This document shows positions 1-64,000 of a stretch of 64,000 bases of DNA, piece by piece. The translations under genes were made by a program, and so were the position numbers. The number at the start of each line of letters is the position of its first letter. Within the stretch, counting starts at the first letter, position 1. Under the pieces are notes generated by a model. The model searched no databases and was not told where the DNA came from. It saw nothing but the letters and a program-made list of their open reading frames with translations. Source of the DNA: Candidatus Siliceabacter maunaloa (GTDB lineage: Bacteria > Actinomycetota > Thermoleophilia > Solirubrobacterales > Solirubrobacteraceae); NCBI GenBank assembly GCA_024330185.1, contig JANDLV010000013.1, positions 1 to 64,000 on the forward strand, read 5' to 3'.

Positions 1-164
1 CGGCGCCGCGGTCGTGTGGGCCACCCTGAAGGTCGTCTCCGACCCATCCGCCCCTGCGCTCCAGCTCTTGCAGGGCCTCCGGCACCTCGAGCTCGATCGG
101 CGCGAGCGCCGGGGCGGATGGGTCGGAGACGACCTTCAGGGTGGCCCACACGACCGCGGCGCCG
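1..164. repeat. Perfect 54-bp inverted repeat with 56-nt loop
   Basis: Bases 1-54 are the exact reverse complement of bases 111-164, and pairing stops at 55/110. The right arm is continuous with the upstream region of the leftward gene and is probably the genuine copy. The left arm, at the extreme edge, looks like a fold-back. A perfect long palindrome that begins at base 1 and cuts a coding region is typical of chimeric contig ends, though a real repeat boundary cannot be excluded. Confidence 0.85.
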
Positions 165-214
165 ATGAGCGCCGCCGCGAGGAGGGCAAGGAGGAGCTGG
201 CCGCCGGTGTTCAC
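1..214 (-). CDS. Membrane-anchored protein, truncated at the window edge
   Basis: Reading leftward from a GTG at 214 gives a short polar N-terminus (VNTGGQ), one hydrophobic helix of about 20 residues rich in Leu/Ala/Ile/Val, then a Pro/Ala/Glu-rich segment (SDPSAPALAPIELEVPEAL). This looks like a single-pass or signal-anchored protein. The reading frame enters the inverted repeat, so everything left of about position 110 may be copied sequence rather than the true C-terminus. The start is uncertain because no clear ribosome binding site precedes the GTG. No family is recognised. Confidence 0.4.
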   Translation of the reverse strand, partial: MNTGGQLLLALLAAALIGAAVVWATLKVVSDPSAPALAPIELEVPEALQELERRGGWVGDDLQGGPHDRGA

Positions 215-249
215 CCGCGCGAGCGTCCGCCAGGCGCCTGTGGAGAACG

Positions 250-327
250 TGAGAGCACCCTTAGAGAGCTCTCATCTTCTCTATTGGTGGCTGAGAGTCT
301 TCTCATCTGTGTGACAGGCCTCTCAGC
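250..327. promoter_or_regulatory. Cluster of alternating TGAGAG/CTCTCA motifs
   Basis: The intergenic stretch contains TGAGAG at 250-255 and 292-297 and its complement CTCTCA at 269-274 and 320-325. A perfect palindrome GAGAGCTCTC lies at 264-273, and an 8-bp inverted repeat (GCTGAGAG / CTCTCAGC) at 290-297 and 320-327. The segment is less GC-rich than its surroundings. It lies between the leftward membrane protein and the rightward Arg-rich gene, so an operator for one or both is plausible. No regulator is identified. Confidence 0.4.
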
Positions 328-417
328 CGCGCCTCAGGATCGTCTCACCGGGGGCGGGCATCTTTCCCATCGTCCCGATCAAACCCCCCAACCCCCCACC
401 CCACGGAGGAGTGCGAC

Positions 418-558
418 ATGCGCTTCAGCAAGACCTCCCCCGCTGTCCGGGCCAAGGCGGCCGGCAGCGACAGCTCCAACAGCAACAGCGGACGGCGCCG
501 CCGGCGCCGGCGCCGGCGCCGTCGCCGTCGCAACCGCCGCTCCAGCAGCAACTCGTAG
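418..558 (+). CDS. 46-residue poly-arginine mini-protein
   Basis: An ATG preceded by a good ribosome binding site (GGAGG about 11 nt upstream) opens a 46-codon frame ending in TAG. Residues 1-25 read as a Ser/Ala/Lys-containing head with a Ser-Asn tract. Residues 26-38 are thirteen consecutive arginines, followed by Asn-Arg-Arg and a Ser-Asn tail. A strong hairpin follows 24 nt after the stop, so the gene looks like a self-contained transcription unit. The composition suggests nucleic-acid (DNA, rRNA or polyphosphate) binding, resembling protamine-like or accessory ribosomal mini-proteins. This is inference from composition only; no family is recognised. Confidence 0.6.
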   Translation: MRFSKTSPAVRAKAAGSDSSNSNSGRRRRRRRRRRRRRNRRSSSNS

Positions 559-581
559 TTCAGCAGCCCAGATGAAGCACC

Positions 582-610
582 GCGGCCCGCCGATCCCCCC
601 GGCGGGCCGC
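582..610 (+). terminator. GC-rich hairpin terminator after the poly-Arg gene
   Basis: GCGGCCCGCC (582-591) pairs perfectly with GGCGGGCCGC (601-610) around a 9-nt loop, just downstream of the mini-protein stop. No long U-tract follows, as is common for high-GC actinobacterial hairpin terminators. Confidence 0.6.
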
Positions 611-642
611 TTGCGTGCCACCACCGCTCCACCACCCCGCCC

Positions 643-2400
643 ATGAGCCCCCGCGAGCACCTCCGCCGCTTCCTGCGCCCCAAGGCCCACGACAGCCGCC
701 TCGTCGAGCAGGCGCCGGCCGTGGCGGCGCTGGAGATCGTGCGCCGGTTCTGGCCCTTCGCCCGCCCCTACAAGAAGTGGATCTTCCTGGGGCTCGCGCT
801 CCTGATCGCGGTGCCCGCGATCGACGCACTGGAGATCTACCTCTTCAAGCTCGTCGTGGACGATGTGCTCGTCCCCCGGGAGGTCGCCGCGCTCGTGCCC
901 ATCGCGCTGGCCTACCTGGGCCTCGCGCTATTGGGCGCCGTCCTGAGCTTCGGCGACGACTACGTCGCCACCTGGGTGGGCGAGCGCTTCCTGCTCGACG
1001 TGCGCGCGCACCTCTACGCCCACGTCCAGCGCCTGAGCGCCGACCAGCTCGACCGCCGTCGCGTGGGCGACCTGCTGGCGCGCCTGACCGGCGACGTCAG
1101 CGCGATCGAGCGCTTCCTGCTGTCCGCGCTGGCCGAGGGCGTCAGCGCGATCGCCAAGATCGTCTTCTTCGCCGCAGCGCTCTTCATCCTGTCCTGGAAG
1201 CTGGCGCTCGCCGCCCTGGTGGTCGCACCTGCCTTCTACCTCGTGTCGCGGCGGTTCATCGGCCTGGTCAAGCACGCCGCGCGCGAGAAGCGCCGACGCA
1301 GCGGCTCGCTGACGGCCGTGGCCGAGGAGTCGTTGAACGCCGCGCAGCTCACCCAGACCCTCAACCGCCAGGGCGCCGAGGTACAGCGCTTCCGCACCGA
1401 GAACGCGGCGATCATGGACGCGGAGATGGCCTCGACGCGCATCAGCGGGCTCTTTGGCCCGCTCGTGGGCTTCATCGAGCTGCTGGGCGGCCTGCTGGTG
1501 CTCGCCCTGGGCGTCTGGGCCCTGTCCTCCGGCGACCTGACCCTCGGCGGCCTGCTCGTCTTCATCACCTACCTCGCCCAGCTCTACTCCCCCATCCGCT
1601 CCCTGGGCCAGATGGGCAACGACGTCTTCGCCGCCGCCGCCGGCGCCGAGCGCGTGCTCGAGCTGCTCGACGAGCACCCGGCCGTCGTGGACCGTCCTCA
1701 CGCACGCCCGCTGTCGCGGCCGGTGGCCGGGCTGGTCGAGCTGCGCGGGGTGACCTACACGCATCCCGGCGCCGCGGTGCCCGCGCTGCGCGACGTCAGC
1801 CTGTGCGTGCGCCCCGGAGAGCTGGTCGCGCTGACCGGCCCCAGCGGCGCGGGGAAGTCGACCCTCTCCCGCCTGCTGGTGCGCTTCGGCGACCCGCAGG
1901 CCGGCGCGGTGGCCCTCGACGGCCACGACGTGCGCGACATCACCCTGGCCTCGCTGCGCGAGAACGTGGGCCTGCTGCTGCAGGACACCTACCTGCCCGA
2001 CCTCTCGGCCCGCGAGGCCATCGCCCAGGGCCGCGAGGGCGCCACCGACGCCGAGGTCGAGCAGGCCGCGCGCGCGGCCGGCGTGCACGACGTGCTCGCC
2101 GCCCTGCCCGAGGGCTACGACGCGCCCATCGGCCCGGGCGGGCGGCGCCTGTCGGGCGGCCAGCGCCGCCGCCTGGCCATCGCCCGCGCCTTCGTGCGCG
2201 ACACTCCCGTGCTCGTGCTCGACGAGCCCACCACCGGGCTGGACGAGGGCGCCCGCGACCGCCTGCTCGAGCCCTTGCGCGCCCTCATGGCCGGCCGCAC
2301 CACCGTGGTCATCACCCACGACCCCGCGGTCATCGCCTGGGCCGACCGGGTGCTCGAGCTGCGCGACGGCGCCCTGATCGACCCAGCCCGGGCGCTGTAG
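643..2400 (+). CDS. ABC exporter, fused permease and ATPase (half-transporter)
   Basis: This 585-residue protein has the usual layout of a half-size ABC exporter. Roughly the first 320 residues form a membrane domain with several hydrophobic helices and the conserved segment around RVGDLLARLTGDV. The C-terminal nucleotide-binding domain shows Walker A GPSGAGKST, a Q-loop (LLLQDTYLPDLS), signature LSGGQRRRL, Walker B VLVLDEPTTGLDEG and a switch histidine (ITHD). It probably acts as a homodimer exporting an unknown substrate. It sits 22 nt upstream of a protein kinase gene and then a DUF2252 gene, suggesting an operon. The substrate cannot be told from sequence. Confidence 0.93.
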   Translation: MSPREHLRRFLRPKAHDSRLVEQAPAVAALEIVRRFWPFARPYKKWIFLGLALLIAVPAIDALEIYLFKLVVDDVLVPREVAALVPIALAYLGLALLGAVLSFGDDYVATWVGERFLLDVRAHLYAHVQRLSADQLDRRRVGDLLARLTGDVSAIERFLLSALAEGVSAIAKIVFFAAALFILSWKLALAALVVAPAFYLVSRRFIGLVKHAAREKRRRSGSLTAVAEESLNAAQLTQTLNRQGAEVQRFRTENAAIMDAEMASTRISGLFGPLVGFIELLGGLLVLALGVWALSSGDLTLGGLLVFITYLAQLYSPIRSLGQMGNDVFAAAAGAERVLELLDEHPAVVDRPHARPLSRPVAGLVELRGVTYTHPGAAVPALRDVSLCVRPGELVALTGPSGAGKSTLSRLLVRFGDPQAGAVALDGHDVRDITLASLRENVGLLLQDTYLPDLSAREAIAQGREGATDAEVEQAARAAGVHDVLAALPEGYDAPIGPGGRRLSGGQRRRLAIARAFVRDTPVLVLDEPTTGLDEGARDRLLEPLRALMAGRTTVVITHDPAVIAWADRVLELRDGALIDPARAL

Positions 2401-2422
2401 TGCACGCCGCAGGAACCACCGG

Positions 2423-3232
2423 ATGAGGCCGCTGGGCCGCGGCCGCGAGGTCGCCCAGGGCACCACGGTGCTCGAGCACCTGCACCGCTCGGCCGCGCTG
2501 GACGTCTACGACGCCTGGAACGAGCCGCGCGCCTGCCGGGTCGTCGTCAAGACGCCGCGGCCCGACAGGCTCAAGCAGCCCAGCACGCGGCGCTGGCTGC
2601 TGCGCGAGGGCCGCCTGCTCATGCGCCTGACCCACCCGCACATCGTGCGCGGCTACGAGGTGCACGACGGTGCCCGGCCCGTGGTGGTCATGGAGACGCT
2701 GGGCGGCCAGACCGTCGAGCACCTGCTCCAGCACGCCTCCAAGCCCCTGGGGGGCGCCGAGCTGGCCATCATGGGCCTGCACCTGGCCGGCGCGCTGCAC
2801 CACCTGCACCACCACGGCGTCCTGCACCTCGACCTCAAGCCCAACAACCTCGTAGCCGAGGCCGGGCGCGCGAAGATCATCGACCTCTCCCACGCGCGCA
2901 GGCCGGGCAAGGTGCGCGCCGGTCACGGGACCTGGTGCTACCTGTCCCCCGAGCAGGCGCGGGGCGCCGTCGTCGGTCCGCCCGCCGACATTTGGGGCCT
3001 GGGCGTCGTGCTCTATGCCGTCGCCTCGCGCAGCAACCCGCTGGCCGACCTGGCCGACGAGCTGGACGTCGACGAGCCCGCCCTCCACGGCCGCGTCCCG
3101 CCACTGCGCACGCACCGGCCCCGTCTGCCCCGCCCGCTGCTGACCTTCGTCGACGCGTGCCTCGAGCCCGAGCCCCGGGCTCGGCCGACGATCGCCGACG
3201 CGGTGCACGTGCTCGACGCCATCTCAGGCTGA
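2423..3232 (+). CDS. Serine/threonine protein kinase-like protein, no membrane domain
   Basis: This 269-residue protein is little more than a kinase domain. Visible elements are the ATP-anchoring Lys in VVVKTPRP, a catalytic loop HLDLKPNN (His-Leu-Asp instead of His-Arg-Asp), a metal-binding IIDLSHA where Asp is kept but DFG is altered to DLS, and an SPEQARG motif in the APE position followed by ADIWGLGVVLY. The glycine-rich loop is poorly conserved. Enough residues remain for catalysis, but the departures leave room for a weak or regulatory kinase. There is no PASTA or transmembrane segment, unlike PknB. It follows the ABC exporter by 22 nt and may modulate it. Confidence 0.85.
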   Translation: MRPLGRGREVAQGTTVLEHLHRSAALDVYDAWNEPRACRVVVKTPRPDRLKQPSTRRWLLREGRLLMRLTHPHIVRGYEVHDGARPVVVMETLGGQTVEHLLQHASKPLGGAELAIMGLHLAGALHHLHHHGVLHLDLKPNNLVAEAGRAKIIDLSHARRPGKVRAGHGTWCYLSPEQARGAVVGPPADIWGLGVVLYAVASRSNPLADLADELDVDEPALHGRVPPLRTHRPRLPRPLLTFVDACLEPEPRARPTIADAVHVLDAISG

Positions 3233-3291
3233 CCCCGCCTGGATCCCCGCCTCCCGCGGCGGCCTCGACGATGGCGGGATAGGGTGGCGTC

Positions 3292-4632
3292 ATGACCAAC
3301 GTGGAGTCCCTCTGCCCCAGCCCGCAGGAGCGCCAGCAGCGCATCGTCTCGGTCTTCGACGACGCCTTCTGCGACCTGATCAAGGGTGATCCGCGCGCCA
3401 TGCGCCGCAAGTTCCGCAAGATGGCCGCCGACCCGTTCGCCTTCTACCGCGGCAGCACGTGCCTGTTCTACGCCGACATGGGCGCCCTCGAGGACCGCTG
3501 GGCCGACGAGCGCACCTCGCGGGTGTGGATCCAGGGCGACCTGCACGCCGAGAACTACGGCACCTACATGAACTCCGCGGGCGTCCTTGTCTTCGACGTC
3601 AACGACTTCGACGAGGCCTACGTCGGCCACTTCACGTGGGACCTGCGGCGCATGGCCGCGAGCCTCGCGCTGCTGGCCTTCTCCAAGGCGCTGTCCGACC
3701 AGACCGTCCAGCGCATGGCGACCGCCTACGCGCGTTCGTACCTCGCCCAGGTGCGCCACTTCCACGAGCACGAGGGCGACGAGGACTTCGAGCTGGGGCT
3801 GAACAGCACCGACGGCACCGTGCTCGAGGTGCTCGAGCAGGCGCGCCATGGCACGCGGATCGCGCTGCTCCAGCAGAGCACCGCCCTTGCGGGCACCGAG
3901 CGGCGCTTCCGCGAGATGCCCGGCGTGCGCCGCCTGGACAGCGACGAGGAGGAGCGGGTGCGCGCGGCCTACGACCAGTACCTGCAGACCATCCCCGAGG
4001 ACAAGCGCCAGGAGAGCGTCTCGTACACGGTCAAGGACGTCGTGGGCAAGAGCGGCATGGGCATCGGCAGCGCGGGCCTGCCGATGTACAGCCTGCTGGT
4101 CGAGGGTCGCACGCAGGCACTGGAGAACGACATCGTGCTGTCGATGAAGCAGGCGGGGACGGCGGCGCCCTCGCGCGTGGTCGACGACGAGAAGCTGCGC
4201 GACGCCTTCGAGCACTCCGGCCACCGCACCGTCCTCTCCCAGCGCGCGCTGCAGGCCCATGCCGACCCGTGGCTGGGGTGGTGCGAGCTCGACGGCCGCG
4301 GCCAGGTGGTCAAGGAGATCTCGCCCTACGAGGCCGACCTGGACTGGGACGGGGTCAGCGAGCCCGACGAGATCCTGCCGCTGCTGGACTACCTGGGCCA
4401 GGCGACGGCCAAGGTGCACTGCGTCGCCGACGCCGACAGCGACCACACCATCGTGCCCTTCCAGACCGAGGAGGCGATCATCGCCGCGGTGGGCGACCAG
4501 GACGAGGCCTTCGCGACCGACCTCGCCGAGTTCGCGGCCGTCTACGGCGCCCTCACCCGCGACGACCACCGCCTGTTCGTCGACGCCTTCCGCAACGGGA
4601 TGATCCCGGGGGTGCCCGGCGAGGAGGGCTGA
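3292..4632 (+). CDS. DUF2252 family protein
   Basis: This 446-residue protein matches the DUF2252 pattern: an early FYRGSTCLFYADM segment, the WIQGDLHAENYGTY motif and VFDVNDFDEAYVGHFTWDLRR. These motifs echo the catalytic and metal loops of aminoglycoside-phosphotransferase-like kinases, so a small-molecule or protein phosphotransferase role is possible. The biochemical function of the family is not established to my knowledge. It starts 59 nt after the kinase gene on the same strand. The ATG at 3292 is preferred because it directly precedes the conserved N-terminus. Confidence 0.85.
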   Translation: MTNVESLCPSPQERQQRIVSVFDDAFCDLIKGDPRAMRRKFRKMAADPFAFYRGSTCLFYADMGALEDRWADERTSRVWIQGDLHAENYGTYMNSAGVLVFDVNDFDEAYVGHFTWDLRRMAASLALLAFSKALSDQTVQRMATAYARSYLAQVRHFHEHEGDEDFELGLNSTDGTVLEVLEQARHGTRIALLQQSTALAGTERRFREMPGVRRLDSDEEERVRAAYDQYLQTIPEDKRQESVSYTVKDVVGKSGMGIGSAGLPMYSLLVEGRTQALENDIVLSMKQAGTAAPSRVVDDEKLRDAFEHSGHRTVLSQRALQAHADPWLGWCELDGRGQVVKEISPYEADLDWDGVSEPDEILPLLDYLGQATAKVHCVADADSDHTIVPFQTEEAIIAAVGDQDEAFATDLAEFAAVYGALTRDDHRLFVDAFRNGMIPGVPGEEG

Positions 4633-4681
4633 GGCCGCGGGCACCACCCGTGGTGGGCGCCGGCCCTACGTGAGCGCGATA

Positions 4682-5359
4682 ATGCCCACCGTGACCGACC
4701 AGCCTCGTCACGACGATCTGCGCGCGCTCTTCGTCAACTGCACGCTGAAGCGCTCGCCGCAGCTCAGCCACACCGAGGGCCTGATCGAGCGCAGCGCGGA
4801 GCTCCTGCGGGAGCACGGCGTCGGTGTCGAGGTCCTGCGCGCGATGGACCACGACATCGCCACGGGAGTCATGCCCGACATGACCGAGCACGGCGCGGAC
4901 AACGACGAGTGGCCGCAGCTCTTTCAGCAGGTCCTGGACGCGCACATCCTCGTCCTCTGCGGCCCTATCTGGCTGGGGGACAACAGCTCGGTGATGAAGC
5001 GGGTCATCGAGCGGCTCTACGCCAACTCCCACCTGCTCAACAAGGCCGGGCAGTCGATCTACTACGGCCGCGTGGGCGGATGCCTGCTGACCGGAAACGA
5101 GGACGGCGTCAAGCACTGCTCCATGAACATCCTCTACAGCCTCCAGCACCTGGGCTACACGATCCCGCCCCAGGCCGACGCGGGATGGATCGGCGCGATC
5201 GGGCCGGGCCCCTCCTACCTGGATCCCGACTCGGGCGGCCCGGAGAACGACTTCACGAGGCGCAACACGGCCATCATGAGCTTCAACCTCATGCACCTGG
5301 CAGCGATGCTCGAGCGGGCCGGCGGCGTCCCCGCCATGGGCAACCTGCGCAACGGATAG
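4682..5359 (+). CDS. Flavodoxin-fold NAD(P)H-dependent reductase-like protein
   Basis: The protein (about 225 residues) has a flavodoxin-like layout: an N-terminal strand LRALFVNCTLKRSP forming the likely FMN phosphate loop, then ILVLCGPIWLGDNSSVMKRVIERL, the typical second flavin loop, and a YYGRVGGCLLTGNEDG segment. It probably binds FMN and reduces a quinone, iron or xenobiotic substrate. In-frame starts exist at GTG 4670, ATG 4682 and GTG 4691; the ATG is chosen without a strong ribosome binding site. It stands alone between DUF2252 and the Clp gene. Confidence 0.8.
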   Translation: MPTVTDQPRHDDLRALFVNCTLKRSPQLSHTEGLIERSAELLREHGVGVEVLRAMDHDIATGVMPDMTEHGADNDEWPQLFQQVLDAHILVLCGPIWLGDNSSVMKRVIERLYANSHLLNKAGQSIYYGRVGGCLLTGNEDGVKHCSMNILYSLQHLGYTIPPQADAGWIGAIGPGPSYLDPDSGGPENDFTRRNTAIMSFNLMHLAAMLERAGGVPAMGNLRNG

Positions 5360-5483
5360 CCCGCTCCTCAACCGGCAGCGGCGGCGGCGATCGCCGTGTC
5401 GCCGCCCGAGGCCGGCCCCTCGCTGGGCCAGCAGCACCGTGTGGCGGTCGGACGCCGACATCACCTATCGTTGTCCAAGCAAC

Positions 5484-5489
5484 TACAAT
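5484..5489 (+). promoter_or_regulatory. Candidate -10 element of the clp gene
   Basis: TACAAT stands out in an otherwise GC-rich 166-nt leader and lies 36 nt before the Clp ATG. A small inverted repeat (TTG-N6-CAA) lies just upstream at 5471-5482. No convincing -35 hexamer and no HAIR- or CIRCE-type heat-shock operator is visible. Confidence 0.3.
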
Positions 5490-5525
5490 CTCTGCCCTAC
5501 CGACTGAGATCAATAGCGAGGGACC

Positions 5526-7694
<2,169 letters not shown>

Positions 7695-7721
7695 GGCCCT
7701 CCATCGACGGACGGTCCCTGC

Positions 7722-7751
7722 CAGCGGCCCCGCCTCCCGGCCGGGCCGCTG
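7722..7751. terminator. Bidirectional hairpin between convergent genes
   Basis: CAGCGGCCC (7722-7730) and GGGCCGCTG (7743-7751) form a perfect 9-bp stem with a 12-nt loop, between the rightward Clp gene and the leftward selenoprotein gene. It can serve both strands. Confidence 0.6.
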
Positions 7752-7799
7752 CCGTTCTCGAGGCACTGGTGGTGCGCCCTCCGCGGCGCGCGGTGGTCG

Positions 7800-8411
7800 C
7801 TACCCGTCGGCGTCCTCGCCGCGCAGGCGCTCGATCACACGCTCGAAGACGTCGTGGGGTTGCGCGCCGGGCACGAGGACGCGGTCGTCGATGACCCAGG
7901 CCGGCACGCCGCCGCCGCCCGTCTCGTGCAGCGCGCGGGTCTGCGCCTCGAGGCGGTCGATGTACTGCTCGCCCGCCAGCACGTCGGCGATCTCGCCGGC
8001 GTCCAGGCCAACCGCTGCGGCCTCCTCGCGCAGCACCGCGGGGTCGCCGATGTCGCGGGCGCGGTGCCAGTAGGCGTCCATCACCCGGTGGTGCAGTTCG
8101 TCGTGGCGCCCGCGGTCGCGGGCCAGCTCGATGAGCTGCTGGGCGCGGCGGGAGTTGGGCACGTGGGTGATCTCGCGTGAGTAGGGCAGCCCGGCGGCGT
8201 CGAACATGGCGTAGATGCGGTCGCGCCAGGCTCTGCCGCCGTAGCGCCGGTCGAGCTCCTCGGTGGAGATGCCCTGAGGCGGATACTCGGGATGCAGGTC
8301 GAAGGGCAGCCACTCGATCGTCGCGCCGAACCGGCGCTGAAGCCACGCGGCCCGCTCGAGGCCGACGTAGCAGAAGGGTCATATGGGGTCGGACCAGACG
8401 CGGATGAGCAT
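7800..8411 (-). CDS. DsbA/FrnE-like oxidoreductase, probable selenoprotein (UPFC active site)
   Basis: The gene reads from ATG at 8411 to a stop at 7800 only if the TGA at 8381-8379 is translated. The start gives MLIRVWSDPI, then TGA, then PFCYVGLERAAWL. FrnE/DsbA-family thioredoxin-fold proteins have a CPxC-type active site at exactly this place, so the TGA replaces the first, nucleophilic cysteine (U11-P-F-C14). Downstream the protein is intact for 190 residues, including the family's EWLPFDLHPEYP segment and a cis-proline loop (GGVPAWVIDD). A candidate SECIS hairpin follows the TGA. Total length is about 203 residues. The gene starts 3 nt after the yedK-like stop, so the two are co-transcribed. 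The alternative, a disabled gene, is less likely given the precise codon position and intact flanks. Confidence 0.82.
8343..8370 (-). promoter_or_regulatory. Candidate SECIS element of the DsbA-like selenoprotein
   Basis: In the mRNA, beginning 8 nt after the UGA, a 28-nt segment folds as CUACG pairing with CGUGG, a single bulged U, then CGGCC pairing with GGCCG around the loop UCGAGCG. The apical loop is about 19-25 nt after the UGA. A U bulge and an apical loop at this distance resemble bacterial SECIS elements such as fdhF. If the U-G pair closing the loop forms, a G falls within the first two loop positions. Hand-folded only. Confidence 0.55.
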
Positions 8412-8414
8412 GGC

Positions 8415-9083
8415 TCAGAAGAGGGTTGGTTGCTGGTCTGTTGCCTGCGGCTCGAGGAGATGCTTGCCCTCGGTGCCGGCCTTGTTCGTCTCCGTGCTCG
8501 CTGGCCGGCTGCGCATGCGAACGGCATCGAGTGAGGAGAGGAGGGAGGGGAGCTCCTCGGGGATTAGGTCGTCCTCGAGCCATGCTCTCTCGGCTCCCTG
8601 GTCTTGGAGGATGACCGGCATGCGGTCGTGCAGGCGGGCGACGAGCTCGTTGGGCGCCGTGGTGAGGATCGTGGCGGCCTCCCCGTCCCACAGGCCGGCG
8701 AAGACGAAGGGTTCGCGGTCGGCGAGGGTGAAGTGGAAGGGCCGGCGCGGTTGGCGGCCCTCCTCCGCGCGCAGCCACTCGTAGAAGCCGTCGGCCGGGA
8801 TCAGGCAGCGGCTCGCGGGCTCGCTCACCAGCCTGGCGAAGGGGTGGCGGCCAGCGACGGTCTCCGACCGCGCGTTGATCAGCGGCCCGCCGCGCCTCCA
8901 CGGCGGCTCGATGCCCCAGCGCACGGCGTGGGCGCTGCGCGCGCCGGGCTCCTGCGCCGCGACGATCGCGATCGTCTCGGTCGGCGCGACGTTGTAGCGC
9001 CCCAGAGCCACGCCCGGCAGCCGCGCGCCGAAGCGATCGTCGATCTCGCCGGGACCGCTGGTGAGGGTGTAGCGCCCGCACAT
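8415..9083 (-). CDS. yedK: SOS response-associated peptidase (YedK/HMCES, SRAP)
   Basis: This 222-residue protein belongs to the SRAP family, which crosslinks covalently through Cys2 to abasic sites in single-stranded DNA. The start is fixed by the required MCGRYTL N-terminus; the frame is open further upstream but Cys must follow the initiator Met. Other family elements are YNVAPTE, RWGIEPPW, NARSET, PADGFYEW (active-site Glu) and HDRMPVIL (active-site His). The gene is directly followed by the selenocysteine DsbA-like gene with a 3-nt gap. Confidence 0.93.
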   Translation of the reverse strand: MCGRYTLTSGPGEIDDRFGARLPGVALGRYNVAPTETIAIVAAQEPGARSAHAVRWGIEPPWRRGGPLINARSETVAGRHPFARLVSEPASRCLIPADGFYEWLRAEEGRQPRRPFHFTLADREPFVFAGLWDGEAATILTTAPNELVARLHDRMPVILQDQGAERAWLEDDLIPEELPSLLSSLDAVRMRSRPASTETNKAGTEGKHLLEPQATDQQPTLF

Positions 9084-9165
9084 GGTGCAGAGAGGATGGC
9101 GTTTCGACGCAGTTGTGTCCCAGACCACGTGTCACACGCGCGTTTTCGCTCGGCAGGCTGGCGTC

Positions 9166-10116
9166 ATGAGCACCGCTTGGCGAATCACCCCCGCTCTGCG
9201 GGGGCAGAACGCCAACCGGCAGATCGTGGCGGTCGCGGAGGCCCAGCACGCGATGATCCACCGGTCGCAGCTGCTGGCCATCGGGCTTGGCTCCAACGCC
9301 ATCGACCGGCGCATCGCGATCGGGGGGCTGCACGTGATGTACCCCGGCGTCTACGCCCTCGGCCATCGGGTGGTGACGCTGAAGGGCCGGTGGATGGCCG
9401 CGGTCCTGGCGTGCGGCCCGGCCGCGAAGCTGAGCCATCGCGATGGGGCGGCACTGGTAGGCCTGCGACCAGCGAGCGGCTCGCTGTACGAGGTCACGGT
9501 GCCCGGCGGCAGGGGACGCGGCCTGAAGGGCATCCGTGTCCACCGCAGCGTCCTGGCGCCCGACGAGGTCACGGTCATCGACGCCATCTCCACCACGACC
9601 TGGGCGCGCACGCTGATCGACCTCGCCGCTCTCCTCCCCCCTCACCAGCTCGCCCGCGCCCTCGAGCAGGCCGAGATCCTGCGGATCTTCGACCTCAACG
9701 CTCTGCAACCGCTGCTGGACCGCCACGCACGCCGCCCCGGCGTGCCGGCCCTCAACCGAGCCCTCGAAGAACACCGACCCGAGACCCACCGCACCCGCAA
9801 CGACCTCGAGGAGCTCCTGGTCCACCTCTGCCGCCAGGCCGACCTTCCCCTCCCGACCGCGCTCAATGCCTCGCTCGACCTGCCGGGAGTCGGGCGGATC
9901 GAGCCCGACGCCATCTGGCGCGAACACAAGGTCATCGTCGAGGTCGACGGCTTCGAGACCCACGGCACCCGAGCGATGTTCGAGTCCGACCGCGTCCGCG
10001 ACGCCGAGCTCCAGATCCTCGGCTGGCGCGTCCTGCGCACCACCTGGCTCCAGCTCGAGCGAGCGCCCCACGAGTTCCTCGACCGCCTGCGCCGCCTCCT
10101 GCGCACCGCCGGGTGA
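9166..10116 (+). CDS. DUF559 protein with AbiEi-antitoxin-like N-terminus
   Basis: This 316-residue protein has an N-terminal helical region with a wing-like segment (MIHRSQLLAIGLGSNAIDRRIAIGGL...YPGVYALG), typical of AbiEi-type antitoxin domains. The C-terminus is a restriction-endonuclease-like fold: RIEPDAIWREHKVIVEVDG and LQILGWRVLRTTW resemble the D-ExK core of DUF559, with Asp in EPDAIW and Glu in VIVEVDG. Such proteins are common in high-GC actinobacteria, usually without a partner toxin. The ATG at 9166 is chosen over the upstream in-frame Met because it starts the conserved region. It transcribes divergently from yedK. Confidence 0.8.
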   Translation: MSTAWRITPALRGQNANRQIVAVAEAQHAMIHRSQLLAIGLGSNAIDRRIAIGGLHVMYPGVYALGHRVVTLKGRWMAAVLACGPAAKLSHRDGAALVGLRPASGSLYEVTVPGGRGRGLKGIRVHRSVLAPDEVTVIDAISTTTWARTLIDLAALLPPHQLARALEQAEILRIFDLNALQPLLDRHARRPGVPALNRALEEHRPETHRTRNDLEELLVHLCRQADLPLPTALNASLDLPGVGRIEPDAIWREHKVIVEVDGFETHGTRAMFESDRVRDAELQILGWRVLRTTWLQLERAPHEFLDRLRRLLRTAG

Positions 10117-10173
10117 TGTCAGCTCCCAGCGCCCGCCCGGGGACCGCCCGGTCCGCCTGCCAGGATCGGGGCC

Positions 10174-12330
10174 GTGGAGCTCGCCCCGCCCCGTCACAAC
10201 GTGGAGCTGCGCACCGGCCGCGACGGCGCGCGCGAGGTGGTGTTCGCCTTTCCCTACCGCGCCGACATGGTCGACGCGGTACGCGGTATCCCCGGGCGGC
10301 GCTTCGACTGGGACGTCAAGGAGTGGTGGGCTCCCGCCGACGAGCTGACCGCGGTGCACGTGGCCGCGGTGATCGACCGCTTCCCGGAGCTGACCCTGGC
10401 CGACGACGTGGGCGGGTGGATCGGTGGCGTGGAGCGCCGCTGGCTGGGCTTCGTGACGACGGCGCGCCACGACGGACGCGGGTGGTTCGTGTGCGAGACG
10501 CGCGGTGGGGAGCTGCCACCCGAGCTGGCCGCGCAGGCCCACGAGCACGGCAGCGCCCGGCGCCTCCCGCTGACCACCGAGATCGCCGAGGCGCTCACCG
10601 ACCTCCCCGGCGCCCGCCTGGACGGCCGCGCCACCGGCTGCGCCCTGCGACTGCGCGTCGACACCGACCCGCCGCCCGCCGCACTGGTCATCGAGTACGG
10701 CGTCAACGGCCGCCGCCTGCGCCTGGACGTCCTGTGGGACCCGGAGACCGGCGCGGCCTTCGCCAAGCTGCCCGGCGTCGACGCCCGGGCGCGCTCCCTC
10801 CCCATCGACCCCTACGTCACCGAAGCCCTCGACCGCTTCCTGTCCGACCACGGAGTCGAGGTCACCGCGATGGCCGAGCCGGTCCTCGACGCCCTGCGCC
10901 GGGAGAGCGCAGAGGCACAACAGGCCATCACGGCGTCGAGGGCCCAGGCCGCCGAGCCGATCGAGATCGCGGCGAGCCTCGGCGGTGAGCTCGCCCCCTT
11001 CCAGCACGCCGGCGTGCGCTACGCCCTCGAGGCCCGCCGCACCTTCCTGGGCGACGAGCAGGGCCTGGGCAAGACGGTGCAGGCCCTCGCGGCGCTCGAG
11101 GCCGACGCCGCCTTCCCGGCCGTCGTGGTCTGTCCGGCCAGCCTCAAGCTCAACTGGGAGCGGGAGGCGCAACGCTGGCTGCCCCACCGCAGCCGCGCGA
11201 TCCTCAGCGGCCGGGGCGGCGCCGTTCCTGCCGTGGACATCGTCATCCTCAACTACGAGATCGTCGACGCCCGCCGCGAGCGCCTGGCGCTGCGTCGGCC
11301 AAAGGCCCTGATCGTCGACGAGGCCCACCTGGTCAAGAACCCACGCGCCAAGCGCACCCGCGCCGTCCGCCGCCTGGCCGACCACGTCACGCGCGACGGC
11401 CTGCGCCTCGCGCTGACCGGCACCCCCGTGGTCAACCGCGCGGAGGAGCTGGTCAGCCAGCTTCGGATCCTCGGCCGCATCGAGGACTTCGGCGGCGCCA
11501 CCGCCTTCGCCAAGCGCTTCGAGGGCGTGGGCGACGAGGCGCGCCTGCACTGGCACCTGCGCCGCCACTGCTTCGTGCGCCGCCTCAAGAGCGAGGTTCT
11601 TCCCCAGCTCCCGGCCAAGCGGCGCAGCGTCGTGCCCATCGCGCTGGCCAACGAGGCCGAGTACCGCCTGGCCGAGGAGGACGTGATCGCCTGGCTGCGC
11701 AAGCAGCCGCTGGACCTCGGCGAGCTGGAGGTCAGCGTGGCGCGCGCGCTGCGGGCCGAGCGCCTGGTGCAGCTCAACATCCTGCGCCGCCTGGCCGCGC
11801 GCGGCAAGCTCGCCGCCGGCCTGGGCTGGATCGAGGACTTCCTGGCCTCCGGCGAGCCACTGGTGCTCTTCGCCCACCACACGGAGGTTCAGGAGAACGT
11901 CATGGCGCGCTTTCCGACCGCGGGCCACCTGCTCGGCGCCGACCCCCTGCCGGCCCGCGAGCGCACGGTGCAGGCCTTCCAGCGCGACGACGGCCCGCAA
12001 CTGCTGGTGTGCTCACCCCGGGTGGCCGGCCACGGCATCACGCTGACCCGCGCGTCCAACGTCGCCTTCCTCGAGCTGGACTGGACGCCCGCCGCCCACG
12101 ACCAGGCCGAGGACCGCTGCCACCGCATTGGCCAGCGCGACGCGGTCACCGCCTGGTACCTGCTGGCCGCCGACTCCATCGACGAGACCATGGCCCAGCT
12201 CATCGAGCGCAAGCGCGCACGCATCGACGCCGTCGTGGACGGCCGCGGCGGCGACGACGAGGCGCTCGTCCAGGGCGTCATCCGCGAGCTGCGCGACCGC
12301 CCCCGCCGCCACCTGCGCCCGGTGGCCTGA
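10174..12330 (+). CDS. SNF2-family helicase with HARP-like N-terminal motif (SMARCAL1-type)
   Basis: This 718-residue protein begins at a GTG. Near the N-terminus, RADMVDAVRGIPGRRFDWDVKEWWAP resembles the HARP motif of SMARCAL1-type annealing helicases. The ATPase core starts near residue 270: DEQGLGKTVQ (motif I), VVCPASLKLNWERE (Ia), VDEAHLVKN (II, DEAH) and LALTGTPVVN (III). The C-terminal lobe contains AGHGITLTRASNV and DQAEDRCHRIGQ (motifs V-VI). It likely remodels or anneals branched DNA during replication repair. The start lies 57 nt after the DUF559 stop. Confidence 0.9.
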   Translation: MELAPPRHNVELRTGRDGAREVVFAFPYRADMVDAVRGIPGRRFDWDVKEWWAPADELTAVHVAAVIDRFPELTLADDVGGWIGGVERRWLGFVTTARHDGRGWFVCETRGGELPPELAAQAHEHGSARRLPLTTEIAEALTDLPGARLDGRATGCALRLRVDTDPPPAALVIEYGVNGRRLRLDVLWDPETGAAFAKLPGVDARARSLPIDPYVTEALDRFLSDHGVEVTAMAEPVLDALRRESAEAQQAITASRAQAAEPIEIAASLGGELAPFQHAGVRYALEARRTFLGDEQGLGKTVQALAALEADAAFPAVVVCPASLKLNWEREAQRWLPHRSRAILSGRGGAVPAVDIVILNYEIVDARRERLALRRPKALIVDEAHLVKNPRAKRTRAVRRLADHVTRDGLRLALTGTPVVNRAEELVSQLRILGRIEDFGGATAFAKRFEGVGDEARLHWHLRRHCFVRRLKSEVLPQLPAKRRSVVPIALANEAEYRLAEEDVIAWLRKQPLDLGELEVSVARALRAERLVQLNILRRLAARGKLAAGLGWIEDFLASGEPLVLFAHHTEVQENVMARFPTAGHLLGADPLPARERTVQAFQRDDGPQLLVCSPRVAGHGITLTRASNVAFLELDWTPAAHDQAEDRCHRIGQRDAVTAWYLLAADSIDETMAQLIERKRARIDAVVDGRGGDDEALVQGVIRELRDRPRRHLRPVA

Positions 12331-12398
12331 GCTCCGAGCGTGGCCGCCGCCGCCAGCGGGCAGGCACTGACACACGAGAACGAGCGAGGGAGGCCAAC

Positions 12399-12614
12399 AT
12401 GGCCGGACAGATAAAGGCGACCGAGAACGGGCCCTACGTGGTGGAGGGCGTCGAGCGCATCATCGACGCCGACGGCAACGAGTACGACGTCTCGGGCCGC
12501 GCGAAGGTCGCCCTCTGCCGCTGCGGCGCCTCGACCACCAAGCCCTTCTGCGACGGCACCCACTCCAAGCTTGGCTTCGACGCGGCCGAGCGGGCCGTGG
12601 CGCAGAGCGGCTGA
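12399..12614 (+). CDS. CDGSH iron-sulfur domain protein
   Basis: This 71-residue protein contains the full CDGSH 2Fe-2S signature CRCGASTTKPFCDGTH, giving three Cys ligands and one His. The rest of the chain (YVVEGVERIIDADGNEYDV) matches the small bacterial form of the family. It is probably a cytosolic redox or Fe-S transfer protein. The start is supported by GAGGGAGG just upstream. The next gene begins 15 nt after its stop. Confidence 0.92.
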   Translation: MAGQIKATENGPYVVEGVERIIDADGNEYDVSGRAKVALCRCGASTTKPFCDGTHSKLGFDAAERAVAQSG

Positions 12615-12629
12615 GCTCCGCGACCGGCG

Positions 12630-13055
12630 ATGGAGCAGCGGCTCAGCCTCGTCACCCTCGGCGTCGCCGATCTCGCCCGGGCCCGTGGCTTCTACGAGGC
12701 GCTGGGCTGGGAGCCCGCGGCGGTCGTGCCCGACGAGGTGGTCTTCTTCCAGGCCGGGGACATGGTCGTCGGCCTGTGGGGCCGCGACAAGCTGGCCGCC
12801 GACAGCCGCGTCACCGACCACGGCGGCTGGGGCGGGATCACGCTGGCCCACAACGTCGTCTCGCCCGCCGAAGTCGACGCGGTGCTCGAACAGGCCCGGG
12901 CCGCCGGGGCCACCGTCGCCCGCCCGGGTGCCCCCACCGACTGGGGCGGCTACGGAGGCGTCTTCCTGGACCTCGACGGCCATCCCTGGGAGGTCGCCCA
13001 CAACCCCGGCTGGACGCTGGACGACGACGGCACGGTGCATCTCGGCGAGCCGTAG
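12630..13055 (+). CDS. VOC-superfamily (glyoxalase/bleomycin resistance-like) protein
   Basis: This 141-residue protein has the paired beta-alpha-beta-beta-beta layout of the VOC fold: LSLVTLGVADLARARGFYEALGWEP in the first half, and VVSPAEVDAVLEQARAAGATVARPG followed by YGGVFLDLDGHPWEVAHNP in the second. A Glu in HPWEV is the usual metal ligand position. The substrate is unknown. It is co-directional with the CDGSH gene, with a 15-nt gap. Confidence 0.85.
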   Translation: MEQRLSLVTLGVADLARARGFYEALGWEPAAVVPDEVVFFQAGDMVVGLWGRDKLAADSRVTDHGGWGGITLAHNVVSPAEVDAVLEQARAAGATVARPGAPTDWGGYGGVFLDLDGHPWEVAHNPGWTLDDDGTVHLGEP

Positions 13056-13175
13056 GCAGGCCGGGCGCCGGCGCTGGCGCCGACCTCGACCTCGGCCTCG
13101 GCAGGCCCACGGCAGCGGGGGAGTGCGCGGCCACACCTGCGCTTCGGACCCTGATCGCGCAGACCTCGCCGAGGC

Positions 13176-14171
13176 TCACGGGCGCGACGGGCTCCTCGCC
13201 CCACCGCCAAAGGCGCCGAGGGTGCGCTGCGCGCCGGCCCAGGCCCCGTGTGGCGAGATCGCCTCCAGCCGCGTCAGATCGGCGTCGTCGAGACGCAGGA
13301 TCGCGGCGGCAGCGTTCTCCTCGACGCGGACCGGGTGCTTGCTGCCCGGGATCGCGGTGACGTCCTCTCCCTGGGCCAGCAGCCAGGCCAGCGCCACCTG
13401 TCCCGGGGCGGCCTCCTTCTCGTCGGCCATACGCCGCACCTCGTCCACCAGCTCGAGGTTGCGTCGAAGGTTGTCGCCCTGGAAGCGCGGGTTGCCGGCG
13501 CGGAAGTCGCCGGCCGCGAAGTCCCCGGCCGAGCGCACCTGCCCGGTGAGGAAGCCCTGGCCCAGCGGGCCATGGGCGACGAGGCCGATGCCCAGGCGTC
13601 GCGCCGCCGGGAGGATCTCGGCCTCCAGGTCGCGGCTCCACAGCGACCACTCGGACTGCAGCGCGCTGATCGGATGCGTGGCGACCGCCCGTTCCAGCGC
13701 GTCGACATCGGCCTCCGAGAGCCCGAGGTGACGCACCTTGCCGGCGGCGACGAGATCGGCCATCGCCCCGACGGACTCCTCCACCGGCACCTCGGGATCG
13801 ACGCGGTGCAGGTAGTAGAGGTCGATGTGGTCGACGCCCAGGCGGCGCAGCGACGTCTCGCAACTGGCCCGCGCGTTCTGGGGGCTGGCGTCCAGGTGCA
13901 CGCCCTCCTCCCCCCGGACGATGCCGAACTTCGTGGCCAGCGTGACCGCGTCGCGGCGCCCGGCCAGCGCGCGGCCCACCAGCTCCTCGTTGTGGCCGCG
14001 GCCGTAGGAGATCGCGGTGTCGATGAAGGTGGCGCCCAGCTCGACCGCGCGGTGGATGGTCGCGATCGACTCGGTGTCGTCGGCGGGCCCATAGGCCTGG
14101 GACATGCCCATGCAACCCAGGCCGAGCGCCGACACGGTGAGGCCCTGAGGGCCGAGTGCTCGTAGATGCAT
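13176..14171 (-). CDS. Aldo/keto reductase
   Basis: This 331-residue protein has the AKR (beta/alpha)8 layout: [13 protein letters not shown] at the N-terminus, [21 protein letters not shown] containing catalytic Asp and Tyr, ATKFGI with catalytic Lys, and [13 protein letters not shown] with the active-site His. [18 protein letters not shown] near the C-terminus is the NADPH-binding segment. It resembles the YajO/AKR13 group acting on small aldehydes or ketones. It diverges from a MmyB-type regulator that starts 46 nt away and probably controls it. Confidence 0.92.
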
Positions 14172-14217
14172 GTAGACAAGGATCCCCCGCCGTGAGACTG
14201 GTATCCGATGGCTGCTG

Positions 14218-15108
14218 TTGGTGGTACCGGCGGTGCTAGCGCGGACCGTGACCGTCGGCCAGGCACCACCGGCGCGCAGGGACGTCGGCGGACTGCTGCG
14301 CGCCCGACGCGAGCGCCTGCAGCCCGAGGACGTCGGCCTCCCCCGTGGACCGCGCCGGCGGACCGCCGGCCTGCGCCGGGAGGAGGTCGCGATGCTGGCC
14401 TCGATCTCGGCGACGTACTACACGTTCCTCGAGCAGGGACGAGACGTGCGGCCCTCCCGCCAGGTCCTTGACGCACTGGCCACGGCGCTGCGCCTGGACG
14501 GCGCCGAACGCGCGCACCTCCACGAGCTCGCCCACGGCGTGGCGCCCGACCCGGACGCCGGCCCCGAGAGGCTCGCAGATGGCGTGGCGGCGTTGGTCGC
14601 GCGACTCGATCCCCATCCGACGTACGTGACGGGCCGCTGCTGGGACGTCCTGGCCGCCAACCGTGCCGCCCGCGCCCTCTTCTGCGACTGGCCCGCCGTG
14701 GCGCCCGAGGAGCGCAACATGGTCTGGTGGATGTTCACAGGCGCCGACGCCCGCGCGGTCTACGTCGAATGGGAGCGCGAGGCGGCCGCGCTGCTGGCGC
14801 GCTTTCGCGCCGCAGCCGACCGCCACCCCGGCGACCCGGAGTTCTCCGAGCTGATCGAGCGCCTGCACCGGGCGAGCCCGCAAGCCCGCGCCTGGTGGTC
14901 GCGTCACGAGGTGCTGCCCCTCGGCGGCGCGGGCACCAAGCGCCTGCGCCACCCCGACCACGGCGATCTGCTGCTCAGCCACGTCGTCCTGCAGGTCGCC
15001 CAGCACCCCGATCAGAAGATGGTCACGTTCGCGATGGCCGGCGATGACGACACCCCGCTGCACCGGCTGGCCGCAACGCCCGCAGCCCGCCGCACGCCGG
15101 GACCGTGA
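14218..15108 (+). CDS. XRE/MmyB-type helix-turn-helix regulator
   Basis: The protein has an N-terminal HTH of the XRE type ([15 protein letters not shown]...[41 protein letters not shown]). The C-terminal part is an MmyB-like ligand-binding domain ([19 protein letters not shown], and the closing [16 protein letters not shown]-like region). Such regulators often control an adjacent divergent oxidoreductase, as here. The start is uncertain: TTG 14218 gives the longest frame and GTG 14248 is an alternative nearer the conserved region. Confidence 0.85.
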
Positions 15109-15283
15109 CACGGTCGGTGATCGCGCAACCAAACCCTGCTAGCCTCATACGAACGGGTGTGCGTTCCGCCGCCCGTGAGGCTTCCGTCTTCCGTAGCGCC
15201 CTCCGATGAGGCGATCCGGGTCAGTCGAATCCTCCCCGATCGTCCGCGGCGCACCGACGTGCCGCTCACAAGGAGTCCGCTTC

Positions 15284-16524
15284 ATGCCTTCCCCCACCTT
15301 CGCCGAGCTCGGCGTGTCCCAGGCCGCCCTGCGCGCGCTGGACCAGCGCGGCATCACCGCGCCCTTCGCCATCCAGTCGCTCGTCATCCCCGACGTGCTG
15401 GCCGGCCGCGACGTGCTGGCCAAGTCCCCCACCGGCTCGGGCAAGACCCTGGCCTTCGGCGTGCCCATCGCCGACCGCATCGAGGCCACCGACCCGCGCC
15501 CCAGCGCGCTGATCCTGGCCCCCACCCGCGAGCTGGCCACGCAGATCGTCGAAGCGATCCGCGACGTGGCCCATGCCCGCGCGCTGTCGGTCACCGCCGT
15601 CTACGGCGGCGCGGGCATCGAGAAGCAGGCCCGCCAAGCGCCGAAGTCGCACATCCTCGTGGCCACCCCCGGCCGCCTGGAGGACCTCATCCAGCGCGGC
15701 GCCGTGCGCCTTGACCGCGTGCGCCTGCTCGTCCTCGACGAGGCCGACCGCATGCTGGACATGGGCTTCCGCCCGGTCGTCGAGCGCATCGTCAAGCAGA
15801 CGCGCCGCGACCGCCAGACGCTGCTGTTCAGCGCCACGCTGGACGGCGAGGTCGGCCGCCTGGCCGCGGCCTACACCCGCGACCCGCGCACCCACGAGCA
15901 CGTCCCCGCGCCCGAGGCGCTGGGCAAGGTGGCCCACCGCTTCGTGCGTCTGGCCCACGACGACAAGCTCGACGCCCTGGTACGCGAGCTGCGCGACGAC
16001 GCCCGCGGGCGCACGCTGGTCTTCGTGCGCACCAAGCGCGGCGCCGACCGCCTGGTCAAGCGCCTGGACCGCCACAACCTCCACGCGCTGGCCATGCACG
16101 GCGACAAGTCCCAGAACCAGCGCGAGCGCGCGCTGGGGCGCTTCGACCGCGGCGACATCGACACGCTGGTGGCCACCGACGTGGCCGCGCGCGGCATCGA
16201 TGTCGACGACATCACCCACGTGGTGAACTTCGACGCCCCGGAGGATCGCGAGGGCTACGTCCACCGCGTCGGGCGCACCGCGCGCGCCGGGCGAACCGGC
16301 ACCGGGGTCACGTTCGTGATGGACGACCAGGCCCGCGACATGGGCAAGATCGCCGTCGAGCTCGAGCTGCTGCGCGAGTTCACCAGCGCCGGCTTCGCCA
16401 CGCCGACGGCGTCCTCGCACAGCAACGGCAACGGGCGCTCTGGCGGCCAGGGGCGCTCCGGCGGCCCGGGCCGCTCCGGCGGCCAGCGCCGCCGCCACCC
16501 CCGGTCGCGCCCCGCCGCCCGCGC

Positions 16525-16528
<4 letters not shown>
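15284..16528 (+). CDS. DEAD-box ATP-dependent RNA helicase
   Basis: This 414-residue protein shows the helicase motifs in order: Q motif (FAIQS), SPTGSGKT (I), PTRELATQI (Ia), ATPGRLEDL (Ib), [10 protein letters not shown] (II), SAT (III), [13 protein letters not shown] (V) and [10 protein letters not shown] (VI). The C-terminal tail is rich in Gly, Arg and Ser ([10 protein letters not shown]-type repeats), an RNA-binding extension. AAGGAG about 10 nt before ATG 15284 decides the start. A 175-nt leader precedes it, as is common for cold-inducible RNA helicases. It overlaps the next gene by 4 nt (ATGA). Confidence 0.95.
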
Positions 16529-18381
<1,853 letters not shown>

Positions 18382-18406
18382 CGCGCCGCACGGCATACTT
18401 CGCGAG

Positions 18407-19146
18407 GTGACCGTGGCCGGGGGGCAGACTGAGCCGGCGCAGCAGGAGCGTGCGGACTTCTGGCGACGCGTGGCGGCCCACCTCGTCGACACCACGCTCC
18501 TGTTCGTGCTCGCCTTCCTCGTGCCCTACGGGCTCTTCGCGCTGGGCGTGGATCTCGCGTTCGTCGCGATCCTGCCCCTGATGGCGCTGTGGATGGTGGG
18601 CATCGTCGTCTGGATGGTGCGCACGAACGGGCAGACGCCCGGCAAGCAGCTCGCCGGCATCCGCGTCGTGCGGCCCGAGGGGAAGCGGATGGCGTCGGCT
18701 GGAGCCTCTTGCGCGAGGCCGTGGTCAAGATCTCGCTGAGCATCGTCCCGCTCGTGTGGCTCATCGACTCGCTGTTCGCCGCGCGCCGCGAGAAGCTCGC
18801 CCTGCACGACATGATCGTCTCGACCGCCGTCGTGCGCGAACCGGCCTACGAGCAGCGGACCAGCATCTCCTGGGTCGCCGCTGCGGTGGCTCTGCCCGTC
18901 ATGGCTGTCAGCGCCGTCGCCATCGCCATGACGTTCGAAGATGACTACACCGAGCTCGACCGCAGGTTCTTCGTCGGCGACTGCACAGCAGGGGTCGAGT
19001 CGGACACGGCCTACTGCGAGTGCGTGTACGAAGAGGCCGAGGCGACGATCCCCTACCAGGACTTCGTCGACGACACCCCACGCTCGCAACGCGGCATCAG
19101 CTCCGCGTCCGCAAGCTGCGACTCGCGCTTCCCCGCCGCGGAATGA
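18407..19146 (+). pseudogene. RDD-family membrane protein, frameshifted
   Basis: The first frame, from GTG 18407, encodes an RDD-domain start (FWRRVAAHLVDTTLLFVLAF, with the Arg and Asp of the family) and ends with TPGKQLAGIRVVRPEGKR. The rest of the domain (GVGWSLLREAVVKISLSIVPLVWLIDSLFAARREKLALHDMIV) continues one frame earlier, implying one missing base near 18690 in a G-rich tract. The downstream part adds another membrane helix and a Cys-containing extracellular tail up to 19146. It could be a true frameshift or a sequencing or assembly indel. RDD proteins are small multi-pass membrane proteins of poorly known transport function. Confidence 0.8.
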
Positions 19147-19175
19147 CCGGTGGGGGCGCGGGGTAGGCCCGCAAC

Positions 19176-19511
19176 ATGAGCCTCACAGACAAGATCAGCG
19201 GACGGGTCAAGAAGGCGGCGGGCGACCTCCTCGGCGACGAGGACCTCCATCGCCAGGGCAGCCAGGAGGAGCACAAGAGCGAGGCCAAGGAGTCCCTCGC
19301 GCAGGAGGAGGCCCAGCTCGAGCGCCAGCGCGAGCAGGTGGACCGCAAGGCCGAGGAGGTGTCGGCGCTGGAGGGCGACACGAGCGCGGCGCACCTTGCC
19401 GAGGCCAACAGCCGTGAGGAGCTCGAGGAGCAGGCCCGCGCGCTGGACATCGAGGGCCGCTCCACGATGACCAAGGAGGAGCTGGCCCAGGCCATCCAGG
19501 CGGCGCGCTGA
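19176..19511 (+). CDS. CsbD-like stress protein with C-terminal SAP/Rho-N-like helix pair
   Basis: The first 35 residues (DKISGRVKKAAGDLLGDEDL...GSQEEHKSEAK) match the CsbD motif found in general-stress proteins. A charged coiled-coil segment follows (AQEEAQLERQREQVDRKAEEV). The last 35 residues (SREELEEQARALDIEGRSTMTKEELAQAIQAAR) resemble the Rho-N/SAP helix-extended-helix fold that binds nucleic acid. At 111 residues it is longer than a plain CsbD. Its stop is overlapped by the next gene. Confidence 0.8.
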   Translation: MSLTDKISGRVKKAAGDLLGDEDLHRQGSQEEHKSEAKESLAQEEAQLERQREQVDRKAEEVSALEGDTSAAHLAEANSREELEEQARALDIEGRSTMTKEELAQAIQAAR

Positions 19512-20308
19512 ACGCGCTCGCGCTCACGCAGACGGGCGACGGACCGCCGCTGGTCCTCATGCACGGCGTGGGCGCCACGCGCGCGGTGTGGGGACGGGTG
19601 CTCGAGCCGCTGGCGGGCGGCCACACGGTGACCGCGCTCGACGTCCCCGGCTTCGGGGACTCGCCGCCGGCCGGGCCGGGCTTCGCCCTCGACACGGTGG
19701 CCGACGCGATCGCCGACGGGCTGGCCGCCGCCGGCGTGCCGACGCCGTTTACGCTCGTCGGCCACTCCCTGGGGGGCGCGGTCGCGCTCACGCTCGCCCA
19801 TCTCCGCCCCGGCGCCGTCGACCGTCTCGTGCTCGTCGCTCCCGCCGGCCTCACGCCCCGGCCCGCCTGGCTGGCCGACGCCCTCGGCGCGACTGCCAGC
19901 CTGCTCGTCCCCATCCGCCGCCTGGCCGGCGGCCCGTTCGTCGACCACGCCCTGGCCCGGACGCTCATGCTCCTGGGCACCGTGCACGACGGCGGGCGCA
20001 TGCATCCCGACGACGTGCGCACCATCATCGGCTCCTCGGCGCAGGCCACGCGCCTGCGCGAAGGCGTCGCCGCCGTCGCCGCCGCGGACCTGCGCCCGCT
20101 GCTGGCCCGGCTGCCCACGCCGCCCGGGCTCATATGGGGCGAGCGCGACCTTGTGATCCCCGCCGACGGCCTGGAGGCTGTACGCGCCCTGCGCCCCGAC
20201 ATCCATGCGAGGCTCCTCCCCGGCACTGGGCACGTGCCCATGCTCGAGGCGCCGGCCGCCTTCGCCGCCGCCCTGGAGGCCGTCCTGGCCGCGATCACCG
20301 CCTCGTGA
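19508..20308 (+). CDS. Alpha/beta hydrolase, possible CTG start
   Basis: The protein has an alpha/beta-hydrolase fold: oxyanion HG in LVLMHGVG, DVPGFGDSPP, nucleophile elbow GHSLGG, acid region GERDLVIP and final His in GTGHVPMLE. The first ATG (19559) would cut off the first beta strand (LNALALTQTGDGPPLVL). The frame is open back to a CTG at 19508 that overlaps the CsbD-gene stop as CTGA, and no ATG, GTG or TTG lies between. I therefore place the start at CTG with caution. The substrate is unknown. Confidence 0.78.
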   Translation: MNALALTQTGDGPPLVLMHGVGATRAVWGRVLEPLAGGHTVTALDVPGFGDSPPAGPGFALDTVADAIADGLAAAGVPTPFTLVGHSLGGAVALTLAHLRPGAVDRLVLVAPAGLTPRPAWLADALGATASLLVPIRRLAGGPFVDHALARTLMLLGTVHDGGRMHPDDVRTIIGSSAQATRLREGVAAVAAADLRPLLARLPTPPGLIWGERDLVIPADGLEAVRALRPDIHARLLPGTGHVPMLEAPAAFAAALEAVLAAITAS

Positions 20309-20341
20309 CAACCCGGCCGGCCGCACGCGGGATCCTGCGCT

Positions 20342-21289
20342 GTGCAGGGACTTCGTGTCACCATGACCGGCACCGACCATGTGCTTCTGTCCGACGGCCG
20401 ACGGCTCGCGTTCACCGCGACGGGCCCGGCCGACGGGCGTCCGGTGGTCGTGCTGCACGGGGGCATCGGCGTCCCGCTGGGGCGGTGCGCGGCGCTGGAC
20501 GCGACGCTGACCACCCTGGACGTGCGCTGGATCGCGGTCAGCCGGCCGGGTTTCGAGGGCTCCGACCCAGCCCCCGGACGCACCTTGCGCAGCCTCGCCC
20601 CCGACGTCGACGCGCTGGCCGACCGGCTGGGCCTCGACCACTTCGCCGTCCTGGGCATCTCGGCCGGCGGGCCCTACGCGCTGGCCTGCGCCCACGCGCT
20701 GGGCCGGCGGATCACCGCGGTCGCCATAACCGGGTCGCCCTCCCCCCTCGGCCCACCCCACGCCACCCGCGGCGCCGCGCTGCGCTACCGCCTCCCCCTG
20801 CGCGCGCTGGCGGCGGACCCCGAGGCGTGCACCGCGGTCGCCCGGACCGCCGCCAGGCTTCTCGCCCGCCATCCCGGCCTGGTCGCGCGCGCCATGGCAG
20901 CGGGCGCGTCGGGGCCCGACCGCGGGACGCTGGCCGACCCCCGGGCCGCCGCCGCCTCCGCCCGCTCGGTGCTGGCCTGCGCGCAGGCGACCGCGCCCGC
21001 GCTGGCCGAGGACTACCTGATCGGCTGCCGTCCCTGGGGGTTCGATCTCGCCGGGATCGAGGTACCGGTCCAGCTCTGGCACGGCATGCGCGACCGTCTG
21101 GTGCCCGTCGAGCACGCGCTCCAGCTCGCCATCGGCCTGCCGCGCTGCCACGCGGCGTTGGCCCCCGACGAGGGTCACTTCTTCCTGCGCCGCCGCCTGC
21201 CCGAGGTGCTGGACGGCCTCCTCGCAGCCTGTGCCACGAGCGTCCCCACAGTCTCGTGCCGCGGTGAGCGGGTAGGCCTCACGGCATGA
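20342..21289 (+). CDS. Alpha/beta hydrolase
   Basis: This protein of about 308-315 residues shows the alpha/beta-hydrolase pattern VVVLHGGIG (oxyanion), SRPGFEGSDP, nucleophile elbow GISAGGPYALACAHALG (Ser in G-I-S-A-G) and GMRDRLVPVEHA for the acid. The catalytic His lies in DEGHFF. Starts at GTG 20342 and ATG 20363 are both possible. It is co-directional with the previous hydrolase (33-nt gap) and overlaps the next gene by 4 nt (ATGA), so the four genes 19508-22559 look like one operon. Confidence 0.87.
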   Translation: MQGLRVTMTGTDHVLLSDGRRLAFTATGPADGRPVVVLHGGIGVPLGRCAALDATLTTLDVRWIAVSRPGFEGSDPAPGRTLRSLAPDVDALADRLGLDHFAVLGISAGGPYALACAHALGRRITAVAITGSPSPLGPPHATRGAALRYRLPLRALAADPEACTAVARTAARLLARHPGLVARAMAAGASGPDRGTLADPRAAAASARSVLACAQATAPALAEDYLIGCRPWGFDLAGIEVPVQLWHGMRDRLVPVEHALQLAIGLPRCHAALAPDEGHFFLRRRLPEVLDGLLAACATSVPTVSCRGERVGLTA

Positions 21290-21906
21290 CTGTGCCGAAG
21301 CACGACGAGCCCCGACACCCCTGGGTCCTGCGTGCCACGCTGACGCTGATCACCGTGGGCGTCGCCGTCCTGCTGGCCACCAGCGATCCGTCCGGCAGTG
21401 ACGCCGAGAACGTCGGCTTCGCCGCCGGTGAGGGTGAGCTGGCCCCGGTCGTCGACGCGCTCGCTCCGCCGCGATCGGCCGACGAGGACCCAGCGGCCGC
21501 GCAGTCGCCCGAGCCTGCGCCACGCAACTGCGAGGCGACCGCCAGCAACGCCGGCGGCGACAACAACTACATCCCCGGGGCGCCCGAGCTCGATGACCTG
21601 GGCGACGGCTTCGTGATCACCGGGCGGGTGCGCTCGGCCGGTGGATGCCGGGCGCTGGAGGGCATCCCCGTCCGGGTGTGGCTGGCCACGCAGACGGGCA
21701 CCGAGCGCGACAACCGCGCGACCGTCCTCACCGGTCCCGACGGTGTGTTCAGCCTCGAGACCGACCCGACGATCCCCCAGTTCGGCGAGCCCAACATCCA
21801 CGTCGGCTACGACGGCGACCGCTACGAAACGGTGTTCGTCCGCCGTGTCGTGGACCTCGACGACGAGAAGGCGGTGGTGAACCTCACCCTGGCCGAGGAC
21901 CGATGA
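21286..21906 (+). CDS. Secreted/anchored protein with intradiol-dioxygenase-like beta sandwich
   Basis: One N-terminal membrane helix (WVLRATLTLITVGVAVLLATS) is followed by a Pro/Ala/Glu-rich linker. A C-terminal domain follows (GFVITGRVRSAGGCRALEGIPVRVWLATQTG... GPDGVFSLETDP...PNIHVGYDGDRYETVFV) whose strand order recalls the intradiol ring-cleavage dioxygenase or transthyretin-like sandwich. The full Tyr/His iron-ligand set is not evident, so catalysis is doubtful. It overlaps both neighbours by 4 nt and precedes a haem-type membrane protein, suggesting an exported redox unit. The function is not recognised. Confidence 0.6.
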   Translation: MTVPKHDEPRHPWVLRATLTLITVGVAVLLATSDPSGSDAENVGFAAGEGELAPVVDALAPPRSADEDPAAAQSPEPAPRNCEATASNAGGDNNYIPGAPELDDLGDGFVITGRVRSAGGCRALEGIPVRVWLATQTGTERDNRATVLTGPDGVFSLETDPTIPQFGEPNIHVGYDGDRYETVFVRRVVDLDDEKAVVNLTLAEDR

Positions 21907-22559
21907 TCGAGCGCGAGCGCTACGGCTCCCGCGGGCGGGGCCCAGCGAGCCTCGACCGGGCGGCGCGGGGCGGTCCGGGTCCCCTCCTGTTCGCGACAGC
22001 CGTCGTCCTGCTGGCCGCGGGTCCGATCGCGCTCGCGCTGACCGACCCCTACATGCGGGCTCAGCCCACCGCGCTGCTTGTCTCCACGGCCGCGGGCGCG
22101 CTGGCCGTCGCGGCCCTGGCGCTCCAGCCCCTGCTGGCAACATGGGCCACCGGGCGGCGACGGCTGCGCGCCCACCAGACGCTCGGCGCGGTGACGCTGG
22201 GACTCGTCCTCGTCCACGTCGGTGCGCTGTTCGCCGTGGAGGTCGACGACACGCTGTTCGCCATGTCGCCGGACGGCCCCACCCGTGCGCGGATGGCCCT
22301 CATCGCGCTCCTGGCGCTCCTGGGCGTGGTCGCCCTGGGCGCACTGCGCGCCCGGCTGCCCATGGCTCGCACGACCTGGCGCATCGTGCACGCCTACCTC
22401 GCCACCCTGGCGCTGGGCCTGGGCATGGGACACGCCGTGCTCACCGACGGCGCCCTTGACGGTGCAGGCACGCCGCTGCTGGTGGGCTACGGCGCGCTCG
22501 GCCTGGCCGGCGTCGGCCTGGCGCACGGGCTGCGCCGGCGGCGCACAACCCATCCCTGA
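21903..22559 (+). CDS. Ferric-reductase-like transmembrane protein
   Basis: This 218-residue protein has about six hydrophobic helices. Candidate haem-ligand histidines sit in two helices: RAHQTLGAVTLGLVLVHVGAL, and WRIVHAYLATLALGLGMGHAVL, spaced as in the ferric-reductase/YedZ-like membrane domain. There is no flavin or NAD domain, so it would pass electrons to or from a partner. It overlaps the upstream secreted beta-sandwich protein by 4 nt, a likely partner. A hairpin terminator follows at 22569. Confidence 0.75.
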   Translation: MIERERYGSRGRGPASLDRAARGGPGPLLFATAVVLLAAGPIALALTDPYMRAQPTALLVSTAAGALAVAALALQPLLATWATGRRRLRAHQTLGAVTLGLVLVHVGALFAVEVDDTLFAMSPDGPTRARMALIALLALLGVVALGALRARLPMARTTWRIVHAYLATLALGLGMGHAVLTDGALDGAGTPLLVGYGALGLAGVGLAHGLRRRRTTHP

Positions 22560-22568
22560 CGCACGAGA

Positions 22569-22586
22569 GCCCTCCTGGAGGAGGGC
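22569..22586 (+). terminator. Hairpin terminator
   Basis: GCCCTCC (22569-22575) and GGAGGGC (22580-22586) form a perfect 7-bp stem with a TGGA loop, 10 nt after the ferric-reductase-like stop and between converging transcription units. Confidence 0.6.
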
Positions 22587-22635
22587 CTCGTCCGGCGTCC
22601 GTGCCGCCCGGCTTCCCTGCCGGCGTGTCTGTCGC

Positions 22636-22836
22636 TTAGTCCGTGACCGTCGTCCGCACTCCGTGGCGCCGTCGGTGCGCGGGGCCCCTCTCGACCCCGC
22701 GCACAGCCGGCGTGCACCTCGGTACGGCATCCATCATCATCAGCGCCCCCAGCGGCGCAACCGCCTTCACGCTTCCCGCCACTGTGTCCTCGCCGACCGG
22801 GAGAAAAAGATCGGTGGTGGTGGTTGTCGTGGTCAT
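22636..22836 (-). CDS. Small hypothetical protein with poly-Thr start
   Basis: A 66-codon frame opens at ATG 22836 behind a GGAAAGAG ribosome binding site and starts with Met and seven Thr residues, then DLFLPVGEDTVAGSVKAVAPLGALMMMDAVP, ending in a basic, Arg/His-rich tail. The leader-like acidic first half and small size recall peptide precursors, but no modifying enzyme lies nearby. It is downstream of the NarL-type regulator gene, separated by a hairpin. No family is recognised; it could be a chance frame. Confidence 0.4.
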   Translation of the reverse strand: MTTTTTTTDLFLPVGEDTVAGSVKAVAPLGALMMMDAVPRCTPAVRGVERGPAHRRRHGVRTTVTD

Positions 22837-22903
22837 GAGCTCTTTCCGTGGCCCTCGTTGCGGCTGCGGGAACCTTCCCACGCTGCAAATGCCCGTAACG
22901 GGG

Positions 22904-22934
22904 GGCCAGCAGGTGTCCGGGGGTACGGCTGGCC
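22904..22934 (-). terminator. Hairpin downstream of the NarL-type regulator
   Basis: GGCCAGC (22904-22910) and GCTGGCC (22928-22934) form a 7-bp stem with a 17-nt loop, 28 nt after the regulator's stop. It lies between the regulator and the small Thr-rich frame. Confidence 0.45.
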
Positions 22935-22961
22935 ACACCCCCGGAGTGCGGGACAGCGCGC

Positions 22962-23606
22962 TCAGCCGCGCAGGAAGGCGAGCACGGCCATGACCCGGCG
23001 GTGGGCGTCCTGCGTGGGGGCGAGGTCGAGCTTCGCGAAGATCCCCGTGACGTGCTTCTCCACGGCGCGCTCGGTGACCACCAGCTCCCCGGCGATGGCC
23101 TGGTTGGTCCGCCCTTCGGCCATGTGGCCCAGCACCTCGCGCTCGCGCGGGGTCAACCGGGTCAGGGGGCCGTCCCCGCGCGAGCGGCCCACGAGCTGGG
23201 CGACCACCTCCGGGTCGAGGACCGAGCCGCCGTCGGCCACGCGACGCACCGCCTCGACGAAGCGCTCGACGTCGGCCACGCGGTCCTTGAGCAGGTAGCC
23301 CACCCCCTCGGCGCTTGCGCCCAGCAGCTCCATCGCATACTGCTGGTCGACGTACTGGGACAGCACCAGCACCCCCACGCCCGGGTGGTCGCGGCGGATG
23401 GCCTCGGCCGCGCGCAGGCCCTCGTCGGTCTGCGTGGGCGGCATCCGGATGTCGGTCACGACGACCTCGGGGTGGTGCGCACGGACCTTGCGCAGCAGGT
23501 CCTCCCCGTCCCCGGCCTGGGCGGCCACGTCGAAGCCGGCGTCCTCCAGGATCCGGACCAGCCCCTCGCGCAGGAGGACCGAGTCGTCGGCGATGACCAC
23601 GCGCAC
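22962..23606 (-). CDS. NarL/LuxR-family response regulator
   Basis: This 214-residue protein starts at GTG 23606 (VRVVIADDSVLLREGL). The receiver domain has the acidic pair ADD and phospho-acceptor Asp in VVVTDIRMPP. The C-terminal LuxR-type HTH shows LTRLTPREREVLGHMAEGRTNQAIAGELVVTERAVEKHVTGIFAKL. It probably binds DNA as a dimer after phosphorylation. It is followed downstream by a hairpin. Upstream on the same strand is a receiver-only gene, and the histidine kinase diverges from that. Confidence 0.95.
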   Translation of the reverse strand: MRVVIADDSVLLREGLVRILEDAGFDVAAQAGDGEDLLRKVRAHHPEVVVTDIRMPPTQTDEGLRAAEAIRRDHPGVGVLVLSQYVDQQYAMELLGASAEGVGYLLKDRVADVERFVEAVRRVADGGSVLDPEVVAQLVGRSRGDGPLTRLTPREREVLGHMAEGRTNQAIAGELVVTERAVEKHVTGIFAKLDLAPTQDAHRRVMAVLAFLRG

Positions 23607-23662
23607 GGCGCAAGCCTCCCACGCGGAGGGACGGGACGCGCGGAGAGCGAGAGGCGTTGCGC

Positions 23663-24016
23663 TCAGGCGAGCAGCTCGCCCAGCGCCGGGCCCCACAGGT
23701 CGTGCTTGGCCACGAAGCCCCGCGCGCCGCTGCGCCGTGCACGGTCGGGGTACAGCGGATCGTCGGAGCTCGACGTGATCACGATCGCGGGACCGTCCGG
23801 CTGAGCGGCCATGAGCTGCGCGATGGAGAAGCCGTCGGTGTCGGGCAGGCGCACGTCCAGCAACACGAGGTCGGGGCGCAGCTCACGCTCGGCCGCCACG
23901 GCGGCGTCCCCGTCGGGTGCCTCGCCGACCACCTCGAAGCCGTCGGCCTCCAGCAACGCGCGGGCGTTGGCGCGGAAGGTCCGGTGGTCGTCGACGATGA
24001 GCACGGTGGCCCGCAT
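23663..24016 (-). CDS. Single-domain response regulator (receiver only)
   Basis: This 117-residue protein starts at MRATVLIVDDHRTFRANARALLE and contains the phospho-acceptor Asp in LVLLDVRLPDTDGF, Ser/Thr in VITSSS, and Lys in FVAKHD. No output domain follows. It diverges from the histidine kinase gene, with only 71 nt between the starts, so it is a likely phosphorylation partner acting as a shuttle or allosteric regulator. The NarL-type gene is 56 nt downstream of it. Confidence 0.93.
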   Translation of the reverse strand: MRATVLIVDDHRTFRANARALLEADGFEVVGEAPDGDAAVAAERELRPDLVLLDVRLPDTDGFSIAQLMAAQPDGPAIVITSSSDDPLYPDRARRSGARGFVAKHDLWGPALGELLA

Positions 24017-24087
24017 CACCGCAGCGTGGACCTCGACACGGTGTCACGCAATACGGATTCCCACACCTCTGCGGCGCGCCGGATACA

Positions 24088-25674
24088 GTGCTCGGGCGCG
24101 GAAGGCTGACAGAGACGTTGCGGCGGACCCTCAGAGAACGGATCACGGCACGGGTGCTGCTGCTCAGCGCGACGGTGGCCGTGCTGCTGGGCACGACCCT
24201 CGGCCTGCTCATCGTCACCGTGGCAAGTCAGCGCGGCGCCGCGCGCGAGGCCTTCCGCTCCCAGGAGGCCCTGATCACCGCCAGCAGGCTGCAGGGCTCG
24301 CTGGTGCGGATCGAGAACGGCCTGCGCGGCTTCGTGGCCAGCAGGCGCGAGCGCTTCCTGGAGCCGGCTGAGGGGGCATTGGACCGCTACCCGCGCCAGC
24401 TTCGCCGCCTGGACGGCCTGGCGTCCGGCGAGCCGCGCCAACGCCGCACGCTGGCCGACCTCGAGACCCGCATCGAGGACTACGTGGCCCTGTGGGCGCT
24501 TCCCCTCATCACCCTCGCGCGCGACGACCCGGCGTCGGCGCGCAACGTGGTGATCAGCAACGAGGGGCGGGTGCGCCTCGCGGGAATCGATGGCGCCCTG
24601 GACGAGCTCGCCACGCTCAAGCGCGAGGTCGTGCGCGACAACGCCCGGCGCGCCGACCGTGCCTCGACGCTGGCCATCGGCTTCGGGGTCGGCGGGCTGG
24701 GCCTCGTGCTCGTGGTCGCCGCCGGGGTGGCCGTCTACCTCGGGCGCTCTGTCGTGCGCCCGGTACGCGAGGTCGCCCGGGCCACAGGCCGCCTGGCCGG
24801 GGGTGACCTCTCCACGCGCGTGCCCGCGCAGCGCGAGGACGAGTTGGGCGACCTCGCGCGCTCGTTCAACGAGATGGCCGACCGCCTGCAGGTCAACCGC
24901 GCGGAGCTGGCCGCGCGCACCGAGCAGCTCGAGCACTCCAACGCCGAGCTGACGCGCTCCAACCGGGAGCTGGAGCAGTTCGCCTCGGTGACCTCGCACG
25001 ATCTGCAGGCGCCGCTTGTAACAGTGGCGATGTACGCCGAGTTGCTCGAGCGCCGCCATGCCAAGGAACTGGGCGAGGGCCTCGAGCTGGTCGACGGCAT
25101 CCGTGGCGCGACGGGGCAGGCCCGCACGCTCATCCGCGACCTCCTCGACTACTCGCGCGCGGGCCGCGAGCAGCCCAGCCTCGAGGCCGTGCCGGCCGGG
25201 ACGGTGGTCGAGCACGCGCTGGAGAGCCTGGCCGGCGCGATCGAGACGGCTGGCGCCCGCGTGGAGATCGAGGGCACCCTTCCCGTGGTGCTGGCCGACG
25301 CGGCGGGGCTGACGCGCGTCGTGGCGAACCTGGTGGGCAACGCGGTGAAGTTCGTCGACGGCCGCGCGCCGGAGGTGACCATCGGCGCCCAGCGCGAAGG
25401 CTCCTGGTGGCGCCTGTGGGTGCGCGACAACGGGATCGGGATGGACCCTGCCCACGCCGGGCGGATCTTCGAGCCCTTCCAGCGCCTCAACGGCGAGGAG
25501 CACTACGCGGGCACCGGCATCGGGCTGGCCGTCTGCGAGCGCATCGTGGAGAGCCACGGGGGACGCATCTGGGTGGACACCGCCCCGGGCCGGGGCAGCA
25601 CCTTCTCGTTCACCCTCGCGCCCGCCATCCAGCACACGGCCGCCCGGGCGCCCGCGGGGGTGGCGGGCCGGTGA
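24088..25674 (+). CDS. Membrane sensor histidine kinase (CHASE3-HAMP-HisKA-HATPase)
   Basis: This 528-residue kinase has an N-terminal membrane helix, an all-helical extracytoplasmic domain of about 150 residues resembling CHASE3 (VRIENGLRGFVASRRERFLEPAEGAL), and a second helix near residues 190-215. HAMP (RSVVRPVREVARATGRLAGGDLSTRV), a coiled coil and the H-box SVTSHDLQAPL (His304) follow. The ATPase domain has N-box NLVGNAVKF, G1 DNGIGMDP and G2 GTGIGLAV. The start is GTG 24088. It overlaps the next gene by 4 nt (GTGA), tying it to a substrate-binding lipoprotein. Confidence 0.94.
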   Translation: MLGRGRLTETLRRTLRERITARVLLLSATVAVLLGTTLGLLIVTVASQRGAAREAFRSQEALITASRLQGSLVRIENGLRGFVASRRERFLEPAEGALDRYPRQLRRLDGLASGEPRQRRTLADLETRIEDYVALWALPLITLARDDPASARNVVISNEGRVRLAGIDGALDELATLKREVVRDNARRADRASTLAIGFGVGGLGLVLVVAAGVAVYLGRSVVRPVREVARATGRLAGGDLSTRVPAQREDELGDLARSFNEMADRLQVNRAELAARTEQLEHSNAELTRSNRELEQFASVTSHDLQAPLVTVAMYAELLERRHAKELGEGLELVDGIRGATGQARTLIRDLLDYSRAGREQPSLEAVPAGTVVEHALESLAGAIETAGARVEIEGTLPVVLADAAGLTRVVANLVGNAVKFVDGRAPEVTIGAQREGSWWRLWVRDNGIGMDPAHAGRIFEPFQRLNGEEHYAGTGIGLAVCERIVESHGGRIWVDTAPGRGSTFSFTLAPAIQHTAARAPAGVAGR

Positions 25675-26612
25675 GGGGCCGCCCGTTCGCCGCGCCGGCG
25701 GGGCGTGCGCTGGTCACGCTGGCCGCGCTGATGCTGGCGCTCAACGGCTGCGGCGGCGGGGACCCGCAGGCCACCCCGAGCGTCCAGGAGGCCCGTGGCG
25801 AGCCGATCCGCATCGGCACCAAGAACTTCACCGAGCAGTACCTCCTGGGCGAGCTGTACGCCCAGGCGCTGCGCGCCGAGGGCTTCCGCGTGGAGCTCAA
25901 GCGCGACATCGGCAGCTCGGAGATCGTCCACCAGGCGCTGGTCGGCGGGGGCATCGACCTCTACCCGGAGTACGTCGGGGTGCTGCTGAGCGAGGTCGCC
26001 GGGGTCACCGAGCGCCCGGACGAGGACGAGGCCGCCTACCAGCTGGCCAAGGAGCTCGAGGAGCGCAACGGCTTCACGCTGCTGGCCCAGACCCCGTTCT
26101 CCGACCAGAACGCCGTCGCCGTCCTCCCCGCGACCGCGCAGCGTGAGGACGTGCTCGCGCTGGGCGACCTGGCCCGCCTGCGCGGCGAGGTGACCATCGG
26201 CGCGCCGCCGGAGTTCGCCAGCCGCTTCGAGGGGCTGGAGGGCCTGGAGGAGGTCTACGGTGTGGAGGATCTACGGATCGACGCCATGGGCATCGGCCTT
26301 CAGTACGACGCACTGGACGACGGGCAGGTCGACGCCGCCGCCGTCTTCACCACGGACGGTCGACTGGCCGAGGGCGACTACGTGATCCTGGAGGACCCCC
26401 GCGGGCTGTTCGCCAGCCAGCGCGTCGCCCCGGTGATCAGCCAGAAGGTGCTGAGGGACAACGGCCCGCGCCTGGTCGAGACCCTCGACGCGCTGAACGC
26501 CCGTCTGACCACCAGCGTCATGCGCGAGATGAACGCCGAGGTCGATCTCCGCGACCGAGAGGCCGCGGATGTGGCCGCGGAGTTCCTGCGAACGCGGGCG
26601 CCCGGCGGGTGA
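25671..26612 (+). CDS. Substrate-binding lipoprotein, OpuC/ProX-like (quaternary amines)
   Basis: A GTG start overlapping the kinase stop gives a signal peptide ending in the lipobox LNGC (cleavage before Cys), followed by the OpuAC/ProX-type domain: IRIGTKNFTEQYLLGELYAQAL, DIGSSEIVHQALVGGGIDLYPEYVG and ADGRLAEGDYVILEDP-like segments (VFTTDGRLAEGDYVILEDP). The family binds glycine betaine, choline or carnitine. There is no permease or ATPase gene beside it. Given the overlap with the kinase, it may deliver a ligand signal to the kinase rather than, or as well as, serve transport. The length of 313 residues is normal. Confidence 0.9.
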   Translation: MRGRPFAAPAGRALVTLAALMLALNGCGGGDPQATPSVQEARGEPIRIGTKNFTEQYLLGELYAQALRAEGFRVELKRDIGSSEIVHQALVGGGIDLYPEYVGVLLSEVAGVTERPDEDEAAYQLAKELEERNGFTLLAQTPFSDQNAVAVLPATAQREDVLALGDLARLRGEVTIGAPPEFASRFEGLEGLEEVYGVEDLRIDAMGIGLQYDALDDGQVDAAAVFTTDGRLAEGDYVILEDPRGLFASQRVAPVISQKVLRDNGPRLVETLDALNARLTTSVMREMNAEVDLRDREAADVAAEFLRTRAPGG

Positions 26613-26631
26613 GGGCGGTGGCAGGGTGGGG

Positions 26632-27732
26632 TCACAGATCGATGACGACGTCGCCCTCGGGGGCGTTGACGCAGGTGCGCACGACCTCGCCCTCGGTTCC
26701 GGCGACCTCGCCGGTGCGCAGATCGCGGATCCTCCCGCTGCACAGGCGCCCGACGCAGGTGTGGCAGATGCCCATGCGGCAGCCGAAGGGCAGGACCGCG
26801 CCCACCTCCTCGCCAGCGACCAGGATGGGCGTGCCGCCGTCGGCGATGGCCTGCAGGTCACTGCGCAGGAAGCGCACGGTACCGCCCGCGCCGCCGCCGG
26901 CGTCGTCGCCGCTGATGACCGGCTGGAAGCGCTCCATGTACAGCCGCTGGGGGTCGCCCTCGGCCCCCCAGTGGTCGACCAGCGCGTCGAGCAGATCGCC
27001 CGGGCCCGAGGCGAACGTCGCGCGCTCGCGCCAGTCGGGGCAGAGCTCCTCCAGGTCGGCCGGCGTGAACCGGGGATGGCGGTCGGTGTGGCGCTCGTGC
27101 AGGACCATCCCCGGATGGCTCTGCGCGATCCCGCGCAACCGGGTGGCGAAGATGACGTCCTGCGGGGTGCGCGCAGAGTGGAGGTGCACGACGTCGTCCA
27201 GCCCGCGGCGGCGCTCCAGGCAGCGCAGCATGCTCATGATCGGCGTGATGCCGCTGCCCGCGCTGATGAAGAGCACGCGGGGCGGCAGCGGATCGGGCAG
27301 CGTGAAGGTGCCCTCCACCCCGCCCAGACGCACGATGGCGCCGGGCCGCGCGGCCTTCACCAGGAAGGGCGAGACGACGCCGCTGTCCAGGAGCTTGGGC
27401 GTGATGGAGATGAAGCCGTCCGGCCGGCCGGGATCAGAGGTGATCGAGTAGGCGCGCCAGTGGTGCACGCCGTCGACCGCCACCCCGATGCGCAGGTACT
27501 GGCCGGGCGCGTGGCCCACCCACTCGAAGCCGGGGCGGATGGTGATTGTCACCGCATCGGCCGTCTCGCGGTCGACGCGCTCGATGCGCCCGCGCAGCTC
27601 GCGCGTGGACCACAGTGGGTTGATGAGCTCGAGGTAGTCGTCGGGCAACAGCGGCGTGAAGAACGCCCGCGCCGCGCGCAGCGCCGCGCGCCTGGCGGCA
27701 GGGACCCTGGGACGTGCGCCGACCTCGGCCAT
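26632..27732 (-). CDS. Ferredoxin reductase-type electron transfer protein (FAD + NAD + 2Fe-2S)
   Basis: This 366-residue protein has an FNR-like core: HAPGQYLRIGV and HHWRAYSITSDPG for FAD binding, and VLFISAGSGITPIMSMLRCL for NAD(P)H. A C-terminal plant-type 2Fe-2S ferredoxin domain follows (FGCRMGICHTCVGRLCSG...RTCVNAPEGDVVIDL). It resembles reductases that feed acyl-CoA desaturases, such as the mycobacterial DesA3 partner. The desaturase at 34.2 kb is a plausible client. The start is placed at ATG 27732, directly before the first conserved region. Confidence 0.92.
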   Translation of the reverse strand: MAEVGARPRVPAARRAALRAARAFFTPLLPDDYLELINPLWSTRELRGRIERVDRETADAVTITIRPGFEWVGHAPGQYLRIGVAVDGVHHWRAYSITSDPGRPDGFISITPKLLDSGVVSPFLVKAARPGAIVRLGGVEGTFTLPDPLPPRVLFISAGSGITPIMSMLRCLERRRGLDDVVHLHSARTPQDVIFATRLRGIAQSHPGMVLHERHTDRHPRFTPADLEELCPDWRERATFASGPGDLLDALVDHWGAEGDPQRLYMERFQPVISGDDAGGGAGGTVRFLRSDLQAIADGGTPILVAGEEVGAVLPFGCRMGICHTCVGRLCSGRIRDLRTGEVAGTEGEVVRTCVNAPEGDVVIDL

Positions 27733-27883
27733 GACCCCGAAACGTAACTGCCTGTTCGCGGTCGCCCTCCGACGCGTAGGTGCGGTGGCCAGCACCCGGG
27801 GCCACTGTGGGAACATCACGGCGGTGACCCCGCGCTGACCGTCCGCGTACGCTGGCGCGGTCGCGCCGCCTGACGCGCCGCCC

Positions 27884-28321
27884 ATGCCAACGCTGTGGAC
27901 AATCGGCTACGAGCGCCTGCGCGCCGAGGCGCTGGTGGCCGAGCTCGAGGCCGCCGGGGTGCGGCGGCTGCTCGACGTGCGCTACCGGCCCCAGTCGCGC
28001 AGGCCGGGACTGTCCAAGACCCGGCTCGCGCAGCGACTGGCCGACCACGGGATCGCCTACGAGCACCGCCGTGCCCTGGGCACGCCGCCCGACCTGCGCT
28101 GGCTCTACAAGAACGGCCGCGTGGCCGAGGGCGCCCGCGGCTTCGCCGTCCACGTCGAGCAGACCGCCGCCGGCGAGCTCGACGCGCTGGCGGCCGAGCT
28201 GGACGACGGTCCCGCCACCGCACTATTGTGCCTGGAGGCCGACCCCGCGACCTGCCACCGCCGGATCCTCACCGAGGCGCTCGCGGCCCGCCGCGCCGAC
28301 CTCACGGTGGTCGACTTGTAG
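27884..28321 (+). CDS. DUF488 family protein
   Basis: This 145-residue protein matches DUF488: LWTIGYERLRAEALVAELEAAGVRRLLDVRYRPQSRRPG at the N-terminus, HRRALGTP in the middle, and LLCLEADPATCHRRILTEAL near the C-terminus with a conserved Cys-His. The family's function is unknown to me. The flanking gaps (151 nt and 161 nt) contain no gene I can support. Confidence 0.88.
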   Translation: MPTLWTIGYERLRAEALVAELEAAGVRRLLDVRYRPQSRRPGLSKTRLAQRLADHGIAYEHRRALGTPPDLRWLYKNGRVAEGARGFAVHVEQTAAGELDALAAELDDGPATALLCLEADPATCHRRILTEALAARRADLTVVDL

Positions 28322-28482
28322 CCGGCGAGCGGCTACCTCCAGACCTCGACGGCAGCCTCGAGCCTTTCGACACTCCAGGTGAGCTCCCGAGCATGACGTC
28401 GCAACGCGGCCAGTTGGGCTCGCTGCACAGAGTTGACACGCGCTGCTCGACGACCGAGGGTCGTGTCGGCACGCGGCGTGGC

Positions 28483-29337
28483 TCAGAACACCACGGTGCG
28501 CTCGCCGTGGCGCAGCACCCGGTCCTCGCAGTGCCAGCGCACGGCACGGGACAGCACCGAGCGCTCGATGTCGCGCCCCAGGCGCTCGAGCGCCTCGACG
28601 TCGTCGCGGTGGGTGACACGGATGACGTCCTGCTCGATGATCGGCCCGGCGTCGAGCAGCTCGGTCACGTAGTGCGCCGTGGCCCCGATCAGCTTCACAC
28701 CGCGCTCGCGCGCGCGCTGGTAGGGCGCCGCGCCGGCGAAGGCGGGCAGGAAGCTGTGGTGGATGTTGATGGCCGGGGCGCCGAGCGCGTCGAGGAAGCC
28801 GCCCGAGAGGATCTGCATGTAGCGGGCCAGGACCACGAGGTCGAACCGCCCGGCCAGCAGCTCGAGCTGGCGCGCCTCGGCGCCGACCTTCGTGTCGGCC
28901 GTCACAGGGACGTGCTCGAACGGGATCCCCAACGCCGTGACCGTCTCGGCCAGATCGGTGTGGTTGGAGACGACCAGCCCGACGTCCATGTCCAGCTCGC
29001 CGCGCCGCCAGCGCCACAGCAGGTCCAAGAGGCAGTGGTCCTCGCGCGAGACCATGACCGCCACCCGCTTGGGCTCCGCGGCGTCGTGCAGGCGCCAGTC
29101 CATCGCGAAGCGCGCGGCCACCTCGTCGGCGAAGGCGCGCGCGAGCTCGTCCAAGGACAGGTCCAGCCCCTCCAGGCGGAAGGCCATGCGCATGAAGAAC
29201 GTGCCGCCCTCGGGGTCGGTCGAGTACTGGTCGGACTGCACGATGTTCGCGCCGTGGCGAAACAGGAGCTCCGACACCGCCGCGACGATCCCCGGCCCGT
29301 CGGGGCAGGTGATGAGCAGGTGGCCGCTGTGCTCCAC
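28483..29337 (-). CDS. purU: Formyltetrahydrofolate deformylase
   Basis: This 284-residue enzyme hydrolyses 10-formyl-THF to THF and formate, balancing one-carbon pools. It has an N-terminal ACT domain ([27 protein letters not shown]) and a C-terminal formyl-transferase domain with [24 protein letters not shown] and the catalytic [10 protein letters not shown] segment. The following [19 protein letters not shown] supplies the conserved Asp region. The start follows the upstream gene's stop by about 17 nt, so they form an operon. Confidence 0.95.
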
Positions 29338-29354
29338 GCCGGCGCCGGCGCCGG

Positions 29355-29888
29355 TCAGTCGTCGTCGCGCTGCTCGGCGCGGAACACCAGGCGCTTGACC
29401 TCGCCGACGGCGCCGCCACCCAGGCGCAGCGCGGTGTGGAATCCTTCGGCGCCCATGCCGCCGGAGTCCAGGATGCGCCGCAGGTCGTTGAGCGCGGGAA
29501 GGTCGTCCTCGGCGACCTGGTCGCGGGCGGTCTCCACCAGGATCAGGTGGCGCGGGCGGCGCAGCCCCGCGGCCAGGCGCATGACGCGATCGCGCTCGGC
29601 GCCGTCCAGGCCGTCGGCGGCCAGCACCACGCCGTGTCCGGTCTGCAGGCGCTTGAGCACCGCGGCGTCCAGAAGCTGGCCTGCGCGTTCCTCGAGTTCG
29701 GACTCGGCCACCCGGCCGGCCAACAGCTTGCGCACGCGATCGGCCGAGAGCACAGCGGGCTTGTCCTCGACGACGCGCTCGACCAGACGGTCGCGCTCGA
29801 CCTTGGAAGCGCTGACCACGTAGACCAGGCTCCCCGGCGAGTAGCGCAGCCGGTCGGAGGGGCGCAGCACGCGACCACGGACCGACAT
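29355..29888 (-). CDS. P-loop-kinase-like protein with degenerate Walker A
   Basis: The 177-residue chain has the order of a small polynucleotide/gluconate-kinase-like NTPase: a first strand [20 protein letters not shown] where the GxxGxGKS loop should be, then [14 protein letters not shown] (usually SSDxxR), a helix, [23 protein letters not shown] (usually VVDATN) and [12 protein letters not shown]. The P-loop glycines and Lys are missing, so ATP binding is doubtful. The start at ATG 29888 is preferred over 29996, which only adds a charged low-complexity stretch. It is directly upstream of purU. The family assignment is inference from the motif order. Confidence 0.55.
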
Positions 29889-30039
29889 GTCGGCAGGTCG
29901 CTCAGGCCCGCCGCTGCGGCGAGGGCGGTCCGAGGACCACCCTGTCCGCTCGTCTTCGCCGATCTTGACGCTGCGCGTGGGGGGCGTGGGGGGCATCCCC
30001 TCATCCTGACCGAATGCGCCCGTCCGCTGTGGGGCCCGC

Positions 30040-30879
30040 CTACGCGGGCCGGTGGACCACTATCTCCAGGCACCCGGTCGGGTTGCTGCGCATCCTGCGG
30101 TCGAGGAAGACCTCCACGTACCAGTTGAGGCGGTTGTTGGCGGTCTGGAAGCTGGCCCGCGCGTCAATGGGCACGTTGAGCGCGAACGCGAACGACTGCG
30201 TTGCCCCCGCGCTCAGAGCGGCAGGCTCGGCCAGGTCCTGGACCGGGCCGTCGTAGGTGACCCCCTCGCCGTCCTGGTCGCTGCGCCGACCGCGCAGGCG
30301 CGCGCGCAGGGCGCGACCCTCGAGGTCCTCGTTGGCGGTCACGGCCACGGAGCCGATGACGCGTTCGCCCGGGCGCAGCACGCGTCGATCGAGCTCGATG
30401 TCCATGCGGGCCTCGCTGGGGTGCGTGCCCGAACCCTCGGCCCAGCCGGCGTGGGCGTCGGGCGCCGAGGCCACGGTCAAGGGGACCTCCTCGTTGACGT
30501 CGCGCGCGGCCTTGCGGTCGATCGTGGCCTTGACCATCCACTCCACGGCGTCCTCGACGCTGGGCGGCGCGTCGGAGGGCACATGCAGCACGGTCTCGGA
30601 CAAGCCGGCGGCGGGCCCGCCGTGGCCGCCGGGGGCCGAGAGCGGCTCCTCGGCCACCACGATCTCCTCGTTGCGGGTGTGCGTCTGGCGGACGCCGTTG
30701 GCGTCGTAGTCGGCTTCCTCGTACCTGTACGAGTTGACGTAGACCAAGCGCACCCGCGCGCTGCGGGTCTTCTTGTCGGGTCCGCGCAGCTCCGAGCGCA
30801 CCCGTACCTCGTCCCCGGGTGAGAGCGCGGTGGGCTCCGCGCTCACCTCAAGCTCCACCTTGCTGTCGAACAACCCCAT
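30040..30879 (-). CDS. Arrestin-fold sporulation-control-like protein (Spo0M type)
   Basis: This 279-residue protein starts at MGLFDSKVELEVSAEPTALSPGDEVRVRSELRG behind a GGAGGGG ribosome binding site. It repeats arrestin-like beta-sandwich elements: an N-terminal half ending with TVLHVPSDAPPSVEDAVEWMVKATID, and a C-terminal half with DIELDRRVLRPGERVIGSVAV and LNWYVEVFLDRRM. The pattern fits the Spo0M/arrestin-like family. It is probably a cytosolic scaffold. No sporulation genes are nearby. Confidence 0.75.
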   Translation of the reverse strand: MGLFDSKVELEVSAEPTALSPGDEVRVRSELRGPDKKTRSARVRLVYVNSYRYEEADYDANGVRQTHTRNEEIVVAEEPLSAPGGHGGPAAGLSETVLHVPSDAPPSVEDAVEWMVKATIDRKAARDVNEEVPLTVASAPDAHAGWAEGSGTHPSEARMDIELDRRVLRPGERVIGSVAVTANEDLEGRALRARLRGRRSDQDGEGVTYDGPVQDLAEPAALSAGATQSFAFALNVPIDARASFQTANNRLNWYVEVFLDRRMRSNPTGCLEIVVHRPA

Positions 30880-30961
30880 GTGACCCCTCCTGCGTCGTCG
30901 ACGCTCCGTGTCGTGTGACCGCAGCAGTGTGGCCGCTGGGGGCCACGGGCGCAAGGGCGGT

Positions 30962-31975
30962 TCAGCTCTGACCGACCAGCGCCGCGCAGACCCAGTTGTC
31001 GGCACCCGCGCCGTCGGCCCACAGCTTGGCCGCGAGCCGGTCCTGCTGCGCCTTGGGCGCCTGGTGGGCGTGCTTGGTGGTGCCGCCCAGCCCGGCCCAG
31101 GTCTCGGGGAGGAACTGGTAGTAGCCCGAGGCGCCCGCGCTGTTGGGCGTGTGGTTCACGCCGCCTGACTCACACTGCACGATGGCGTAGGGGATGGCCC
31201 ACGGGCCGCCCGGCCCCGTGGTCTGACGGGCCTGGCGCTCGCGGCGCTCCAGCAGGCGCTCCAGGCGCCGCTCTCCACGGCGGCGGTCGGCGCGGGCACT
31301 GCGCAGGGCGTCCAGGCGCGCAGCACGGGCCTCGCGCAGCTCGGAGCGGCGCTCGCGCAGGCCCGCGGCAACGCCGGCCAGCGCGTCGCGGCGGCGCTGG
31401 ACGGCCGCGGTCTCCTTGCGCTGGCGCTCGGCCAGGCGGGTGAACCTGCGCCGCTCGCGGATCGCCTCGGCGCGCGCCGTGCGCACCTCGTCGACCACGC
31501 TCTCATCCTGGGCCTGCACCCGCCCGAGGAACTCCACGGTCTCCAGCAGGTCGGCGAAGCCGTCGGCGCGCAGGACGACCGTCACCAGGCCCGGGCCGGG
31601 GCTGCGGTAGCGCTCGTCCAGGATGGTCGCCAGCTTCTCCTGCGCCTCGTCCAGGCGCTCGCGCAGCGCCGCCGCGCGCTCGCGCGCCGCGTCACGGCGC
31701 TCCACGGTGCGGGCCTCGCGGGCCCGCGCGGCAGTCAGCTCCTCCCGGGCCTCGGCCAGGCGCCCCTCCAGCAGGGTCACCTCGCGCTGCACCGCGCCGA
31801 TCAGGCGCTCCAACCGCGCCGCGGCGCCCGACAGCTCCCGCTCCCGCTCGCGGTCCTCGCCGACGCCCTCGCGCAACGAGTCCTCGCTCTGGGCCCGGGC
31901 GCCGGCGGCGAACGCGATCCACGCGCAGCAGAGCGCTGCCAGGACGGCGAGGGATCGGATGGCGAAACGGAGCAT
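30962..31975 (-). CDS. Secreted coiled-coil transglycosylase-like cell-wall protein
   Basis: This 337-residue protein begins with a signal peptide (SLAVLAALCCAWIAFAAGARAQ). A long Arg/Glu/Ala-rich coiled coil (about residues 30-265) interrupted by a small segment near YRSPGPGLVTVVLRADGFADLLETVEFLG recalls PcsB/FtsX-partner proteins. The C-terminus is a transglycosylase-like fold: IVQCESGGVNHTPNSAGASGYYQFLPETWAGLGG with catalytic Glu in CESGG, ending in GADNWVCA. It likely cleaves peptidoglycan under control of the coiled coil. Confidence 0.85.
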   Translation of the reverse strand: MLRFAIRSLAVLAALCCAWIAFAAGARAQSEDSLREGVGEDRERERELSGAAARLERLIGAVQREVTLLEGRLAEAREELTAARAREARTVERRDAARERAAALRERLDEAQEKLATILDERYRSPGPGLVTVVLRADGFADLLETVEFLGRVQAQDESVVDEVRTARAEAIRERRRFTRLAERQRKETAAVQRRRDALAGVAAGLRERRSELREARAARLDALRSARADRRRGERRLERLLERRERQARQTTGPGGPWAIPYAIVQCESGGVNHTPNSAGASGYYQFLPETWAGLGGTTKHAHQAPKAQQDRLAAKLWADGAGADNWVCAALVGQS

Positions 31976-32116
31976 GCTCGGCGCTCCGGGCCGAGCAGGC
32001 GTCGCGGAGGTGCCGGCACGCTAGCCGCGCGCCGGGCGCGGAGGAAGCGCTGCAACACCTCGCCCGGACACCGGCTTTCGCCTTCGGTCGCCGCAAGCGG
32101 ACGACCGCCGGCGAAG

Positions 32117-32181
32117 TCACACGGTCGTCCCCTCGTCGTGGACCGGGTGGCGACCTTGCGTCCTTTAAGTTCGTTGGCCAT
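32117..32181 (-). pseudogene. Possible remnant of a PfpI/DJ-1 family gene
   Basis: An ATG at 32181 with a strong ribosome binding site (AAGGAG) opens with MANELKGRKVA, which matches the usual N-terminus of PfpI-type class I amidotransferase-like proteins. The expected next segment is missing. The ATG frame runs on as unrelated Arg-rich sequence, while another frame reads GRHPVHDEGTTV and stops at 32117, which could be a C-terminal end. An internal out-of-frame deletion would explain this. The rest of the 274-nt gap (31976-32249) holds no gene I can support. Confidence 0.35.
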
Positions 32182-32249
32182 CTGGTGCTCCTTCGGGTCG
32201 GGACTGTCGGACTTCCCGCGACGTCTTGTCCTGAAGCGGATCCTCGCGC

Positions 32250-33047
32250 TCAGCCGAGCCGGCGCCCCTCCAGCCACCGCGACGCGGCCTGCCACGCCTC
32301 GGAGCCCGGGTCGATCGGCGCGCGGTGCCCGCCGGTCGCGGGCTCCACGAGCTCGACGTCGTCCCCCGCCGCACGCGCGGCGGCGGCGTAGGCGCGGGAG
32401 CGCTTCACGGGCACCGTGGCGTCGTCGGCGCAGTGGACGAGGAACGCCGGGACGCCCAGCCCCACGCGACGCACCGGGTCGGCCTGGGCGAAGCGCTCGG
32501 GCACCGCTGCCGGGGTGCCGCCCAGCAGCTCGTGCGCGACCGTCCCGGCGCGCTCGAGGTCGGACACCGCGGCCAGCGCCACCACGGCGCGCAGGCTCAC
32601 GCGGGGGGCCGCCCCCGGCGCCCCGACGGGCAGGCCGGGCCGCGCGGCGGCCCACAGCGCGAGCTGGCCCCCCGCTGAGTGGCCGACGCCGACGACGCGC
32701 GCCAGGTCCAGCCGCGCGTCCTCGAGGGCCAGGAGATGGTCGATCCCCGCGGCGACGTCCTCGAAGGTCGCCGGCCACCCGCCGCCCGCGCGCCGCCCGG
32801 TGCCCAGACGGCGGTACTCGAGGTTCCACGCCGCCCACCCCCGGTCCGCCAGGTCGCGCGCCAGCGGGCGCATGACGAGCTTGCCGTAGCGGGTGCGCCA
32901 GTGGCCGCCGTGCAGCACCACGGTGACCGGGAACGGCCCCGCGCCGCCCGGCACGTGCAGGTCGGCGACCTGCGAGGCCCTTGGCCCGTAGCGATGGCGG
33001 GCGGGACGCGCGAGCGCCGACAGCGTGATGCGGGCGGGGAGGCTCAG
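32250..33047 (-). CDS. Alpha/beta hydrolase (BD-FAE/esterase-like), possible CTG start
   Basis: The protein has the layout of carboxylesterase-like hydrolases: VTVVLHGGHWRTRYGK (oxyanion HGG), WAAWNLEYRRLGTGRRAGGGWPATFEDVAAGIDHL, nucleophile elbow GVGHSAGGQLALW, acid region FLVHCADDATVPV and His in TGGHRAPI. Upstream of the fold the frame has no ATG, GTG or TTG until far inside the TerC gene. A CTG at 33047 overlaps the TerC stop as CTGA and is the best start. It would then be translationally coupled to terC. Confidence 0.75.
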   Translation of the reverse strand: MSLPARITLSALARPARHRYGPRASQVADLHVPGGAGPFPVTVVLHGGHWRTRYGKLVMRPLARDLADRGWAAWNLEYRRLGTGRRAGGGWPATFEDVAAGIDHLLALEDARLDLARVVGVGHSAGGQLALWAAARPGLPVGAPGAAPRVSLRAVVALAAVSDLERAGTVAHELLGGTPAAVPERFAQADPVRRVGLGVPAFLVHCADDATVPVKRSRAYAAAARAAGDDVELVEPATGGHRAPIDPGSEAWQAASRWLEGRRLG

Positions 33048-34069
33048 CCGCGCCGCTGCTGCTCGCCGGAGGCCGTCCGCCTCGCGGCCGAGGGGCGGCG
33101 GACCGAGCCCGCGTGGGCGCGCGCCGCCGGGTCGCGACGCGCCTTGACCAGGCTGGCCACCGTGGTGACCGTCAGGACCGACAGGATGACGACGAGCGAA
33201 AGTCCGGTGGAGATCTCCGGGAACCCCTCGTCGATGTCGGTGTGCAGGAACTCCAGGATCAGCTTGATCCCGATGAAGCCGAGCACGAGCGAAAGGCCGA
33301 CGGAGAGGTACACGAGCCGGTCCAGGAGGCCTGACACCAGGAAGAACAGGGCGCGCAGGCCCAGCAGCGCGAAGGCGTTGGCCGTGAGGACGATGTAGGT
33401 CTCCTGCGTGACGCCGAACACGGCAGGGATGGAGTCCAGCGCGAAGAGGACGTCCGTGCCGCCGATCGCGATCAGCACCAGGAACAGCGGCGTGAGCACG
33501 CGCCGCCCGTCGACGCGGGCGACCAGCTTCTGGCCCTGGTACTCCTCGGTGAACGGGAGGGTCTTGCGGGCCACCCGGACCAGGCCGTTGTCCTCCACGT
33601 CGGGGTCCTCGTCGCGGTGGCGGAAGAGCTGCACCGCCGTGAAGAGCAGCAGCAGCCCAAAGATCAGGAACATGAACGAGAACAGCGAGAGGAGCGTGGC
33701 CCCCAGCAGGATGAAGATCACCCGCAGGACCAGCGCGGTGACGATCCCGAAGATCAGCACCTTCTGCTGGTACTCGGCCGGGACCGCGAACGTGGTCATG
33801 ATGATCACGAAGACGAAGAGGTTGTCGACCGACAGGCTCTTCTCGACGATGTAGCCCGCGAAGTACTCCGACCCGAAGTCCCAGCCCGCGATGAAGCCGA
33901 AGACCACGCCGAAGGTCACGGCCACGCCGATGTAGAAGATCGACTGGAGGGTCGCCTCGCGGAACTGGACGGCGTGCGGGTTGCGCGTCGCCTGGAACAG
34001 ATCGAGCGCGAGCAGCGCCAGGATCACTCCGATCGTCACGGCCCAGGCGGTGAAGGTCACGTCGAGCAT
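33044..34069 (-). CDS. TerC/Alx-family integral membrane protein
   Basis: This 341-residue protein has about nine hydrophobic helices and the TerC family's conserved acidic membrane motifs: EKSLSVDNLFVFVIIM and GGTDVLFALDSIPAVFG. The family is linked to metal, especially Mn, homeostasis and to metalation of exported proteins; tellurite resistance is the historical name. A cytosolic loop (HRDEDPDVEDNGLVRVARKTLP) separates the two halves. I looked for a yybP-ykoY riboswitch in the 107-nt leader and saw none. It diverges from the desaturase gene. Confidence 0.9.
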   Translation of the reverse strand: MLDVTFTAWAVTIGVILALLALDLFQATRNPHAVQFREATLQSIFYIGVAVTFGVVFGFIAGWDFGSEYFAGYIVEKSLSVDNLFVFVIIMTTFAVPAEYQQKVLIFGIVTALVLRVIFILLGATLLSLFSFMFLIFGLLLLFTAVQLFRHRDEDPDVEDNGLVRVARKTLPFTEEYQGQKLVARVDGRRVLTPLFLVLIAIGGTDVLFALDSIPAVFGVTQETYIVLTANAFALLGLRALFFLVSGLLDRLVYLSVGLSLVLGFIGIKLILEFLHTDIDEGFPEISTGLSLVVILSVLTVTTVASLVKARRDPAARAHAGSVRRPSAARRTASGEQQRRG

Positions 34070-34176
34070 GGCGCGCGGACCCTACTCGGCCCCCCGCGCG
34101 ACGGTCTGCCCCCGCGCGGCGGTCAGCCCCTAGCCTGGGATGCATCCGCCGCGGTTCCCAGCCCGCATAGCCCTCA

Positions 34177-35265
34177 GTGACCGTTCTGACGACCCGGACC
34201 GACGACGAGCGCGACGATCTCACCGTCGCCGTCCCCACCGGCGACCTCGACGCGCTCGCCGACGAGCTGGACGCCCTCTACCACGAGGTGCGCGCGGACC
34301 TGGGGGCGGCCGATGCCGCCTACATCCGCCGGGTCATCGCCGCCCAGCGCGGCCTGGAGGCCGGCGGGCGCGCGCTGCTGCTCCTCTCCCGCTACCGGCC
34401 CGCCCTCGTGGGCGGCGTGGCGCTGCTGACCGTGGCCAAGATCCTGGAGAACATGGAGATCGGCCACAACGTCATGCACGGCCAGTGGGACTGGATGCGC
34501 GACCCGCAGATCAACTCCACGGCGTGGGAATGGGACGCCGTGTCCACCGCGCGCTCGTGGAAGCATGCCCACAACTTCCGCCACCACACGTTCACCAACA
34601 TCCTCGGGAAGGACCGCGACCTGGGCTACTCGGCCATGCGCGTCGACCCCGAGCAGCCCTGGCACCCGATCCACCTCCTCCAGCCGCTCTACGGGGTGGG
34701 CATGGCTCTGACCTTCGAGTGGGGCATAGCGCTCTACGACATGGAGCTCGACTCGGTGCGCCGCGGGGAGAAGACCGCGGCGCAGGCCCGCACCGACCTG
34801 GCCGCCTTCGCACGCAAGGCAGGCCGCCAGGTGGTCAAGGACTACGTTGCCTTCCCGGCGCTGGCCGGGCGCCGCGCCCCCCGCGTCGCGCTGGGCGTGC
34901 TGGCCGCCAACGTGATCCGCAGCGTGTGGGTGCACACGATCGTCTTCATGGGCCACATCCCCGACGGCGCCGAGACCTTCGGCGAGGAGCAACTGGAGGG
35001 CGAGACGCGCGGCGGCTGGTACCGCCGCCAGATGGTGGGCTCGTGCAACCTGGAGGGGTCGCCGCTCTTCCACCTCCTGGCCGGCAACCTGTCCTTCCAG
35101 ATCGAGCACCATCTCTTCCCCGACCTGCCCAGCAGCCGCTACGCCCGGATCGCCCCGCGGGTGCGTGCCGTCTGCGAGCGCCACGGCCTGGCCTACAACA
35201 GCGGCCGCCTGGGGCGCCAGTACGGGTCTGTCGCGCGCAAGATCCTGCGTCTCGCCCTGCCCTGA
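34177..35265 (+). CDS. Membrane fatty acid (acyl-CoA) desaturase
   Basis: This 362-residue protein starts at GTG 34177 and carries the three histidine boxes of membrane di-iron desaturases: GHNVMHGQ, HNFRHHTF and QIEHHLFP. Hydrophobic spans lie between them. It introduces a double bond into acyl chains, needing O2 and electrons from a reductase. The FAD/2Fe-2S protein at 26.6 kb is a candidate. The C-terminus (SSRYARIAPRVRAVCERHGLAYN) is typical of DesA3-like enzymes. Confidence 0.93.
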   Translation: MTVLTTRTDDERDDLTVAVPTGDLDALADELDALYHEVRADLGAADAAYIRRVIAAQRGLEAGGRALLLLSRYRPALVGGVALLTVAKILENMEIGHNVMHGQWDWMRDPQINSTAWEWDAVSTARSWKHAHNFRHHTFTNILGKDRDLGYSAMRVDPEQPWHPIHLLQPLYGVGMALTFEWGIALYDMELDSVRRGEKTAAQARTDLAAFARKAGRQVVKDYVAFPALAGRRAPRVALGVLAANVIRSVWVHTIVFMGHIPDGAETFGEEQLEGETRGGWYRRQMVGSCNLEGSPLFHLLAGNLSFQIEHHLFPDLPSSRYARIAPRVRAVCERHGLAYNSGRLGRQYGSVARKILRLALP

Positions 35266-35331
35266 GAGACCCAAGGGGTCGCGTGTGTCGTTGTCGCGCT
35301 CAGGCCGGCCACCCAATGCGCCGATACTGAG

Positions 35332-37056
35332 GTGGTGACGCGACCCTCAGACGTTCGAGCGCCCGCATGGGTGGGCGCCGGCGCCGGCCATGCCACGGAC
35401 CTCATGGCCAAGATGCTGGCGAGCCTCTTCTTCGCGGGGGCCACGCTCGCGCTGCTGACGATGGTGCTCCCCCGCTCGGAGGCCTTCGACGCGATGGGGA
35501 TGCTGGCCGTCGTCGCCAACGCCTATGTCGTCGCGGCCCTGCTGTACTGGCGGGCCGATCGTCTCTCCCCGGCGACCCTGCGTCCCGCTCTGGCGTGGGG
35601 CTCCAGCCTCATCACCGCCGTCGCCTACTTCTCGGCGGAGAGCCCGAGCCCGCTGGTCTTCTTCTACCTGTGGGTCTTCCTCTACGCCTCCTACTTCTTC
35701 ACCCGCCCCGAGACGATCGCCCAGATCGCCTACGTCGGCGTCGCCTACGCCGCCCTGCTCGCGGTCTCGCCCCCGCCCACCGGCACCGCGGCATGGTGGG
35801 TGGTGGGCATGGGCACGCTGGTGGTCGCGGCCATCCTCATCGGCGCGATGCGCGGGCGCACCGACGTGCTGATCGAGCAGCTCTACGATGCCGCGCGCAC
35901 CGACCCGCTGACCGGGCTGCTCAACCGTCGCGGCTTCCGTGACCTGCTCGACCTGGAGCTGGAGCGCGCCCGGCGCGCCGAGGGCTGCGTCACCGTGCTG
36001 GTCGCCGACATCGACCATTTCAAGGAGGTCAACGACCGCTGCGGCCACCACGTCGGCGACGCGGCGCTCCAGCGCACGGCCCGCACACTGGACGAGGGCA
36101 AGCGCCAGATCGATGTGGTCGCCCGCGTCGGCGGCGAGGAGTTCACGCTCATCCTGCCCGACACCGAAGCGCCGGAGGGGATGGCCATCGCCGAGCGGCT
36201 GCGCTGCCAGTTCCAGCGGGAGTTCTCCGCGGAGACCGTCCCGCTCACCATCTGCTTCGGGATCGCGACGTTCCCCGTCGACGGGGAGACGGCCGGCGCA
36301 CTCCTGCGCGCGGGCGACGCGGCCCTCTACGGCGCCAAGGCCGCCGGGCGCAACCGCAGCGTCGTCCACAGCCCGGCGCTGCGCGAGATGGTCGCCCGCG
36401 AGGGCGTGGGAGGGGACCTCGAGGGCGAGCGCTACGTCGCGGTCGTGCGCGACCTGGCCGAGGCGTTGGACCTGCGCTTCAGCGGCAGCGCGAGGCACTC
36501 CGAGACCGTCGGCCGCTACGCGGAGATGATGGCCGAGGAGCTCGGGCTGCCTCAGGAGCGCGTCGCGCGCGTCCGCCTGGCGGGCATCCTGCACGACATC
36601 GGGAAGGTGGCAGTGGCCGACGCCATCCTGCACAAGCCGGGCCGGCCCACGGAGGAGGAGTGGGCGACGATCCGCCGGCACCCCGAGCTCGGCGCGCAGA
36701 TCCTCGAGCACCCGAGCCTCGCGGACGTGCGCGGCTGGGTGGCGGCCCATCACGAGCGGCCGGACGGCAAGGGCTACCCGCTGGGGCTGTCGGGCACGGC
36801 CATAGGGCTGGAGGCGCGGATCCTCGCGGTGGCCGACGCCTACGAGGCCATGACCAGCGACCGCTCCTACCGCGGCTCGATCGGGCACGAGGCGGCGCGT
36901 GCCGAGCTCCAGCGCTTCGCCGGCTCCCAGTTCGACCCGGCGGTGGTCGAGGCGCTCCAGGCGGTCCTGCGCCGCGAGTCGGCGCGCGCGAGCGCGCTGG
37001 CGTCCCGGCCCGGCGCGCCCGGCGCGGAGCACGCGCGCACCCCCTTGACGAGCTAG
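35332..37056 (+). CDS. Membrane GGDEF and HD-GYP protein (cyclic-di-GMP metabolism)
   Basis: This 574-residue protein has a membrane sensor of about five or six helices (residues 20-165). A GGDEF domain follows with DPLTGLLNRRGF, ADIDHFKEVND and the active site GGEEF. An RxxD inhibitory site (RQID) sits five residues ahead, so product feedback is likely. The C-terminal HD-GYP domain has HDIGKVA and HHERPDGKGYP. Both synthesis and hydrolysis motifs look intact, so the protein could switch between cyclase and phosphodiesterase. The start is GTG 35332. Confidence 0.94.
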   Translation: MVTRPSDVRAPAWVGAGAGHATDLMAKMLASLFFAGATLALLTMVLPRSEAFDAMGMLAVVANAYVVAALLYWRADRLSPATLRPALAWGSSLITAVAYFSAESPSPLVFFYLWVFLYASYFFTRPETIAQIAYVGVAYAALLAVSPPPTGTAAWWVVGMGTLVVAAILIGAMRGRTDVLIEQLYDAARTDPLTGLLNRRGFRDLLDLELERARRAEGCVTVLVADIDHFKEVNDRCGHHVGDAALQRTARTLDEGKRQIDVVARVGGEEFTLILPDTEAPEGMAIAERLRCQFQREFSAETVPLTICFGIATFPVDGETAGALLRAGDAALYGAKAAGRNRSVVHSPALREMVAREGVGGDLEGERYVAVVRDLAEALDLRFSGSARHSETVGRYAEMMAEELGLPQERVARVRLAGILHDIGKVAVADAILHKPGRPTEEEWATIRRHPELGAQILEHPSLADVRGWVAAHHERPDGKGYPLGLSGTAIGLEARILAVADAYEAMTSDRSYRGSIGHEAARAELQRFAGSQFDPAVVEALQAVLRRESARASALASRPGAPGAEHARTPLTS

Positions 37057-37063
37057 ACGAGGG

Positions 37064-37798
37064 CTAGAGGAGGCGACCAACGAGGGCGACCCCGAGGTCA
37101 TCCGCCCCGTCGGTGCGCCGGCGGTGGACGTAGGCGTGGCGACCCAGCTCCCGGGCCCGGCGGCGCAACAGCTCGTCGAGGAAGTCCGGGTAGCCGGTGG
37201 CCTGCCCGGAAGGATCGTCGCTGCCGGGCAGCAGCGTGGGCGTCACCGCGAAGGCGAACAGGCCGTCGGGCTCCAGCAGCCCCAGCGCGCGGTCCAGCAC
37301 GTGGGGCGGTGCATGCCCGGGCCCCAGGGCGGAGAGCGCGACCACCGCGGTGAAGCGGTGGGCGGCCAGCTCCGCGACCTCGCCTTCCGACCAGGCGCCC
37401 AGGTCGCCCACACGGAAGTCGGCGTAGACCCCGGGGTGGTCGCGACCGGCGGCCTCGCGCGCCATCGGCTCGAGGTCCAGCCCCACCAGGTGGCCGACGC
37501 CCAGCCCGCGCAGCTCGACGCCGCCCAGCCCGCTGCCCGCGCCGAGGTCCAGGACCCGCTGGTCGGCGGGGCGCAGGCCCAGATCCTCGAGCGTCCGTCC
37601 CAAGAGTCCGACCACCTCGGTGCCCGAGCGCATGCCCAGCTCCTCGTAGAAGACGCGCTCGTAGAGGCCCGGCACCGAGTAGAGCGCCGCATAGTCGTGG
37701 AAGCCCACGCGCCGCCGCGCGCCCGGAGGGCCGAACTCGACCCACTCCTCCCCATGAGACGAGAAGGTGATCGTCTCCAGCTCGTCGCCCACGGCCAC
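37064..37798 (-). CDS. SAM-dependent class I methyltransferase
   Basis: The 244-residue chain contains motif I VLDLGAGSGLGGVELRG, motif II-like HLVGLDLEPMAREAAG, and ADFRVGDLGAW. The N-terminal part (FGPPGARRRVGFHDYAALYSVPGLYERVFYEELG) resembles small-molecule methyltransferases. The substrate is unknown. It converges on the GGDEF/HD-GYP gene, with a 7-nt gap between stops. Confidence 0.88.
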   Translation of the reverse strand: MAVGDELETITFSSHGEEWVEFGPPGARRRVGFHDYAALYSVPGLYERVFYEELGMRSGTEVVGLLGRTLEDLGLRPADQRVLDLGAGSGLGGVELRGLGVGHLVGLDLEPMAREAAGRDHPGVYADFRVGDLGAWSEGEVAELAAHRFTAVVALSALGPGHAPPHVLDRALGLLEPDGLFAFAVTPTLLPGSDDPSGQATGYPDFLDELLRRRARELGRHAYVHRRRTDGADDLGVALVGRLL

Positions 37799-37842
37799 GG
37801 CCGACCCCTACCCCACTGTGCGCCGGATCTACGCTGATCAGC

Positions 37843-38214
37843 GTGCGCTGGCTGGTGGACGGCATGAACGTGATCGGCACCCGGCCCGACGGCTGGTGGA
37901 AGGACCGCCACGCGGCCATGGTGCGCCTCGTCGACCTGTGCGAGCGCTGGGTGGCGCAGGAGGGCGACGACCTGTGCGTCGTCTTCGAGCGCCCGCCGTC
38001 GCCGCCCATCCGCTCCACCGTCGTCGAGGTCGCCCACGCACCCCGTGCGCGGGCCAACGCCGCCGACGACGAGATCGTGCGCCGCATCGCCGCCGACGCG
38101 ACGCCGGCCACGATCCGGGTGGTCACCTCGGACCGCTGGCTCGCCGACGCCGCCCGCGCCGCCGGAGCGACGGTGGTCGGCGCCGAGAGCTTCCGCGCGC
38201 GGCTCGACGGCTGA
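37843..38214 (+). CDS. NYN/YacP-like RNase-domain protein
   Basis: This 123-residue protein starts at GTG 37843 and begins RWLVDGMNVIGTRPDGWW, the DGxN signature of NYN (YacP/Rae1-like) PIN-fold nucleases. Further acidic positions are ANAADDEIVRRIAADATPATIRVVTSDRWLADAARAAGATVVG. It is probably a metal-dependent RNase acting in mRNA turnover. It is shorter than YacP and stands alone. Confidence 0.83.
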   Translation: MRWLVDGMNVIGTRPDGWWKDRHAAMVRLVDLCERWVAQEGDDLCVVFERPPSPPIRSTVVEVAHAPRARANAADDEIVRRIAADATPATIRVVTSDRWLADAARAAGATVVGAESFRARLDG

Positions 38215-38231
38215 GCGCAGCCGGCGGGCGA

Positions 38232-38996
38232 CTACCTCGCCGCCGCGAGGCGGTAGCGGCGCACGGCCAGCGGCGCGAAGATCGCCATGATCACCAGCGA
38301 CCAGACGACGGCGCCCCAGACGGCGTTGCCGGCCGGCGCGTCGAGCCACAGCGCCCGCATCGCGTCGACGACGATGGTGAACGGGTTGATCTCGGCGAAC
38401 CACGCCAGCCCGCCGGGCATCGACTCCACCGGCACGAAGGCCGACGAGATGAACGTCAGCGGGAACACCGCCAGGAAGCCCAGCGAGTTGGCCGACTCCG
38501 GTGAGGAGACCATGAGCCCCAGCAGCGCGAACACCCAGGAGAACGCGTAGCCGAAGAGCATCAGCAGGCCGATGCCCGCGACGATCTCCCCGGCGCCCGC
38601 GTCGAACGAGAAGCCGATGATCAGAGCGGTGGCCAGCAGGATCAGCAGCGACAGCAGGTTGGTCACCACGTCGGCCAGCGTGCGCCCGGCCAGCACCGCG
38701 GCGCGGGCCATCGGCAGCGTGCGGAAGCGGTCGATCAGGCCCTTGGTGACGTCCTCGTTGAGCCCCAGCGCCGTGACGAACCCGCCGAAGGCGATGTTCT
38801 GCACGATGATCCCGGGGATCAGGAAGTCGATGTAGTCGTAGCCCGGCGTCTGGATCGCGCCGCCGAAGACGAACGCGAACAGCAGCACGAACATCACCGG
38901 CTGCACCGTGAAGGCGATGAGCAGGTCGGGGGCGGTGCGCAGGCGCGAGAGGTTGCGCTCGGAGAGCACCAGGGTGTCTGAAACGAGCCGGCTCAT
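38232..38996 (-). CDS. ABC-2 type exporter permease (DrrB-like)
   Basis: This 254-residue membrane protein has six predicted helices. ABC-2 family segments include the N-terminal RNLSRLRTAPDLLIAFTVQPVMFVLLFAFVFGGAI and the central region GLIDRFRTLPMARAAVLAGRTLADV, ending in INPFTIVVDAMRALWLD. It pairs with the ATPase upstream, overlapping it by 4 nt (ATGA). Such pairs export drugs or lipids. Confidence 0.93.
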   Translation of the reverse strand: MSRLVSDTLVLSERNLSRLRTAPDLLIAFTVQPVMFVLLFAFVFGGAIQTPGYDYIDFLIPGIIVQNIAFGGFVTALGLNEDVTKGLIDRFRTLPMARAAVLAGRTLADVVTNLLSLLILLATALIIGFSFDAGAGEIVAGIGLLMLFGYAFSWVFALLGLMVSSPESANSLGFLAVFPLTFISSAFVPVESMPGGLAWFAEINPFTIVVDAMRALWLDAPAGNAVWGAVVWSLVIMAIFAPLAVRRYRLAAAR

Positions 38997-40024
38997 GCGG
39001 TCTCCTCCTCGTCGTCGGCCGCCTCGGCCACGTGGCCGGTGAGCGACAGGAACACGTCGTCCAGCGTGGGGCGGCGCAGACCGAGGTCGAGCACGCCGAC
39101 GCCCGCCTCGTCCAGCCGGCGCACCGCCTCGACGATCGTCCCGTCGCGCCCGCGTACGGTGAGGCTCACCGTGCCGTCCTGCGTGGTGGGCGGCTCTTCG
39201 GACATGGGCGCCAGGGCCCGCTCGGCGATCGGCGCGGCCGTCGCGTCGGCGAGACGGACCTCGAGGCGCTCGCCGCCCAGGCGGTCCTTGAGCTCGTCCG
39301 AGGTGCCACGGGCGATCACGCTGCCGCGATCCACGACGGCGATGGTGTCGGCCAGGCGATCGGCCTCGTCGAGGTACTGGGTGGTCAGCAGGACCGTCGT
39401 CCCGTCGGCCTTCAGGGTCTCGATGGTCTCCCACAGCGCGAGCCGGCTGCGTGGGTCCAACCCCGTCGTGGGCTCGTCGAGGAAGAGCACCGGCGGCCTG
39501 GCCACCAGCGCCGCGGCGAGGTCCAGCCGCCGGCGCATGCCGCCCGAGTACGTCTTGGCCGGGCGCTTGGCGGCGTCCATCAGCTCGAAGTCGGCCAGCA
39601 GCTCCAGCCCGCGCTCGCGGGCGGCGGCGCGGCGCATGCCGTAGAGCCGCCCGACCATGATCAGGTTGCCCAGGCCGGTGAGGTTCTCGTCGACGGCGGC
39701 GTACTGGCCGGCCAGGCCGATGCGCTCGCGCAGAGCCCTGGCGTCGCGCACGACGTCGAGTCCCACGACGCGGGCCGTGCCCGCGTCGGGCTCCAGCAGC
39801 GTGGTGAGCACGCGCACCGCGGTCGTCTTGCCCGCGCCGTTTGGGCCCAGCAGCGCAAGCACGGCGCCGCGCGGCACCTCCAGGTCCACGCCGTCCAGCG
39901 CGCGGACCTCGCCGAAGGACTTCACCAGCCCGCGCACGCTGATCGCCGGCTCGTCGGTCGGTGCGTCGGTGAAGTCATGCACGGCCGCCTCCTGCGGGTC
40001 GTTCGGAACAAGGGTGGTGGTCAA
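38993..40024 (-). CDS. ABC exporter ATPase (DrrA-like)
   Basis: This 343-residue protein has Walker A LGPNGAGKTT, signature YSGGMRRRLDLA, Walker B VLFLDEPTTGLDPRS and switch region LLTTQYLDEADRLAD. A DrrA-type C-terminal extension follows (DELKDRLGGERLEVRLAD...RRPTLDDVFLSLTGH). It forms one transporter with the adjacent permease. A WYL-domain regulator diverges from it across 141 nt and probably controls the pair in response to a bound ligand. Confidence 0.95.
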   Translation of the reverse strand: MTTTLVPNDPQEAAVHDFTDAPTDEPAISVRGLVKSFGEVRALDGVDLEVPRGAVLALLGPNGAGKTTAVRVLTTLLEPDAGTARVVGLDVVRDARALRERIGLAGQYAAVDENLTGLGNLIMVGRLYGMRRAAARERGLELLADFELMDAAKRPAKTYSGGMRRRLDLAAALVARPPVLFLDEPTTGLDPRSRLALWETIETLKADGTTVLLTTQYLDEADRLADTIAVVDRGSVIARGTSDELKDRLGGERLEVRLADATAAPIAERALAPMSEEPPTTQDGTVSLTVRGRDGTIVEAVRRLDEAGVGVLDLGLRRPTLDDVFLSLTGHVAEAADDEEETA

Positions 40025-40165
40025 GGGGTCATCTCCTTCGTGTCGAGGGTGCTCGGGCCCAGAGACCGGCCGGAGTCCGAGAACTCATCGCGGCGGCTCC
40101 TCTGGGCACGGTACGAATAATCTAGGTCAGTTTCCGTCCGCAATCCCTGGGATCGTTCCCGCACC
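40025..40165. promoter_or_regulatory. Divergent promoter region between drrA-like gene and WYL regulator
   Basis: The 141-nt intergenic segment includes an unusually AT-rich patch, TACGAATAATCTAGG, around 40112-40126, offering -10-like sequence on either strand. The divergent layout suggests that the WYL protein binds here and controls both directions. No clear palindrome is visible. Confidence 0.4.
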
Positions 40166-41185
40166 ATGAACGGGACCTCGGGCCGGCTGCTCACCCTCCT
40201 CTCCCTGCTCCAGGGCCGCCGCGACTGGCCGGGCGGCGAGCTGGCCGACCGCTTGGAGATCTCGGGGCGCACCGTGCGCCGCGACATCGAGCGCCTGCGC
40301 GACCTGGGCTATCCCGTCGACGCGCTCACCGGCCCGGCCGGGGGCTACCGCCTGCGGGCGGGCGGCGCCATGCCGCCACTGCTGCTCGACGAGGGGGAGG
40401 CGGTGGCCATCGCCGTCGGCCTGCGCACGGCCGCCGGCGCCTCGGTCACCGGGATCGAGGAGACGGCCGTGCGGGCGCTGGTGAAGCTGGAGCAGGTCCT
40501 GCCCTCCCACCTGCGCCGGCGCGTCAACGCGCTGCAGTCGGCCACCGCGACGGTCGCCGCGACCGGCCCGACCGTCGACCCCGAGGCGCTCACGGTGATC
40601 GCCACGGCCTGCCGTGACCGCGAGCGACTGCGCTTCGCCTACGCCAGCCGCGACGACACGCGCAGCCGCCGTCACGTGGAGCCGCTGAGCCTGGTCAACC
40701 TGGGTCGGCGCTGGTACCTGGTGGCCTGGGACTGCGACCGCGGCGACTGGCGCACCTTCCGCGTCGACCGCCTCGAGCGCCCCTCGCCCGCAGCCACGCG
40801 CTTCGCGCCGCGCACGCTTCCGGTAGCCGATGCTGCCGCCTACGTGAAGCAGAGCCTGGCCGCCGCGCCCCAGCGCCACCAGGCCCGCCTCACGCTGCAC
40901 GCCCCGGCCGACGCCGTCCGGTCGCCGTACCTGTGGGGCGAGCTGCGTGAGCTCGATGCGCAGTCCTGCGAGTACCGCACCGGCGACGACTCGCTGGACT
41001 GGCTCGCGGTGCGCATCGGGATGCTCGGCGTCGACTTCGAGGTGCACGAGCCGCCCGAGCTGGTAGAGCGGTTCCGCGAGCTCGCTGGGCGGTTCGCGCG
41101 CTCGGCGGGCGGCGCGCCGTCGCCCACGCGGCGAAGCACGCCGGCGGCAGGCTTGAGCGGCACGGTCACCGGAGAGGATGGGTGA
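40166..41185 (+). CDS. HTH-11/WYL-domain transcriptional regulator
   Basis: This 339-residue protein has an N-terminal winged helix (RLLTLLSLLQGRRDWPGGELADRLEISGRTVRRDIERLRDLGYPV) and a WYL domain (RLRFAYASRDD...RRHVEPLSLVNLGRRWYLVAWDCDRGDWRTFRVDRLER). The C-terminal WCX-like region ends in DWLAVRIGMLGVDFEVHEP. WYL domains bind ligands or nucleic acid and set repressor or activator state. It diverges from the drrAB-like genes. The selenocysteine rhodanese gene follows 30 nt later and may be in the same unit. Confidence 0.93.
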   Translation: MNGTSGRLLTLLSLLQGRRDWPGGELADRLEISGRTVRRDIERLRDLGYPVDALTGPAGGYRLRAGGAMPPLLLDEGEAVAIAVGLRTAAGASVTGIEETAVRALVKLEQVLPSHLRRRVNALQSATATVAATGPTVDPEALTVIATACRDRERLRFAYASRDDTRSRRHVEPLSLVNLGRRWYLVAWDCDRGDWRTFRVDRLERPSPAATRFAPRTLPVADAAAYVKQSLAAAPQRHQARLTLHAPADAVRSPYLWGELRELDAQSCEYRTGDDSLDWLAVRIGMLGVDFEVHEPPELVERFRELAGRFARSAGGAPSPTRRSTPAAGLSGTVTGEDG

Positions 41186-41215
41186 GGACCAGCGAGCGAG
41201 CACGGGAGACGACGG

Positions 41216-41545
41216 ATGGCCAACGTGATCAGGATCACCCCGCAGGAGCTCAACGACCGGCTCGAGGGCCCCCGCCCGGTCGTCGCCCTCGACGTGCGCC
41301 GCGGCTCCCACGAGCGCAGCGACACCAGGATCGTCGGCGCGATGCGGATCCATCCCGACGAGGTGGCGGACAACATCGAGGCGATCCCGCCTCGCGCGGA
41401 GATCATCACCTACTGCACCTGACCGAACGAGAACTCGAGCGCCCGTGTGGCGCTCTTCCTCAACGAGCACGGCTTCCGCGCCGCCGCGCTGGCCGGCGGA
41501 TTCGAGGCCTGGGAGCAGGGAGGGTTCCCCACCGAGCCGCAGTAG
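41216..41545 (+). CDS. Rhodanese-like protein, probable selenoprotein (C-T-U active loop)
   Basis: The frame from ATG 41216 encodes a rhodanese domain: VVALDVRRGSHERSDTRIVGAMRIHPDEVADNIEAIP, then EIITYCT, TGA (41420-41422), and PNENSSARVALFLNEHGFRAAALAGGFEAWEQGG to a TAG at 41545. Related rhodaneses carry a C-x-C-P-x-E loop (as in YCTCPNE), so the TGA stands where the second cysteine would be. The downstream half is fully conserved, including the GGFEAW ending that all rhodaneses need. A 7-bp SECIS-like hairpin follows. Total length is 109 residues with Sec at 69. It likely handles persulfides or selenium/sulfur species. Confidence 0.85.
41437..41455 (+). promoter_or_regulatory. Candidate SECIS element of the rhodanese selenoprotein
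   Basis: GAGCGCC (41437-41443) pairs perfectly with GGCGCTC (41449-41455) around the loop CGUGU. The stem starts 14 nt, and the loop 21 nt, after the UGA, and the loop has G then U at positions two and three. Outer bases GAA (41431-41433) and UUC (41455-41457 region) may extend the stem across a U-containing bulge. These features fit bacterial SECIS rules as I know them; hand-folded only. Confidence 0.6.
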
Positions 41546-41570
41546 GGCCGCCCGGCGGTGGGGGCGTGCC

Positions 41571-42032
41571 TCACCGCACGGCGACCAGCCGCAGCCGGCG
41601 CTCCCCGCGGGGCGTGCTGACTACGGCGACGTCGTCGACGCGGTGGTCGCGCAGGGCGGTGGCGACGGGCGAGTCGTAGGAGATGCGTCCTGCGGTCGCG
41701 TCGGCGTCCAGGGAGGAGACGAGCTCGTAGGTGGAGCGCCGGCCGGTCTTCTCGTCCTCGACCTCGACGGTGGAGCCGAAGCCGACCACTTCGCCGACGG
41801 TCGCCTCGACCACCTCCGAGTTGGCCAGCTTGTCGCGCAGCACGAGGATGCGGGTCTCGAGGTGGGCCTGGGCCTCCTTGGCCGCGTGGTACTCCGCGTT
41901 CTCCTTGAGGTCCCCGAACGCCCGCGCCGTGGCGATCTGGCGCGCCATGTCCTGGCGCGCCGTCGTCTCGAGCCGGGCCAGCTCGCTGCGCAGGGCGGCG
42001 AGGCCCTCGGCGGTGATCGGCGTGCGCTCCAT
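41571..42032 (-). CDS. greA: Transcript cleavage/elongation factor GreA-type
   Basis: This 153-residue protein has the N-terminal coiled coil with the GreA-specific acidic tip (ATARAFGDLKENAEYHAAKEAQAHLETRI) and the C-terminal FKBP-like domain (VVGFGSTVEVEDEKTGRRSTYELV...ISYDSPVATALRDHRVDD). The DLKENAEYH tip inserts into the RNA polymerase secondary channel and promotes cleavage of backtracked RNA. It follows the VOC protein and glycogen phosphorylase genes on the same strand with 13-nt and 1-nt gaps. Confidence 0.95.
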   Translation of the reverse strand: MERTPITAEGLAALRSELARLETTARQDMARQIATARAFGDLKENAEYHAAKEAQAHLETRILVLRDKLANSEVVEATVGEVVGFGSTVEVEDEKTGRRSTYELVSSLDADATAGRISYDSPVATALRDHRVDDVAVVSTPRGERRLRLVAVR

Positions 42033-42045
42033 GCGGGCGGCTCCT

Positions 42046-42411
42046 CTACTGCCTTGCGGGCTTCACGGGGTTCACGGGGTCGACGGCGAGGGCGAACGGC
42101 GTGCCCTCCGAGTCGCGGCAGATCGACCACCGCTCCCCCTGGTGGATCACGCCGCCGCCCAGCGCGTGGACACGCTCCAGCGCCGCGGCCATGTCGGCGA
42201 CGGCGAAGTAGGGCAGCGCCCGCGTGTCCCCCGGCCCGGCGCCGCGCTCGTGGATGCCCACCGTCGGCTGGGCACCGCGGGTCTCGCGCCCGCTGCCCTG
42301 GGCCTCGGCGCGCTCGCCGAGATCCTCCTCGAGCAGGCCCTCCCAGAAGCGCCGCGCCCGCTGCGGGTCGTCAGCGGGGAACTCGACCAGGGAGAGCCGG
42401 GCGCCGGCCAC
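42046..42411 (-). CDS. VOC-superfamily protein
   Basis: This 121-residue protein starts at GTG 42411, one base after the glycogen phosphorylase stop. It has the VOC fold pattern: RLSLVEFPADDPQRARRFWEGLLEEDL, ALPYFAVADMAAALERVHALGGGVIHQG and CRDSEGTPFALAVDP. It resembles the small glyoxalase/dioxygenase-like group; no substrate can be assigned. Close spacing to both neighbours implies co-transcription with glgP and greA. Confidence 0.82.
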   Translation of the reverse strand: MAGARLSLVEFPADDPQRARRFWEGLLEEDLGERAEAQGSGRETRGAQPTVGIHERGAGPGDTRALPYFAVADMAAALERVHALGGGVIHQGERWSICRDSEGTPFALAVDPVNPVKPARQ

Positions 42412-42412
42412 C

Positions 42413-44551
42413 CTATGCCCCGTTCCCGTTGCGGTACATCCGCTCGACGTAGTCGTCGAGCATCCGCGCGGCGGTGAAGCGCGGCGCGATGGACCGGATG
42501 GAGGCCTTGACCATGGCCAGCCATGCGTGCGGTGGCCCCCCGTTCTCGCCGGAGTAGAAGGTCGGCACGACCTCCTCCTCCAGCGTGCGGTACAGCTCGG
42601 CCGCGTGGCGGAAGTCCTGCGCCGCGTGGTCGGGGTCGGCCTCCCCCGACAGCGCCCAGCCGTTGACGGCCCGGGCGTCGTAGGCCTCGGGCCACCAGCC
42701 GTCGAGCACCGAGAGCTGCAGCCCGCCGTTGACCGCCGACTTCATCCCACTGGTGCCCGAGGCCTCCATGGGCGGCCGGGGCACGTTGAGCCACATGTCG
42801 CAACCGCGCACCAGGCGGGCCGCCACCGCCAGGTCGTAGTCGTGCAGGAAGGCGATGCGCTGGCCGATGCGCTGCGAGCGCCCGCGCTGGGAGAACAGGC
42901 CCTGCACCAGCGCCTTGCCCGCGTCGTCGCGCGGGTGGGCCTTGCCCGCGATGAGCAGCTGGATCGGCCGGTCGCCGTCGATCAGGGCCATCGCGCGCTC
43001 GGCGTCCTTCATGAGCAGGTCCAGGCGCTTGTAGGTGGCGATGCGCCGCGCGAAGCCGATCGTCAGCACGTCGGGGTCGAACGCGCGGGCCGCGGCCTCC
43101 ACGTAGTCGCGCGACTCGCCGCGCTGCAGACGGTCGGCGGTGGAGCGGTCGCGCACGAAGTCCACGAGGACGCAGCGCTGCTCGTTGCGCACCGCCCACA
43201 GCTCCTCGTCGGGGATGTCGTCCACGGCGGCCCAGGTGGCCGGGTCGGCAGCACGCCGGGCCCAACCCTCGCCAAGGTGGCGGTCGAAGAGGCGCGCCAT
43301 GGCGCGACCGACCCAGCTCGGCAGGTGCACCCCGTTGGTGACGTGGCCGATGGGAACGTCCTCGACGGCGCGGTCGGCCCACAGCGCGTGCCACATCTCG
43401 CGCGCCACCTCGCCGTGGCGCAGCGCCACCCCGTTGGCCGCGCGACTGGTGCGCAGTGCGAACTGGGTGACGCCGAAGGGCTCGTGGACGTCGTGCTGGT
43501 GCGTACGGCCGAGCTCCACGATGCGCCACGGGTCCACGCCGGCCTCCCGGGCGAAGCCGCCCAGCGCATCACAGACCTGCTGGCCGGGGTAGGCGTCGTT
43601 GCCCGCTGGAACGGGCGTGTGGGTCGTGAACACCGTGCCGTCGCGCGCCTGGGCCAGCGCGTCGTCCAGCGAGCGGCCGGCCTCGATGGCCGGCCGGGCC
43701 CGCTCGAGGGTGGCGAGGGCGGCGTGGCCCTCGTTGAGGTGGACTGTGTCGGGCTCGATCCCCATGACCCGCAGCGCCCGTACCCCGCCGATGCCCAGCA
43801 GCGCGTACTGGGCCAGGCGGGTCTCGGGGTCGGCGACATAGAGCTGGGAGCAGATCCACCGGGCGAGGCGGCTGTTGTCCGAGCGGTCGGTGTCCAGGAG
43901 GAAGAGGGGCACGCGACCGACCTGCACGCGCCAGATCTGCGCGACGACGTCCTCGCCGTGGATCGGGACCTTGACGGTGATCGGGCGCTCCTGCTCGTCG
44001 CGCACCAGCGCCGTCGGCAGCAGCGGTGGATCGGTGGGCACCCAGTACTCGTGCTGCCAGCCACTGGCATCCAGCCGCTGGCGGAAGTAGCCCTGGTTGT
44101 ACATGAGGCCCACGGCCACGAGCGGGAGCGCCCGGTCGGAGGCCTCCTTGAGGTGGTCGCCGGCCAGCCCGCCCAGGCCGCCCGAGTACACCGGCACGGA
44201 GCGGTGCACCCCGAACTCCGCGCAGAAGTAGGCAACGCTCGGCGCGTCGGCGTCGGGGCGCGCGAGGTCGGCGTCGATGGTCTGCTGGATCTCGGCCGCC
44301 CGGCGCAGCACGTCCCCGTCCTGCGCCGCCCGCTCAAGAGTGGGCGCCGACAGCTCCTGGAGCATCCGCACGGGGTTGTGGCTGGACAGCTCCCAGCGAT
44401 AGGGGGCCAGCGACTCGAACAGCTCCGGGCCGCCCGGCGTCCACCCCCAGCGCAGGTTGTAGGCGATGGAGGCCAGGGGTGCGAGCGGCTCGGGCAGGCG
44501 CGTGGCCAGGGCGCGGGCAGCCTGCGTGAGATCGCGTTCGCCGGTGGGCAT
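42413..44551 (-). CDS. glgP: Alpha-glucan (glycogen/maltodextrin) phosphorylase
   Basis: The 712-residue enzyme belongs to the shorter bacterial phosphorylases with a DUF3417 N-terminus (SIAYNLRWGWTPGGPELFESL). The core shows YFCAEFGVHRSVPVYSGGLGGLAGDHLKEASD, HLNEGHAAL and THTPVPAGND. The PLP-lysine region is PMEASGTSGMKSAVNGGLQLSVLDGWW. It cleaves alpha-1,4-glucan with phosphate to glucose-1-phosphate. The ATG at 44551 is preferred; the frame is open further upstream but lacks homology. Confidence 0.95.
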   Translation of the reverse strand: MPTGERDLTQAARALATRLPEPLAPLASIAYNLRWGWTPGGPELFESLAPYRWELSSHNPVRMLQELSAPTLERAAQDGDVLRRAAEIQQTIDADLARPDADAPSVAYFCAEFGVHRSVPVYSGGLGGLAGDHLKEASDRALPLVAVGLMYNQGYFRQRLDASGWQHEYWVPTDPPLLPTALVRDEQERPITVKVPIHGEDVVAQIWRVQVGRVPLFLLDTDRSDNSRLARWICSQLYVADPETRLAQYALLGIGGVRALRVMGIEPDTVHLNEGHAALATLERARPAIEAGRSLDDALAQARDGTVFTTHTPVPAGNDAYPGQQVCDALGGFAREAGVDPWRIVELGRTHQHDVHEPFGVTQFALRTSRAANGVALRHGEVAREMWHALWADRAVEDVPIGHVTNGVHLPSWVGRAMARLFDRHLGEGWARRAADPATWAAVDDIPDEELWAVRNEQRCVLVDFVRDRSTADRLQRGESRDYVEAAARAFDPDVLTIGFARRIATYKRLDLLMKDAERAMALIDGDRPIQLLIAGKAHPRDDAGKALVQGLFSQRGRSQRIGQRIAFLHDYDLAVAARLVRGCDMWLNVPRPPMEASGTSGMKSAVNGGLQLSVLDGWWPEAYDARAVNGWALSGEADPDHAAQDFRHAAELYRTLEEEVVPTFYSGENGGPPHAWLAMVKASIRSIAPRFTAARMLDDYVERMYRNGNGA

Positions 44552-44647
44552 GGGCGCGCATGATGGCAAGGCGGGAGCGTGGGGCCCCCGGCCGGGTCGA
44601 GCTCCCACCCCTCGTTTGGGCTGCCGGTCAGCGGGAACCGCGTGGTC

Positions 44648-45490
44648 ATGAGCTCTTCGACCACCCCGGTCCCGCAGGTCAGCCTCCGCGGCGACACAGA
44701 GATCCCCCAGCTCGGCTTCGGCGTCTTCCAGGTGCCGCCCGAGGAGACCACCGAGGCCGTCCTGCGCGCGCTCCAAGCGGGCTACCGCCACATCGACACC
44801 GCAAGTGCTTATGGCAACGAGGCCCAGGTCGCCCAGGGCGTCCACGCGGCCGGGCTGGAGCGCAGCGACGTCTTCATCACCACCAAGTGCTTCAACGACG
44901 ACCATGGCCACCAGCAGGCGCCAAAGGCGCTCGACGCCAGCCTCGATCGGCTGGAGACCGGCTACGTCGACCTCTATCTGATCCACTGGCCGGTCCCCTC
45001 GCAGGACCGCTACGTCGAAACCTGGCGGGCCTTGATCGAGGCCCAGGAGAAGGGGCTGGCGCGCGCGATCGGCGTCTCGAACTTCAACCAGCCCCACCTC
45101 GAGCGGCTGATCGACGAGACCGGCGTGACGCCGGCGGTCAACCAGATCGAGCTGCATCCCCTCTTCCAACAGGCCGGGCTACGTCGCGAGCACGACGAGC
45201 TGGGCATAGTCACCGAGGCGTGGAGCCCTCTGGCCCAGGGCCAGGTGCTCGACGACCCGGTCCTCACACGGATCGCCGGGGGCCACGGCAAGACCAGCGG
45301 GCAGGTCGTCATCCGCTGGCACCTGCAGCTTGGCAACGTCGTGTTCCCCAAGTCGGTGGCGCCGCAGCGCATCGAGGAGAACTTCGACATCTTCGACTTC
45401 CACCTCAGCGAGAGCGAGATGGCCGAGATCGAGGAGCTGGACGGCGGTACGCGCATCGGCCCCGACCCGGACACGTTCGTGCGGCCCTGA
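44648..45490 (+). CDS. Aldo/keto reductase (2,5-diketogluconate reductase-like)
   Basis: This 280-residue protein has IPQLGFGVFQVPPEET, YRHIDTASAYGNEAQV (Asp, Tyr), FITTKCFNDDHG (Lys), DLYLIHWPVP (His), the IGVSNFNQPHLERL segment and VFPKSVAPQRIEENFDIFDF for NADPH binding. It fits AKR family 5, reducing ketoses or aldehydes. A 299-nt gap separates it from the CBB operon downstream. Confidence 0.93.
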   Translation: MSSSTTPVPQVSLRGDTEIPQLGFGVFQVPPEETTEAVLRALQAGYRHIDTASAYGNEAQVAQGVHAAGLERSDVFITTKCFNDDHGHQQAPKALDASLDRLETGYVDLYLIHWPVPSQDRYVETWRALIEAQEKGLARAIGVSNFNQPHLERLIDETGVTPAVNQIELHPLFQQAGLRREHDELGIVTEAWSPLAQGQVLDDPVLTRIAGGHGKTSGQVVIRWHLQLGNVVFPKSVAPQRIEENFDIFDFHLSESEMAEIEELDGGTRIGPDPDTFVRP

Positions 45491-45789
45491 GGCCCCGTTC
45501 TCCGGGCGGTGCGCACGCCCGGTCGAGCAGAGGCGCCTCGCTGGCGTGATGCTGCGTGATGCTGGTCGACGTGCGCGACGCTGGCCCGGGGCTTCGCGCT
45601 GCTGACCGCCGGCGTGGCGGTGCTCCTGCTCGTCGACCCTCGTCCTCGGCGGCCCGCCCGTGCAAGGGAAACCCCCAACCGCCTCGTGACGTCGGTACGA
45701 TCACCCTCCCGCCTCGATGAGGCGCCTCCATACGGGACCTCGCATCGTTGCGTTGTCAGCCGCCCAAAACAGGGTACGTTCTCTCTCCC
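45491..45789 (+). promoter_or_regulatory. Non-coding upstream region and candidate promoter of the CBB operon
   Basis: No convincing gene lies in these 299 nt. A short tandem repeat (GCGTGATGCT, twice) occurs near 45543-45563. At the 3' end, TTGTCA (45753-45758), a 16-nt spacer and TACGTT (45775-45780) make a fair sigma-70 promoter. Transcription would then begin only a few nt before the glpX ATG (45790), and no Shine-Dalgarno sequence is seen, so the mRNA may be leaderless. Binding sites for a LysR regulator were not identified by eye. Confidence 0.45.
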
Positions 45790-46737
45790 ATGGCCACCAT
45801 GGCACCCAGCTCTCTAACAACACGTCCGGCCCTGGCGGCGACCCAGGCGGGCGCGCTGGCCTGCTGGCATTGGATCGGTCGCGGGGACGGCAAGGCCGCC
45901 GACGAGGCGGCCACAGCGGCGATGCGCGCGAGCCTGGCCGGCGCGCCCGGCCGGGGTACGGTGATCATCGGCGAGGGCGAGAAGGACGAGGCGCCGATGC
46001 TGCACAACGGCGAGCAGGTCGGCGACGGCGACGGGCCGGAGTTCGACATCGCCGTCGACCCACTGGAGTGCACCGACCTGTGCGCGGCGGGCCTGCCGGG
46101 CGCGCTGACGACCATCGCCATGGCCCGCAGCGGCTCGATGTGGTCGCCCGGGCCCGCCCTCTACATGGACAAGATCGTGGTGGGGCCGGCGGCCCGCGAG
46201 GCGATCGACCTGCGCGCCACGCCGGAGGAGAACCTGAGCGCCATCGCGCAAGCGCTCGGCCGGCCCGTCGAAGAGCTCACCGTGGTGGTCCTCGACAAGC
46301 CGCGCCACGAGACGCTGATCGCCCGACTGCGCGCGGCCGGCGCGGCGGTCTCCACCCCCCCGGCGGGCGACGTGGCCGGCGCGCTCGCCGCGTTGCTGCC
46401 CGACGGAGGCGCCGACATGCTGATGGGCGTCGGCGGCACGCCCGAGGGCGTCATGACCGCGTGCGCCGTCGCCGCCATGGGCGGCGGCATGCAGGGTCGC
46501 CCCGCTCCCCAGCTCGACGAGGAGGTCCAGGCGCTGGCCGAGGCCGGCATCGACACCGAGTGCGTGCTCGGGCTCGAGGAGCTCGTGAGCGGGCCGGCGC
46601 TGTTCGTCGCCACCGGGGTCAGCGGCGGCGGGCTGCTGCGCCGGCCGTGGCTCGCCGGCGGCCAGCAGCACACAGAATCGATCGTCATCGCGCCGGACGG
46701 GGTCCAGCGCATCGTGGAAGGAGCAGCGCAGCAATGA
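45790..46737 (+). CDS. glpX: Class II fructose-1,6-/sedoheptulose-1,7-bisphosphatase
   Basis: The 315-residue enzyme shows the GlpX metal and substrate motifs GEGEKDEAPMLHNGEQVG, DIAVDPLECTDLC and MGVGGTPEGVMTACAV. It dephosphorylates FBP and probably SBP in the regenerative phase of the Calvin cycle. Its position as first gene of the RuBisCO operon favours the cycle role over gluconeogenesis. ATG 45790 is preferred over the upstream ATG 45748 because the promoter candidate lies between. It overlaps the aldolase gene by 4 nt (ATGA). Confidence 0.92.
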   Translation: MATMAPSSLTTRPALAATQAGALACWHWIGRGDGKAADEAATAAMRASLAGAPGRGTVIIGEGEKDEAPMLHNGEQVGDGDGPEFDIAVDPLECTDLCAAGLPGALTTIAMARSGSMWSPGPALYMDKIVVGPAAREAIDLRATPEENLSAIAQALGRPVEELTVVVLDKPRHETLIARLRAAGAAVSTPPAGDVAGALAALLPDGGADMLMGVGGTPEGVMTACAVAAMGGGMQGRPAPQLDEEVQALAEAGIDTECVLGLEELVSGPALFVATGVSGGGLLRRPWLAGGQQHTESIVIAPDGVQRIVEGAAQQ

Positions 46738-47773
46738 CTACGACTCAGCCAGGACCGACAGAGGCGACCGCCCGGGCCATGGTGGCCGAGGGCAAGGGCA
46801 TCCTCGCGGCCGACGAGAGCAACGGCACCATGGACAAGCGTCTCGCGCCCGTGCTCGACGCACGGCCCACCGAAGAGGACCGCCGCGCCTTCCGCGAGCT
46901 GATGTTCACCACGGCGGGCGCAGAGGGCCACATCAGCGGTGCGATCCTCTACGACGAGACGATACGCCAGAGCGCCAGCGACGGCACGCCCTTCCCCGAG
47001 CTGCTCAACGCCCAGGGGATCATCCCCGGGATCAAGGTCGACACCGGGGCCAAGCCGCTCGCCGGTTCGCCGGACGAGAAGGTCACCGAGGGGCTGGACG
47101 GGCTGCGCGAGCGCTTGGAGGAGTATCACGCGCTCGGCGCGCGCTTCGCCAAGTGGCGCGCCGTCATCGCCATCGGCGACGGTCTGCCCACCAGCCGCTG
47201 CATCGACGTCAACGCCCACGCGCTGGCGCGTTACGCCGCCCTCTGCCAGGAGGCCGGCATCACGCCGATCGTGGAGCCCGAGGTCCTCATGGATGGCGAC
47301 CACACGATCGACACCTGCGACGACGTCACCCAGCGCACGTTGCGCGTCGTGTTCGCGGCGCTGGTAGATCAGGGCGTCGCACTCGAGGGGATCATCCTCA
47401 AGCCCAACATGGTGCTCTCCGGCAAGGACTGCGGGCACCAGGCCGACGTTCAGGAGGTCGCGGCCCGGACGCTGCTCTGCCTGCGCCGCGTCGTACCCCC
47501 GGCGGTCCCCGGCATCACGTTCCTGTCGGGCGGCCAGAGCGACGAGGACGCGACGGCCCACCTGGCCGCGATGAACGCCATCGGCGGCCAGCCCTGGGAG
47601 CTGAGCTTCTCCTACGGCCGCGCGCTGCAGGCGACGCCACTGGAGCGGTGGCGTGGACAGTCCGCCAACGTGGCCGCGGCCCAGGCCAGCTACCTCGAGC
47701 TCGCGCAGGCCAACGGCGCGGCGCGGCACGGACACCACCAGCCGGCGAGTGAGCACGCAGTGGCACCCGCCGC

Positions 47774-47777
<4 letters not shown>
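46734..47777 (+). CDS. Class I fructose-bisphosphate aldolase
   Basis: The 347-residue protein matches the Schiff-base (class I) aldolase family: GKGILAADESNGTMDKRLAP at the N-terminus, ARFAKWRAVIAIGDGLPTSRCI, and the Lys-bearing GIILKPNMVLSGKDC followed by TFLSGGQSDEDATAHLAAMN and FSYGRALQ. It condenses triose phosphates to FBP, and in the CBB cycle also erythrose-4-P with DHAP to SBP. It overlaps both neighbours by 4 nt. Class I aldolases are rarer in CBB operons than class II. Confidence 0.94.
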
Positions 47778-49976
<2,199 letters not shown>

Positions 49977-49990
49977 CGCGGAGGCTTTCC

Positions 49991-50461
49991 ATGCGCATCA
50001 CCCAGGGAACGTTCTCGTTCCTCCCCGACCTCACCGACGAGCAGCTCGAGGCGCAGATGCGCTACGCGCTGCGCAACGGCTGGGCCATCATGGTCGAGCA
50101 CACCGACGACCCCCACCCGCGCAACGCGTTCTGGGACATGTGGGACCAGCCCTTCTTCGACCTCGCGGAGGATGACTCCGAGGAGGTCATGGACCACATC
50201 CGTCAGGCGCGCGAGGGGCTGCCCGAGCGCTACGTCAAGGTCGTGTGCTACGACGCTTCGCTGGGCCGCCAGTCCAGCATGCTCTCCATCATCGTGCAGC
50301 GTCCCAGCGACGAGCCCGGGTTCCGGCTCGAGCGCCGGGAGACCCATGACCGCACGATCGACTACCAGCTGCATCCCTACGCGCAGGAGGACCCGGCCGG
50401 CCGGCGCTACGGCCAGACCGGGAGCCACAACGGGGCCGGGCCGGACGGAAGCCCTCTGTGA
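49991..50461 (+). CDS. cbbS: RuBisCO small subunit, red type
   Basis: The 156-residue subunit starts at [45 protein letters not shown], with [11 protein letters not shown] in the middle. The C-terminal extension ([21 protein letters not shown]) is the one that red-type small subunits use to line the holoenzyme's central pore. It begins 14 nt after cbbL behind a GGAGG site and overlaps cbbX (GTGA). Confidence 0.95.
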
Positions 50462-51507
50462 GCACCGGCAGGAACCGCCTGACCGGCAAGTCGCGACTGG
50501 ACACCCACGGGCGGCCGCTGGACCCCGAGGAGGAGGACGAGGAGCTGGGCGAACCGCCTGGACCGGCGAGCCGCGAGGAGGTTCTCGAGGTCGTGGCCGA
50601 GCTCGACCGCGAGCTCGTCGGCCTGCAGACGGTAAAGGCCCGAATCCGTGAGCTCGCGGCGCTGCTGCAGGTCGACCAGCTGCGTCGCGAGGCGGGTCTG
50701 TGCGCCGACCGGCCGACGCTGCACATGAGCTTCACCGGCAGCCCGGGCACGGGGAAGACCACGGTGGCGCTGAGGATGGGGCAGATCCTGCACCGGCTCG
50801 GCTACCTCCAGAAGGGCCACCTCGTCGCGGTGACCCGCGAGGACCTGGTCGGCGAGTACGTCGGACACACCGCCCCCAAGACCCACGAGGCCATCAAGCA
50901 GGCCCACGGCGGCGTGCTGTTCATCGACGAGGCCTACTACCTTCACAAGCCGGAGAACGAGCGCGACTACGGGACGGAGGCCATCGAGATCCTCCTGCAG
51001 GCGATGGAGAACGATCGCGACAAGCTCGTGGTGGTCCTGGCGGGCTACCGCGAGCGCATGGAGCCGTTCTTCAGCGCCAATCCCGGCATGGGCTCGCGCG
51101 TGGCCCAGCACGTGCACTTCCCCGACTTCTCGATCGAGGAGCTGGCGGAGATCGCGCGCAGGATGCTCCACCAGCAGGACTATCGCTTCACCGAGGAGGC
51201 CGAGGAGGCGTTCGGGGAGTACGTGGAGCTGCGCAAGCAGCGACCGCGCTTCTCCAACGGCCGGTCGATCCGCAACGCCCTGGATCGTGCGCGCATGCGC
51301 CAGGCCAATCGCCTCTTCGACCGGGAGGATGGCAAGCTCTCCCGTGAAGAGCTCGAGACCATCGCCGAGGAGGACATCCGGGCCAGCTCGCACTTCGACG
51401 AGGTGTTCGACGAGGGCGAGACAGATCCCGCGAGGGAGGACTCCGAGGGAGAGGCTTCCGAGGCCGAAGCGCACCCCAACGGGCAGTCCGTCCCAACCGG
51501 TAGCTAG
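50458..51507 (+). CDS. cbbX: CbbX, AAA+ red-type RuBisCO activase
   Basis: The 349-residue protein starts at GTG 50458. The core has Walker [15 protein letters not shown], Walker [31 protein letters not shown], and [23 protein letters not shown] with its pore and arginine-finger region, all CbbX hallmarks. It remodels sugar-phosphate-inhibited RuBisCO by pulling on the large-subunit C-terminus, and is allosterically switched on by RuBP. An acidic N-terminal arm and a Glu-rich C-terminal tail extend beyond the usual core. Confidence 0.95.
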
Positions 51508-51516
51508 GAGACCCAC

Positions 51517-52473
51517 ATGCCCCGACCCATCATCCTCGGCGTCGTCGGAGACTCCGCCGCCGGCAAGACCACGATCACCCGCGGCCTGGTCCGGCTGCTC
51601 GGCGAGGAGCACGTCACCCACGTGGCGTGCGACGACTATCACCGCTACGACCGCAAGCAGCGCGCGGAGCGCCAGATCACCCCGCTGCACCCCGAGTGCA
51701 ACTACATGGACATCATGGAGCAGGACTTCCGTCACCTGCAGGAGGGCCGGGCGATCCTCAAGCCCGTCTACCAGCACAAGGACGGCACCTTCGGCGCTCC
51801 GGTCTACGTCAAGCCCAAGCAGTTCACGGTGATCGAGGGGCTGCTCGGCTACCACACCGAGGCCCTGTGCGACTGCTTCGACGTGCGCGTGTTCCTGGCG
51901 CCGCCGGAGGACCTGCGCCGCCAGTGGAAGGTCCAGCGCGACTGCTCACGGCGCGGCTACACCACCGACCAGGTGCTCGAGGAGCTCGACCGCCGCGAGC
52001 CCGACTCCGAGGTGTTCATCCGCCCGCAGCAGCGCCGCGCCGACCTCGTCGTCTCCTTCCAGCCCGGCGATCGCTCGGACCAGGCGCACCTCGACGCGAA
52101 GATCGGGCTGCGCGAGGGGCTGACCCACCCGGACCTCTCGCCGTTCGTCGACGACAACGGCGGCCTGAGCCTCACCGAGCGCCCGCACGAGCACTCGCTG
52201 TGGGTCCCGGGGGACATCGATCCCGCACGCGGGTCCGAGATCGAGGAGGCGATCTGGGACAGGATGCACTTCGCCAGCCACCTGCGCTCCGAGCGCCTGG
52301 GCGAGTTCACGGTCGGCACCGAGCTCCGTCGCTCGGAGTCGCTGGCCCTCGTCCAGGTCCTGATCCTCTACCACCTCGTCACCGCCCGGGCAGCCGTCTC
52401 GCTCGGCGGCGAGGGCACGCGCAACGACAAGGTGCCCGAGGATGCGAGCGTGGCGCAGGCAGCCAAGGTGTAA
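51517..52473 (+). CDS. prkB: Phosphoribulokinase
   Basis: The 318-residue kinase has the P-loop GVVGDSAAGKTTI, the ribulose-5-P binding region VACDDYHRYDRKQRAE, and TPLHPECNYMDIMEQDFRHLQEGR. VIEGLLGYHTEAL and RDCSRRGYTTDQVLEEL with the catalytic-base region complete the fold. It makes RuBP for RuBisCO and completes the cycle-specific enzyme set. The gene begins 10 nt after cbbX with GGAG just upstream. The regulatory cysteine pair of plant-type enzymes is not evident. Confidence 0.95.
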   Translation: MPRPIILGVVGDSAAGKTTITRGLVRLLGEEHVTHVACDDYHRYDRKQRAERQITPLHPECNYMDIMEQDFRHLQEGRAILKPVYQHKDGTFGAPVYVKPKQFTVIEGLLGYHTEALCDCFDVRVFLAPPEDLRRQWKVQRDCSRRGYTTDQVLEELDRREPDSEVFIRPQQRRADLVVSFQPGDRSDQAHLDAKIGLREGLTHPDLSPFVDDNGGLSLTERPHEHSLWVPGDIDPARGSEIEEAIWDRMHFASHLRSERLGEFTVGTELRRSESLALVQVLILYHLVTARAAVSLGGEGTRNDKVPEDASVAQAAKV

Positions 52474-52504
52474 GGAAGCGACAAAGACCCATAGACCATT
52501 GCTA

Positions 52505-52520
52505 TGTATCAAATGATACA
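52505..52520. promoter_or_regulatory. 16-bp palindromic operator candidate TGTATCA-AA-TGATACA
   Basis: A perfect 7-bp inverted repeat with a 2-nt centre sits 29 nt before the CBS-protein ATG in very AT-rich sequence, in sharp contrast to the surroundings. Its shape resembles GntR-type operators. It may control the CBS/USP pair separately from the CBB operon. Confidence 0.5.
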
Positions 52521-52549
52521 AGCGATGGCTCGACCCGCGCCACGCGGTT

Positions 52550-52978
52550 ATGACTGTGTCCATGCTCGTACGCGACGGCATGAACGAGATCGTGGTCACG
52601 GTGGGCCCCGATCACACATTGCGCGAGGCCGCCCGCCGGATGCACGAGCGCGGCGTGGGCGCCGCCGTGGTCCTCGACACCGATCAACCCGGCGCCGGGA
52701 TCATCACCGAGCGCGACCTGCTCACCTCCACCGGGCTCGGGCAGGACGTCGACGAGGAGCTGGTGCGCGACCATCTGTCGACCCTGCTCGTCTACGCGGT
52801 GGCCGACTGGTCACTGGAGCGGGCCGCCGAGGAGATGACCCGCGGCGGCTTCCGCCACGTGATCGTCATGGACGGCTCGGAGGTCGTGGGCATCCTCTCG
52901 ATGCGCGACATCGTGCGCTGCTGGACGCAGGACGGCGCCAGTTGCGACGTGGCGGCGGTCGAGGCGGCGAGCGCATGA
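52550..52978 (+). CDS. Tandem CBS-domain protein
   Basis: This 142-residue protein has two CBS repeats: MLVRDGMNEIVVTVGPDHTLREAARRMHERGVGAAVVLD...GIITERDLL, then LLVYAVADWSLERAAEEMTRGGFRHVIVMDGSEVVGILSMRDIV. CBS pairs usually bind AMP, ATP or NAD(P)H as energy sensors. It follows prkB by 76 nt and overlaps a USP-like gene by 4 nt. A role in sensing adenylates for CO2 fixation is inference. Confidence 0.9.
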   Translation: MTVSMLVRDGMNEIVVTVGPDHTLREAARRMHERGVGAAVVLDTDQPGAGIITERDLLTSTGLGQDVDEELVRDHLSTLLVYAVADWSLERAAEEMTRGGFRHVIVMDGSEVVGILSMRDIVRCWTQDGASCDVAAVEAASA

Positions 52979-53403
52979 CCCGCGTTCTCGTCGTGGCCAA
53001 CCGGACCGCCGCCACGCCGAAGCTGCTGGCCGCCGTCCGCGAGCGTGCACAGCGCAGCCCCGCGACGTTTCACCTCGTCGTGCCCGCCACACCTCGCGGC
53101 ATGCATCGCATCGTCGACCCAGAGGTCAGCGGACGGGACGCCGCGCAGGAGAACCTCCAACTGGCGCTTCCGCTGCTCGCGGAGGCAGCGGACGGCCCGG
53201 TCGACGGCCATGTCGGCGACGCCGATCCGCTCATGGCGATCCAGGACGCGGTCCATGACGGCGACTACGACGACATCATCATCTCCACCCTGCCTTCGCG
53301 CCTGTCACGCTGGATGCACCTCGACCTGCCCAGCAAGGCGCGGGCCCTCGGCCTGCCGGTGGTGCACGTCGAAGGTACCGCCGTGGTGACGGAGGCGGCC
53401 TGA
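52975..53403 (+). CDS. USP-like small alpha/beta protein
   Basis: The 142-residue protein has a Rossmann-type alternation (TRVLVVANRTAATPKLLAAVRERA, FHLVVPATPRGMHRIV, MAIQDAVHDGDYDDIIISTLP, KARALGLPVVHVEG), resembling universal stress proteins but without the clear G-2x-G-9x-G(S/T) ATP motif. It overlaps the CBS gene by 4 nt, so the two proteins are probably partners. It converges on the LysR gene 6 nt away. Confidence 0.7.
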   Translation: MTRVLVVANRTAATPKLLAAVRERAQRSPATFHLVVPATPRGMHRIVDPEVSGRDAAQENLQLALPLLAEAADGPVDGHVGDADPLMAIQDAVHDGDYDDIIISTLPSRLSRWMHLDLPSKARALGLPVVHVEGTAVVTEAA

Positions 53404-53409
53404 CCCGAC

Positions 53410-54306
53410 TCAGGCGTTACCGGGGACGGCGCTGGGAGCGAACGCCATGAACTCGGCCACGGCCGGGCGGACGGGGCCGACCGCGGAGCACAGCACCCAC
53501 CAGCGGCGCGTGGCCGGAGGCTGGATCAGCGGGATCATGCCCAGCCACCCCGACTCCAGCTCGACCTGCACCGTGGCGCGGGAGATGAGCGAGACGCCGA
53601 GCCCCGCGCGCGCGGCCTGCTTGATCGCGCCGTTGGAACCCAGGGTCAGCGTCCGCGGCTCGAGCCCCGCGGCGGCGATGAATCGCTCGTTGAGGGCCCG
53701 CGTGCCGGAGGTCTCCTCGCGCAGCAGCCACGTCCGGTCGCCGAGCCGCTGTGCGGACATCGGCTCGCAGCGAGCGAGCGGATCATCAGGCGCGGTGACC
53801 AGCACGATCTCGTTGTCCATCAGCGGCAGCGCCTCGAGCCGCCCCTCGGTGGGCGGCTGGCCGGTGATCGCCACGTCGGCTCGATGGTCGAGCACCGCTT
53901 CCAGCACAGCGGTGCTGTTGCCGACCTCGAGCACCAGCTCGAGCTCGCGGCGGCGCTCCGCGAACGCCTTCATCAGCGGCGGCACGAACGACTCGGCCGC
54001 CGTCGTGACCGCGATGATCCGCAGGCGCCGCTCAGCTCCCGCCGCGGCCTCGCGGGCGGCATCGCGCCCCTCCGCGAGCAGGCCGATGACGTCAGCCGCG
54101 TACGGGGCGAACGCCTCGCCGGCGGCGCTGAGCCGCACGCTGCGGCCAGAGCGCTCGAGCAGTTCCTCGCCGACCTCCCGGTTCAGCGCCGCCAGCGCCG
54201 CCGAGACCGACGGCTGCGTGACGACCAGCGCGTCGGCCGCCGCAGTGATCGAACCCCCGCGTACCACCGCGAGGAAGCTCGTCAGTTGGGTGAGCGTTAT
54301 CGCCAC
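53410..54306 (-). CDS. LysR-family regulator, candidate CbbR
   Basis: This 298-residue protein has a LysR winged HTH (LTQLTSFLAVVRGGSITAAADALVVTQPSVSAALAALNREVGEELLERSGRSVRLSAAG) and a periplasmic-binding-fold effector domain (LRIIAVTTAAESFVPPLMKAF, ELELVLEVGNSTAVLEAVLDHRADVAITGQPP). CbbR proteins are LysR members sensing RuBP, ATP or NADPH. Position beside the operon suggests this role. It is not divergent from cbbL as usual, but last in a leftward unit with fabF and a channel-like gene, so the CbbR call is inference. Confidence 0.8.
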   Translation of the reverse strand: MAITLTQLTSFLAVVRGGSITAAADALVVTQPSVSAALAALNREVGEELLERSGRSVRLSAAGEAFAPYAADVIGLLAEGRDAAREAAAGAERRLRIIAVTTAAESFVPPLMKAFAERRRELELVLEVGNSTAVLEAVLDHRADVAITGQPPTEGRLEALPLMDNEIVLVTAPDDPLARCEPMSAQRLGDRTWLLREETSGTRALNERFIAAAGLEPRTLTLGSNGAIKQAARAGLGVSLISRATVQVELESGWLGMIPLIQPPATRRWWVLCSAVGPVRPAVAEFMAFAPSAVPGNA

Positions 54307-54338
54307 GTCGGTGCGGATGCTCGCACAGTGGGCGGCGC

Positions 54339-55679
54339 CTACTCGCGGGCCCCATCGGCCCGCGCAGTCGATCGTTCCGCCGACTCGAACGGGTGGATGG
54401 CGCCGCTGCGGTCGACGAGGTAGAGCGCGCCCTCGTAGGGAAACGCCTCATGAGCCTCGTAGCCCAAGGCCGACGCCGCCAGTGCGGTTCCAGCGATGCG
54501 GTAGACGTCGCGGACAACGCCGAGGTGGAACAGCGAGCGCGTCTCGCTCGTGTTGTCTCCGTCTCCCGCCCGAAGGGTGAGGTTCAGGTCGTCGCCGCGC
54601 AGGCCCTCCGCCGCGACGACGATGGCGATGTTCTCGACCTCGTCCGAGGTGACCGCCGCGACCGCGCGCGCGCCGTCGATGGACAGACGCCGCAGTACCT
54701 GCTGGTCGCTTCCGTTCGCGACCACGACCGGCACCCGCTGCTCCTTCGCCCGGGTGACGTTCTTGGCCTCGCGGTCCAGCTCGACGGCGACCACGGGGAT
54801 CCCGAGGTCACGCAGGAGCCCGCAGAGACGCAGACCAACCTGCCCTAGGCCGACGACGATCACATGGTCGCGGCGGGGGACGGCCGAGCGACCGACGATC
54901 CCGGTCAGGCGCGGGTCGAGGAGCCTGTTGACCAGGCCGGCCGTCAGCACCGCGGTGAACCCGAGCGTGAACAGGATCGCCACGGTCGAGAAGAGCTTGA
55001 ACCAGTCCGCGCCCTCGTCCGCCGCAGCACTCGGCCCCACGGTCACCGTCACCTTGGCGATGGAATAGAGGGCGTCGACGACCGAGAGACCGGCTGCGGC
55101 CATCGTCACCACGGTCTCCAGGACCAGTACGCCGAGGACGCCGAGGAGGCCGGCCACCAGGATCTGGGCGCTGGAGTCGAACGGGCGCACCAGTCCCCTC
55201 AGTCCGGTGGCGACCCTGCGCCGACGTCTTGGCGTGGACCACGTCTGCGCGATGTGCTGCGGCTCGTCGTCGATCGCCCTGACGCCGTCGGCGCCGTCGG
55301 CGCCGCGGACCACGGAAAGCAGGCCGGGATCCAGGCAGGGCCCCGCGAAGGCCGGCGCGACGACGTCGGCCATGGAGAGGACGTGCACGCTGTCCGCCCT
55401 GCAGCGCAGGTGCGCCGCGACTCCCCGGTCGAAGATCGTCACGAGCGCCGGGAGGTCGGGCCGGATGTGCGCGACGACCAGCGCGAGGCGCAGCGCCAGG
55501 TGATCGAGGCGCGAGGCCACGACGACCCGATCGACGGGGTCGGTCAGGGCGGCGCGGACCTCTTCGTCGCCCGGCTCGCTCAGCCGGCGGACCTGCGCTC
55601 CCCCAGCCCCCAGGGCACGCTCCGTGGCATCCGCCAGCCGCCCCTCGCCGATCAGCAGGACGCACGGGCGCCCCGTCAT
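54339..55679 (-). CDS. Two-helix channel-like protein with flanking RCK/TrkA-N domains
   Basis: The 446-residue protein starts at ATG 55679, overlapping the fabF stop (ATGA). An N-terminal Rossmann-like part (GRPCVLLIGEGRLADATERALG) is followed by two membrane helices (ILVAGLLGVLGVLVLETVVTMAA and FKLFSTVAILFTLGFTAVLTAGL). Between these lies a pore-loop-like VTVTVGPSAAADEG, reminiscent of a K+ filter TVGYG but altered. A TrkA-N domain follows (HVIVVGLGQVGLRLCGLLRDLGIPVVAVELD). It may be a CASTOR/POLLUX-like or related ion channel. Ion selectivity is unknown. Confidence 0.75.
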   Translation of the reverse strand: MTGRPCVLLIGEGRLADATERALGAGGAQVRRLSEPGDEEVRAALTDPVDRVVVASRLDHLALRLALVVAHIRPDLPALVTIFDRGVAAHLRCRADSVHVLSMADVVAPAFAGPCLDPGLLSVVRGADGADGVRAIDDEPQHIAQTWSTPRRRRRVATGLRGLVRPFDSSAQILVAGLLGVLGVLVLETVVTMAAAGLSVVDALYSIAKVTVTVGPSAAADEGADWFKLFSTVAILFTLGFTAVLTAGLVNRLLDPRLTGIVGRSAVPRRDHVIVVGLGQVGLRLCGLLRDLGIPVVAVELDREAKNVTRAKEQRVPVVVANGSDQQVLRRLSIDGARAVAAVTSDEVENIAIVVAAEGLRGDDLNLTLRAGDGDNTSETRSLFHLGVVRDVYRIAGTALAASALGYEAHEAFPYEGALYLVDRSGAIHPFESAERSTARADGARE

Positions 55680-56878
55680 GAGGCGCGAAGGCACACCACG
55701 GCGTTGTGACCCCCGAATCCGAAGGCGTTGGAGATCGCGACCGCTCCGTCGGCCTTCTTCGCCCTGAGCGGGCGTGCCCGGGGCACGTAGTCGAGGTCCA
55801 TCCCCTCCTCCCGCTCCTCCCAGCCGACCGTCGGCGGCGTCACGCCCTCGCGGAGGGCCAGCAGGGTGAGGATCGCCTCGATCGCGCCGGCCGCGCCCAG
55901 GACATGGCCGGTCACCGACTTGGTCGACGACACCGGAACCCGCTTGGCCGCCTCTCCGAGCGCCTTCACGATCGCCATCGTCTCCGCGCGATCGTTGAGT
56001 GGCGTCGAGGTGCCGTGGGCGTTGACGTAGTCCAGGTCATCGGGCCCGATGCCCGCATCCTCGAGCGCCCGCTCTATCGCCCGGGCCGCGCCGCTCCCCT
56101 CCGGCTGGGGCGCCGTGATGTGGTGTGCGTCCGAGGTGGCACCGAAGCCGATCACCTCGCCGAGCTCGGCCTGGCCGCGCTTCGCAGCGGTCTGCGCATC
56201 CTCGAGCACCAGGACGCCGGCCCCCTCGCCCATCACGAAGCCGTCGCGGCGTGCGTCGAAGGGACGGGAGATGCCCGACGGCGACAGCGCGCCCATGTTG
56301 TCGAACGCCGCCCGCGCGAGCGGGGTCAGGCCCGCTTCGGCCCCGCCGGTCACGACGGCGTCGGCCTCACCCGTGCGGATCAGGCGCGCGGCCGCGCCGA
56401 TCGCGTCCGCGCCGGCCGCGCACGCCGAGGCCACGCTGTGGGACGGGCCCCTCAACCCGTAGCGCAGCGCCAGCGTGCCCGCGCTCGCGTTGGGCATCAT
56501 CATCGGCACGAGCGCCGGGGAGACCCTCCCCGCGCCCTTCTCGCGCAGGACGTCCTGACCGGCTTCGACGGTGGCGATCCCGCCGACTCCGGTGGCGATG
56601 ATGCAGCCGACGCGCTCTGGATCGATCGTCGGACCGTCCTCGAAGCCCGCCTGGGTGAGCGCCTCCTGCGCGGCGGCGATCGAGAGCTGGGTGAACCGAT
56701 CGGCTCGCCGGGCCTCCTTCTTGGAGAGGAAGTCGGTCGCGGCGAACTCGTCACAGCGACCCAGGCCGTCCTCGATGCCCGACTCGCCGGCGACCCAGCG
56801 CTTCAGGCTGCCGTCCGCGCCGACGCCCAGAGGCGTGACCGCCCCGACGCCCGTGATGACCACCCGACGGCGGCTCAT
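55676..56878 (-). CDS. fabF: Beta-ketoacyl-ACP synthase II
   Basis: The 400-residue condensing enzyme has RRVVITGVGAVTPLG, active-site Cys in SVASACAAGADAIG, first His in VNAHGTSTPLND, Lys in SSTKSVTGHVLGAAGAIEAI with the second His, and AISNAFGFGGHNAVV. It elongates acyl-ACP with malonyl-ACP. It is adjacent to a multidomain carboxylase that could supply malonyl-CoA. It overlaps the channel-like gene by 4 nt and follows the coiled-coil gene by 10 nt. Confidence 0.95.
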   Translation of the reverse strand: MSRRRVVITGVGAVTPLGVGADGSLKRWVAGESGIEDGLGRCDEFAATDFLSKKEARRADRFTQLSIAAAQEALTQAGFEDGPTIDPERVGCIIATGVGGIATVEAGQDVLREKGAGRVSPALVPMMMPNASAGTLALRYGLRGPSHSVASACAAGADAIGAAARLIRTGEADAVVTGGAEAGLTPLARAAFDNMGALSPSGISRPFDARRDGFVMGEGAGVLVLEDAQTAAKRGQAELGEVIGFGATSDAHHITAPQPEGSGAARAIERALEDAGIGPDDLDYVNAHGTSTPLNDRAETMAIVKALGEAAKRVPVSSTKSVTGHVLGAAGAIEAILTLLALREGVTPPTVGWEEREEGMDLDYVPRARPLRAKKADGAVAISNAFGFGGHNAVVCLRAS

Positions 56879-56888
56879 CGCGCCTCGA

Positions 56889-57290
56889 TCATTCCTTGCC
56901 GCCGACGATGCGGTCGCGGGCGCGCTCGGCCACTCCGCGCTCTCCCCGCAGGCCGGACATGCGCTTGATGTCCTCCTGGACCCCGCGGAGGGTCTCGTGG
57001 AGAGCCCCGAACTCAGTGGCGAGCCCCCCAGTCGTGCGCTCGATCGTGGCCAGGCGCTCGTCGACCGGCGCGAGGGCCTCGTGCAGGGCGTCCAGCCGCG
57101 ACCCGAGATCCTCGTTCAGGCGCTCCAAGGCGGGGAGCAGCTCGGCCAGCGGCTCGGTCTGCTCGCGCACGCGGGTCAGCTCCAGGCGGATCGCGCGCAA
57201 CTCGGCCAGCTCGTCGAGCGCCTCCAGCACCCGCTCGGGCATGCGTAGAGGCGCCAGGAGATTCCCCCACACGCCGCCTCGATCAGCCAC
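56889..57290 (-). CDS. Coiled-coil protein of unknown function
   Basis: The 133-residue chain is mostly one amphipathic helix with heptad Leu/Ala pattern (VLEALDELAELRAIRLELTRVREQTEPLAELLPALERLNEDLGSRLDALHEALAPVDERLATIERTTGGL). It has a short N-terminal MADRGGVWGNLLAPLRMPERV and a basic end. The pattern resembles small actinobacterial coiled-coil proteins beside lipid-synthesis genes, but no family is certain. It leads the unit coiled coil-fabF-channel-LysR and diverges from the carboxylase. Confidence 0.65.
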   Translation of the reverse strand: MADRGGVWGNLLAPLRMPERVLEALDELAELRAIRLELTRVREQTEPLAELLPALERLNEDLGSRLDALHEALAPVDERLATIERTTGGLATEFGALHETLRGVQEDIKRMSGLRGERGVAERARDRIVGGKE

Positions 57291-57418
57291 CGAACGGACC
57301 CTACATCACGGTCCCCGCGCGCGCAGAAGCGCAACGCGCGAGCTCTGCACAGGACGGCGCGGCCCCGGCTCTGGTTGACTGACCGGATGGTGCGTTCTCT
57401 TTGGGAGGTGAGGGCGGG

Positions 57419-60400
57419 ATGACCCGCGTGGCGATCGTCAACCGCGGCGAGGCCGCGGTACGCCTGATCCGTGCGGTGCGCGAGCTCGACCACAGGGACG
57501 GCAGCACGATGCGGACGATCGCCTTCCACACCGAAGCCGAGCGGCGGGCCATGTTCGTGCGCCAGGCCGACGAGTCCATGGTCATCCGTGCCGACGGGAC
57601 CGACAACCCCTACCTCGACCTGGGCGAGCTCGAGCGCGCGCTGCGCGAGAGCGGGGCCGACGCGGCCTGGGTCGGCTGGGGCTTCGTCGCCGAGGACCCC
57701 GACTTCGCAGAGCTGTGCGACCGCATCGGCGTGGCCTTCGTCGGCCCGCCGCCCGAGGTGATGCGCCGCCTGGGCGACAAGGTCCAGGCCAAGGGGTTCG
57801 CGCAGCAGGCGGGCGTGCCGGTGGCCGCCTGGAGCGCCGGCCCGGTGGAGACGGTGGACGCCGCCATCGAGCACGCCCGGGAGATCGGCTATCCGGTCAT
57901 GATCAAGGCCGCGGCCGGGGGCGGGGGACGGGGCATCCGCATGGCCGCCTGCGAGGAGGAGCTGGCGGCGGCCTTCGAGAGCGCGCAGGCCGAGGCGCAG
58001 CGCTCCTTCGCCGACGCGACCATCTTCATCGAGCGCCTGGTCACCGGCGCCCACCATGTCGAGGTCCAGGTCATCGCCGACCACCACGGCGCGGTCTGGG
58101 CCGCCGGGGTGCGGGACTGCTCGATGCAGCGTCGCAATCAGAAGGTCATCGAGGAGTCGGGCTCGCCGGCCCTCAGCGCGCAGCAGTCCGACGAGCTGCG
58201 GGCCGCGGCCGTCAACCTGGCCCGTTCGACGGGCTACCGCAACGCCGGCACCGTCGAGTTCCTCTATCAGCCCGACGAGAAGGCCATCTCCTTCCTCGAG
58301 GTCAACCCGCGCCTGCAGGTCGAGCATCCCGTCACGGAGATGACCACGGGCCTCGACCTCGTCAAGCTCCAGCTCCACGTGGCCCTGGGCGGGCGCCTGG
58401 AGGGCGAGCCGCCGGCCGCGTGGGGTCACGCGATCGAGGCCCGGCTCAACGCCGAGGATCCCGAGCGGGGCTTCGCCCCCGCCCCCGGGACCGTCGAGCT
58501 CCTCAGGCTCCCCTCCGGGCCCGGGGTGCGGGTCGAGACCGGCGTCGAGGTGGGCGACGTCATTCCCATCGAGTACGACTCGATGGTCGCCAAGGTCATC
58601 GGCTGGGGCCGGGACCGCTCCGAGGCGAGGGCACGCCTCTACCGCGCTCTGACGGAGACGACCGTGATCGTGCGTGGCGGGACGACCAACAAGGCCTTCC
58701 TGCTGGACCTGCTTCAACGCCCGGAGATGATCGCCGGCACCGTCGACACCGGCTGGCTGGACCGCCTGGTCGCCGCGGGCGGCCACCTCCCGACGCGCCA
58801 CGCCGACGTCGCCGTGCTGGCCGCCGCCATCGACGTCTACGACGCCGAGCAGCAGTTCGAGCGCGGCGGCTTCTATGCCACGGCCAGCCGCGGCCGGCCT
58901 CAGGCCAGGGAGGAGATCGGCCGGACGGTGGAGCTGCGCCACCGCGGGGAGATCTACCGGCTGGCGCTCGCCCAGACGGGCCCGCGCAGCTACAAGATCG
59001 AGGCCGACGGCGCGAGCATCCCCGTGGAGGTCGAGCCCCTGCGCCCCTTCGCCCGCCGGCTCACCATCGCCGGGCACGCCCTCAGGGTCGACTGCGTCAC
59101 CGACGGGCCGGATCATCTCGTGGAGGTCGAGGGCGTGGCCCATCGCGTGTCCCGGGACGAGGGGGGCGTCATCCGCGCCCCGGCGCCCGCGCTCGTCGTG
59201 GCCGTGAACGTGGCCGCCGGCGACGAGGTGGAGGCCGGGTCGCCGGTCGCGGTGCTGGAGGCGATGAAGATGGAGATGACGATCGTGGCCACGCACTCCG
59301 GGAGGGTGCGGGAGGTCCTGGTCGCGGGCAGCGTCCACGTCGACGCGGGAGCGCCCCTGCTAAGCGTGGAGCCCCAGGCCGTGGACGGCGCGGCGGCGCC
59401 CGACGCGCCGCGGATCGCCTTCGACGCGCTGGTGAGCCCCAGCGAGCCCGGCGCCCGCCTGCGTGCGCGCGAGCACCTGCAGGCCCTGCGCAGCCTGATC
59501 ATGGGCTTCGACGTGACCGTGGAGGAAGCCCGCCGGCTCGTGGCCGGGTTCGAGCGGGCCCGGGACGAGCTGCCTCCCGACGACCCCGAGGTGCTCCAGG
59601 GCGAGCTCGAGATCCTCACGCTCTTCGCCGACCTGGCCGAGCTGTCGCGTAACTGGCCCGCGACGGAGCGGGAGGAGCTCGAGGAGGAGGAGGGCGAACG
59701 CGTCCGCAGCCCGCGCGAGCACTTCCGCTCCTATCTCCGCTCGCTCGACGTCGAGCGCGAGGGCCTCCCGGAGACCTTTCGCGCCAGGCTCGCCCGGGCG
59801 CTGGCCCGCTACGGGGTGCACGATCTCGAGCGCGGGCCCGAGCTCGACGAGGCGGTCTACCGGATCTTCCTCGCCCACCAGCGGGCGCCGTCGCAGGTTC
59901 CGGCCGTGATGGCGCTCCTCGACCGGCGCCTGGAGTACGCCGACGCGCTGCCCGAGGCACTGCGGGTCGAGTTCCGCGAGACCCTCGACCGGTTGATCGC
60001 GGCCGCGCAGCTGCGCTATCCCGTCGTGGGCGAGCTGGCCCGCAGCGTGCGTTTCCGCCTGTTCGACCAGCCCGTCATCGAGCAGGCCCGCGAGCAGGTC
60101 TTCGCCTCGGTGCGAGAGCAGGTCAGCCTCCTGGCCGCCCATCCGCAGGCCCCCGACTACGCCGAGCGCATGGAGGCGCTCGTCGACAGCCCGCAGCCCC
60201 TGATCCGGCTGCTGGCGGAGCGGACCGGCGGGGCCCAGGGCCACGAGCCCATGCTCGAGCTCCTCACCCGCCGCTACTACAAGATCCGTGCGCTCGAGGA
60301 TGTGCGCTCACACGTCCGCGAAGGACGGCAGTTCCTCACCGCCCGCTACGGTGCGGCCGACGGGCCACCCGTCCAGCTGATCGCCACGCTCGGCGAGGCC

Positions 60401-62911
60401 CCGGACCTGCCCGAGGCCGCCGCGGCCGCTGCTGCGCTCGCATCCGAGGCTCCCGGCCCCAAGGCCGTCGTCGACTTCTACCTCTCCTGGAGCGGGCCTC
60501 CGTCGGACGCCGACGCCATGGCCGCCAAGCTCCTCCCGACCATCGAGGCGGCACAGTTCCCCCCGGCGGTGGGGCGCGTGACGGTGGCCGTGAGCGGCAA
60601 GGCCGGCGCCGACGTGCACTACTTCACCTTCCGCCGGGCCGACGCGGGCTTCGAGGAGGACCGCGTCACCCGTGAGCTGCACCCGATGATCGCGCGACGC
60701 CTTCATCTCTGGCGCCTGGCCAACTTCGATCTCGAGCGGCTGCCCGCGGTCGAGGACGTCCACCTTTTCCACGCCACCGCCCGCGAGAACCCGTCCGACG
60801 AGCGCCTCGTGGCGCTGGCCGAGGTGCGCGACCTCACGGCGGTGCGTGACGCGTCGGGCCGGCTCACCGCCGCACCCGAGCCCGAGCGCGTCCTCGCGGC
60901 CTGCCTCGACAGCATCCGCCGCGTCCAGGCCCAGCGCCCCTCGAAGAAGCGACTGCACGGCAACCGGGTGCTCCTCCACGTCTGGCCCCCCCTGGAGGTG
61001 CCTCTCGACGAACTGCTCGCCTTCACCGGGTCGCTGGCTCCGATCACGACCGGGTTGGGTCTCGAGGAGGTGTCGATCGAGGCACGCGTCCCCGATCCGG
61101 CGGACGGCGAGCTGCGCCCGATGGCCCTGCGCTTCTCCTACCAGCCCGGCGCGGGGGTGAAGCTCTCCGTCGCACAGCCGCCGACCGAGCCTCTGTCGCC
61201 GCTGGACGAGTACGCGCAGAAGGTGCTGCGGGCGCGACGCCGTGGGACGGTGTACCCGTACGAGCTCGTCGGGCTCCTCACGCGAGCAGGGGGGTCCTTC
61301 ACCGAGTACGACCTCGACGAGGACGGCAACCTGGTGGAGGTGCAGCGGCCCTTGGGCGGCAACAGCGCCGGGATCGTCGTGGGCGTCGTGCGCACGATCA
61401 CCGACCGCTACCCAGAGGGGATGGTCCGTGTCGTCCTCTTCGGCGATCCGACCAGGGCGCTGGGGTCGATCGCCGAGCCGGAGGCCGTGCGGATCATGCG
61501 CGCACTCGACCTCGCCGAGGAGATGCAGGTGCCCGTCGAGTGGCTCGCCGTGTCGGCCGGGGCCAAGATCTCGATGGAGAGCGGCACGGAGAACATGGAC
61601 TGGATCTCACGCGTGCTGCGTCGCCTGATCACCTTCACCCAGGCCCGCGGCGAGGTCAACGTGGTCGTCGCCGGGATCAACGTCGGGGCCCAGCCCTACT
61701 GGAACGCGGAGGCGACGATGCTCCTGCACACCCGGGGCATCCTGGTCATGACGCCCGACAGCGCCATGGTGCTCACCGGCAAGCAGGCGCTGGAGTACTC
61801 GGGTGGCGTCTCGGCCGAGGACAACTTCGGGATCGGCGGCTACGACCGGATCATGGGCCCCAACGGCCAGGCCCAGTACTGGGCGGCGGACCTGACCGCC
61901 GCCTGCGAGATCCTCTTCGCCCACTACGAGCACACCTACGTCGCGCCCGGGGAGCGCCACCCGCGCCAGGCGTGGACGACCGACCCCGTCGACCGCGACG
62001 TGTGCACCCACCCCCACCGCGCCCCCGGCAACGACTTCCGGACCGTGGGCGACATCTTCTCGCAGGAGACCAACCCCGAGCGCAAGAAGCCCTTCGACAT
62101 CCGCACGGTGATGCGAGCCGTGGGCGACCAGGACCACACGCCCCTCGAGCGTTGGGCGGCGATGGCGGGTGCCCAGAGCGCGGTCGTCTTCGACGCCCAC
62201 CTGGGCGGCCATCCGGTGACCCTGCTGGGCATCGAGTCCCAGGCGCTGCCCCGCAGCGGCTTCCTGCCCGCCGACGGACCGGATCAGTGGACGGCCGGAA
62301 CGCTGTTCCCACGCTCGTCCAAGAAGGTGGCCCGCGCCATCAACGCCGCCAGCGGCAACCGGCCCGTGGTGGTGCTGGCCAACCTGTCGGGCTTCGACGG
62401 CTCGCCCGAGTCCCTGCGCGAGCTGCAGCTCGAGTACGGGGCCGAGATCGGCCGGGCGGTCGTCAACTTCGACGGCCCGATCGTCTTCTGCGTCGTCTCG
62501 CGCTACCACGGAGGAGCATTCGTGGTGTTCTCGGGCACGCTCAACGACAACATGGAGGTGATCGCCGTCGAGGGCTCCTACGCGTCGGTCATCGGCGGCG
62601 CTCCGGCGGCCGCGACGGTCTTCGCCCGCGACGTGAGCGCCCGCACCGACGCCGATCCCCGCGTGGTCGAGCACGAGGCCCGCCTGGCGGATGCCGACGA
62701 CGACGAGCGGGCGCGCCTGCGGTCCGCGCTGGCCGAGGTGCGGGCATCGGCGCGCTCGGAGAAGCTCGGCGAGGTGGCGGCGGAGTTCGACAGCGTCCAC
62801 AGCGTGGAACGGGCGCTGCGCACCGGCTCGATAGATGCCATCATCCCCGCCGCGCGTCTGCGGCCTCACCTCGTCGAGGCCGTCGAGAGAGGGATAGGGC
62901 GAACACGTTGA
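57419..62911 (+). CDS. Single-chain multidomain acyl-CoA carboxylase (eukaryotic ACC-like layout)
   Basis: The 1830-residue protein has all activities of a biotin-dependent carboxylase. Biotin carboxylase (residues 1-450) has KAAAGGGGRGIR, HHVEVQVIAD and FLEVNPRLQVEHPVTE. The carrier domain has EAMKMEM with the biotin Lys617. A central region of about 600 residues recalls the eukaryotic ACC central domain (HVWPPLEVPL...GTVYPYELVGLL). The C-terminal carboxyltransferase has INVGAQPYWNAEATML, GGVSAEDNFGIGGYDRIMGPNGQAQY and GSYASVIGGAPAAATVFARDV. The likely product is malonyl-CoA, but acyl specificity is unproven. ATG 57419 is preferred over the in-frame GTG 57401, with a G-rich site upstream. 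It overlaps PEP carboxylase by 4 nt. Confidence 0.92.
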   Translation: MTRVAIVNRGEAAVRLIRAVRELDHRDGSTMRTIAFHTEAERRAMFVRQADESMVIRADGTDNPYLDLGELERALRESGADAAWVGWGFVAEDPDFAELCDRIGVAFVGPPPEVMRRLGDKVQAKGFAQQAGVPVAAWSAGPVETVDAAIEHAREIGYPVMIKAAAGGGGRGIRMAACEEELAAAFESAQAEAQRSFADATIFIERLVTGAHHVEVQVIADHHGAVWAAGVRDCSMQRRNQKVIEESGSPALSAQQSDELRAAAVNLARSTGYRNAGTVEFLYQPDEKAISFLEVNPRLQVEHPVTEMTTGLDLVKLQLHVALGGRLEGEPPAAWGHAIEARLNAEDPERGFAPAPGTVELLRLPSGPGVRVETGVEVGDVIPIEYDSMVAKVIGWGRDRSEARARLYRALTETTVIVRGGTTNKAFLLDLLQRPEMIAGTVDTGWLDRLVAAGGHLPTRHADVAVLAAAIDVYDAEQQFERGGFYATASRGRPQAREEIGRTVELRHRGEIYRLALAQTGPRSYKIEADGASIPVEVEPLRPFARRLTIAGHALRVDCVTDGPDHLVEVEGVAHRVSRDEGGVIRAPAPALVVAVNVAAGDEVEAGSPVAVLEAMKMEMTIVATHSGRVREVLVAGSVHVDAGAPLLSVEPQAVDGAAAPDAPRIAFDALVSPSEPGARLRAREHLQALRSLIMGFDVTVEEARRLVAGFERARDELPPDDPEVLQGELEILTLFADLAELSRNWPATEREELEEEEGERVRSPREHFRSYLRSLDVEREGLPETFRARLARALARYGVHDLERGPELDEAVYRIFLAHQRAPSQVPAVMALLDRRLEYADALPEALRVEFRETLDRLIAAAQLRYPVVGELARSVRFRLFDQPVIEQAREQVFASVREQVSLLAAHPQAPDYAERMEALVDSPQPLIRLLAERTGGAQGHEPMLELLTRRYYKIRALEDVRSHVREGRQFLTARYGAADGPPVQLIATLGEAPDLPEAAAAAAALASEAPGPKAVVDFYLSWSGPPSDADAMAAKLLPTIEAAQFPPAVGRVTVAVSGKAGADVHYFTFRRADAGFEEDRVTRELHPMIARRLHLWRLANFDLERLPAVEDVHLFHATARENPSDERLVALAEVRDLTAVRDASGRLTAAPEPERVLAACLDSIRRVQAQRPSKKRLHGNRVLLHVWPPLEVPLDELLAFTGSLAPITTGLGLEEVSIEARVPDPADGELRPMALRFSYQPGAGVKLSVAQPPTEPLSPLDEYAQKVLRARRRGTVYPYELVGLLTRAGGSFTEYDLDEDGNLVEVQRPLGGNSAGIVVGVVRTITDRYPEGMVRVVLFGDPTRALGSIAEPEAVRIMRALDLAEEMQVPVEWLAVSAGAKISMESGTENMDWISRVLRRLITFTQARGEVNVVVAGINVGAQPYWNAEATMLLHTRGILVMTPDSAMVLTGKQALEYSGGVSAEDNFGIGGYDRIMGPNGQAQYWAADLTAACEILFAHYEHTYVAPGERHPRQAWTTDPVDRDVCTHPHRAPGNDFRTVGDIFSQETNPERKKPFDIRTVMRAVGDQDHTPLERWAAMAGAQSAVVFDAHLGGHPVTLLGIESQALPRSGFLPADGPDQWTAGTLFPRSSKKVARAINAASGNRPVVVLANLSGFDGSPESLRELQLEYGAEIGRAVVNFDGPIVFCVVSRYHGGAFVVFSGTLNDNMEVIAVEGSYASVIGGAPAAATVFARDVSARTDADPRVVEHEARLADADDDERARLRSALAEVRASARSEKLGEVAAEFDSVHSVERALRTGSIDAIIPAARLRPHLVEAVERGIGRTR

Positions 62912-64000
62912 CCGAGGTCGAGAGGATCACTCCACCCACGGCCGACGACCCGCTCGATCGGGAGACCGAGCTCCTCTCCGACCTGCTCGGCGAGGTGGTG
63001 GAGGGCCTGGAGGGTGCGCAGCTGTGGGAAGCGGTGCGCTCCCTGCACGCGGACGCAGCCGCCATCCGCGCCGGCGACGAGGAGGCCGCGGAGCGGCTGA
63101 TCGCGCGGCTGCGCCAGTCCTCCGACGCGGAGATGGCCCCCTTCATCCGCGCCTGCGCCATGGAGCTCGCGCTCGCCAACATCGCCGAGGCGCGCGAGCG
63201 CGTGCGCGAGCGGCGCCGCTACGACGGCGACGCCGGCGGCCAGCGCGAGTCGCTCGCCGAGGCCGCCACCACCCTGCGCGACGAGGATCCTCAACGGGTC
63301 GCGGCGCTGGCGTCGGCGCTCGAGGTCGAGCTCGTGCTCACCGCGCACCCCACCGAGGCCAGGCGGCGCTCCATCCTCAATCACCAGCGCCAGATCGCCG
63401 CGGCGCTCGAGGTCGCGCAGGACGATCGCCTCGGCGCCTCCGAGCGCGAGGAGGCGAGGGGACAGATACGCGAGGCCCTCGCGCTGTGGTGGCAGACCGA
63501 CGCGGTACGGCGGTCGCGCCCGCGGGTGGAGGACGAGGTCCAGAACGTGCTGTTCTTCTTCGAGGCGGTGCTCTTCGACGCCGTGCCGGCGCTGGGCGCC
63601 GAGGTGGCACGACGTCTGTGCGGCGATCCCACGGTCGTGGTCACGCCGGTGCTCTTCGGCTCGTGGGCCGGAGGCGACATGGATGGCAACCCCGAGGTGG
63701 ATCCGGCCGGCTTCCTCCCCATACTCGAGACCCACCGCCGGCTCGCGCTGCGGTTGCTGGGCGACCGCGTGGGCGCGCTCGCGCGGAGCTACTCGCAGGG
63801 CGCGAACCATCTGCCCGCCGGCGCGCGCCTCCTCGCCTCACTCGAGCACGACGCGAACGAACTGCCTCGCGCAGCACACGAGATGGACCCGCGCTGGGGC
63901 GCGGAGCCGCTGCGCCTCAAGCTCAACTTCGTCTGGAGACGGCTCCTCAACACGCTGGAGCCCGGTGACGAGCCGGGGTACGGGTCGCCCCGGGAGCTGG
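62908..64000 (+). CDS. ppc: Phosphoenolpyruvate carboxylase, 5' part (runs off the window)
   Basis: The frame opens with TTG at 62908, overlapping the carboxylase stop (TTGA), and stays open to the window edge (about 364 residues, against roughly 900 expected). PEPC hallmarks are visible: LVLTAHPTEARRRSILNHQ with the catalytic His, QTDAVRRSRPRVEDEVQN, and LFGSWAGGDMDGNPEV. It carboxylates PEP with bicarbonate to oxaloacetate, refilling the TCA cycle. Translational coupling to a malonyl-CoA-forming carboxylase suggests linked control of anaplerosis and lipid synthesis. Confidence 0.93.
   Translation, partial: MTEVERITPPTADDPLDRETELLSDLLGEVVEGLEGAQLWEAVRSLHADAAAIRAGDEEAAERLIARLRQSSDAEMAPFIRACAMELALANIAEARERVRERRRYDGDAGGQRESLAEAATTLRDEDPQRVAALASALEVELVLTAHPTEARRRSILNHQRQIAAALEVAQDDRLGASEREEARGQIREALALWWQTDAVRRSRPRVEDEVQNVLFFFEAVLFDAVPALGAEVARRLCGDPTVVVTPVLFGSWAGGDMDGNPEVDPAGFLPILETHRRLALRLLGDRVGALARSYSQGANHLPAGARLLASLEHDANELPRAAHEMDPRWGAEPLRLKLNFVWRRLLNTLEPGDEPGYGSPREL

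What the first reader, a model, noticed from the sequence alone, without database searches (positions are those of the whole stretch)
7800..8411. Selenocysteine at the active site of a DsbA/FrnE-like oxidoreductase
The TGA at 8381-8379 sits at the first position of the CxxC-type motif, with intact coding on both sides and a foldable hairpin with a bulged U directly downstream. An automatic annotation would start this gene at an internal Met (8207) and lose the catalytic site. Sec at the nucleophilic position should raise reactivity. The coupling to a YedK/HMCES-type abasic-site crosslinking protein (3-nt gap) raises the question of an oxidative or DNA-damage context.
Basis: partly seen in the sequence, partly recalled or inferred. 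Interest (0 to 1): 0.75.

Follow-up and report, generated by a model that had tools for sequence, protein, structure and literature searches.

The report
Selenocysteine-containing FrnE-type redox protein gene
A gene that standard annotation would cut short almost certainly encodes a selenium-containing redox enzyme of the known FrnE/DsbA type, and the same stop-like selenocysteine codon is shared by relatives in other, mostly uncultured, actinobacteria.

Summary
An in-frame TGA (8381-8379, minus strand) lies inside one open frame (7800-8411), exactly at the first catalytic position of a DsbA/FrnE fold (U11-P-F-C14). It is not a sequencing error. Of 39 homologue loci in which the codon could be read, 25 have TGA and 14 have TGC/TGT; none has anything else. 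The window's genome encodes selA, selB, selD and a tRNA-Sec with anticodon UCA. It also holds a second in-frame TGA, at the Sec site of a GrdB-like protein. TGA tracks the machinery: selA is found in 20 of 25 TGA genomes against 2 of 14 Cys genomes. The hairpin behind the TGA is more stable than codon choice predicts in Sec genes, but not in Cys genes. The predicted structure superposes on Deinococcus FrnE over all 203 residues. So Sec at the active site is supported, with only Se chemistry left unproven. The link to the HMCES/SRAP gene is not: that neighbour was found in no other locus. UxxC DsbA/FrnE (COG2761) selenoproteins have been in print since 2005, so this is a new member of a known kind. 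New here are a Thermoleophilia-centred Sec clade and a genome with Sec machinery in which neither a Sec-FdhA nor a Sec-SelD was found.

The parts
7800..8411 (-). Sec-FrnE gene, 203 aa, cytosolic DsbA/FrnE-type oxidoreductase; ATG 8411-8409, stop TAG 7802-7800
8379..8381 (-). TGA read as selenocysteine, residue 11, first position of the UPFC motif
8370..8372 (-). TGC, Cys14, the resolving (second) residue of the motif; the only Cys codon in the gene
8342..8371 (-). predicted SECIS hairpin, bulged U at 8365, apical loop 8358-8354 (CGAGC), 20 nt between TGA and loop
8415..9083 (-). SRAP (HMCES/YedK-type) gene directly upstream, stop TGA; a neighbour only, not conserved beside Sec-FrnE elsewhere

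Best explanation
The gene encodes a cytosolic selenoprotein of the FrnE/DsbA type. SelB with Sec-tRNA(UCA) and the hairpin just downstream decode the TGA at codon 11 as selenocysteine. The selenolate at position 11 would be the attacking nucleophile at the start of helix 1, and Cys14 would resolve the mixed selenenylsulfide. This works as in CxxC FrnE, but with a more acidic nucleophile that is easier to recycle. The protein most likely reduces or isomerises disulfides in the cytosol. Shown here: the frame, the position of the TGA, its conservation, the machinery, a second selenoprotein site in the same genome, and the fold (as a confident model). Inferred: actual Sec insertion, which substrate it acts on, what regenerates it, and the reducing direction.
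For: In-frame TGA at the catalytic position. 25 of 39 readable homologue loci have TGA and 14 have TGC/TGT, no other codon. Machinery in the same genome: selB 273.7 bits over a cut-off of 242.25, selA 474 bits, selD 371 bits, tRNA-Sec 65.5 bits over 47 with anticodon tca. Second in-frame TGA at a GrdB-like Sec site in the same genome. selA in 20 of 25 TGA genomes against 2 of 14 Cys genomes, Fisher p 1.2e-4; selB the same. The hairpin is more stable than synonymous recodings in 26 Sec genes (mean z -1.52) but not in 14 Cys genes (mean z -0.19), Mann-Whitney p 2.7e-5. TGA is a true stop in 6 of 10 clear genes of the window, including the SRAP gene just upstream, so it is not reassigned genome-wide. 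AlphaFold2 pLDDT 96.2, pTM 0.91; Z 26.6 to D. radiodurans FrnE over 203 residues.
Against: The published bacterial SECIS rule is met by the window, but also by 58% of synonymous recodings of the Sec genes (4538 of 7800), and only 17 of 26 Sec genes meet it by minimum-energy folding. For the window alone the excess stability is weak (z -2.05, p 0.05). Five of 25 TGA genomes show neither selA nor selB, though all these loci come from MAG records and two of the five have a tRNA-Sec above the gathering score. tRNA-Sec presence over the gathering score does not separate the groups (16 of 25 against 8 of 14). Sec and Cys genes are mostly separate clades, so the group tests have few independent contrasts.
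Confidence: 0.93

Rival explanations
1. Pseudogene or point mutation: a Cys codon TGC/TGT has become a stop and the gene is dying; a shorter product may start at Met 8207.
For: A single TGA would look like this in any one genome; the mechanical ORF starts at 8207.
Against: The same TGA stands in 25 of 39 readable homologue loci. Both sides stay coding: between the TGA and Met 8207, 19 of 31 differences to the genus mate are at third codon positions. The start at 8207 would lose the first strand and both catalytic residues.
Confidence: 0.02
2. Sequencing or assembly error in a metagenome bin.
For: The window's genome is a draft of 120 contigs.
Against: 25 other loci carry the same TGA, among them the genus mate at 73% identity.
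Confidence: 0.01
3. Readthrough of TGA as another residue (Trp, or a Cys by a suppressor tRNA) without selenium.
For: No chemistry was tested.
Against: TGA ends 6 of 10 clear genes in the window. SelA/SelB presence follows TGA. Homologues without TGA show Cys and never Trp at this column.
Confidence: 0.04
4. The gene works with the SRAP (HMCES) gene in abasic-site or oxidative DNA damage repair.
For: 3-nt gap and same strand in the window; FrnE of D. radiodurans is induced by gamma rays and desiccation (PMC8945050, passages seen).
Against: No SRAP match in any of 40 other loci (L020-L059), 38 of which hold at least 700 bases upstream; in the genus mate only the SNF2-type helicase of the window's upstream genes was found.
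Confidence: 0.05

Closest known systems
DsbA-like selenoprotein, UxxC (COG2761 / PF01323; Sargasso Sea 2005, 'DsbA 1' of GOS 2008, 'DsbA-like form 1' of the 2026 review)
   Same: Same Pfam family and same UxxC site with Sec at the first position. COG2761 is the FrnE group (name recalled).
   Different: The published sequences were not held, so identity of subfamily is untested. In the passages seen, the sources named are marine metagenomes, Deltaproteobacteria and Clostridia; here a clade of mostly actinobacterial MAGs, several titled Thermoleophilia or Solirubrobacterales.
DsbA-like form 2, motif DxxUP (PF01323, 2026 review)
   Same: Motif D-x-x-U-P is present here as D8-P-I-U11-P12.
   Different: That entry is listed by motif DxxUP and as a crotonase family protein; ours is a single-domain protein with UxxC. 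Sequence not held.
FrnE of Deinococcus radiodurans (DR_0659, PDB 5cnw) and SCO1869 (3gl5)
   Same: Fold over the full length, Z 26.6 and 26.0; sequence E 3.9e-16 and 1.6e-18.
   Different: They use CxxC; drFrnE also has a C-terminal CX4C for regeneration (PMC8945050 passages), which this protein lacks (one Cys codon only).
Cytosolic DsbM, HCCA isomerase, kappa GST
   Same: Same fold class, Z about 20.
   Different: At most 20% identity; the HCCA isomerase and kappa GST active-site residue is Ser rather than Cys/Sec (recalled, not tested).

Membership tests
Bacterial selenoprotein | In-frame UGA aligned with Cys of homologues at a redox site | tested here: met
   column 11 is Sec or Cys in 50 of 50 aligned rows
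Bacterial selenoprotein | selA, selB, selC (UCA), selD in the genome | tested here: met
Bacterial selenoprotein | SECIS hairpin downstream of UGA (loop 3-9 nt, G in first two loop positions, 16-37 nt spacing, energy at or below -7.5) | tested here: inconclusive
   Met by the window (loop CGAGC, 20 nt, -16.4 kcal/mol) but also by 4538 of 7800 synonymous recodings of the Sec genes (rule from PMC13188914). Excess stability in Sec versus Cys genes supports it.
Bacterial selenoprotein | Selenium in the protein | not testable with these tools
   needs mass spectrometry or 75Se
FrnE / DsbA family | DsbA-like thioredoxin fold (PF01323) | tested here: met
FrnE / DsbA family | CxxC (here UxxC) at the start of helix 1 and a conserved Pro opposite | tested here: met
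   D8, residue 11, P12, C14, P170 invariant in 50 of 50; helix 12-28. The cis state of P170 was not measured.
FrnE (D. radiodurans type) | C-terminal CX4C motif | tested here: not met
   one Cys codon in the gene; the motif is absent in some FrnE too
FrnE subfamily cd03024 | CDD domain assignment | not testable with these tools
   CDD is not on hand
DsbA-like form 1 selenoprotein of the literature | UxxC motif and PF01323 | tested here: met
DsbA-like form 1 selenoprotein of the literature | Sequence clade with the published members | not tested
   no call looked up the published accessions; the tools offer no look-up of a protein accession

The most novel reading that the evidence does not exclude
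A distinct, cytosolic Sec-FrnE subfamily is old in Thermoleophilia-like Actinomycetota, where Sec and Cys forms split into clades and Sec may have been swapped back to Cys (L039). In the window's organism it is one of very few selenoproteins that keep the whole Sec apparatus alive, without Sec in FdhA or SelD. That would go against the 2006 statement that every selenoproteome has one of those two.
Probability: 0.35. Interest if true: 0.55.

Novelty: new member of a known kind. Interest (0 to 1): 0.4.

Why it matters
The mechanical ORF call (and so, probably, standard gene callers) starts this gene at an internal Met, which removes the active site. No curated NCBIfam model reached its cut-off for it, so this clade is probably mis-annotated widely. 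It extends the UxxC DsbA/FrnE selenoproteins to a set of mostly uncultured actinobacteria. It also offers a natural Sec-versus-Cys comparison in one clade: 26 Sec and 14 Cys forms of one small soluble enzyme that can be expressed and assayed.

Tried and rejected
DNA-damage operon: rejected, because the SRAP neighbour is not conserved. Conserved neighbours in general: an all-frames ORF clustering of the loci was swamped by shadow frames, its output was cut, and no operon partner was drawn from it; left unresolved.

SECIS by rule: the published bacterial rule was applied and dropped as evidence, because more than half of synonymous recodings pass; 7 of 14 Cys genes pass too.

FdhA as the reason for the Sec machinery: none over the cut-off in the window's genome. 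The best match is a nitrate-reductase-like molybdoenzyme without an in-frame stop (name by my reading). SelD has Cys, not Sec, in its GCGCK stretch (that this is the usual Sec site is recalled). The genome is 95.43% complete and its genus mate has an FdhA match with an in-frame TGA, so absence may be incompleteness.

First tree: 7 of its 14 outgroup rows were taken from the wrong strand; it was discarded and redone with 20 correctly oriented rows.

Direction of Sec/Cys change: two changes on the tree; gain or loss at the base is not decided, and the branch that places L039 among the Sec forms has modest support (87/94 and 84/79).

Literature: FrnE with selenocysteine gave no relevant paper among 5 listed; Thermoleophilia with selenocysteine gave 3 papers, none on this by title and start of abstract; searches gave no paper on this clade. 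Absence in print is claimed only for those searches.

Full report
What is there. The minus-strand frame 7800-8411 is open from ATG 8411 to TAG 7800 except for one TGA at codon 11 (8381-8379). Read through, the product is 203 aa and matches the DSBA family of Pfam at 104.8 bits over residues 3-193. The motif is U11-P12-F13-C14. The mechanical ORF list begins the gene at ATG 8207 (135 aa), which would remove the first strand and the whole active site.

Is the TGA shared? A scan of one genome per species gave 41 loci. The codon could be read in 39 (L020-L058); L059 and L060 lack the N-terminus and were left out. It is TGA in 25, TGC or TGT in 14, and nothing else. Among 61 genomes (the window's own and 60 relatives), 31 have some match. 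Only the window and its genus mate have the close form, both with one TGA; no other match in that list has a stop inside.

Coding on both sides. Against the genus mate, codons 12-68 (TGA to the internal Met) differ at 7, 5 and 19 first, second and third positions. Codons 69-195 differ at 16, 19 and 50, the same pattern. The first ten codons have too few differences to judge (2, 3, 3). TGA is an ordinary stop in 6 of 10 clear genes of the window, among them the SRAP gene that ends 33 nt upstream. So one region holds a TGA read as stop and one read through.

Machinery. In the window's own genome (3.79 Mb, 120 contigs, 95.43% complete) lie selB (273.7 bits, cut-off 242.25), selA next to it (474 bits), selD (371 bits) and a tRNA-Sec gene (65.5 bits, gathering score 47) with anticodon UCA. 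A second selenoprotein site exists in this genome. A GrdB-like gene at C24:64480 matches TIGR01918 at 431 bits (cut-off 65.45) and carries an in-frame TGA in VILTAT-U-GTGTRCG, with coding continuing behind it. The genus mate has the same family with one TGA inside.

Does TGA follow the machinery? Counting the genomes behind the 39 readable loci, selA is found in 20 of 25 TGA genomes (19 of 25 over the cut-off) and 2 of 14 Cys genomes (Fisher p 1.2e-4). selB is found in 20 of 25 and 2 of 14. Against this, tRNA-Sec over the gathering score does not separate the groups (16 of 25, 8 of 14; at 55 bits or more 10 of 25 and 1 of 14, p 0.06; the 55-bit level was set after seeing the scores). Five TGA genomes have neither selA nor selB. 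Two of those have a tRNA-Sec over the gathering score, and three of the five have a weak GrdB-type match with TGA inside (G067, G069, G083). All 39 records are titled as MAGs, so absence is weak evidence.

The hairpin. In the window, pairs lie within 8371-8342 with a bulged U at 8365 and loop CGAGC. I compared the 42 nt after codon 11 of each gene with 1000 synonymous recodings. The 26 Sec genes have mean z -1.52 and the 14 Cys genes -0.19 (Mann-Whitney p 2.7e-5; window z -2.05, p 0.05). The lower stem is kept in Sec genes and mostly lost in Cys genes: pair 11-38 in 25 of 26 against 2 of 14, pair 12-37 in 22 of 26 against 2 of 14 (positions count from the T of codon 11 as 0). Other pairs of the same register do not separate the groups, for instance 10-39 with 22 of 26 against 14 of 14. 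Related sequences are not independent, and the published rule for bacterial SECIS does not discriminate at this G+C (met by 17 of 26 Sec genes, 7 of 14 Cys genes and 4538 of 7800 synonymous recodings of the Sec genes, rule from the figure legend of PMC13188914, section read).

Family and history. A tree of 60 proteins (26 Sec, 14 Cys, 20 CxxC FrnE-like proteins from the window's own taxonomic family) puts the 40 in one clade at 100/100, apart from the FrnE-like proteins. Two changes explain Sec and Cys in it; a Cys form (L039), whose genome still has selA and selB, is placed within the Sec side with modest support. Columns D8, 11, P12, C14 and P170 are invariant in 50 of 50 aligned rows (50 of the 60 tree rows were given to that call).

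Structure. The AlphaFold2 model (50 sequences, U given as C) has pLDDT 96.2 and pTM 0.91. The best solved structures are D. radiodurans FrnE (5cnw, Z 26.6, 2.2 A, 203 residues, 27% identity) and SCO1869 (3gl5, Z 26.0). By sequence, the same two proteins are the only ones found. The protein begins directly with the first strand, so it looks cytosolic (inspection). It has no Cys other than Cys14, so it lacks the CX4C that drFrnE is proposed to use for regeneration; another reductant must serve (inference).

Neighbourhood. The upstream gene is an SRAP protein, but no SRAP match occurs in 40 other loci, 38 of which hold 700 bases or more upstream. In the genus mate only the SNF2-type helicase of the window's upstream genes was found. 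The 3-nt coupling is thus local to this genome as far as tested.

What is known. UxxC DsbA-like selenoproteins were described in 2005 (9 sequences, COG2761; PMC1088965 passages), as DsbA 1-3 in 2008 (63, 18 and 5 sequences, the third with UxxV; PMC2398784 passages) and in 41 organisms in 2016 (PMC5029168 passages). The 2026 review lists two DsbA-like forms, UxxC and DxxUP (PMC13188914, section 7 part 1 read); this protein fits both motifs. No NCBIfam model reaches its cut-off. So the kind is known; the clade and the missed annotation are the new part. A 2006 paper states that FdhA or SelD was in every selenoproteome (PMC1794560 passages). Here SelD has Cys and no FdhA over the cut-off was found, while 12 of 28 genomes searched behind the related loci have an FdhA match at E 1e-40 or better, each with a TGA inside. 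With a 95% complete draft this is a lead, not a finding.

Noticed in passing
G000:C24 from 64480 (L096:1501-2796): A second selenoprotein gene, GrdB-like (TIGR01918), with an in-frame TGA; what it does in this actinobacterium is open.
   Followed up: partly
G000:C46:15792-16751 (L010:1489-2535) and G000:C53:11399-13528: SelD of this genome has Cys instead of Sec, and no FdhA over the cut-off was found, so neither of the two usual selenoproteins was found here.
   Followed up: partly
L049, L056 (titled Bifidobacterium breve) and L030 (titled Chloroflexi): These MAG records carry homologues that sit inside the actinobacterial clade of the tree, away from what their titles suggest; the titles look wrong.
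   Followed up: no
window 9082-10116: Gene with weak matches to REase_MTES_1575 / DUF559 nuclease-like domains, its start overlapping the SRAP gene start on the other strand; SRAP and this gene lie between Sec-FrnE and the helicase and were not matched in the genus mate's locus.
   Followed up: no
L009:2760-3407 (G000:C35): A protein that looks like a MoaD/MoaE (molybdopterin synthase) fusion lies next to selA-selB (name by inspection only).
   Followed up: no
G066, G067, G069, G071, G076, G078, G083, G085: Weak matches to the GrdB family, each with a TGA inside, point to a second, shorter GrdB/PrdB-type selenoprotein in these genomes.
   Followed up: no

Follow-up and report, generated by a model that had tools for sequence, protein, structure and literature searches.

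A Predicted Cys-x-Sec Rhodanese Selenoprotein in Candidatus Siliceabacter maunaloa and Its Relatives

The Locus and the Read-Through Protein

The window analyzed here is a 64,000-nucleotide stretch of Candidatus Siliceabacter maunaloa DNA (contig JANDLV010000013.1) with a GC content of 72.6%, and it contains a small plus-strand gene at 41216–41545 that encodes a predicted rhodanese selenoprotein of 109 residues, counting Sec69, and ends with the stop codon TAG at 41543–41545. The only interruption of this open reading frame is a TGA at 41420–41422 within the active loop YC67-T-U69-P, and the read-through protein is MANVIRITPQ...EIITYC67-T-U69-PNENSSARVALFLNEHGFRAAALAGGFEAWEQGGFPTEPQ. A preliminary description of this DNA had stated that the TGA halts the frame in the middle of the loop and that the remainder of the rhodanese follows in frame, and both the coordinates and the continuation are as it claimed. 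Once the TGA is read through, the Pfam family Rhodanese (PF00581) spans residues 8–100 with an E value of 2.3e-10 and a score of 41.3 bits (gathering score, 22.2 bits), which places part of the domain 3′ of the TGA. Cys67 (codon at 41414–41416, plus strand) stands at the start of the rhodanese active loop. The GC content at third codon positions (GC3) remains typical of coding sequence on both sides of the TGA, at 0.97 before it and 0.93 after it. Standard gene calling truncates at 68 residues an open reading frame that is, on our reading, a selenoprotein gene. An AlphaFold model computed from the single sequence had a pLDDT of 38 and a pTM of 0.23, and a scan of the whole window at Rfam gathering thresholds gave no match.

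The rhodanese gene is preceded by a plus-strand gene for an HTH-WYL-WCX transcriptional regulator (40166–41185), which ends 30 nt before it, and its other neighbor is a convergent greA; these neighbors say little about function. A second selenoprotein gene, of the DsbA family, lies at 7800–8411 on the minus strand (PF01323, E value 6.5e-30) and has the active site UPFC with its TGA at 8381–8379. The presence of two such TGA cases within 64 kb had been pointed out in the preliminary description, and the DsbA-family case also proved real. A stable hairpin was observed after the UGA of that gene.

The SECIS Hairpin and the Selenocysteine Machinery

Downstream of the rhodanese UGA is a putative bacterial SECIS (bSECIS) hairpin at 41437–41455 on the plus strand, GAGCGCC-CGUGU-GGCGCUC. 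It had been described as a perfect 7-bp hairpin with a GU-containing loop, and it was found as such, with stem arms at 41437–41443 and 41449–41455, beginning 14 nt after the TGA, and an apical loop CGUGU at 41444–41448 that starts 21 nt after the UGA. The minimum free energy (MFE) is −14.6 kcal/mol (z −1.96), and 6 of 200 shuffled sequences were equally stable. Published rules for bSECIS elements ask for a loop of 3–9 nt, a stem of 4–16 bp, and a distance of 16–37 nt from the UGA (PMC13188914), together with a G at loop position 1 or 2 and an MFE of −7.5 kcal/mol or lower (PMC13188914); the SECIS prediction, run as a check, places this hairpin within all of them with its 5-nt loop, 7-bp stem, distance, and stability. 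The hairpin alone was rejected as proof of a SECIS element, as a SECIS-like 7-bp hairpin lies at a permitted distance from 38 of the 1086 TGA triplets in the window (3.5%). What raises this one above chance is the conservation of both the UGA and the hairpin in 18 homologues. In all 19 sequences, Ser is encoded by AGC and followed by a codon with C in third position, the codon after these is CGT, CGG, or TGG and never CGC (the commonest Arg codon among sampled window genes, at 54%), and GCG closes the stem core. Such codon choice preserves the core of the stem and a loop G(U/G) at positions 2–3, as in the published bSECIS pattern, and both features are retained in 19 of 19 sequences. Pairing was found in 86.5% of cells as compared with 81.1 ± 1.5% in shuffled sequences and 23–57% in slid versions, and stem covariation was 0.154 versus 0.067 in controls, with three of the core pairs contributing none of it because they are invariant. 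The Ser codon AGC is also present in 11 of 12 relatives with Arg at the Sec site, so part of the codon conservation may reflect shared ancestry. Conservation of the predicted SECIS element supports the case, though not as independent proof, with shared ancestry and protein constraint both contributing.

The genome, a draft assembly of 3.79 Mb in 120 contigs that is 95% complete, contains the full set of genes expected for bacterial selenoproteins. The genes selA (474 bits) and selB (274 bits) are adjacent on contig C35, selD (371 bits) is on contig C46, and selC is represented by a single tRNA-Sec that scores 65.5 bits, which is above the family cut-off, and that ARAGORN calls tRNA-SeC with the anticodon tca. 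The Sec machinery, which the preliminary description had wanted verified, is thus found in the genome. Genomes with such rhodaneses are enriched in selA, which is present in 15 of the 18 genomes with CxU or UxU rhodaneses and in 9 of 26 comparison genomes (Fisher p 0.002), where the comparison genomes were picked by hand and the three CxU/UxU genomes without selA are 75–88% complete.

Homologues and the Reading of the UGA

The homologue search covered 299 genomes from the class and 396 from the phylum. A UGA occurs at the aligned codon in 18 other genomes from eight families besides that of the window, mostly as YCTUP and in several architectures. The best-scoring homologues are Sec forms, at 46–48% identity, and no Cys or Arg form exceeds about 40%. 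Cys takes the Sec site in homologues from Paraburkholderia, Cupriavidus, Pseudomonas, Burkholderia, and Xanthomonas (YCVCP, YCACP, YCSCP), several of which are annotated as DedA–rhodanese fusions. The in-frame UGA of the window gene aligns with Sec or Cys in these homologues, as expected of a bacterial selenoprotein. In family f5, which belongs to the same class, Arg occupies the site (YCDRPGEATS), and the five genomes tested there are without selA. These f5 proteins are a clade of CxR rhodaneses related to the CxU form (L023–L027, L031, L039, L041, L045, L046, L050, L051). A homologue from a Rokubacteria MAG (L009, 3904–4206) reads YCASP, with TCA (Ser) as the codon at the Sec site, in a genome that has selA; it keeps the SECIS-like sequence AGC GCC CGG GTG GCG and, from these features, is probably a Sec-to-Ser loss. 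The homologue alignment suggested as a check supported the reading, with Sec or Cys at the site in homologues. Other relatives have Ser or Arg there, and the idea that non-Sec relatives always have Cys was rejected on the strength of the f5 and Rokubacteria proteins. The occurrence of Sec, Cys, Ser, and Arg at a single loop position offers a natural series for testing what Sec contributes to the chemistry of rhodaneses.

Within the host's own family, the gene is present in only 1 of 146 genomes, which leaves no close relative for comparison and suggests horizontal acquisition. A protein tree with few columns gave the window protein no firm placement, and a peptide-pattern scan of genome contigs recovered two relatives only. 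A sequence search of the PDB returned rhodanese-domain proteins only, none of them described as a selenoprotein.

On this evidence, the UGA at 41420–41422 (plus strand) is almost certainly the codon for Sec69 of a stand-alone single-domain Cys-x-Sec rhodanese. The claim in the preliminary description of a rhodanese with Sec in its active loop is upheld by the recurrence of UGA at this codon in 18 homologues, the conserved hairpin, and the decoding machinery. That the gene might instead be a pseudogene or a product of sequencing or assembly error, with a nonsense mutation of a Cys codon (TGC/TGT) or another codon in an ordinary rhodanese, is very improbable. The gene has the status of a sole copy in its family and comes from a draft assembly of many contigs, as might be expected of an error, but the identical codon recurs in the 18 other genomes, the coding frame and GC3 continue on both sides, the SECIS is conserved, and the genome decodes Sec. 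It is scarcely credible that the UGA is a true stop, which would yield an N-terminal product of 68 residues with the downstream part unexpressed or separately translated. Standard gene calling does deliver an open reading frame of exactly this length ending at 41422, yet homologues conserve the remainder of the rhodanese domain, which continues in the same frame as far as residue 109, and relatives in which an N-terminal CTU domain is fused to an MFS protein run for >300 residues in frame past the UGA.

Architectures, Loop Chemistry, and Known Rhodanese Classes

The relatives with UGA at the aligned codon include several larger proteins. At 13 loci, an antiporter-like membrane protein is in frame before the CTU rhodanese domain, giving CPA1-type Na+/H+ antiporters with a C-terminal Sec rhodanese (L054–L058, L060–L062, L066, L070–L072, L081); in a Pfam search of L055, one of these loci, Na_H_Exchanger and Rhodanese were identified. 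At two further loci (L083 and L084), the CTU Sec rhodanese is N-terminal to a transporter, and Pfam, run on L083, identified Rhodanese and MFS_3, with the MFS domain making up the long stretch in frame after the UGA. Two rhodaneses from different families (L053 and L059), both in genomes with selA, are of a double-Sec UxU type with UGA at the catalytic Cys and at +2 (YUDUP, YUTUA), and in each, both UGAs are within the permitted distance of a single hairpin. Both UxU genes are directly upstream of a gene for an Lpd-like Pyr_redox disulfide reductase (pyridine nucleotide-disulfide oxidoreductase), and one of them has a second Pyr_redox flavoprotein on its opposite side. The CxU gene in L052 is flanked by genes for an NAD-binding reductase and a MOSC protein. 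From gene content, these neighborhoods of the stand-alone relatives fit a redox-coupled role. In a text search, the 2026 review PMC13188914 had neither an antiporter entry nor a UxU entry, and the CxU rhodanese–MFS architecture is likewise absent from it. Among the few papers that mention rhodanese, antiporter, and selenoprotein, none seems, judging by title and abstract, to report a fusion of this kind.

In the alignment, Cys67 corresponds to the rhodanese nucleophile and Sec69 sits at +2. Sec as a substitute for the catalytic Cys was thus ruled out for the window protein, which qualifies the TGA-for-Cys reading of the preliminary description: the Cys at the Sec site in the proteobacterial homologues is a different residue from the catalytic Cys67, which is retained. 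Compared with the usual CX4R loop of single-domain rhodaneses, this loop has two extra residues and lacks the Arg at its end (YCTUPNENSSAR as compared with YCASGNRSAR), so the loop-end Arg or Lys of a thiosulfate-type single-domain rhodanese is not found here. These two features favor persulfide reduction or relay over thiosulfate sulfurtransfer. Sulfane sulfur transfer from thiosulfate depends critically on the loop Arg in yeast RDL2 (PMC8533005), and a persulfide or redox role therefore seems more likely for the window protein. We infer that the Cys-Sec pair would serve in the transfer or reduction of persulfide (or selenium). Cys67, at the classical nucleophile position, would take up sulfane sulfur as a persulfide, and Sec69 would be the resolving or relay residue that either closes a Cys-Sec selenenylsulfide or passes the chalcogen on. 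A flavoprotein or thiol reductase would then reopen the selenenylsulfide. The reductase genes adjoining the UxU relatives and L052 hint at this mechanism of persulfide reduction or relay, for which we put the prospects at a little short of even. Taken more broadly, the CTU rhodanese modules may form a wider, largely undescribed set (stand-alone, C-terminal to antiporters, N-terminal to MFS proteins, and UxU) whose Cys-Sec or Sec-Sec pair would reduce or sense persulfide (or selenium) and serve or gate membrane transport, a proposal that we offer tentatively.

An ordinary sulfurtransferase of the thiosulfate type, whose Sec does no more than tune the loop or guard it against over-oxidation, is unlikely but has some evidence behind it. 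Cys67 is kept at the catalytic position, and the tolerance of Cys, Ser, or Arg at the Sec site in relatives indicates that neither the fold nor a basal activity strictly depends on Sec. Against such an enzyme stand the longer loop without its terminal Arg, a residue that matters in RDL2, as well as the reductase genes beside the stand-alone relatives and the existence of the two UxU forms. Rhodaneses can also bind selenium, and the gene occurs mainly in genomes with selA (the 15 of 18 noted above), as a perselenide carrier delivering selenium to SelD might. Such a role in selenium trafficking is nevertheless improbable: the gene is missing from several family genomes that have selA (G011, G017, G047, G087, G154), which implies that Sec synthesis can proceed without it, and in the window's genome it is not near selD, being on contig C26 as opposed to C46.

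The CxU motif places the window protein among rhodaneses that are already catalogued, as "form 3, CxU" with the example TKB26178.1 (PMC13188914) and as "COG0607 form 2, CxU" (PMC9312934). This form, for which the NCBIfam model is NF041203 (rhodanese_LYCAU), shares with the window protein an active loop in which x-Sec comes after the catalytic Cys, and the window protein matches the model over the full length with an E value of 1.6e-23 and has the CxU motif as CTU at residues 67–69. Its score of 82.8 bits is, however, below the curated cut-off of 115, and its motif is YCTUPNE; it should therefore not be called that equivalog, though it is of the same kind. The cut-off of 115 bits was exceeded in none of the 396 sampled genomes of the phylum. 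By sequence likeness, the window protein is best described as a divergent new instance of the known CxU rhodanese class, itself a predicted one, and it would extend this class to a lineage that scores below the current family model. The fusions of a DedA family protein with a GlpE-type rhodanese (e.g., WP_003112452.1) have a homologous domain whose Cys coincides with the Sec position, but they differ in having Cys rather than Sec (YCACP, YCVCP, YCSCP), an annotated DedA membrane domain, and no UGA. The ChrE rhodanese (NF033833) is a related single-domain protein (E value 1.4e-14), whereas the score of 54 bits is below its cut-off of 120 and the ChrE used for comparison reads YCVHGHQ, in which position +2 is neither Cys nor Sec. 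Form 1 of the rhodanese selenoproteins is UxxS. The f23 type YCSNFNUHSS is a rhodanese selenoprotein from the same phylum as the window protein but has Sec at Cys+5 and falls in a separate tree group. Rhodaneses of this second Sec type (YCSNFNUHSS and similar; L077, L080, L105–L107, L109–L115) were observed mostly in family f23, with others in f8, a family of the window's class.
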